A DNA stretch of 34,394 nucleotides, taken from assembly GCA_001779235.1 (NCBI GenBank), contig MFJN01000028.1:1-34394 (forward strand). Direction: 5' to 3'. The translations under genes were made by a program, and so were the position numbers. The notes beneath the pieces are model-generated. The model made no database searches. It saw only the letters and a program-made list of their open reading frames with translations, and was not told where the DNA came from. The number at the start of each line of letters is the position of its first letter. Position 1 is the first letter of the stretch. Below, one piece after another: positions 1 to 34,394 of the stretch. Source of the stretch: Candidatus Gottesmanbacteria bacterium RIFCSPHIGHO2_02_FULL_40_13. GTDB taxonomy: Bacteria; Patescibacteriota; Microgenomatia; 2-02-FULL-39-11.

Positions 1-534
1 GTTTTGGGGAGCAAAACTTTGCCAGACGTTTCTGGTTTCTTTATTAATCAGAAAACCGAAGGGAAAATATTGGCGTTGGCGAACTTTGATAAAGGATTCT
101 ATATCGCTGCTGATTTTGACTTCAATATTGTTTTTGACTGCCCGCCTGACCGCTCTTCTTTTGGCCTGGGAAAAATTATTAAAAATAAAATCAAGAGGTT
201 TTTTTAGGTCTATTACGATGGTAGTAGTCGGATTAAACGGATTCATGTCAACAGTAAAACCGCTATTTAAAATGTTATCTTTTTTCTTTTGGGATTTTTT
301 ACTATCAGAGGCAACCAGCGGAGCAAGTTTTAATCTGAAAATATTATTTTCGCGGATAAAATTTTTATATTCCTCGAGAGGGTATATTTCTCCGGATCTT
401 GGAATTTTGGCAAAATTACTCATCAGTGGCATTTTCCGCAGATAACACAAAGAGGTGTTTATTTTTTTTACCTGCCAGCCAAGACTTTTCATGAACACGG
501 CAAACTTAGTTGATTGTCGTATATCTTTACGCAT
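1..534 (-). CDS. FemAB-like peptidoglycan bridge / aminoacyltransferase family protein, N-terminal part (truncated by window start)
   Basis: Minus strand read from ATG at 534: MRKDIRQSTKFAVFMKSLGWQVKK...FNPTTTIVIDLKKPLDFIFNNFSQAKRRAVRRAVKNNIEVKISSDIESFIKVRQRQYFPF..., open through base 1; FemAB-type core motif. Absent from the ORF track because it has no stop inside the window; the plus-strand ORFs 4..207 and 86..445 are its antisense. Confidence 0.75.
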   Translation of the reverse strand, partial: MRKDIRQSTKFAVFMKSLGWQVKKINTSLCYLRKMPLMSNFAKIPRSGEIYPLEEYKNFIRENNIFRLKLAPLVASDSKKSQKKKDNILNSGFTVDMNPFNPTTTIVIDLKKPLDFIFNNFSQAKRRAVRRAVKNNIEVKISSDIESFIKVRQRQYFPFGFLINKETRNVWQSFAPQN

Positions 535-579
535 AAGATAATACAAATTAATTATTTTGGCGGTAAGGAATAAATTTCC

Positions 580-1941
580 TCAAGCTTTTTTATATTTTTT
601 ATCCGATTCAAAATTTGCCGATATTTTTCGGTTTTCAGCATAGGTCATAGCCAGATTATGCCTCATGGAAATATTCCAGGGAGACTGTTTTAAGCTTAAA
701 GCGTAGAAGGATTCCGGATCTTTCCAGTCATAATTTCTGACGACAGTCCGGAAAAATAATAATAATACCGCCATAATCACCAACACACAGAACAGTCTTT
801 TTATTTCATAATTCCTGGAATTTGACCAAATTTTATAAATTAAAAAGGAGACCAGTGAAAATACAGCCACGGACGGAAGATATAAATAATGCTCGGCTTC
901 TATATTATTAATGGGAATTATTCCTGAGACAGGCAGGATTGTGATAATAAACCAGCCAAAGGCAAAAAAATAAATTTTATTAAACTTCCAATATTTTGCT
1001 ATGATAAAGATTGCGACAATAACAAAAAAGCTAAAAATTAATACCCAGGGATTTAAAAAAGATGTTATTATTTCAGGCTTTCTGGCAACGATAAGATCTT
1101 TAGGAAAAAATAATACCAAAAGATAATTAAAAAAAACTTTACTGAAGGTAAATAATCTAACTTCAAGATGACTGCTGTATAAAGTAGGAACATCGTAAAA
1201 GTTAAAGGAATTGAGAAAATTAAGTTTAGTGAAGCGGAGAAAAATGTAGATTAAATCAACTGTCAGAAATAGCCCAAGGAGTAATATCGGCCTTCGAGAT
1301 TTGATTTTTAAATTCATAAATATCAGCATGAGAATAATTAGAAAGGGCAGAATTATACCGGATTCTTTTGATAATATAGAAAAAATGAAAAAGGCAGCAG
1401 ATCCGGTAAACAGCATAAAATTAAACCTCCGACTGGTAAAAAATTGAATGGTGATCAATAAGCATCCCAGCAGAAAATAAGTATACAAAGGATCAGTGCG
1501 TCCTGAAGCGTAAGCGACAGCTTCAGTCTGGACGGGATGGATGATAAATAAGAGGGATGTAAAAAAAGAAATAAATTTTTTGTTAAATAATTTTTGCAAA
1601 ACCAGATAAACCAATAAACCGTTGAAAAAATGGAGCATGATGCTGGTCAGATGATAACCCGCAGGGTTTAATTTCCAGAGGCGGTAATCAAATGCCAGTG
1701 ACAAAAGAAGTAAGGGGCGGTACATATTACTGATTTTACCTGCTCCGGCTGTCATATTTTGGGTAAAATACTTAGGCAGATAAGAAAGATTTTGGATGTA
1801 GCTATTTTTATAGATAAGCTCTTCATCGTCAAAGAAAAGTTTGTTTTGCAGAATATTGAAATAAGCGGCTGAAGTTATTAGAAATAAAACAACACCTATA
1901 AATAAATTAAAATAACGTGAAGATGTTATTTGCTTATACAT
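580..1941 (-). CDS. Multi-pass membrane protein, TMTC/O-mannosyltransferase-like (DUF1736/TPR type), short C-terminal TPR-like tail
   Basis: N-terminal FDDEELIYKNSYIQNLSYLPKYF, YRPLLLLSLAFDYRLWKLNPAGYHLTSIMLHFFNGLLVY, IIHPVQTEAVAYASGRTDPLY; many TM segments. Confidence 0.75.
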   Translation of the reverse strand: MYKQITSSRYFNLFIGVVLFLITSAAYFNILQNKLFFDDEELIYKNSYIQNLSYLPKYFTQNMTAGAGKISNMYRPLLLLSLAFDYRLWKLNPAGYHLTSIMLHFFNGLLVYLVLQKLFNKKFISFFTSLLFIIHPVQTEAVAYASGRTDPLYTYFLLGCLLITIQFFTSRRFNFMLFTGSAAFFIFSILSKESGIILPFLIILMLIFMNLKIKSRRPILLLGLFLTVDLIYIFLRFTKLNFLNSFNFYDVPTLYSSHLEVRLFTFSKVFFNYLLVLFFPKDLIVARKPEIITSFLNPWVLIFSFFVIVAIFIIAKYWKFNKIYFFAFGWFIITILPVSGIIPINNIEAEHYLYLPSVAVFSLVSFLIYKIWSNSRNYEIKRLFCVLVIMAVLLLFFRTVVRNYDWKDPESFYALSLKQSPWNISMRHNLAMTYAENRKISANFESDKKYKKA

Positions 1942-2000
1942 TAATTAGGCAGCGTTCATTATTAACTTGAACAGTATGACCGCTGCACAAAGAGCCGTAA

Positions 2001-2018
2001 CCCTGATTATCATCAGGG
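2001..2018. repeat. Hairpin CCCTGAT-TATC-ATCAGGG in the intergenic region upstream (minus sense) of the TMTC-like gene
   Basis: ccctgattatcatcaggg: 7-bp stem, 4-nt loop; minus-strand right flank TTACGGC matches that of the thyA palindromic element. Confidence 0.6.
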
Positions 2019-2048
2019 ACGAGCCCTTAGGTTATTTGACCCGGTTTT

Positions 2049-3053
2049 TCAACGAAGGTAGCTTATCAGATTCAGGATTAATTGTCGCAGGCGGTAAATA
2101 AAATTATATAAACGGTAAACGTTTTTATATATTACCAGGTCAAAACTGCCTGCCAGCTCGACAAGTGTAGGGCCGTAACCCTGTTTAAATTTATGAAACC
2201 CGTACCAGTCATCCTTAGGATCGGCATTGAATCCGAGCGATCCCCACATATCAAACAACTTCGCATTATTTTTTTTACCAAACTTGATTGCCTCCCACAT
2301 CATTAGATTTGAGGACATGACATTTTTAAATAGAGTTGAAGAGGCTCCATAGGGATAATACAAACAACCGTTAAATAAAAAGAGTATCCAGGCAGTCAAA
2401 ACATAGCGTTTTTCTTTTTGATACACCGCAGTGAATAAATGGGCAATTTTTGCACTCCTCAGAGTTTCCCACATCTGACGGTGATAGCGAATATTATGAG
2501 CATAAAATTTCTGCCTGATAGTTGTTTCAGTCATTAATTTCAGATAACTCTGAAACGCTTCTGCGGAATTATCTTCCATAACCACAACTCCGTTTTTTTG
2601 GGCCACTTTTAAGTTGTAGCGGGTTTTCGGATGCATGGCTTTTAGCAAGTCTTCTTCACTTTTTGTCAGATCTAGCTGAAAGGTGTACTTAGTAAAAAGA
2701 GGATGAGGGGATCGCATAAGACTGATTTTCCAATTATCTTTTTCTACATTTGGTTCCAATTTAATAAAAATACATTTGTATTTTTTTCCAACTTCAACAA
2801 GTTTTTTCTGCATTTCGGAACTGGGAATTCCGCCTTTTGGCAAATACCCTATGTTATAATCGGTGAAAGGAAGAGGGTGGATGGTGATTTGTGCTGTTTC
2901 GACCAGTTTATCTTTTTCATAACTTCCCAAACGGATAACTTCCAGACCAGTTTTTTGTCTGAATTCCCCCCACTCCCAAGATTGCATAGGATGAGTAGCG
3001 AGAAGGTCAAATCGGCTTTTATATTCAATTGTAACTTCTTCGACTTTTAACAT
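2049..3053 (-). CDS. FemAB-like lipid II aminoacyltransferase / GNAT-fold protein
   Basis: 334 aa; HPMQSWEWGEFRQKTGLEVIRLG, LPKGGIP, LDLTKSEEDLLKAMHPKTRYNLKVAQKNGV, YYPYGASS, YGFHKFKQGYGP are FemAB/FemX hallmarks. Confidence 0.85.
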   Translation of the reverse strand: MLKVEEVTIEYKSRFDLLATHPMQSWEWGEFRQKTGLEVIRLGSYEKDKLVETAQITIHPLPFTDYNIGYLPKGGIPSSEMQKKLVEVGKKYKCIFIKLEPNVEKDNWKISLMRSPHPLFTKYTFQLDLTKSEEDLLKAMHPKTRYNLKVAQKNGVVVMEDNSAEAFQSYLKLMTETTIRQKFYAHNIRYHRQMWETLRSAKIAHLFTAVYQKEKRYVLTAWILFLFNGCLYYPYGASSTLFKNVMSSNLMMWEAIKFGKKNNAKLFDMWGSLGFNADPKDDWYGFHKFKQGYGPTLVELAGSFDLVIYKNVYRLYNFIYRLRQLILNLISYLR

Positions 3054-3054
3054 A

Positions 3055-3087
3055 TTGGACAGTCCAAGATTTATGTTATCATATAAT
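3055..3087 (+). promoter_or_regulatory. Divergent intergenic region with a 13-nt dyad (TTGGAC-a-GTCCAA, 3055..3067) and a TATAAT -10-like hexamer (3082..3087) followed by AGGAG
   Basis: Direct reading of the sequence between the start codons of 2049..3053(-) and 3105..3545(+). Confidence 0.4.
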
Positions 3088-3104
3088 AGGAGAGAATAAA
3101 AAAG

Positions 3105-3545
3105 ATGAAGGAGAAATTTCTAAAAGGAAACAATATTCATCAATGGATTCTTGCCGCAACAATAATAGTGGTGGTATTTATAGCATTGAGCGTGACCCAA
3201 AAGAGCAAATATTTAAGCTCGGGTTTTTTGAAAAATCCGGGTACTACACTTGATATTAGCCCGACCGTTACAGTGCAAATTACCCTCCCACAAGCGTTGA
3301 CTAAGTCTGATTATATAGACAAAGCAGTTGAAAATTTGGCGGTCAAATTAAGTGTCGATAAATCCCAAATTACCGTTGAACGTTCTGAAGAGTATCTTTG
3401 GAATGATGCCAGCCTCGGTTGTCCTCAAAAAGGCATGTTTTATGCGCAGATCATTATTCCGGGATTTACCATCGATTTATCACATAGCGGCACAATATAT
3501 TCTTACCATGCCGGATCAAATCGGGTAGTCAGCTGTCAGAACTAA
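3105..3545 (+). CDS. Membrane-anchored hypothetical protein with a small conserved C-terminal domain (LGCPQ...GxxYAQxIxPGFxI...Y.YH)
   Basis: N-terminal TM helix; domain ASLGCPQKGMFYAQIIIPGFTIDLSHSGTIYSYHAGSNRVVSC; AGGAG upstream of ATG. Confidence 0.7.
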   Translation: MKEKFLKGNNIHQWILAATIIVVVFIALSVTQKSKYLSSGFLKNPGTTLDISPTVTVQITLPQALTKSDYIDKAVENLAVKLSVDKSQITVERSEEYLWNDASLGCPQKGMFYAQIIIPGFTIDLSHSGTIYSYHAGSNRVVSCQN

Positions 3546-5369
3546 ATTCCTCAAATAATCTGGTATTTCTAAAATAAACCTGGAAACGTCATTGGAGTTT
3601 CTCTGGCCGAAATAAAGTCTTTGGGCAGCATAGGTCAAATACAGTTTTTCTTTGGCGCGCGTAATTCCCACATAACAGAGGCGTCGTTCTTCCTCAAGCT
3701 CATGCGGATCAGCAAGTGTTCTGGAATGAGGAAAGAGCCCTTCTTCCATGCCAACCATAAAAACTTTTTTAAACTCCAGACCTTTGGCTGCATGCATGGT
3801 CATCAGAGTCACGGCTTTTTTATTTTCGTCTCCTAGAGTGGGCGTTTCAGGAAGATATTCCCGCTCGACCAGAGAGACATTTTCCAAAAACTGCCAAAGA
3901 ATTTTAAATTCCGCCGCCACCGATCTCAGTTCCTTAATATTTTCCAGCCTGTTCAAATCCTCGCTGTCTTTGGCATTAAAACGTTCCAGATATGAGGTGA
4001 TTTTCAATGTTTCGTCTAATATTTCCAGAGTGGATTTTTCGGAATGTAAATTTCTCTCTGTGAATTTTTCCCGCCAGGCCAAAAAAATCTGCAGCTTTTT
4101 TTTGCCAAGTTTTTCTATTCTTTTTTGGGAAATTCTATCCGCCGGATTAGACAGAAGGCGCAAATACGCTAAAAGATCTTTAATTTCTTTTCTTTCGTAA
4201 AATCTGACCCCGCCAACCAGCACATAGGAAATTCCCAAATGTAAAAAAACTTCTTCAATGACCCTGCTTTGAGCGTTAGTGCGGTATAAAACAGCATAGT
4301 CCGAAAAGTTTATATTTTTCTGATCCGCTAAAATTTCCCGGATTATAAATTTTGCTTCATCCTGTTCATTTCTAGCCTGACAGACAGTTACAGAATCGCC
4401 TTTATTATTCTTGGTCCAAAGTTTTAAGATAGGATGAGACCGGTTTTGGGAAATCACGGCGAAGGCTGCATCAAGAATATTTTGGGTTGACCTATAATTT
4501 TGCTCCAAATTAAATATCCGGCAGTTTGGGAAATCCTCTTTGAATTTGATTATATTTTTATAATCCGCACCCCTCCAGGCATAAATACTTTGCGAGGCGT
4601 CACCTACGACACAGACATTTTTCCACCTATGGCTTAAAATCCGGCCCAACTCATATTGAGCCCGGTTGGTGTCCTGATATTCGTCGATGAGAATATATTT
4701 ATAAATTTCCTGGTATTTCAGGCTTATATTCTTATTTTCATTAAAAAGTTTTATAGCGGTGAAGATCAGATCGTCAAAATCCAGTGCGTTATTTTCTTTG
4801 AGAAGTTTTTGGTAAGCAAGATAGATACTCGCTACTTTTTGCTGGAAGAAACCCCGGGCTAAATTTAAATATTCTCCTGCAGAAATCAATTCATTTTTGG
4901 CTCCGGAAATCATTGCTCCGATAACTGCCGGACTGTTGGTCTTGAGATCCAGATTGAGACTGGTCAGAATATCTTTAATGGCCTCTTTTTTATCTGTTTC
5001 GTCATAAATGAGAAAATTAGGATTAAATCCGATAGCAGTACCTTCCAAACGCAGTAATTTGGCGCAAAAAGAATGAAATGTGCCCGAAAATGGAAGGTTG
5101 GCAGACAAAGAGGACAGCGAATTCCCATCGCCTATGCCAAGAAGCCGGCTGATTCTTGATTTCATTTCCCCGGCTGCTTTATTGGTAAATGTAACCATGA
5201 GAATATTTTGCGGAGATACCTTTTTATGTAAAATAAGATAAGCGACTTTATAAGTTAAGACTCTTGTTTTTCCGGATCCTGCTCCGGCTAAGATTAAAAC
5301 CGGACCGTCAGTTTCTTCAACTGCCAGTTGTTGTGCGGGGTTCAAATGTTTAAGTAAGGATAATTCCAT
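3516..5369 (-). CDS. pcrA: UvrD/PcrA/Rep superfamily 1 ATP-dependent DNA helicase (compact)
   Basis: LNPAQQLAVEETDGPVLILAGAGSGKTRVL (Walker A), ILIDEYQDTNRAQYEL (DExx), VVGDASQSIYAWRGAD, LEQNYRST, TMHAAKGLEFKKVFMVGMEEGLFPH, EEERRLCYVGITRAKEKLYL. Confidence 0.95.
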   Translation of the reverse strand: MELSLLKHLNPAQQLAVEETDGPVLILAGAGSGKTRVLTYKVAYLILHKKVSPQNILMVTFTNKAAGEMKSRISRLLGIGDGNSLSSLSANLPFSGTFHSFCAKLLRLEGTAIGFNPNFLIYDETDKKEAIKDILTSLNLDLKTNSPAVIGAMISGAKNELISAGEYLNLARGFFQQKVASIYLAYQKLLKENNALDFDDLIFTAIKLFNENKNISLKYQEIYKYILIDEYQDTNRAQYELGRILSHRWKNVCVVGDASQSIYAWRGADYKNIIKFKEDFPNCRIFNLEQNYRSTQNILDAAFAVISQNRSHPILKLWTKNNKGDSVTVCQARNEQDEAKFIIREILADQKNINFSDYAVLYRTNAQSRVIEEVFLHLGISYVLVGGVRFYERKEIKDLLAYLRLLSNPADRISQKRIEKLGKKKLQIFLAWREKFTERNLHSEKSTLEILDETLKITSYLERFNAKDSEDLNRLENIKELRSVAAEFKILWQFLENVSLVEREYLPETPTLGDENKKAVTLMTMHAAKGLEFKKVFMVGMEEGLFPHSRTLADPHELEEERRLCYVGITRAKEKLYLTYAAQRLYFGQRNSNDVSRFILEIPDYLRNLVLTADYPI

Positions 5370-5413
5370 GTTACAATATCTTACTATAAAACCGGATTGT
5401 TATCACAGCCGTT

Positions 5414-6100
5414 ATGAACGGAAAAAAATACATCATAGGTAACTGGAAGTCGAATAAAATTTTGTCAGACGTCCGGTCATGGTTTACTAAGTTCAACTCA
5501 CTTTATAAATCAGACAATAAAATTTCACTAGATAATCTGGAAATAGTAATTTGTCCTCCTTTCATCTATTTGCCCGAAGCCGATAATCTTATTAAAAAAT
5601 TTAATCTGCCCATAAGTCTTGGCGTTCAAGATATTTCCCCTTTTCCTCAGGGAGCATACACCGGTGAGGTTGGAGCCAGCCAAATCGCTGATTTTGCTAA
5701 ATTTGTTCTTGTAGGACACTCGGAAAGAAGAAGTAATTTCGGAGAAACTGATAAATTGCTGTTTGCCAAGGTCGATCAGGCTGATAAAAACGGCTTACAG
5801 GTGGTTTATTGTGTTGCGGATAATCAAACCCTGATACCTCAATCTGTCACAATGGTTGCTTACGAGCCTGTTTGGGCAATTGGAACAGGAAAGACTGAAT
5901 CAGGAGAAAATGCCGGCAAAGTTGCCGACAGCATCCGAGGTAACTTGAAGACGCTTAAAATAATATACGGGGGCAGCGTCAACTCTAAAAATATTACAGA
6001 TTTTTTAACGGGGAATAGACTGGACGGGGTATTGCCGGGAGGAGCCAGTCTTGACGCGGGTTCGTTTTGGGAGATGATCGTCAATGCCTCAAGGATTTAA
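5414..6100 (+). CDS. tpiA: Triosephosphate isomerase (compact, 228 aa)
   Basis: IGNWKSN, VGHSERR, AYEPVWAIGTGK, KIIYGGSVNSKN, GGASLD: Lys, His and Glu catalytic motifs all present. Confidence 0.93.
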   Translation: MNGKKYIIGNWKSNKILSDVRSWFTKFNSLYKSDNKISLDNLEIVICPPFIYLPEADNLIKKFNLPISLGVQDISPFPQGAYTGEVGASQIADFAKFVLVGHSERRSNFGETDKLLFAKVDQADKNGLQVVYCVADNQTLIPQSVTMVAYEPVWAIGTGKTESGENAGKVADSIRGNLKTLKIIYGGSVNSKNITDFLTGNRLDGVLPGGASLDAGSFWEMIVNASRI

Positions 6101-7181
6101 AAGAAAACTTCTGAAATTCAGATTTTTAGTCAAATACGCCTTAATTTTGGGCGTTTGTTTTTTGCTATATATCTTCATCTCTAAGGCGGTATTGCCTCTT
6201 TATAGTTTTACCAAGGCTAACAATATTACCTCCCAGTTTCTGATAAAACTTATAACTAATAAGCAGTTGTCGATCAAATCATATCAGGACAGATCTAATA
6301 TTCTGATTCTGGGCTTTAGCGGAGGAAATCATGAAGGGTCTGATCTGTCAGATACGATGATGGTATTGAGCATCGATCCGAATAAAAAAGATGCCCTTTT
6401 TATTTCCATTCCCAGGGATTTATGGGTACCGTCCTTGAAAGCCAAAATCAATACTGCTTTCCATTATGGTGAAGAAAAAAAACCCGGATCAGGCGGGATG
6501 GTTTTAGCTAAAGCCACAGTATCTGAAGTGATAGGAGAGCCAATTCAGTATGCCCTGGGGTTGGATTTTTCAGGATTTCGGACGCTCATTGATCTTTTAG
6601 ACGGAATCGAGGTCAATATTGAGGATTCATTTGAAGATGATAAATTTCCCATCGAAGGCAAAGAAAACGATTTTTGCGGAGGCGATCCGACTTTTAGCTG
6701 CCGCTACGAAAAAATAAGTTTTATCAAAGGTGTACAGCATATGGATGGAGCTATGGCTTTAAAATATGTGCGCAGCCGCTATGCCAGCGGTAAAGCGGGA
6801 ACCGATTTTTCCAGATCTAAAAGACAACAGCAGGTAATTTTGGCTGTCAGAGAAAAACTGTTCCGTCTTTCTCCGATTAGTGATAGGCAGAAAGTCGTGG
6901 ATTTTATTAATACTTTCAATTCAACTATCAAAGCAGATATGAACTGGTCTGAGAAATTAAGTTTTGCAAGAATATTTTCTACCATGAATAATAAAAACCT
7001 CCGCCATATTACGCTCGATACCGGGGATAAGAAGCAAAATACAAAAGGCTATCTTATCAATCCTCCTCTTTGGCAGTACAATGGAGAATGGGTTTTAGCA
7101 CCAAGAAGTGGTGATTTCAACGAAATTCAGAGTTTTGTAAAGTGTGAGATGTATGATGCTAATTGTCAGATGATGCCTTAA
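6084..7181 (+). CDS. LytR-CpsA-Psr (LCP) family cell-wall glycopolymer ligase
   Basis: N-terminal TM; SDLSDTMMVLSIDPNKKDALFISIPRDLWV, KINTAFHYG, MDGAMALKYVRSRYASGKAGTDFSRSKRQQQVI. Confidence 0.92.
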   Translation: MPQGFKRKLLKFRFLVKYALILGVCFLLYIFISKAVLPLYSFTKANNITSQFLIKLITNKQLSIKSYQDRSNILILGFSGGNHEGSDLSDTMMVLSIDPNKKDALFISIPRDLWVPSLKAKINTAFHYGEEKKPGSGGMVLAKATVSEVIGEPIQYALGLDFSGFRTLIDLLDGIEVNIEDSFEDDKFPIEGKENDFCGGDPTFSCRYEKISFIKGVQHMDGAMALKYVRSRYASGKAGTDFSRSKRQQQVILAVREKLFRLSPISDRQKVVDFINTFNSTIKADMNWSEKLSFARIFSTMNNKNLRHITLDTGDKKQNTKGYLINPPLWQYNGEWVLAPRSGDFNEIQSFVKCEMYDANCQMMP

Positions 7182-7193
7182 AAGATAACTATA

Positions 7194-8594
7194 TCATATC
7201 AAAAGCTTCAATCCTACCAGAAGAAGAAATCCGCTGGCTCCAATCAGATATAAAGTAAGGTTGGTATTGCCTGTAGGAGGCGGTGTGACAGAGGGAGTTG
7301 AAGAGGGATAGGCGGCTGTTGGAGGTGGGGTAGACGAAGGAGAAACGAGTGTTGGGGTAGGAGAGACTTGGGATATTGTCGGAGACACGATCGGCGTGAC
7401 TACGGGAGTTTCCGTCGGGTTGGGAGTCAGGGAGGCTGACGGAGTAGATTCTCCGAGAACCTGTTCTCCGCTTTTAAGTACAATAAACCTTCTGATAATA
7501 TTTATGTTATTTCCATTCTGGTCATATCCTTGAATACTGACATGGTGAACTCCGGGAGGCAGATTTTGGGGAGGGCGCCATGTCCAGCTGCCGCTTGGTC
7601 CGACCGTAATTTGTCCTTTTTGCGGATAAGAATTTACGATGATTAAAAGTTGAGTGTTGGGAGGCGCTGTGCCTTTAATTCTTGGTCTGTTGTCAGATGT
7701 TGTGTCCTCATCTTTTTTGGGAAAAATAAAATCTATACCTCCCTGTGTGATATTGGCAGGAGCGGTTGTTGCTTGAATTAACGGATTTTGAACACCCAGA
7801 ATGTTTAATTGGTTGGATTTTGACAACTGGTCTTTTTTACTGATCAAATCGATAAAATTATAAGAATTGCCAAGATTCATTTCAGGGATTGTCAGATTTT
7901 GCCTGATTGATTTTACATCAATAACAGCATCTGTTTTTTCTTCAGGTGACAGGAAGGCGTTAATTTGTACTATATCATTATCAGCTATCTCCGGTCTGGA
8001 AAGAAGGTCTTGGGAACGCAGGTTATTGAGAGGAATGACGTAATTACCCAAACTGTCTGTTCGGGTTGATAAGGGGAGGCTTTTACCGACAAGAAGATAA
8101 ACAACTGCTCTTTCTACAGTATTTCCATCCCCGGATTTTATTGTGCCGTGAGCCGGAGGTAAAACTGAACCAGCATCCATTTTCACCGAAGTTTTTTGTT
8201 GATAGACTGGGCAAGACATAGAATTTTCACAACCGTTTCCGGAAATTATTTTAATTTGATAAAGTGTATTCTCGGTTAGATTTTGCAGGTTAATGTAATG
8301 AGTGGTATGAACTCTTGATACATTATCAGAATCCAAGTCATCCAAAAAAGTATGTTTATTCTGCCCGGGTGAAGTAACTTCGATGATTCCCGTAACTGCT
8401 TTGGCTGTCAACCAGGATACAGTCATGGAAGACTGAGTGATATTGGTAAAATGTACCTCCAAAGGATCGGCAGTCTGTTTAGCTTTGGAAAAAAAAGTTT
8501 TAGAGCTTTGATCAAAATAAACTGCAGAACCTATGCCTGAAAAAAGAATAAGTAATGCTACAATTGTCGGAATTCTTTTTTGTTTTCGATACAT
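7194..8594 (-). CDS. Surface-exposed FN3/Ig-like domain protein with Pro/Thr/Ser-rich stalk and C-terminal TM
   Basis: FN3-type EVHFTNITQSSMTVSWLTAK; Ig-like DNRPRIKGTAPPNTQLLIIV; low-complexity PTETPVVTPIVSPTISQVSPTPTLV...; C-terminal PPPTGNTNLTLYLIGASGFLLLVGLKLLI. Confidence 0.75.
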   Translation of the reverse strand: MYRKQKRIPTIVALLILFSGIGSAVYFDQSSKTFFSKAKQTADPLEVHFTNITQSSMTVSWLTAKAVTGIIEVTSPGQNKHTFLDDLDSDNVSRVHTTHYINLQNLTENTLYQIKIISGNGCENSMSCPVYQQKTSVKMDAGSVLPPAHGTIKSGDGNTVERAVVYLLVGKSLPLSTRTDSLGNYVIPLNNLRSQDLLSRPEIADNDIVQINAFLSPEEKTDAVIDVKSIRQNLTIPEMNLGNSYNFIDLISKKDQLSKSNQLNILGVQNPLIQATTAPANITQGGIDFIFPKKDEDTTSDNRPRIKGTAPPNTQLLIIVNSYPQKGQITVGPSGSWTWRPPQNLPPGVHHVSIQGYDQNGNNINIIRRFIVLKSGEQVLGESTPSASLTPNPTETPVVTPIVSPTISQVSPTPTLVSPSSTPPPTAAYPSSTPSVTPPPTGNTNLTLYLIGASGFLLLVGLKLLI

Positions 8595-8782
8595 TATTCT
8601 TCGCGATTTTTAAGCTGATTGATTATGTCATTATCAAAATTAGGTGTCAACGGAGTTGTAGATTTCAGCTGGTTTGCAGGTAGAGTCGATGAAGTTTTGG
8701 CATGATAGATGCCAAAAGCTACCCATGCTACCATAGTCAAAAAGATTACAATTGCAATAATAACCAGTTCTTTACGGTTCAT
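8594..8782 (-). CDS. Small single-TM hypothetical protein in a pilus-like gene cluster
   Basis: 62 aa, one N-terminal TM; start and stop codons overlap neighbouring genes (operon-like). Confidence 0.65.
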   Translation of the reverse strand: MNRKELVIIAIVIFLTMVAWVAFGIYHAKTSSTLPANQLKSTTPLTPNFDNDIINQLKNREE

Positions 8783-9383
8783 AATATGTTTTTCCTTTGA
8801 GCGTCATTCTTAATTCAGCGCTTTGTGTACCTCCTTCCTTTAATAATTCCAGGCTTTCTACAGTTATAAGTCGTTTCCAATTAAGAAGATGCTGAATAAA
8901 GTCTGAAGATGATAAATAATTTCCGTTAGTAAGTATAGAAAACTGGATATTTTCAACTTTTCCGGAGGGCGGAAGACGGGAAATTGGGGACCCGTCAATC
9001 TGCAGTTGTATAATGGTAAGGTTCGATTGTCCGGTAAATTTTTCCAGAATATTGGCAAGCTGGTTAAATGCAGCATCTTTCGGCAGCGCCTGATCTATAT
9101 TGGGAATATTTCCTCTGATTTGCTCATATTGTGATTGTGCAGTGATGATATTGCTGATTTTATTCTCATATTCTATGTCAAGTTTTTTCAGTTCGGCCAC
9201 ACTTTTACTTAAAGTAACTGCGGTAATTAGTGTCGGTCTGATAGCAAAAATACCAAAAAAAGATATAGAAAAAAGAGACAATATTAACGACACATAAGAA
9301 GATGTTTTTTTATTTTTCATGATAGGAGTTAATTTTCTGTATGCCTTATTAATTCCTATACGGTGAAAAACTGACGATAACAT
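8772..9383 (-). CDS. pilO: PilO-like type IV pilus inner-membrane alignment protein
   Basis: N-terminal TM then coiled coil (SKSVAELKKLDIEYENKISNIITAQSQYEQIRGNIPNIDQALPKD) and a ferredoxin-like domain; sits directly after a PilN-like gene. Confidence 0.65.
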   Translation of the reverse strand: MLSSVFHRIGINKAYRKLTPIMKNKKTSSYVSLILSLFSISFFGIFAIRPTLITAVTLSKSVAELKKLDIEYENKISNIITAQSQYEQIRGNIPNIDQALPKDAAFNQLANILEKFTGQSNLTIIQLQIDGSPISRLPPSGKVENIQFSILTNGNYLSSSDFIQHLLNWKRLITVESLELLKEGGTQSAELRMTLKGKTYYEP

Positions 9384-9390
9384 ATTTTTT

Positions 9391-9948
9391 TCAGCTAAAC
9401 TTTATAATATTTATTTTGGAGGAAATTGTGAATTCGATCCTGCCGTTTTTCCTTCTTTGGATATCTTCCAAATTTACCTCACTGAATTTATCTTCCGTCT
9501 GGATATTTTTCAAAAGAGAACTAAAACTTTTTAAACTATTAGTGGAAGCCGTAAAAGTAATTTTGCCGTTGGAGTAGTTAATATGTGAGTAGCTGGTATC
9601 AGTTGGGGAATTTTCCTGAAGAAACCGTAAGACGTTAACAGGGATTTCCTGACTGGTGACAATTTTTCGAATATCAGAAAGCTTGCTTTGCAGTCCTTTT
9701 ACCTCATTTTCTAAATCTCTGACCGATTCAATAATTGCCTGTTTTTGTGATACGGATTCTTTTAAATCAGCGTGTTCCCTGTCAAATTTAAATCTTAAGA
9801 AAAAAACGGATAAAACAATGATTTGGGTAACTATGATGATGTATCTTCCGTATGAGAAGGCCCAAGAGAGAAATTGATTGAAGAAACCGCTGTTTTCATC
9901 AGGCCGTTTTATAAGATTTATATTAACTTGTTTTTTTTGGGCAGACAT
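9391..9948 (-). CDS. pilN: PilN-like type IV pilus assembly protein
   Basis: VNINLIKRPDE N-terminus, TM, coiled coil, C-terminal domain; adjacent to pilO-like gene. Confidence 0.7.
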   Translation of the reverse strand: MSAQKKQVNINLIKRPDENSGFFNQFLSWAFSYGRYIIIVTQIIVLSVFFLRFKFDREHADLKESVSQKQAIIESVRDLENEVKGLQSKLSDIRKIVTSQEIPVNVLRFLQENSPTDTSYSHINYSNGKITFTASTNSLKSFSSLLKNIQTEDKFSEVNLEDIQRRKNGRIEFTISSKINIIKFS

Positions 9949-10022
9949 GTATTTTCAATAGTGGGTAATATTATACAATTTATTTATAATAATAACTACG
10001 GAAATTTATTCTGTTGCGGTAT

Positions 10023-10328
10023 TTAGGCGTGACGGGGTTTACTTGTCTTTTTAGTCGTTTTCTTAGAAGGGATAAGAGGTTTTACTGAAGATTTTTTTAC
10101 CAACATTTTTGCAAACTGGGATTTAAGTCTTGCGGTTTTGTTGACGTGATAAATTTTCTTTTTAGCAGCAGTGTCCAGGGTTTTATAAACCTTAGCCAGG
10201 AGAGGCGCGCTCGGCGATTTTTTATATTTTCCTGTTATGAGCTTGATTTGTTTTTTAACAGAGAGGTTAACCCTTCTTCGTTTAATATCCTGTCTAAGTT
10301 TTTTTTCTGCAGATTTAGTTACTGGCAT
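10023..10328 (-). CDS. rpsT: 30S ribosomal protein S20 (bS20)
   Basis: MPVTKSAEKKLRQDIKRRRVNLSVKKQIKLI...KTLDTAAKKKIYHVNKTARLKSQFAKML. Confidence 0.9.
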   Translation of the reverse strand: MPVTKSAEKKLRQDIKRRRVNLSVKKQIKLITGKYKKSPSAPLLAKVYKTLDTAAKKKIYHVNKTARLKSQFAKMLVKKSSVKPLIPSKKTTKKTSKPRHA

Positions 10329-10358
10329 AACTTTGGTAGTATACTAAAGTAATCAATT

Positions 10359-12023
10359 ATGGTCAAGTTGTTAAAAAGAACCGTGGAGATATTTACTCGA
10401 CAACAGACGAGTATTATATCGGCTGCTTCAGTTATCATGATCACCGTCGCCGTTTCGCGCGTCTTGGGACTTTTTCGCGACAGATTGCTGGCAGCAAGAT
10501 TTTCTCCTCAGGATTTAGGGGTTTATTATGCAGCTTTCAGGCTTCCCAATATGATTTTTGAGCTGTTGGTAATGGGAGCATTATCGACTGCCTTTATTCC
10601 GGTTTTCACCTCCTATCTTGACAGTAAAGGGAAAAAGGAAGCTTTTCACATGGCGAGTTCGTTGATAAACATAGGCCTCTTAGTATTTGGACTTCTTTGT
10701 CTGCCGATAGTTTTATTCACTAAACAGATTTCGATGCTGATAGCTCCGGGATTTAACAGTGAACAGCTTGAACTCATGAGTACATTTACCAGAATTATTG
10801 CTGTAGCACAGGTATTTCCTTTAATTGTCGGAAATTTTTTTACGGGCATTCTGCAATCCTTCAGAAATTTTTTTATACCGTCTTTGGCACCGGTTATTTA
10901 TAACTTAGGAATAATAATCGGTATTGTTTTTTTGACTCCGGCCATGGGGCTTTACGCGCCTGTAATTGGTGTGGTTATCGGAGCTTTTTTGTTTATGCTG
11001 ATTCAGGTTCCATTGACTTATTCGCTGGGTTTTCGCCATAAATGGAATCTTACCTTTTCTCATCCGGGAACGCGCAGTGTGGCACGACTGATGTTGCCAA
11101 GGACTTTGGGTTTGGCAGTTTCGCAGATTGATACAACGATTGATTTGATTTTATCTTCACTTTTAGGTTCAGGATCAGTGACAGTATTCACTTTTGCCCA
11201 GAATTTGCAACAGGTTCCAATAGGTCTTTTTGGTGCAAGCATTGCTCAGGCATCATTACCGGCTCTTTCATCTTTAAACGCCAGGAAAAATTTCGAGGAA
11301 TTTAAAAATATTTTTTTGTCTTCTTTTCACCAGATATTATTTTTGGTTATTCCTATATCCGCCATCCTGATTGTTTTAAGAATTCCCATGGTGAGACTGG
11401 TCTTCGGAGCATCCGCACTTTTTGATTGGGACAGTACTGTTATTACCGGTAAGACTCTTGCTTATTTCGGTATTTCATTATTTGCCCAGTCTTTGGTTCA
11501 TCTTATCGCGCGGGGTTATTATGCTCTGCACGATACTAAGACACCGGTGATAATTGGTGTCATTTCCATCATTATAAACACCACCCTGTCCGTATATTTT
11601 ATCATTTTTTTACACTTGCAGGTCTATGCATTGGGGTTATCCGCATCTGTTGCCAGTATTATCAATATGTTTTTGCTTCTAATTCTTTTTGACAGAAAAG
11701 TAAATTATTTTGATCGCTATAAACTGATAGTGCCGGCTTTGAAAATATTTCTGTCCGGTGCAGTGGCAGGAGTATTTTTGTATATTCCGGTCAAACTTCT
11801 GGATCAGTTGGTATTTGATACGACACGTACAATAAATCTGTTGATGCTGACGGGAATCTCGACTTTATTAGGCTTGTCAGTCTACCTGTTTTTAGCCTGG
11901 TTTTTGGAAGTACCGCAGATGAAAATGTTGTCAAAAATCATTATAAAGGCAAAGCAGTATAGACAGGGTGTGATGATAGATACAGCCTCGGAAATTATTA
12001 ACCCCCCAGGAATTGACATTTAA
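10359..12023 (+). CDS. murJ: Lipid II flippase MurJ (MviN)
   Basis: VSRVLGLFRDRLLAARF...GVYYAAFRLPNMIFELLVMGALSTAFIPVFTSYL; about 14 TM segments. Confidence 0.95.
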   Translation: MVKLLKRTVEIFTRQQTSIISAASVIMITVAVSRVLGLFRDRLLAARFSPQDLGVYYAAFRLPNMIFELLVMGALSTAFIPVFTSYLDSKGKKEAFHMASSLINIGLLVFGLLCLPIVLFTKQISMLIAPGFNSEQLELMSTFTRIIAVAQVFPLIVGNFFTGILQSFRNFFIPSLAPVIYNLGIIIGIVFLTPAMGLYAPVIGVVIGAFLFMLIQVPLTYSLGFRHKWNLTFSHPGTRSVARLMLPRTLGLAVSQIDTTIDLILSSLLGSGSVTVFTFAQNLQQVPIGLFGASIAQASLPALSSLNARKNFEEFKNIFLSSFHQILFLVIPISAILIVLRIPMVRLVFGASALFDWDSTVITGKTLAYFGISLFAQSLVHLIARGYYALHDTKTPVIIGVISIIINTTLSVYFIIFLHLQVYALGLSASVASIINMFLLLILFDRKVNYFDRYKLIVPALKIFLSGAVAGVFLYIPVKLLDQLVFDTTRTINLLMLTGISTLLGLSVYLFLAWFLEVPQMKMLSKIIIKAKQYRQGVMIDTASEIINPPGIDI

Positions 12024-12034
12024 TCAACGGATTT

Positions 12035-12074
12035 ATCCACCTTCGACCCGACGTATGTTGGGGCTTTGGCGGAT
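12035..12074. repeat. Nested palindromic element, copy 1 (40 nt), 12 nt after the murJ stop
   Basis: [ATCCACC]TTCG[ACCCGACGTATGTTGGGG]CTTT[GGCGGAT]: outer 7-nt arms pair with one mismatch; 18-nt core is near-palindromic with G.U pairs; same geometry as 34135..34174. Confidence 0.8.
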
Positions 12075-12096
12075 TTTGCTCAGCCGTCGTGGAACT

Positions 12097-14001
12097 TCAT
12101 TTATCTACTTTTCCATCAAAAAACCTGCCGATAAGCTGTTCGTTTGTGATAACAATTTTAAGGTTGTCAATTGCCGCCTGAAACGGATAAATGGTTAATA
12201 CTTTTCCGTTTCTAATATCAACGGGTAAATTATTCCTGACCGGAGGTGAATTATCAACCGATAAAGACAAGCCTGTATAATCCCAAGAGGTGTCGATATG
12301 GTGCCAATTATTATCCCAAGTTTGTATTGGAACTGAAACGTACGTTTCCTCAACATCAGACTGAATCCCGAATTCAAGCAGGCCTTCATTTTTTTTGAGG
12401 TATAAGGATTTTGAATTATTCTCAGATGGGGAAAAGGCAACTTCATACATCAAAAATACGCTCTTATCATTCGTCCACATAGGCTTGATATCAAAGGATA
12501 CTGACCCTACAGGCTTCAGACTAAACTGCGGGTAAGTGAAAATTAGCGGATTGACGGATGAGAGAACCAAAGCCTGATCAAAAGAGCGGTCGAATTTTCC
12601 CGGGATAAATTGCGCTATTGGAGCTTTGGGATTTAACTCCAAATATAGAATGGAATTCGGTTGCATAATAAACGATTTGTTAATTACTCCACTTGAAGTC
12701 ACAATTTCGAAAAATCCGGATTGAGCCTGCAGCGGATAATCATATGTCAAATCGTATGAATATGGATCAAGATTGGTAAAAGTTATCGGAACATTTTCTA
12801 TATTTTTGCCGGAAAAATCGTAATTGGCGAGTATTACCCTGATACCTGTCGGTGTTTTTACCGCCATACTTCTAACATATGATCCTTGCCCCAACAGACT
12901 TAATTTATCACCTGTTATTTTACTCAAATATTCAAAAGCTTTATAGCGTGGTTTGGCTGTTAAAGGGCGACTTGCCAATTCATGCGTGAAAAGACCCCAT
13001 TTGCCTCCAAAAGGCGGAGGACCGTCTTTAATCTCAAAAACAAATGATCCTTCTATGGTGTTTTCAAAACTTGAGACGGCGGCTATGGTAAAGGCCGCGG
13101 CGATATCCTGATTATTTAATTCACTTTTTCCCGAATCGATACCCCATTCTGTCAGCATGAGGGGAACTTGAGAAAGAGACGGAAAATTTTTTAAATTATT
13201 CCTGATTTTGATACTGTCTTGTGCAAAAATTTCAGGATTGGTATGGTAGCGGTGCCAGGAATAAAAATCCAGTTGTAATTTATTTTGCACCACAAAGCTT
13301 AGGAAATCAGTCACCCAGGATGAGTAATAAGAGCCGACCGACGGGCCGCCCAAAAAAAATTTATTGACTGTCTTAGCTTCCGCTGCTCCTTTTGCCGCAT
13401 AATAATAGAGAAGCCGGTAATCTTTGTCACCGCTTAATTTAAATCCGCCAAACTGCTCAAGCTCAGGTTCATTCCAAACTTCATAATAAACCCCTGTTAA
13501 ATTTCTGTTATTTTTTCCGCTGTAATGCTCTACGGTATTTTTGACTAGATCTTTCCATAAGTCCCAGTTTTGCGGTAAATCGATCACTGAACCGCTTGAA
13601 GTGAAAACACCGGGCATGTAACTCAGGCTGAAAAAAGGCAAGGCGCCTGTCGCGATAATATCATCTACGGTATCATCTAATTTACTAAAGTCATAAACCA
13701 CTCTTTTATTAACCAGAGTAACCACGGAATAATAATCATAAATATGATCGATTCTAATAAATTTAGGAGCGAGAGGTTTAATTAAAGAAATGCTTGAATG
13801 CAGCATGGGAGGCGGTTCTTCTCCTCCTTGAGCAAGTCCCGACCAAACCGGTTTTATAGGACGAAGTATATTTTTTGCATCAATCACGATATCAGCTTTT
13901 CGGGGGTTGGCTTTACCGGTCAAAATTTGAGAATCTTTAACCGCGAAAAAGATTAGCGGAAATATCAGAATGAGAATGAGTAAAAAATACTTTTTCAGCA
14001 T
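12097..14001 (-). CDS. GH39-like glycoside hydrolase (beta-xylosidase-type) with C-terminal LamG/concanavalin-like domain
   Basis: GVYYEVWNEPELEQFGG (acid/base NEP motif), QVPLMLTEWGIDSG (nucleophile motif), FYSWHRYH; C-terminal MTYEVAFSP-like/HHIDTSWDYTGLSLSVDNSPP region; N-terminal signal/TM. Confidence 0.8.
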   Translation of the reverse strand: MLKKYFLLILILIFPLIFFAVKDSQILTGKANPRKADIVIDAKNILRPIKPVWSGLAQGGEEPPPMLHSSISLIKPLAPKFIRIDHIYDYYSVVTLVNKRVVYDFSKLDDTVDDIIATGALPFFSLSYMPGVFTSSGSVIDLPQNWDLWKDLVKNTVEHYSGKNNRNLTGVYYEVWNEPELEQFGGFKLSGDKDYRLLYYYAAKGAAEAKTVNKFFLGGPSVGSYYSSWVTDFLSFVVQNKLQLDFYSWHRYHTNPEIFAQDSIKIRNNLKNFPSLSQVPLMLTEWGIDSGKSELNNQDIAAAFTIAAVSSFENTIEGSFVFEIKDGPPPFGGKWGLFTHELASRPLTAKPRYKAFEYLSKITGDKLSLLGQGSYVRSMAVKTPTGIRVILANYDFSGKNIENVPITFTNLDPYSYDLTYDYPLQAQSGFFEIVTSSGVINKSFIMQPNSILYLELNPKAPIAQFIPGKFDRSFDQALVLSSVNPLIFTYPQFSLKPVGSVSFDIKPMWTNDKSVFLMYEVAFSPSENNSKSLYLKKNEGLLEFGIQSDVEETYVSVPIQTWDNNWHHIDTSWDYTGLSLSVDNSPPVRNNLPVDIRNGKVLTIYPFQAAIDNLKIVITNEQLIGRFFDGKVDK

Positions 14002-14063
14002 AAGCGAAAGTTAATATAAATATTATATCAATAAATACTGCTAAGTTTTAACCACATCCGCTA

Positions 14064-14092
14064 TTGACAAATTTTAGCAGTCATGCTATCTT
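14064..14092 (+). promoter_or_regulatory. Sigma70-type promoter of the hrcA operon: TTGACA-N17-TATCTT
   Basis: TTGACA 14064..14069, 17-nt spacer, TATCTT 14087..14092, overlapping the CIRCE dyad. Confidence 0.75.
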
Positions 14093-14100
14093 AGTGCTAA
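14074..14100. promoter_or_regulatory. CIRCE operator (HrcA binding site)
   Basis: TTAGCAGTC-N9-TAGTGCTAA versus consensus TTAGCACTC-N9-GAGTGCTAA (16/18 half-site positions), upstream of hrcA. Confidence 0.93.
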
Positions 14101-14126
14101 TATTGTTTAGCAGGCAGATTAATAGT

Positions 14127-14858
14127 ATGAATAATTTAACCCGGAGACAGACGCAAATTTTAAAAACTATCATAGATGAGTATATCGAAACAGCCGAACC
14201 GGTAGGTTCTGATACGTTGGATAAAAAATATAATCTTGGTATATCACCAGCCACGATCAGAAATGAAATGGTGAGCCTGACCAAGGCGGGTTATCTCAAT
14301 CAGCCTCATACTTCGGCAGGTCGAACCCCAACCCCTCTGGCTTTAAAACTTTATGTATCTGAAATTATGAAGCCAAATGATTTATCAGTCGCCGATGAAG
14401 TCAAAGTTAAGCAAAAGATTTGGGATTATCGAAGCCAGATGGACAAATCATTAAGAGAAGCAACCAAAGCCTTGGCTGAACATACTAAAACCATGTCTTT
14501 AGCGGCAACAGATGAAGGTAATCTTTTCACTTCAGGATTGGGATACATTCTGGATATGCCTGAATTTTATGATATAGATATCACCAAACATCTGCTTGAT
14601 ACTCTCGATGAATATGATTTTTGGTGGCAGATTTTCGGCAGATTTGATAAAGAAAATATACTGCCGGAAGTTTTACTTGGGGCGGATTTAGGCAGGACCA
14701 ATCTAAACGAATGCGGCGGAGTTTTCGTCCGGTTTTCTACCCCGACCCACAAAGGCGCAATCGGTGTAGTCGGTCCGACCCGCCTAAATTATCCCCGGAT
14801 TATTCCGATTGTCCGTTATATAGGAGATTTAATTAATGAGGTTTCCTCGGGCTGGTAA
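14127..14858 (+). CDS. hrcA: Heat-inducible transcription repressor HrcA (compact, about 243 aa)
   Basis: MNNLTRRQTQILKTIIDEYIETAEPVGSDTLDKKYNLGISPATIRNEMVSLTKAGYLNQPHTSAGRTPT. The track start (14064, TTG) is the -35 box of the promoter, so ATG 14127 is preferred. Confidence 0.95.
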   Translation: MNNLTRRQTQILKTIIDEYIETAEPVGSDTLDKKYNLGISPATIRNEMVSLTKAGYLNQPHTSAGRTPTPLALKLYVSEIMKPNDLSVADEVKVKQKIWDYRSQMDKSLREATKALAEHTKTMSLAATDEGNLFTSGLGYILDMPEFYDIDITKHLLDTLDEYDFWWQIFGRFDKENILPEVLLGADLGRTNLNECGGVFVRFSTPTHKGAIGVVGPTRLNYPRIIPIVRYIGDLINEVSSGW

Positions 14859-14863
14859 AAGTT

Positions 14864-15334
14864 ATGTCAAAAAAACAAATATATAAAAATCCGGAAGAAT
14901 TGAAGACAGAGTTAGAAACGTGGAAAAATAAATACCTGAGGATTCTGGCAGATTATCAGAATTTGGAAAAAAGAATAAAAGAAGCCAGAGAAAACGAAGT
15001 GAAATATGCTTCAGGAAAGATTATCTTAAAAATTTTACCTGTGTTTGATATTTTAGAGCAGGTGGTGAAAATTAACAATGATCAGGGATTAATTTTAGCT
15101 TTAAAACAATTTAGCGAAGTGTTAACCCGCGAAAATGTGCAAAAAATAGAGGTGTTAGGGCGTGAGTTTGATCCGCTGACTATGGAGTGTCTGGAGGTTG
15201 TACCTGGTGAAAAAGATAATCTGGTAGTTCAAGAACTAAGAACAGGTTATAAAATGTATGATAAAGTTATCAGAACGGCCCGGGTCAAAGTAGAAAAAAA
15301 GAAGTTAGAAAATGTTATACCCTCCTTCGCGTAA
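14864..15334 (+). CDS. grpE: Nucleotide exchange factor GrpE
   Basis: WKNKYLRILADYQNLEKRIKEARENEVKYA... long coiled coil; between hrcA and dnaK. Confidence 0.92.
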   Translation: MSKKQIYKNPEELKTELETWKNKYLRILADYQNLEKRIKEARENEVKYASGKIILKILPVFDILEQVVKINNDQGLILALKQFSEVLTRENVQKIEVLGREFDPLTMECLEVVPGEKDNLVVQELRTGYKMYDKVIRTARVKVEKKKLENVIPSFA

Positions 15335-15361
15335 AGCTTAGGCAGGTAAAAGGAGGAAAAT

Positions 15362-17281
15362 ATGGGAAAAGTAATAGGAATAGATTTAGGTACTACCAAT
15401 AGCTGTGTAGCTGTCATGGAGGGAGGCAGTCCCAAAGTAATTCATTCGGCTGAAGGAAGAAATGTCATTCCCTCGGTTGTCGATCCGATTAAAAATATTG
15501 TAGGTGATGTTGCTAAACGCCAGATGGTTATTAATCCCAAATCAACTATTTTTTCCGTTAAACGCTTAATGGGAAGAAAGTTTACCGATGCAAGTGTACA
15601 AACCGACAGTAAATGGCTTCCTTACACGATTAAATCCGGAAAAAATGGCATGGCAGTTGTCGAAGTTGAAGGCCGACAGTTTACTCCGCAGGAAATATCT
15701 GCAAAAATTCTGGCTAAAATAAAAACCGATGCAGAACATTATCTTGGAGAGCCGGTCAAGCAGGCTGTCATTACGGTTCCGGCATATTTTGACGACAGTC
15801 AGCGCCAGGCCACTAAGCAGGCGGGAGAAATTGCCGGTCTTGAGGTGTTGCGGATTCTCAACGAACCGACTGCAGCAGCGCTGTCCTACGGTTTAGATAA
15901 AAAAAATGCACACGTCATTGCGGTTTATGACCTCGGCGGCGGTACTTTTGATATTTCTGTTCTCGAACTTGATCTTGATGAAAAGTCAGGAGTTTACAAA
16001 GTAAAGGCGACCAACGGCGACACTCATCTTGGAGGTGATGATTTCGATAAGGTAATTCTCGATTACTTTGCTGATGAGTTCAAGAAAGAGCACGGGGTTG
16101 ATTTACGCAAAGACCCACAGGCGCTGCAACGGCTTCGTGATGCTGCAGAGAAAGCTAAAATTGAGCTTTCTTCATCCATGGAAGCGGAAATTAACCTGCC
16201 CTTTATTACACAAGGCAAAGAAGGCCCATTGCACCTTGTGATGAAGTTGAACCGCGCCAAGCTTGAGGCGCTTGTTGAAACTCTTGTGAAAAAAAGTATC
16301 GAGCCCGTCAAAAAATGTCTTGCCGATGCCAAGGTTACGGCTAAAGACATAGATGAAGTCGTTTTGGTTGGTGGTATGACCCGCATGCCGAAGGTTATTG
16401 AGATTGTTAAAGCATTTTTTGGCAAAGATCCGAACCGCTCCGTCAACCCGGATGAAGTGGTAGCTGTTGGCGCTGCGATACAGGCAGGAGTACTTTCTGG
16501 AGACGTAGGAGGAAAAGATATTTTACTTGTCGACGTCACTCCGTTGACGCTTGGGGTTGAAACACTCGGTGCGGTATCAACTCCCTTGATTACCAGAAAT
16601 ACGTCGGTACCAACGTCCAAAACTGAGGTATTTTCAACCGCGGCTGACAATCAAACATCAGTTGAGATTAATATACTTCAGGGAGAGCGTCCTATGGCTT
16701 CCGACAATAAATCATTAGGCCGGTTTATTCTTGACGGTATTCCGCCTGCGCCCCGCGGTGTGCCGCAGGTAGAGGTAATGTTTGATATTGATGCCAACGG
16801 TATTTTAAATGTTTCAGCTAAAGATAAGGCGACCGGAAAAAGCCAAAGCATCAGAATTACCGGTTCTACCGGATTGTCTGATGATGAAGTTAAAAAAATG
16901 ACTGAAGAGGCAGAAAAACACCGTCAGGAAGATGAGGAGAAAAAATCCAAGATTGAGACAAGGAATAAAGCCGATAACATGATTTATGTGGCTGAAAAAT
17001 CACTTAAAGACGCTGGAGACAAGATTGATGAAAATCTCAAGAAAGAAGTGGAGGAAAAAACTAAAGATTTAAAATCTATCCTGGATAGCGGCAGTAAAGA
17101 CGAGTTGGAAAATAAAACTAAAGATTTATCAGATACTTTGCAGAAAATCGGTCAGGCGATGTATCAAAAAACTGAAACGCCAAAACCCGATCAAAAGAAC
17201 GAAGAAGTAAAAAACGGAGAAAAGAAAGATCAGAAGTCCGCTAAAAAAGAAGAGGCGGAAGAAGGAGAGGTTGTAAGTTAA
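15362..17281 (+). CDS. dnaK: Chaperone DnaK (Hsp70)
   Basis: [81 protein letters not shown] aaggaggaa upstream. Confidence 0.99.
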
Positions 17282-17299
17282 ATTTTCTGTTAAGAAATC

Positions 17300-17319
17300 T
17301 AAGTGACTTAAGTCACTTA
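17300..17319. repeat. Perfect 20-nt palindrome TAAGTGACTTAAGTCACTTA between dnaK and dnaJ
   Basis: Sequence equals its own reverse complement. Confidence 0.9.
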
Positions 17320-17337
17320 AGCAACTTATGATTATAA

Positions 17338-17357
17338 GGCGCGCGTTTAGGCGCGCC
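17338..17357. repeat. GC-only hairpin GGCGCGC-gtttag-GCGCGCC just upstream of dnaJ
   Basis: 7-bp perfect stem, 6-nt loop, ending 8 nt before the dnaJ ATG at 17366. Confidence 0.85.
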
Positions 17358-17365
17358 TAAATAAT

Positions 17366-18262
17366 ATGTCAAAAGATTTTTACGAAGTGTTGGGAGTCAG
17401 TAAATCAGCCAGCGATACGGAAATTAAGAAAGCTTACCGCAAGCTGGCTTTGGAGTGGCATCCGGACCGCAACAAAGATCCCAAAGCCACGGAAAGATTT
17501 AAAGAAATAAATAAAGCTTACGAAATTTTATCCGATCCCCAGAAAAAACAGGCCTTTGACCAGTTTGGTGAAGCGGCGTTTTCTCAAGGCGCAGGATATC
17601 CGGGTGGTAGTCCATTTGGCGGAGGTCAAAATCAAACTGGCTCTTACGGACCGTTCACCTATTCTTATTCATCGTCAGGAGGTTCGCCTTTCGAGGGAGT
17701 GGATTTCGGAGGATTTTCCGATCCTTTTGAAATATTTGAACAATTTTTCGGTGGATCATCTTTTAGACGAAGTTCCAGACCACAGCGAAGAATTTACAGA
17801 TTTACCATCGACTTTATGGAAGCGGTAAAAGGAGTGGAAAAAGAAGTAGTAGTTGATGGAAAACAACAGAAAATTAAAATTCCGGCAGGTGTTGATGAAG
17901 GATCAAGAATACGATTTGATAATTTTGAGGTGGTGCTTTCGGTGCAGAGTGATTCGCGCTTTAAAAGGGAAGGTTACGATCTTTTAAGCGATGTAGAAAT
18001 AAGCTTTCCCCAGGCTGTTTTAGGAGAAGTGGTTAGTGTGCCGACTGTAGAGGGACCTTTAAAACTAAAAATCAAACCGGGTACCCAATCCGGAAGTCTG
18101 GTCAAACTCAAAGGACGCGGTGTGCCGATGGTGCGGGGTAACGGGCGGGGAGACCATTACCTGCAGATTAAAATCAAAGTACCGGAACATATTAACAACA
18201 GACAAAAAGAACTTTTGTCAGAGTTTGAGAGCGAGTTTCAAAAAAAGAAAGGCTGGTTTTAA
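17366..18262 (+). CDS. dnaJ: DnaJ-family co-chaperone lacking the zinc-finger domain (class B/CbpA-like)
   Basis: J-domain with HPD ([12 protein letters not shown]), Gly/Phe-rich linker, C-terminal beta domains; no CxxCxGxG repeats. Confidence 0.93.
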
Positions 18263-18265
18263 ATT

Positions 18266-18637
18266 ATGTTTAAAAATATCTCTGCTATTTTGGTCTGGTC
18301 GGAAAATTATAGAAAACTGGCTGATTGGTATCAGGAAAAACTGCAGCTTGTTCCGGTTGAAGAAATAAATCATCCTAAGGATACAGGGGTAGGTTTTCAG
18401 GTTGGAAATGTATATTTATGGATAGGACAGCATGATAAAGTGAAAGGAAAAAATAAAGACATTCACAGGCACATGTTCAATTTTGTCGTAGATTCCGTAA
18501 CAGAGTCTTATGAAGAGCTAAAGAAAAGAGGAGTAAAATTCCTGGCAAAGCCATTTAAAGCTCCCACTTTCGACAAATACTTTGCCACTTTTTACGATTT
18601 GGATAATAACCTGGTTCAGCTAATTGGTGGAAAATAA
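18266..18637 (+). CDS. VOC (glyoxalase/bleomycin-resistance) superfamily protein
   Basis: SAILVWSENYRKLADWYQEKLQLVPVEE...GVGFQVGNVYLWIGQHDKVKG...FATFYDLDNNLVQLIG. Confidence 0.8.
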   Translation: MFKNISAILVWSENYRKLADWYQEKLQLVPVEEINHPKDTGVGFQVGNVYLWIGQHDKVKGKNKDIHRHMFNFVVDSVTESYEELKKRGVKFLAKPFKAPTFDKYFATFYDLDNNLVQLIGGK

Positions 18638-18656
18638 AAATATTCTTATTTAGAAA

Positions 18657-18685
18657 TTGACATTATGTACAGAATTATGTAATAT
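18657..18685 (+). promoter_or_regulatory. Promoter of the toxin-antitoxin operon: TTGACA-N17-TAATAT, 9 nt before the ATG
   Basis: TTGACA 18657..18662, TAATAT 18680..18685; ATG at 18695. Confidence 0.6.
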
Positions 18686-18694
18686 AGAAAATAT

Positions 18695-18970
18695 ATGACA
18701 ATAACTCTTCCAATTACCAAAGCCAGAGCACAATTGACCAATCTTGTAGAAAAGGCTGATAAACAGCTTCAGGAGTACGTGATTACGGTCAACGGCGTAC
18801 CCGCAGCCGTACTGATTTCTGCAGCCGAATACGAATCATGGAAAGAAACGCTGGACATACTTTCTGATCCAGGATTAATGCAAGTAATAAGGAAAGGCGA
18901 AGAAGATATTAAGAAAGGAAAATTCATTACCTTTGAACAATTGAAAAAAGATTTGAAACTTCGTGTATAA
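18695..18970 (+). CDS. Type II antitoxin, Phd/YefM family
   Basis: MTITLPITKARAQLTNLVEKADKQLQEYVITVNGVPAAVLISAAEYESWKETLDIL. Confidence 0.88.
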   Translation: MTITLPITKARAQLTNLVEKADKQLQEYVITVNGVPAAVLISAAEYESWKETLDILSDPGLMQVIRKGEEDIKKGKFITFEQLKKDLKLRV

Positions 18971-19214
18971 ACTTCTTATTTCCGATAGAGCCAGGAAGGA
19001 ACTCAAGAAAATATCCCGATTACATCAAGAAGCGATAATTACAGCGCTTGTTGAAATAAAAAGCGATCCCTTATCAGGAAAACCACTGAAACGTGAATTA
19101 ACAGGAAGAATTTCGTACAGAGTTGGAGTATACAGAATTATTTATAAAATAAATAAACTAGATAAAACAATTCAAATTATGACCGCAGGTCACAGATCTA
19201 TTGTTTATAATTGA
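18963..19214 (+). CDS. Type II toxin, RelE/ParE family
   Basis: LLISDRARKELKKISRLHQEAIITALVEIKSDPLSGKPLKRELTGRISYRVGVYRIIYKINKLDKTIQIMTAGHRSIVY; overlaps antitoxin by 8 nt. Confidence 0.88.
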   Translation: MYKLLISDRARKELKKISRLHQEAIITALVEIKSDPLSGKPLKRELTGRISYRVGVYRIIYKINKLDKTIQIMTAGHRSIVYN

Positions 19215-19285
19215 GTTATGTGACTTCAATAGAAATGTGGTTAAGTTACGTTGTAATAGAGGGATTACAAGAATAATTAAACATG

Positions 19286-19399
19286 ATGTTCCAGAAAATA
19301 TATGATCACTTTCAATAAGCCAACCCCATATATTACTGCGTATTGACAAAGATTGGTTCCATAAAACCGCTGACTAACTCGAATAATAACCAGAAATGA
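19286..19399 (+). pseudogene. Decayed 5' fragment of an AlkA-like DNA glycosylase paralogue
   Basis: From ATG 19286: MFQKIYDHFQ*ANPIYYCVLTKIGSIKPLTNSN aligns without gaps to MNKKVLEHFKKVDPVLFSVLAKIDSIKPLTKSK of the gene at 20261; 41/48 nt identical at 19340..19387 vs 20315..20362; in-frame TAA at 19316 and TGA at 19397. Confidence 0.75.
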
Positions 19400-19456
19400 A
19401 AATTTAAGACGTGAGGAAATAGATGCGGTTGATAATAATTGGTACAAGTGTTTATT

Positions 19457-19494
19457 TCCAACAAAACAAAGCTCGAGCTTGATTCTGCTGGATA
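19457..19494. repeat. 38-nt dyad element, copy A, upstream of the PaaX/Cas2-fold gene
   Basis: TCCAACAAAACAAAGCTCGAGCTTGATTCTGCTGGATA; 28/38 identical, gapless, to copy B at 20211..20248; shared TCCAACAA, GCTCGAGC and TGGATA blocks. Confidence 0.7.
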
Positions 19495-19525
19495 GATAGT
19501 TTATCTTATTATAAGAGTAAAAAGA

Positions 19526-20203
19526 TTGGAATTTATTAAACAAATGATAAAAACAATCAAAGAGCAATCCAAGAAAAAAAATAGTCTTTATGCAAATATA
19601 GATTGGGAAAAAGCAAAAGAATTGTTCAAACAGCCCCTTAGTCTCCCGGACGGGAAAAGATTATTCCCTACAACTCATGAAGTTTTACATATCTTAGCAG
19701 CAGCAGGTGCTATAGGTCTCACTTTTGCCTTGCCTAAAGCTGGAGCAACTTTAGCTAGAATGATTCTTGGAGTAAATACTTACAGCGATTGGAGGATAAA
19801 TCAGGTTGTTTCTCGATTGCGGAAGCAGAAATACATTAGTATTAAGTATAACGGCGATGGATCAACAACAGTTAAAATCACTAAGAATGGTATGACTAAA
19901 GCACTGACTTATCAACTTGATACAATGATTTTGTCTAAACCTAAAAGATGGGATAAAAAATGGCGAGTAGTTATTTTTGACATTCCCAATAAATATAAAA
20001 GAGTCAGAGATGTTTTTCGGATGAGACTACTTCAATTAGATCTTTATCAATTACAGGAAAGCGCGTATATATCTCCTTATCCATGTTTTGCTGAAATAGA
20101 ATTTTTACGGGCACTATACGGAGTGACTTTTACCGTCCGATATCTTCTAGTAGAAAAAATAGAAGACGATGAGTTTCTGAGACATAAGTTCGATTTAATT
20201 TAA
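19526..20203 (+). CDS. PaaX-like wHTH protein with C-terminal Cas2-like ferredoxin-fold domain
   Basis: NQVVSRLRKQKYISIKYNGDGSTTVKITKNGMTKAL (wHTH) followed by KPKRWDKKWRVVIFDIPNKYKRVRDVFRMRLLQLDLYQLQESAYISPYPCFAEIEFLRALYGV (Cas2-like/PaaX central domain pattern). Confidence 0.75.
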   Translation: MEFIKQMIKTIKEQSKKKNSLYANIDWEKAKELFKQPLSLPDGKRLFPTTHEVLHILAAAGAIGLTFALPKAGATLARMILGVNTYSDWRINQVVSRLRKQKYISIKYNGDGSTTVKITKNGMTKALTYQLDTMILSKPKRWDKKWRVVIFDIPNKYKRVRDVFRMRLLQLDLYQLQESAYISPYPCFAEIEFLRALYGVTFTVRYLLVEKIEDDEFLRHKFDLI

Positions 20204-20210
20204 AATATGA

Positions 20211-20248
20211 TCCAACAATATTCAGCTCGAGCGAAAATATGTTGGATA
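20211..20248. repeat. 38-nt dyad element, copy B, upstream of the AlkA-like glycosylase gene
   Basis: TCCAACAATATTCAGCTCGAGCGAAAATATGTTGGATA; arms TCCAACA/TGTTGGA perfectly complementary, nested GCTCGAGC palindrome. Confidence 0.75.
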
Positions 20249-20260
20249 ATGAGATAAATA

Positions 20261-20869
20261 ATGAATAAGAAAGTTTTGGAACATTTCAAAAAAGTTGATC
20301 CAGTTTTATTTAGCGTTTTAGCAAAGATTGATTCTATAAAACCGCTGACTAAATCGAAAAATTATTTTTCCGATCTTTGCGAAACGATTATCAATCAACA
20401 ACTGTCGGAAAAAGCCGGAGAGACTATTTTCCGGCGTTTCCAAAAATTATTTTCGAAAGAAAAGATTAGTCCGGAAGAGTTATACAAATTATCTGCTGAA
20501 AAAATTAGAAAGACCGGAACCTCAAACTCAAAAGTAAAGTACCTGAAAAACATAGCCGAAAAAGTTATTCAGAAGGAAATTAATCTTGAAGAATTTACCC
20601 AAAAAGACGACAACTTTGTTAAAAATTCATTAATAAAAATTAAAGGCATCGGTCCGTGGACGGCTGAGATGTTTCTGATGTTTTCTCTCGCCCGTCAGGA
20701 TATTTTTTCCCTGGGTGATCTGGGACTTCGCAAAGCGATCCAAAAATTATACGCCTTTAAGAAAAAGCCGACTGATAAGCAAATCGAAAAATTAAGCAAA
20801 AAGTGGATTCCCTACAGGACTTGTGCCGCCAGAATTTTATGGAGAAGTTTGGATTTAGAGATAAAATAA
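20261..20869 (+). CDS. DNA-3-methyladenine glycosylase II (AlkA-like, HhH-GPD superfamily)
   Basis: YFSDLCETIINQQLSEKAGETIFRRF, IKIKGIGPWTAEMFLMFSLARQDIFSLGDLGLRKAI, KWIPYRTCAARILWR. Confidence 0.88.
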   Translation: MNKKVLEHFKKVDPVLFSVLAKIDSIKPLTKSKNYFSDLCETIINQQLSEKAGETIFRRFQKLFSKEKISPEELYKLSAEKIRKTGTSNSKVKYLKNIAEKVIQKEINLEEFTQKDDNFVKNSLIKIKGIGPWTAEMFLMFSLARQDIFSLGDLGLRKAIQKLYAFKKKPTDKQIEKLSKKWIPYRTCAARILWRSLDLEIK

Positions 20870-20891
20870 AAATAGATTTTATTTTAAATTA

Positions 20892-21011
20892 TTACAATAA
20901 CCACGATAATCCTAACAAACCAATCGCAACCAAACCGAGTCTTTTACCCCACGTCACAAGCGTATCTTTCAAACTATCCGGTCGGGATGGCGTGATTTGT
21001 TCTTTACTCAT
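20892..21011 (-). CDS. 39-aa single-TM small protein downstream of mltG (not in the ORF track)
   Basis: Minus strand MSKEQITPSRPDSLKDTLVTWGKRLGLVAIGLLGLSWLL*; ATG lies 6 nt after the mltG stop codon; hydrophilic N-terminus plus TM. Confidence 0.5.
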   Translation of the reverse strand: MSKEQITPSRPDSLKDTLVTWGKRLGLVAIGLLGLSWLL

Positions 21012-21017
21012 ATCTAC

Positions 21018-21983
21018 TTACTTATTCAAATATTTAGCTATATTAGCATTATGTTCTTCAATAGTTTCGGCCGGATGAATTTCGCCCTGACTGTCGGAAA
21101 TATAATACAGATAATCGGTTTCAGGAGCGTTGATTACAGCCATGATCGACTGCAGTCCGGGATTGGCGATTGGTCCGGGCGGCAGCCCGGGATTTTTATA
21201 GGTATTGTAAGCTGAATTTAGGTTAATGTCATCTAGAGTCAGGTTTTTCTTCCACCATGTTTTTTCTGCTGACTGATAACCTAAGGCGAACTGGATCGTA
21301 GCATCGATATCAAGTTTCATGCCAATATTCAGCCGGTTTAAGATAACACTGGCAATTACCGGACGATCCCCATCATGCCTGCCCTCTCTTTCCACCAGGG
21401 AAGCTATGGTTATTAACTGATTGATATTTAGCCCTTTTTTTGCTGCCTGTTCAATTATACCCGGGCCAATTTTACTGTGGAAATTATCAAGAAGTATATT
21501 CACAACGGAGGCGGCAGAAGCTTCTTTGGGTACAAGATATGTATCCGGGAACATATAGCCTTCCTGGGCTTTCTTCAGAAATTCACTTTCCGGGATCGAA
21601 AGTTTTTGAGTCAACTCTAAAGCGATTTCTTCATTTCGCCAACCCTCCGGAATGGTAATCCAGGTATCTGAAGTACCGTGGGTTAGAGTTTTCGCAATTA
21701 GCGGAAGATCCATAGAAGGGCTTATATTAAATTCACCTACCTGAAGATTGTCACCGACACCTCCAAACCTGGCGATGAGAAAAAAAGCAACCGGAGAGCG
21801 GATTAACTTGAGACTGCGAAGCCTTTCTGCGACTGTTCTGGCTGTTTCACCTCTGCGAATGACAAAAGTGGTAAAGGTTTTATCAGCAGGATTGATGCCT
21901 AATATTGCCTGTTTCCACCATAAATAACAAACTATACCGATTATGAAAAGAAGCAGGAACAGAATATAGAATTTTTTTTTCAT
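21018..21983 (-). CDS. mltG: Endolytic murein transglycosylase MltG (YceG-like)
   Basis: VIRRGETARTVAERLRSLKLIRSPVAF, YMFPDTYLVPKEA, ITIASLVEREGRHDGDRPVIASVILNRL, YNTYKNPGLPPGPIANPGLQSIMAVINAPETDYLYYISD. Confidence 0.95.
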   Translation of the reverse strand: MKKKFYILFLLLFIIGIVCYLWWKQAILGINPADKTFTTFVIRRGETARTVAERLRSLKLIRSPVAFFLIARFGGVGDNLQVGEFNISPSMDLPLIAKTLTHGTSDTWITIPEGWRNEEIALELTQKLSIPESEFLKKAQEGYMFPDTYLVPKEASAASVVNILLDNFHSKIGPGIIEQAAKKGLNINQLITIASLVEREGRHDGDRPVIASVILNRLNIGMKLDIDATIQFALGYQSAEKTWWKKNLTLDDINLNSAYNTYKNPGLPPGPIANPGLQSIMAVINAPETDYLYYISDSQGEIHPAETIEEHNANIAKYLNK

Positions 21984-22186
21984 GTCGAACGCGTAAGAGG
22001 AGCCCGTTGGTATTTTTTGGTTTTAGGATCAAATAAATAAATACGTCCGCATTTCCGGCAGGTAATTTTTATCTGACTATTTTTTTCCTTTATTTTTTCG
22101 CCTTCTTTTAGCGATGTACTACAACCAACGCATCTTCCCTGAGACATAAGCCAGGCTTGGACAGGAGCGATGATATTTTTAAACAT
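21980..22186 (-). CDS. Small zinc-ribbon-like protein (CxxC...CxxC)
   Basis: GRCVGCSTSLKEGEKIKEKNSQIKITCRKCGRIYLFDPKTKKYQ. Confidence 0.6.
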   Translation of the reverse strand: MFKNIIAPVQAWLMSQGRCVGCSTSLKEGEKIKEKNSQIKITCRKCGRIYLFDPKTKKYQRAPLTRST

Positions 22187-22187
22187 A

Positions 22188-23474
22188 TTACTCTATACTG
22201 TAAATTGGAATATTTTTTAATGTTTCCTTTGCCTCTTCCAAAAACCATTTATTAGACGAGTACAGTATACACAGTATATCATTTTTGTCCACATGTTCGT
22301 CTACTCTGCGCTCCAGAAAAATACCTGCTTTTTTATCCGACGGGCAACCGAGTATTTTGGCTATGATTGTCAGGTCTTTATTATTAAAAGCAGTAATTGA
22401 TCCTTTTTTACGGCTTTTATACTCGTATTTGAACTTTCCAATTTCTATATCAGCAATAGAGATATCAGCATCTCCTCCCTGATGTTTAATAATCTCCCGC
22501 ATCTTTTTTAGAGCCTGACCGCTCTGAAGAATTTGTCTTGCTAAATCTTCGCCTGAAATTTTTTCTTTGTTTTTGGAATCAAGACATAAATCCAAAAGTT
22601 TTCCAGAGAGTCTTAAAGTTTTTGCTTCCAGAACTAAAGGACGGTCGGATTTTTGTTCCAATACTTTTAAGACGTCAATTGCTTCAAGAGCAGGTCCGAC
22701 ACTGTGACCAGCCGGCTCCAGAATCTGATTGATGTCAACTGCCAGCTTGATATGAAATTTATCCGCCAAAAGTTGGAACTTTTTAGAGATTAATTCTGCA
22801 TCTTTAAAATGCCGGATTTTTAAGGTTAGCCCGACAGGAATATCGAGCACCAAATGAGTCGCTCCGGAGGCTATTTTTTTAGCCATGATGGAAATAATGA
22901 CTTTATCAAAAGACTCAAAAGAGAGAGGAGTTTCCACCTGAATAATGACATCATCAGCAGGCGCCAGTCCTAAATGTCCCCCCCAGACAATACATCCTCC
23001 GGTTTTAGCGACCATTTTTTCAATTTGGGAGGGTGAAAAAGTTACTGGAGCCAGAACTTCCATTGTATCAGCAGTTCCGGCGGGGGTAGTGATCGCCCGG
23101 GAGGAGTTTTTGGGTATCTTAAATCCTGCCGCAGCGATAATCGGGACAAGGATCATGGTAGTTCTGGTACCGGCTAGTCCACCGGTAGAGTGTTTATCAG
23201 CTACAATACCGTCAAAATGCAATTTAGCACCGGTATTAACCATGGCTTTGGTCAGATAATACAATTCCTGATCGGAAAAACCCTCTTTGAAGCCGGCAGC
23301 GACAAAATAAGTCGTCAGAATAGGACCTAATGTTTCGTGTGCTACCTCATCCATCAGTGAAAATATTTCATGGTAGGATAATTTTTTACCAAGTAGCTTT
23401 TTTTTTATAGCAGATAAAGCCTCTAGAGAATTAGAAGTTGGTGCGGTTTGATCAGGTTTTTTAATCTTTAGCAT
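22188..23474 (-). CDS. AMP phosphorylase / thymidine phosphorylase family protein (AMPpase-like)
   Basis: DKHSTGGLAGTRTTMILVPIIAAAGFKIPKNSSRAITTPAGTADTMEVLAPV resembles AMPpase (SSRAITSAAGTADTMEVLAPV) more than DeoA; 428 aa. Confidence 0.85.
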   Translation of the reverse strand: MLKIKKPDQTAPTSNSLEALSAIKKKLLGKKLSYHEIFSLMDEVAHETLGPILTTYFVAAGFKEGFSDQELYYLTKAMVNTGAKLHFDGIVADKHSTGGLAGTRTTMILVPIIAAAGFKIPKNSSRAITTPAGTADTMEVLAPVTFSPSQIEKMVAKTGGCIVWGGHLGLAPADDVIIQVETPLSFESFDKVIISIMAKKIASGATHLVLDIPVGLTLKIRHFKDAELISKKFQLLADKFHIKLAVDINQILEPAGHSVGPALEAIDVLKVLEQKSDRPLVLEAKTLRLSGKLLDLCLDSKNKEKISGEDLARQILQSGQALKKMREIIKHQGGDADISIADIEIGKFKYEYKSRKKGSITAFNNKDLTIIAKILGCPSDKKAGIFLERRVDEHVDKNDILCILYSSNKWFLEEAKETLKNIPIYSIE

Positions 23475-23481
23475 GTGTGAA

Positions 23482-24186
23482 TCAGGTTGTTGATAATATT
23501 GATTTTATGATAAGACGTTTATAAGAAGTTCCGGGAGGCACACAGGTAATCAAGGTCAAATAGGCGTTGTTATACTCTTGCGTCAGGACCGATAAATCAT
23601 CGGGCGTAGTTATTTTTAATTCTGACACTTTATAATTATAGGTGATATTATCAATGTTAACTAAAATATCATCATCAACTTTGAGGTCTGGCAATTTGGT
23701 AAAAATGGTCTTATAGTCCCTGGGATTGTATATAAAAGGCAAAGACGAATGTCCGAAGATGACGACGTTGCCGTAGTTGCCGGGCGGGGGTCCTGTGAAT
23801 TGAATTAGGCCTTTAGTGAGATCCTCATCTTCGAACAACACACTTGCATTTTCAATTTTGAGTTTAGGTATAGACAACCGGTAATAATTGCTTTTATTTT
23901 GTTCCCAGGTGACATTTTTCACCGCTTTGGGAAACCAGGTGCTTGCCTTGGTATAGTCTGTTTTTATGGTCTCCAAAGCATTAATCAGGTTATTATCCGG
24001 TAATAATACAGATGCAGATTTATTGTCTTCCGGCACCGGACGGATAATAGTCTCAAACTTCGAGGCATAAAAAATATTAAAAGCGATTATTGGATAAGAA
24101 ACCCAAACCACAATGAAAAGTCCGCTTGAAATCAATAAAATTGAAAGTTTAGAAACAGGTTTGGATCTATGAGCAAAAAATAGCAT
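23482..24186 (-). CDS. Sortase family transpeptidase, membrane anchored
   Basis: N-terminal TM; YRLSIPKLKIENA, GNVVIFGHSSLP (His), AYLTLITCVPPGTSYKRLIIK (Cys and Arg). Confidence 0.85.
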   Translation of the reverse strand: MLFFAHRSKPVSKLSILLISSGLFIVVWVSYPIIAFNIFYASKFETIIRPVPEDNKSASVLLPDNNLINALETIKTDYTKASTWFPKAVKNVTWEQNKSNYYRLSIPKLKIENASVLFEDEDLTKGLIQFTGPPPGNYGNVVIFGHSSLPFIYNPRDYKTIFTKLPDLKVDDDILVNIDNITYNYKVSELKITTPDDLSVLTQEYNNAYLTLITCVPPGTSYKRLIIKSILSTT

Positions 24187-24203
24187 TTTTTCAGGATGAG
24201 TTA

Positions 24204-26408
24204 TTAAAAACTAACAACGTCCACCGCAATATTTTCTCCGTTGAAAGGCAGACGGTTGGATAACAGAGGGAATTTATTAATTTGCACAATCTTAACCCCT
24301 GAGATATTATTGACAGATTTTAGATAATCTACGACCTCCTGGTAATTTTTACCGGTAATATCTTTTTTGATTATTACCAGATTGAGGGTTGGGATAAAGG
24401 AAGAATAAATGACAGCTGTGGCTTGAATTTCATTATTTTTATTCTTGGTAATATTGGTAATCCGGGCTCCGGTTCTTGATTCGTCAACAGAAAATCCTTC
24501 GGGAACACTCAGAGGATTTTCTTTGGATAAACTGATTAATTCCTCAGAGTTATAAGACAGTCCTGTAACTTTCAGACTTAACGTTAAAGACACTTCTTTT
24601 GCTTCACTGCCCATCTCCGCGCTGAATTTCTTGCTGCTGATTTCTGTGGTTAATGATTGGTCAATCAAAACTGCACCGCTTTTAATTTTCTGGTTTAATT
24701 CCTGTTTGGCTTTAGCCATTAGTTCGCTGGTAAGTGCTTCTTCCAAATTATCCCGATCATCTTTGGAAATACTGGCCGCCTCCCGGCTGGTGCCTCCCGT
24801 CAAGGCTGTCTCATTTTTAGCAGAAAGTGAATTTTCCGGAAAATCCTTAAAAGTAAAGTTGCTTCCCGGCGATAAATTACTTTCCGGTCCGATATTATTA
24901 GAAGTTACTTTGGCCGTAGTTTTTCCGTAGGCAAGGCCTTCACCGGTATCAGAAGCAGAAGCGATGTTGACATTTTCATCAAGGTTAAAAGTAAGAGAGC
25001 CGTTTTGCAAAATCGCTCCCTTGGGCAACGTTTTGCTGTTAAATGTCTTATTATAGACAGTAATCGTTCCTTTGGCTTTTTCCCCGACCTTGGTTTTACC
25101 GGTCGATGCAATATTTTTTTCTCCTTCTACAATGACGGAGATTTCTTCAGCTATAAGGTAGTTCTTGAGATTTTGAAGTGAATCTTGTTGGGTAAAGATA
25201 GAAATCTCCATATTTTTTGAGTTTATTTGAGGATAAACAAAGATGGAGACATCCGCCTTGGGATAGGTAAAAAAGAACCAGCCTGATAATCCTAAAATGA
25301 TTAATAATAAGATGACCGGCAGTAAAAGGGAGTTGAAAAAATCCGGAATTTTCACACCGCTTAAAACTTTTTTTTTGGGTTTATCTTCTTTAATTTCTTC
25401 TGCAACCGTTTCGTCGATCATAAAAGGAGCCGGGGTTGCGGGAAGTGTAATATTTTGATGGACGGATATTTTCTCTGCTATTTCGTTGTCTTTAGTAAAT
25501 CCAAATGTTTCCTCTTCCTCTTCGTTATCTGTGATTTCTTCATCAATACTTACCTGATTTTTTTTATCTTTTACAGATATTATTTCTTGGATATCTGAAG
25601 ACTCTTTAGGCTCTTTCTGGTGAGGTGCGGCAAGATCGGGTGGTCCAAAATCAGCCTGCAGTAAATTAACTTCATGAGTTTTCATAAAAGAAGTGCCTGC
25701 AGCTTCAATTAAAGCCGTCATGATATCACCTGACGATAAGATTTCAATTTTTGGTGTATGCAAAAATTCAGGATGCTTATTCCAGGGAAGACGAAGTAAA
25801 TTTTCTCTGATCTCCTCTAAATTTTCCCCTTCATCATAAATTATTATTCTTGAAGGTAAGATATCAGCCTTCAGATCAGGAATGATTGCCTCGATGTCCG
25901 AGATGACGGACGAAGTTCTGGGAATAAGAAAATTATGCTGTATTTTTCCAACCCTGACTAAAGTTAAAGTCAGAGTTTCTTTGGTTAGGCATAGAATAAG
26001 GCTGGTAGGAGGCGATCCTTCTTCTTTTTGGAGATAATAAGTGATGGCATCCGGATATTCTACAAAACCTTGAGGTTCAAGAGCTAAATCTTTGGTAATT
26101 TTTTTTAATCTTTCCAGATATTCCGGTTTTACTTTGTCGCCTTCGAGGTATGCAAAAGGAAGCGCAAAAACGACTTTTTCCACCAGATAATTTTCAGGGA
26201 CATTTTTTTCGGCACAGCTTATGGCAATATCTGCTGCTTCAGACTCATTTTCTCCCTGAGAGTAGTCGCTTTCGCCTGTTCCGATCAGCGTGAGTTGATT
26301 GCCGTGAATTAAGGTAATCGCGGCTCTGATTTTTCTATCTTCCACAGCCAGAGTCAGAAAATATTCAGATTTATCTTTTTTCGGAAGAAATTTTGAAAAT
26401 ATGGACAT
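24204..26408 (-). CDS. Chimeric membrane protein: N-terminal actin-fold/PilM-FtsA-like region, TM, C-terminal baseplate-J-like beta domain
   Basis: N-term EYFLTLAVEDRKIRAAITLIHGNQLTLIGTGESDY; TM LLLPVILLLIILGLSGWFFFTYPKADV; C-term KAKGTITVYNKTFNSKTLPKGAILQNGSLTFNLDENVNIASAS (baseplate J/gp47-like). Confidence 0.6.
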   Translation of the reverse strand: MSIFSKFLPKKDKSEYFLTLAVEDRKIRAAITLIHGNQLTLIGTGESDYSQGENESEAADIAISCAEKNVPENYLVEKVVFALPFAYLEGDKVKPEYLERLKKITKDLALEPQGFVEYPDAITYYLQKEEGSPPTSLILCLTKETLTLTLVRVGKIQHNFLIPRTSSVISDIEAIIPDLKADILPSRIIIYDEGENLEEIRENLLRLPWNKHPEFLHTPKIEILSSGDIMTALIEAAGTSFMKTHEVNLLQADFGPPDLAAPHQKEPKESSDIQEIISVKDKKNQVSIDEEITDNEEEEETFGFTKDNEIAEKISVHQNITLPATPAPFMIDETVAEEIKEDKPKKKVLSGVKIPDFFNSLLLPVILLLIILGLSGWFFFTYPKADVSIFVYPQINSKNMEISIFTQQDSLQNLKNYLIAEEISVIVEGEKNIASTGKTKVGEKAKGTITVYNKTFNSKTLPKGAILQNGSLTFNLDENVNIASASDTGEGLAYGKTTAKVTSNNIGPESNLSPGSNFTFKDFPENSLSAKNETALTGGTSREAASISKDDRDNLEEALTSELMAKAKQELNQKIKSGAVLIDQSLTTEISSKKFSAEMGSEAKEVSLTLSLKVTGLSYNSEELISLSKENPLSVPEGFSVDESRTGARITNITKNKNNEIQATAVIYSSFIPTLNLVIIKKDITGKNYQEVVDYLKSVNNISGVKIVQINKFPLLSNRLPFNGENIAVDVVSF

Positions 26409-26411
26409 GAA

Positions 26412-28265
26412 TTAAATTAGGGTGGCGTAAATTCTTCGGCTATTGCTACCGGCAGCCTCCTCTTTTATTATCTTAAACTTTCCCAAGAGTCCTGTAAAGT
26501 CGACGTGGGGTCCGCCGCAGACCTCTTTGGAAAAATTGCCGATAGAATAGACTTTTACTTTTGCCGGATATTTTACTCCGGGGACGGTTAGAGCGCTATT
26601 TTTCAAAGCCTGTTCCAATTCTGTAATCGACATATTTACACGCAAATTCTCCTTAATCTTAAGATTCACAATTTTCTCGATATCGAGTATTTCCTGATCG
26701 GTCAGTTTTTTTGGGTGGGTAAAATCAAAACGCAGACGCTGTACGGTAATATTGCTCCCTTTTTGCCGGACATGATCACCCAGGATGTCCCGCAGAGTTT
26801 GTTGCAGAAGGTGCGTTGCGGTATGCAGACGGGTGATAACCTCTGAATGATTCTGCAGTCCGCCTTTGAACATTCCCTTACTGGTATTTCTGGATAATTC
26901 CTGATGTTTCTGAAATTCTTTCTGAAACTCTCCAAAGTCAATCTTTTGTCCTCGTTCCAGAGCTAATTCTGCTGTTAACTCCCAGGGAAAGCCGTATGTT
27001 TGCAGCAGATCGAAGGCTAATTTTCCGTCAACGACAGGTTGTTTTTCCAGTAGTTTTATTCCTTTATTTAATACCTGTTCAAACCTTTTTATTTCTTCAC
27101 TCAGGGTAGAGGTAATGTTGGAGAATTCCTTCGTCTCAGGATAAAGATAGACATTGCTATATATTTGACCGATGACCTGACAAATTTGTATTCCGGCTTC
27201 AATTGTGGAACATTGCAGATGGAGTTTATGCATTTTCACAACAGATCGTCTGATAAGACGGCGCAAAATATAACCCTGTTGTTTGTTGCCGGGTTGCAGT
27301 CCTTCTGCAAGCATGAAGGTGGCTGCCTTCAGGTGATCTGTGATGATACGCATGGGTGGCTGATTGATCGGATCGGAATATTTTTTACCCGAAAGCCTGG
27401 ATAGTAATTCAATGACCGGAAAAAATAAATCTGATTGGAAGATATCGGGATTATTTTCGGTTGCAGCAATAAGCCGTTCCAGCCCACCCCCGAAGTCCAC
27501 ATTTTTATTTGGGAGTTCTGTGAGAGTGCCGTCAGCCTGTTTTTGATACTGCATAAAAACGCTGTTGCCAATTTCCAGAAAATGTCCGCATTCACAGTTT
27601 GGGTGACACTGTTTTCCAAACTTTGGGTCATGGGGAATTTGAGTAAATTCAAAAAAAACCTCACTGTCCGGCCCACCGGGTTCCCCTGGTGGCATTTTTT
27701 CCGGTTCCCCGGACCTGCTCCACCAATTTTTAGAAGCAGGGTAGAGGAAAATCCGTCCTTGCTTCGCCGAAGTTCCACTATTGGACGAAGGCGAGTCGAC
27801 AACTTTTGCATCAATCCCTACGCTTGCGTAAATCTCTTTCCATATCTCAACAGACTCGGTATCTTTAGGGACAATCTGATCACCTTCATAAACCGTGACA
27901 TAAAGTTTATTGGGATCAAGCTTTAATACTTTAGTCAGAAACGTAAAAAACCATCTCAGCTGGTCATTTTTAAAATAATCTCCCAGAGACCAGTTGCCGA
28001 GCATTTCAAAAAAAGTACTATGCCGGTTGTCACCGACCTCATTTATATCCTGAGCGCGGAATGATTTTTGGCTGTCAGTAAGCCTTTGGCCTAGGGGGTG
28101 TTTTTCCCCGAGTAAAAACGGAATTAAAGGCTGCATGCCAGAGCTGGTAAAAAGGGTAGTCGGATCGTTTTCAGGAATTATGGGAGCAGAAGGAATTACC
28201 TGGTGATTTCTTGGCGATTCCAGAAAAAAATCCAGATATTTTTTGCGAAGTTCCCGATGAGTCAT
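26412..28265 (-). CDS. alaS: Alanyl-tRNA synthetase, short form (617 aa; catalytic plus editing domain, no C-Ala)
   Basis: LRKKYLDFFLESPRNHQVIPSAPIIPENDPTTLFTSSGMQPLIPFLLGEKHPLGQRLTDSQKSFRAQDINEVGDNRHSTFFEMLGNWSLGDYFK; editing HTATHLL and CGGPHVDFTG. Confidence 0.95.
   Translation of the reverse strand: MTHRELRKKYLDFFLESPRNHQVIPSAPIIPENDPTTLFTSSGMQPLIPFLLGEKHPLGQRLTDSQKSFRAQDINEVGDNRHSTFFEMLGNWSLGDYFKNDQLRWFFTFLTKVLKLDPNKLYVTVYEGDQIVPKDTESVEIWKEIYASVGIDAKVVDSPSSNSGTSAKQGRIFLYPASKNWWSRSGEPEKMPPGEPGGPDSEVFFEFTQIPHDPKFGKQCHPNCECGHFLEIGNSVFMQYQKQADGTLTELPNKNVDFGGGLERLIAATENNPDIFQSDLFFPVIELLSRLSGKKYSDPINQPPMRIITDHLKAATFMLAEGLQPGNKQQGYILRRLIRRSVVKMHKLHLQCSTIEAGIQICQVIGQIYSNVYLYPETKEFSNITSTLSEEIKRFEQVLNKGIKLLEKQPVVDGKLAFDLLQTYGFPWELTAELALERGQKIDFGEFQKEFQKHQELSRNTSKGMFKGGLQNHSEVITRLHTATHLLQQTLRDILGDHVRQKGSNITVQRLRFDFTHPKKLTDQEILDIEKIVNLKIKENLRVNMSITELEQALKNSALTVPGVKYPAKVKVYSIGNFSKEVCGGPHVDFTGLLGKFKIIKEEAAGSNSRRIYATLI
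27764..27794. repeat. Diverged palindromic element, in frame inside alaS
   Basis: Minus strand [TCGCC]TTCG[TCCAATAGTGGAA]CTTC[GGCGA]; shares CGCCTTCG ... GGCG arms with the thyA and murJ copies; encodes SPSSNSGTSA. Confidence 0.6.
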
Positions 28266-28324
28266 TTGCGGCTATTATAACTCATCACTGTATTTCAGGT
28301 GAAGAGAGCAATATAAGCAAGTAA

Positions 28325-28720
28325 TCATGAAGACAAATGTTTACCATTTTTTTTAAAAAAACGGTTACGGACCGCCTCCGTCAGTTCCACGCCTTTTTTC
28401 TGCACTTCCTGCAGTTGTCCCAAGGAATCATCAAGTCTGTCAACTAAAGTTTGGCTGACTTTTTGCGCGCCTGCTGCAACTTCCTGTTTAACTTTTTTTT
28501 GCAAGTCACCTGCTTCTTCGAGGTATTTTTCACTCCTGGTTTTCAGAGTGTGAATTTTATCGTCAATTTTATTCTTGACGTCTTTTTCTTCATCCTCCAG
28601 AAACCGGGAGATTTTTTTGCCTTCTTTCGTTCCTAAGACAAAGATGATAAAAGCGCCAATTAATCCTCCCAGGAAAAACCCCAGCCAGAAATTACCGCTT
28701 TTATGAGAGTTATCATTCAT
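28325..28720 (-). CDS. YtxH-like membrane-anchored coiled-coil protein
   Basis: MNDNSHKSGNFWLGFFLGGLIGAFIIFVLGTKEGKKISRFLEDEEKDVKNK...; start refined from the track's 28762 to ATG 28720, preceded by GGGGAGG and overlapping the upstream stop. Confidence 0.75.
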   Translation of the reverse strand: MNDNSHKSGNFWLGFFLGGLIGAFIIFVLGTKEGKKISRFLEDEEKDVKNKIDDKIHTLKTRSEKYLEEAGDLQKKVKQEVAAGAQKVSQTLVDRLDDSLGQLQEVQKKGVELTEAVRNRFFKKNGKHLSS

Positions 28721-28991
28721 GAGTCTTATCCTCCCCGTTTTTATCTTTTTTTCTGAAAACATTAAAAATTCCCATTACAGTTTTTACTCCTTCGGTAAAA
28801 CCGTTGATATTGGTCAGAGATTTGGAGATTGAAGTTGATACATTTACGGTGGAATCAACCACCTTATTAAATTTTTGCAGCATTTTCCTGATTTCGCCCA
28901 GTATCATGAAAACCTGATATCCGATTACGACCATGACAATCGTCAAAACGCTGATGACCGCAAAAAGAAGAATTTGAGTTGACTCATTCAT
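28713..28991 (-). CDS. DUF948-like small membrane protein
   Basis: N-terminal TM then IRKMLQKFNKVVDSTVNVSTSISKSLTNINGFTEGVKTVMGIF. Confidence 0.65.
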   Translation of the reverse strand: MNESTQILLFAVISVLTIVMVVIGYQVFMILGEIRKMLQKFNKVVDSTVNVSTSISKSLTNINGFTEGVKTVMGIFNVFRKKDKNGEDKTHE

Positions 28992-29063
28992 AAGAGCAGG
29001 TAGTATTCTATTCTAACCTTTGAAATTCCAACAGTCAATATTAACTTATACTTGATTTCAGTC

Positions 29064-29705
29064 TCAATCTCCTTGAATCCGGATGGTCCGTTTGATGGTA
29101 TTTTTTCTGTTATATTTACTGACTGATTCGATCATTATAATATTAGTTCCCGGTGAAAGAGTTAATGTGGTGAAAAAGTGTCCGCTTTCGTCAACGGCTA
29201 TTTTCTGATTGTTAACCAGGATTACAGCATCGGTATTGGTAATTCCTGTAACCATAATCCGTTCCGAGGAAAAAATCTCGCCTTCTTTTGGAGAAGTAAT
29301 ATTAAGCGGCGGCGGACTGGTAATGTTTCTGTATTGGTAAAAAAGATAGCCGAAGAAAAACAGGAAAAAGAAAACTATAATAAGTACGGAAATCGTTTTT
29401 GGAGTATATCGGAAAATAGACTGATTTAAAGGTTCTGTGACACCCTCGGGGAGCAGTCCCTGACGTTCCTGCTGGCGGAATTGCCTGCGGAAAATAGCCA
29501 ACATTTCGTCAGGTTTTAACCCCAAAAATGAGCTGTAGTTTTTTAAAAAACCTTTGATATAAGGAAGAGAGGGAAGTTTTTCCCAGGAATTTTCCTCAAG
29601 AGCCACCAGAAATTTTTTCCTGATTCTTAAATGAATCTCAATTTCCTCAAAAGTTAATTTTTTCTCCAGCCTGACCCTTTTGAGAATTTCTCCAATTGTA
29701 AGCAT
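29064..29705 (-). CDS. RodZ-like protein: N-terminal HTH, TM, C-terminal Ig-like domain
   Basis: TIGEILKRVRLEKKLTFEEIEIHLRIRKKFLVALEENSWEKLPSLPYIKGFLKNYSSFLGL; TM; PKEGEIFSSERIMVTGITNTDAVILVNNQKIAVDESGHF. Confidence 0.85.
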   Translation of the reverse strand: MLTIGEILKRVRLEKKLTFEEIEIHLRIRKKFLVALEENSWEKLPSLPYIKGFLKNYSSFLGLKPDEMLAIFRRQFRQQERQGLLPEGVTEPLNQSIFRYTPKTISVLIIVFFFLFFFGYLFYQYRNITSPPPLNITSPKEGEIFSSERIMVTGITNTDAVILVNNQKIAVDESGHFFTTLTLSPGTNIIMIESVSKYNRKNTIKRTIRIQGD

Positions 29706-29724
29706 AAAAAAGTCAATTCAGCCC

Positions 29725-31851
29725 TTAGCTTTCAGCAGGATTTGCTTGATTGGCAAAGTATTCATCTCCACTTTTGACCCTGACCTCGCGTGGTTTACTA
29801 CCTTCGCCGGCTCCGACAATTCCTTCAGCTTCCAGCTGATCCAAAATTCGGGCTGCCCTGGCGTATCCGATCGAAAGCCTGCGTTGTAGAAGTGAGGCTG
29901 AAGCGCGGTCATACTGGCAGACTATACTTACCGCCTCGTTAAATTTATCGTCTTTTCCATCAGCCCCAATTTGGGCCCCTGTTGACGACCTGCCAACACT
30001 AACAGGAATAGAAGTGACTTCCTTGGTATACTCCACAGGCTGTTTTTTAGCTTTGAAAAAATCTACCAACTGTCTGACTTCATTTTCAGAAACAAAAGTT
30101 CCCTGAATTCTGGTCGGTTTTGCCTGTTCAGGCGGAATATACAGCATATCTCCTTTACCGATTAATTTTTCCGCCCCGGGCATATCAATAATCACTCTTG
30201 AGTCGATCATCGAGGAAACATTAAAAGCAATCCGTGAAGGAATATTGGCTTTGATAAGTCCTGTAATAACATCAACAGACGGCCGTTGTGTAGCTACGAC
30301 CAGGTGGATACCGGTGGCTCTTGCCATCTGTGCCAGCCGGCAGATAGTATCTTCTACATCCACAGCTGAAAAAGCCATCAGGTCTGCCAGTTCATCTATA
30401 AAGATGACTATATAGGGAAGTGCCTGAAAACCTGATAGCTCATTATAACCGTCAATATTACGGACTCCTACCTCAGCAAAAACTTTATATCTTTTTTCCA
30501 TTTCCTGAATTGCCCATTTTAGAGCTGAAAGAATTTTTTCAGGTTCGACTATGACGGGGGTCAAAAGATGCGGAATGCCGTTATAGCCGGTTAACTCCAC
30601 TCTTTTCGGATCAACCAGTATCAGTCTGACTTCGGCAGGTGTGGTGCGGAAAAGTAAAGATGCGATCCATGAGTTAATCAAAACTGATTTACCCGAACCT
30701 GTTGTTCCGGCGATGAGCACATGGGGCATTTTGGAAATATTGTCAATCACGGGTTGACCTGAAACGTCGAGTCCTAAAGCAACCGATAATTTATTTTTAT
30801 TCTTTTTCAAGATGTCAGACGATAGCATTTCTCTGAGAGTGACAAATTCCAAAGATCTGTTGGGAATTTCGATTCCGACTAAACTTCTGCCCGGGATCGG
30901 TGCATCAATTCTAATTTGTCCCGTGGGAGCAGCCAGAGCAAGAGCCAGATCATTGGAGAGGGAAGTGATCTTGGAGAGTTTAGTGCCTAAGGCTATTTCC
31001 AGAGCATATTGCGTCACGGCCGGACCAAGATTCACCTCAACTACTTTAGCAGAAATGCCGAAACTTTCGAGAGTTTTTTCGATAACATGGGCGTTTTTTT
31101 TCATATCGCCTCTATCAGCTGTTTGTCCGGATGATGTCCTCAGTAATGCCAAAGGCGGGTATTCCCAAACAGCATTATTTTCAGGTTTATTAGACAGCAC
31201 ATCTGTTCCCAGCATAGAAATTTGTGACATTTCCAGTTTTTTCGCTAAAATAGGTTGGATCATTTTATCTTCATTGGCAGTTTCAGATTTTTTATATTCG
31301 GTAGGCGGTTTTATAGGCAGTTTTTCGAGAAACAAAGATTTTGATTTTTTAAGAAAAACGCTTTCGATAATTTTGCGAATTTTCTTATAAAGAAACAAAA
31401 TCATATTTAGAATTTCATCAAGCGAAGTATTGAAAAGGACTATAATTCCGATAAAAAACATGCCCAAAAGCACGATAAATGCGCCAACCGCTGAAATCAG
31501 GGAGACAAAATTTCCCCAGATTTGCTCACCGATAAACCCGCTTTGGGTTAAAGCCAGAAGACAGATGAAACTCAGCAGCATGCCAAATGATATGTTGGCT
31601 TTGGAAAACGGAGTTTTGATCTTCAGAAACAACAGGGAAAAGGTAATTAATACTATGGGCAACACCAGAGATCCCCAGCCAAAAAGGTTGAGAGAAATCT
31701 TATTGAGCGAGTCTAAAATGCTTCCCTGTTGTAAGAAAGAAAGCCAGATTAATATGGAAAGGCTGATAAGAAGAATAGACAAAACAGTATAAAGGGTTTG
31801 GTCTTTTATTTTATAGCGCCTGAATATTTTTTTTCTGTATCTTCTAGACAT
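29725..31851 (-). CDS. ftsK: DNA translocase FtsK/SpoIIIE
   Basis: 4-TM N-terminus; HVLIAGTTGSGKSVLINSWIASLLF (Walker A), IVIFIDELADLMAF (Walker B), TQRPSVDVITGLIKANIPSRIAF; gamma domain RRLSIGYARAARILDQLEAEGIVG. Confidence 0.96.
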   Translation of the reverse strand: MSRRYRKKIFRRYKIKDQTLYTVLSILLISLSILIWLSFLQQGSILDSLNKISLNLFGWGSLVLPIVLITFSLLFLKIKTPFSKANISFGMLLSFICLLALTQSGFIGEQIWGNFVSLISAVGAFIVLLGMFFIGIIVLFNTSLDEILNMILFLYKKIRKIIESVFLKKSKSLFLEKLPIKPPTEYKKSETANEDKMIQPILAKKLEMSQISMLGTDVLSNKPENNAVWEYPPLALLRTSSGQTADRGDMKKNAHVIEKTLESFGISAKVVEVNLGPAVTQYALEIALGTKLSKITSLSNDLALALAAPTGQIRIDAPIPGRSLVGIEIPNRSLEFVTLREMLSSDILKKNKNKLSVALGLDVSGQPVIDNISKMPHVLIAGTTGSGKSVLINSWIASLLFRTTPAEVRLILVDPKRVELTGYNGIPHLLTPVIVEPEKILSALKWAIQEMEKRYKVFAEVGVRNIDGYNELSGFQALPYIVIFIDELADLMAFSAVDVEDTICRLAQMARATGIHLVVATQRPSVDVITGLIKANIPSRIAFNVSSMIDSRVIIDMPGAEKLIGKGDMLYIPPEQAKPTRIQGTFVSENEVRQLVDFFKAKKQPVEYTKEVTSIPVSVGRSSTGAQIGADGKDDKFNEAVSIVCQYDRASASLLQRRLSIGYARAARILDQLEAEGIVGAGEGSKPREVRVKSGDEYFANQANPAES

Positions 31852-31974
31852 AAGAGCAGTATTCTATTATATCAATATCAATTGCCACTAGGAAGAACCA
31901 TCTAAAATATCCTATAGTATTTAAGAGCAAGTGTCAAGAGGCGGTAATTGTTTAAGTCTTTATGATAAACTAAA

Positions 31975-32904
31975 ATGACAAATATGAGCGATACGGTAAT
32001 TGAAGTAAAAAATCTGACGAAGAAATTCGGCTCTTTTACAGCCGTTGACGATATTTCTTTTTCTGTCGAGGAAGGAGAAATTATTGGTCTTCTGGGCCCA
32101 AACGGCGCCGGGAAAACGACAACAATTCAGATGCTTCTGGGACTTATCACTCCCAGTTTTGGTGATATAAAAATCATGGGTAAAGATCTAAAAGCTCAAA
32201 AAGAGGAAATTCTTGGCTTAACAAACTTTTCCTCAAGCTATACTCATCTTCCCTGGAGATTAACAGTCTGGGAAAATCTGTATGTAGTAGCTCTTTTATA
32301 CTCTGTTGAAAGCCCTAAGGATCAAGTAGCTAGAGTTATAAAGATAATGGGGCTTTCGGAGGTAAAAAATAAAACAATTAATGAACTTTCATCAGGGTGG
32401 ATAACCAAAGTAAATTTGGCAAGAACATTTTTGAACATGCCGAAATTAATGCTTCTGGATGAACCAACCGCCAGTCTTGATCCTGAAGGGGCAATGGAGG
32501 TAAGGCGCGAAATACTAAAATTTAAGAAAGAAAACGGTGCCTCAATTTTATGGACTTCGCATAATATGGCAGAGGTTGAAGAAATCTGTGACAGGGTGAT
32601 ATTTCTCAACAAAGGAAAAATTTTTGCTGTAGATACGCCTTACGGATTGGCAAATACCATCAAAACCTGTCGTATATCCCTGATGATAGAAGACGGAAGA
32701 GAGCGGCTAAAATCGATAGCTGAAAAAAATAATTGGAAAGTATTAATCACAGAAAGATTTTCTACGGTTGAACTGGATGAGGAAAAAATTCCTTTATTTT
32801 TAAATTCTTTGACAGAAACAGGTATTAAATACAGTCAAATCAGCATCGACAAACCAACGCTGGAAGATTTTTTTATCACTACAGCCAAACAAATAAATGA
32901 ATAA
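31975..32904 (+). CDS. ABC transporter ATP-binding protein (ABC-2 exporter type)
   Basis: GLLGPNGAGKTTTIQMLLGL (Walker A), LSSGWITKVNLARTFLNMPKLMLLDEPTASLDPE. Confidence 0.93.
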   Translation: MTNMSDTVIEVKNLTKKFGSFTAVDDISFSVEEGEIIGLLGPNGAGKTTTIQMLLGLITPSFGDIKIMGKDLKAQKEEILGLTNFSSSYTHLPWRLTVWENLYVVALLYSVESPKDQVARVIKIMGLSEVKNKTINELSSGWITKVNLARTFLNMPKLMLLDEPTASLDPEGAMEVRREILKFKKENGASILWTSHNMAEVEEICDRVIFLNKGKIFAVDTPYGLANTIKTCRISLMIEDGRERLKSIAEKNNWKVLITERFSTVELDEEKIPLFLNSLTETGIKYSQISIDKPTLEDFFITTAKQINE

Positions 32905-33697
32905 TTTTATTAACTTTACACGGGTAAGAGGAATCGTCATGCGTCATATTTATGAATGGAGGAGGAATTTAGACCGCGTGGTTGATTCTTTCTGGTGGGC
33001 TACGATTGATATTGTCTTTTGGGGGTTGACAGCTAATTATCTAAAACAAACCGGAACGACTAATCCGCAAATAGTTTATTTATTCATAGGCGGGATATTA
33101 CTTTGGGTGATTGTCCAAAACTCTCAAAGAGATATTAATATGCCGCTTTTAAACGATGCTTGGAATAGAAATCTTATCAATCTTTTTACTACTCCCATAA
33201 GACTGCGAGAGTTTATCCTGGGAACAATTATCTTGGGGCTTTTCAAATTAACCCTCACGGTGATATTCTTGGCAGTGATTGCATATTTGCTCTATCAGTT
33301 TAATATTTTTATTTTCGGTTTCTATCTCATACCTGCAGTTATTAATCTCATACTGGTTGGCTGGTGGATCGGATTTTTGATCAACGGACTGATACTTCGA
33401 TTCGGCTATCGGATAGAATCATTTGCCTGGGCCTTTATCTTTGTTATTTATCCATTCTCCGCAGTAATATATCCGGTGAGTGCTTTACCTGGTTGGGCAA
33501 GATTTATCTCAGCATTTCTTCCAACAAGTTATATTTTCGAAAATATGAGAAGCATCTTATTTACAGGAACTTTCTCAATTCAATACATCTTGATAAGCCT
33601 ATCATTAAATTTGATCTATATCGTGTTATCCCTTCTTTTTATGAATCGGATGTTTACAGAAGCTTTAAAAAATGCCAAACTAGTAAAATTAAATTAA
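32897..33697 (+). CDS. ABC-2 type transporter permease
   Basis: Six-TM profile; NPQIVYLFIGGILLWVIVQNSQRDIN, YPVSALPGWARFISAFLPTSYIFENMRSILF; overlaps the ATPase gene by 8 nt. Confidence 0.88.
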   Translation: MNNFINFTRVRGIVMRHIYEWRRNLDRVVDSFWWATIDIVFWGLTANYLKQTGTTNPQIVYLFIGGILLWVIVQNSQRDINMPLLNDAWNRNLINLFTTPIRLREFILGTIILGLFKLTLTVIFLAVIAYLLYQFNIFIFGFYLIPAVINLILVGWWIGFLINGLILRFGYRIESFAWAFIFVIYPFSAVIYPVSALPGWARFISAFLPTSYIFENMRSILFTGTFSIQYILISLSLNLIYIVLSLLFMNRMFTEALKNAKLVKLN

Positions 33698-33706
33698 TAT
33701 TTACTT

Positions 33707-34394
33707 ATGCCAAAGAAAGATAATCTGCATACCGAATACCAGTATTTAAACCTGTTGGAGGATATTCTGGAAAACGGCAGTTGGAAAATAAGCCATTCGA
33801 CAGGAGTCAAACTCAAAAGCGTTTTCGGCAGGCAAATCCGCTTTGACCTCTCCCGCGGATTTCCGCTTCTGACTACCAAAAAAGTTTTTGTGCGGGGAAT
33901 TATTCATGAGCTTATCTGGTTTTTATCGGGAAGCTCCAATATTAAATATTTAATTGACAATAACGTCCATATCTGGGACGAGTGGGCATATAAGAAATAT
34001 TTGTGGGCGGTTGAGGCTAAAAAAGCTAAGAAAATAAATTACGATGATTTTATAAGTTGTATACAAACCGACAAAAAGTTTCTCAAAAAATGGGGTGAAC
34101 TCGGACCGGTTTACGGGGTGCAATGGCGTAATTGGCCCGCCTTCGCCCCGACGTACGTCGGGGTTACGGCGGGTAAACCCAAAGGTGGCGTAAAAACTGT
34201 CGACCAGCTGGGTTGGGCTATTGAAAAAATCAAAAAATATCCCCAAAAAAAACACTACATCATTTCCGCCTGGAATGCCGGCTGTATTTACGAGATGTCC
34301 GGCAGTCACGCGGCTTCGATGGTAATAGCTCCCTGCCACACTCTTTTCCACATCAATATCACCGGAGATAAATTATCGCTTCTGCTTTATCAAA
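33707..34394 (+). CDS. thyA: Thymidylate synthase, partial (runs off window end)
   Basis: From ATG 33707: MPKKDNLHTEYQYLNLLEDILENG...GRQIRFDLSRGFPLLTTKKVFVRGIIHELIWFLSGSSNIKYL...ELGPVYGVQWRNW...APCHTLFHINITGDKLSLLLYQ; no stop before the window end, hence absent from the track. Confidence 0.95.
   Translation, partial: MPKKDNLHTEYQYLNLLEDILENGSWKISHSTGVKLKSVFGRQIRFDLSRGFPLLTTKKVFVRGIIHELIWFLSGSSNIKYLIDNNVHIWDEWAYKKYLWAVEAKKAKKINYDDFISCIQTDKKFLKKWGELGPVYGVQWRNWPAFAPTYVGVTAGKPKGGVKTVDQLGWAIEKIKKYPQKKHYIISAWNAGCIYEMSGSHAASMVIAPCHTLFHINITGDKLSLLLYQ
34135..34174. repeat. Nested palindromic element, best copy (40 nt), in frame inside thyA
   Basis: [GCCCGCC]TTCG[CCCCGACGTACGTCGGGG]TTAC[GGCGGGT]: perfect 18-nt palindromic core, 4+4 internal loop, outer stem 6 bp plus one G.U. 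Confidence 0.9.

Follow-up and report, generated by a model that had tools for sequence, protein, structure and literature searches.

The thyA gene at the end of the 34,394-nucleotide window, the whole stretch of DNA analyzed here, carries a 42-nt palindromic element within its reading frame, and we put the probability that this segment is an in-frame insertion at roughly 85%. The element is composite, with an 18-nt inner palindrome enclosed by the outer arms of a repeat termed REP-I; both parts recur elsewhere in the genome, also in frame in other protein genes, and REP-I variants occupy the same site of thymidylate synthase (ThyA) in several species. The source genome is a 1.29-Mb draft whose nearest named ThyA relatives are Candidatus Gottesmanbacteria, which bears out the earlier note's assignment of the DNA to a CPR genome. 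The host gene and the parts of its element are the following.

33707..34393, + strand: thyA (thymidylate synthase; Pfam PF00303, E 1.6e-52; NCBIfam TIGR03284), continuing beyond the window end, with an open frame of 335 codons on the contig
34136..34177, + strand: in-frame composite palindromic element (REP-I with inner palindrome), 42 nt, encoding PAFAPTYVGVTAGK
34136..34141, + strand: outer REP-I arm CCCGCC, followed by TTCG
34146..34163, no strand assigned: inner palindrome CCCCGACGTACGTCGGGG, perfect, 18 nt
34168..34173, + strand: outer REP-I arm GGCGGG, preceded by TTAC

The hairpin at 34136-34173 is organized as CCCGCC-TTCG-CCCCGACGTACGTCGGGG-TTAC-GGCGGG and lies within the thyA reading frame, which reads WPAFAPTYVGVTAGKP across the element, with WPAFAPTYVGVTAGKPK as a peptide stretch of the predicted translation of the insert. 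The earlier note had described the perfect palindrome, its arms, and its frame correctly, whereas its bounds of 34135-34174 are one base too wide at each side. The element shows a GC content of 0.69, compared to 0.43 for thyA, and scores 27.8 with the REP-I covariance model R2. A search of positions 33600-34394 against Rfam, up to an E value of 1, shows no known structured RNA.

The insertion is evident from the length of the connector between the QWRxW motif and the xDQL helix, which is exactly 7 residues in 40 of 50 ThyA sequences, in agreement with the few residues expected at this place, and 21 residues in the ThyA described here. Excision of 34136-34177 in silico yields GPVYGVQWRNW-PKGGVKT-VDQL, bringing back the normal 7-residue connector. 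The net insertion (34136-34177 or an equivalent register) comprises 42 nt, or 14 residues; an extra segment had been proposed before, at a slightly smaller size of about 12 residues. HMMER alignments with solved thymidylate synthases show a gap at the insert position. A partial AlphaFold model (229 window residues, 31 sequences) has a mean pLDDT of 70 and a fold matching thymidylate synthases, with residues 147-159 located between two strands at pLDDT values below 50, as would be expected of a flexible loop; the earlier note had predicted a surface loop. The family domain is present, and the catalytic Cys region is intact as previously stated, with P209-C210-H211 invariant in the alignment; the insert is presumably neutral for the enzyme. 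Most ThyA orthologues are devoid of the segment. In line with the earlier note's prediction, the alignment shows an insertion in this ThyA and in those of a few relatives alone. The independent assembly G012, with a ThyA of 85% identity, contains the same element in this gene, which rules out an assembly artefact. No target-site duplication at the insertions is established beyond CCC.

REP-I variants are found in the ThyA of five species (the present one, G012, G002, G013, and nzgw407), all starting at the same nucleotide, with CCCGCC or CCCACC directly after TGG, and differing in their centers. In a ThyA tree calculated with the connector left out, a single clade of the five carriers is rejected (p-AU 0.001) and at least 4 changes are needed, which fits repeated gain or a single gain followed by several exact losses. 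For RPE-4/6/7, the genome paper of R. japonica describes the same ambiguity (PMC3767692). The same inner palindrome is common to the elements of the present genome and G012, which probably go back to a single insertion; those of the other carriers look independent. In an alternative scenario, REP-I entered thyA once, in an ancestor, after which its inner part diverged and the element was precisely lost several times. This would explain the common starting nucleotide and the event shared with G012, and exact deletion could come about by direct-repeat slippage, given CCCGCC or a remnant of it at both ends. This scenario is disfavored and rather unlikely, as the AU test rejects the five-carrier clade, the connectors of sister species contain no element, and the inner parts are unlike in both length and sequence. 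The connector of nzgw407 (L073) may hold two adjacent inserts: after a simple REP-I comes a further segment that resembles a repeat (GTGGTGAGCGAAGTCGAACCA).

The inner palindrome is dispersed through the genome, as the earlier note had predicted. With up to 3 mismatches allowed, it occurs at 9 places, compared to 0 for the reversed-pattern control, and the window contains 2 matches, compared to none in 100 shuffles. Besides the thyA element, the window holds three repeat copies.

12037..12072, + strand: second copy of the composite element, 81% identical to 34137-34172
15320..15351, + strand: degenerate REP-I copy (model R2, E 0.0083; ORF list)
27758..27795, − strand: REP-I in alanyl-tRNA synthetase (AlaRS), in frame (model R2, E 0.0046)

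The composite copy at 12037-12072 is situated between the convergent ORFs 10359-12023 (+) and 12097-14001 (−). Elsewhere in the genome the inner palindrome lies in frame within leucyl-tRNA synthetase (LeuRS; identified by NCBIfam TIGR00396) as ..TDNREPSFAPTCVGATAGKQIT.. and within a membrane protein as ..SAEAPTYVGEKVDK.., and the ThyA, LeuRS, and membrane-protein copies have the peptide (A)PT[YC]VG in common. The LeuRS enzymes of relatives are without the palindrome segment and represent empty sites; in some of them the linker holds other simple repeats. In the relatives L199 and L202, this linker contains CAGAATTCAGAAGT-like and TTTCGAA-like units that read SEFRSQKSEF and NFEFRISN. The inner palindrome is found also in hairpins with other arms, such as AGATCYCTCCACTC..CGGGATGAC. 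One copy, at about 2320-2376 of L005 between two tRNA-Ala genes, comes right after an apparent tRNA 3' half (T-arm and acceptor) that ARAGORN does not call.

The outer arms constitute a repeat family in their own right with exchangeable inner palindromes; this observation goes beyond the earlier note, as does the extension of in-frame inserts past thyA. The REP-I pattern CCGCCTWCG..CGGCGG is present in all 15 of the family genomes examined, with 36 matches compared to 1 for the control, and its center varies from a short CTAAAG-like loop to TCCCGATTTAATCGGGA, CCTGCCTGCCGGCAGGCAGG, or the inner palindrome CCCCGACGTACGTCGGGG. The search with fixed arms overlooked degenerate copies, and covariance models were added; that of REP-I is built from simple copies only, as mixed inner lengths misalign in MAFFT. 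REP-I copies occur both outside genes and in open frames. The AlaRS in the window (26412-28265, −) reads AKV[VDSPSSNSGTSAKQ]GRIF, and the relative L298 reads AKVGERIF where this genome has AKVVDSPSSNSGTSAKQGRIF; relatives are without the segment. The copy at 15320-15351 provides the C-terminal PSFA and the stop codon of a grpE-like ORF (14864-15334). Further in-frame copies in the same genome are found in arginyl-tRNA synthetase (ArgRS), with three tandem 60-nt copies (EPAYAELSSATAGEQTKDNR), in IleRS, and in a glycosyltransferase. Across the proteins with in-frame REP-I, certain peptides recur, for example, PAFAKATAGK and LPAEALAKAG. In relatives, the hosts are a transketolase, an oxidoreductase, an AMP-binding enzyme, a spermidine-synthase-like protein, and RuvA.

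A second family of palindromes, with the pattern CACCYCRGGGG..CCCCYGRGGTG, is unrelated to REP-I and has about 10 copies in this genome according to a covariance model; a search of the window shows none. Its in-frame hosts are LeuRS, ArgRS twice (one copy with another palindrome nested inside), and, identified by eye, putative GatB, PyrF, PheT, and NAD(P)HX dehydratase; gene names without the backing of a profile search are our reading of the sequence. Among 24 copies from relatives, each the best match of its genome and chosen without regard to position, 17 lie within open frames that span 150 codons or more, and several are contained in LeuRS at other positions. The family is much more common in G009 (48 matches) and G075 (23 matches) than in other relatives. 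One ArgRS (L161, G000:C47) contains five in-frame palindromic inserts, three of REP-I and two of the second family. Altogether, 11 host genes with in-frame inserts are found in this genome (L006, L224, L227, L229-L233, L253, L257, L259, L297, and L316-L321), and 6 of them encode LeuRS, ArgRS, AlaRS, IleRS, PheT, and GatB, an apparent overrepresentation of aminoacyl-tRNA synthetases and GatB that refers to the raw count regardless of gene length. G029 (L148-L156), which belongs to a different family of the class, contains nine copies of CCCCGACG[TT/AA/TC/GA]CGTCGGGG-like palindromes with a varying center and no REP-I arms.

Retention of the hairpins for a role at the RNA or DNA level, such as translation pausing, mRNA stability, transcription termination, or protein binding, is improbable. 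The hairpins of the coding strand are strong, the palindrome is kept by compensatory variants such as GATGTACATC, and a terminator would fit between the two convergent ORFs, but the copy of any given gene is sporadic among relatives and the host genes are functionally diverse. Mitochondrial bypass elements serve as a comparison for GC-rich hairpins within coding sequence, and the resemblance could suggest that the hairpin is left untranslated through ribosome bypass or excision from the mRNA. This is highly improbable, as the segments in ThyA, LeuRS, ArgRS, AlaRS, IleRS, PheT, GatB, and PyrF are in frame and free of stops, neither of which bypass or excision would require. A loop arising from ordinary codon changes with a palindrome by chance might be suggested by the connectors of 12 to 13 residues without palindromes in L029, L058, L060, and L062 but is refuted by the dispersed copies, with identical 18-mers elsewhere in the genome and none in shuffles and with the same peptide in unrelated proteins.

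For the preferred reading, an in-frame insertion of a mobile element, we propose a multistep course. A small nonautonomous palindromic repeat, REP-I with its inner palindrome, would insert into thyA, its single-stranded hairpin being moved by a tyrosine (Y1/HUH) transposase of the REP-associated type whose gene lies elsewhere in the genome. The insert would be retained because it is free of stops, has a length that is a multiple of three bases, and lies in the connector loop, and it would be translated as a flexible loop of 14 residues. Insertions that break genes would be purged by selection, leaving extragenic copies or tolerated loop peptides. Spread through the genome's REP-type tyrosine transposases appears to be the likeliest mechanism, with the transposase step taken alone standing at about even odds. 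The genome contains six Y1 transposase genes (PF01797 matches over the cut-off). One of them directly follows the ArgRS gene with its three REP-I copies; this gene, the single one tested, matches REP_Tyr_transpos with an E value of 7.2e-12 and 45 bits, the curated cut-off being 80. A second Y1 gene lies about 500 bases from a REP-I copy. Thus, two of the six show REP-I within about 600 bases, and none is found near the other four.

These results lead to a tentative wider picture, held at somewhat below even odds, in which the Microgenomates harbor modular mobile palindromes with constant outer arms and exchangeable inner ones, one inner palindrome entering several outer hairpins. Such elements would persist preferentially in essential genes, above all those of aminoacyl-tRNA synthetases, and would bring peptide modules to the same permissive sites again and again. 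In-frame invasion by palindromes has so far been a specialty of Rickettsia along with scattered other cases, and several families in the Microgenomates (CPR) suggest a general way for small bacterial genomes to gain peptide segments in essential enzymes. The ThyA connector, with different variants in neighboring species, offers a natural experiment on the choice of insertion site and on tolerance. For annotation, loops of CPR proteins such as PAFAKATAGK and HLGGxRMDSPEVEES should be regarded as element derived and not as functional domains.

The closest known counterparts are the Rickettsia palindromic elements (RPEs), to which the earlier note had aptly likened the thyA element. The literature on RPEs describes dispersed in-frame palindromes in solvent-exposed regions encoded by conserved housekeeping genes, with orthologous sites sometimes holding different element groups (PMC3767692, PMC2229807), and places them in Rickettsia and Wolbachia at about 100 to 150 bp (PMC3767692). 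The elements described here are likewise dispersed palindromes in frame in conserved protein genes but are smaller at 25 to 50 nt (42 nt in thyA), and they show nested palindromes, a modular feature that the accessible RPE texts do not report. GTAG- and CGTC-tagged REPs are 20- to 40-bp palindromes linked to tyrosine transposases, mostly extragenic with some copies within ORFs (PMC3733652). REP-I shares their size class and the intragenic location of some copies; in contrast to them, it is without the conserved terminal GTAG/CGTC and carries CTAC or CTTC inside the stem, and most of the sampled copies of the second family (17/24) are intragenic. As in the REPIN/REPtron system (REP plus RAYT transposase), REP-like hairpins and Y1 transposases occur in one genome, and one of the transposases gives a partial match to REP_Tyr_transpos; the differences are the few copies, the lack of a paired REPIN organization among those seen, and the weak association with Y1 genes. 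ERIC and the 107-bp form of Correia/NEMIS are also small mobile repeats (MITEs) described as fused in frame to genes (PMC2229807); they measure about 100 to 200 bp with terminal inverted repeats, whereas here the whole element is a hairpin of 25 to 50 nt. A search of openly accessible journal papers found no such elements reported from CPR bacteria and no paper joining Patescibacteria with "repetitive extragenic palindromic." The elements work like RPEs and intragenic REPs, with no matching published family found, and what is new is the phylum, the modular palindrome-in-palindrome construction, and the repeated occupation of one site in ThyA.
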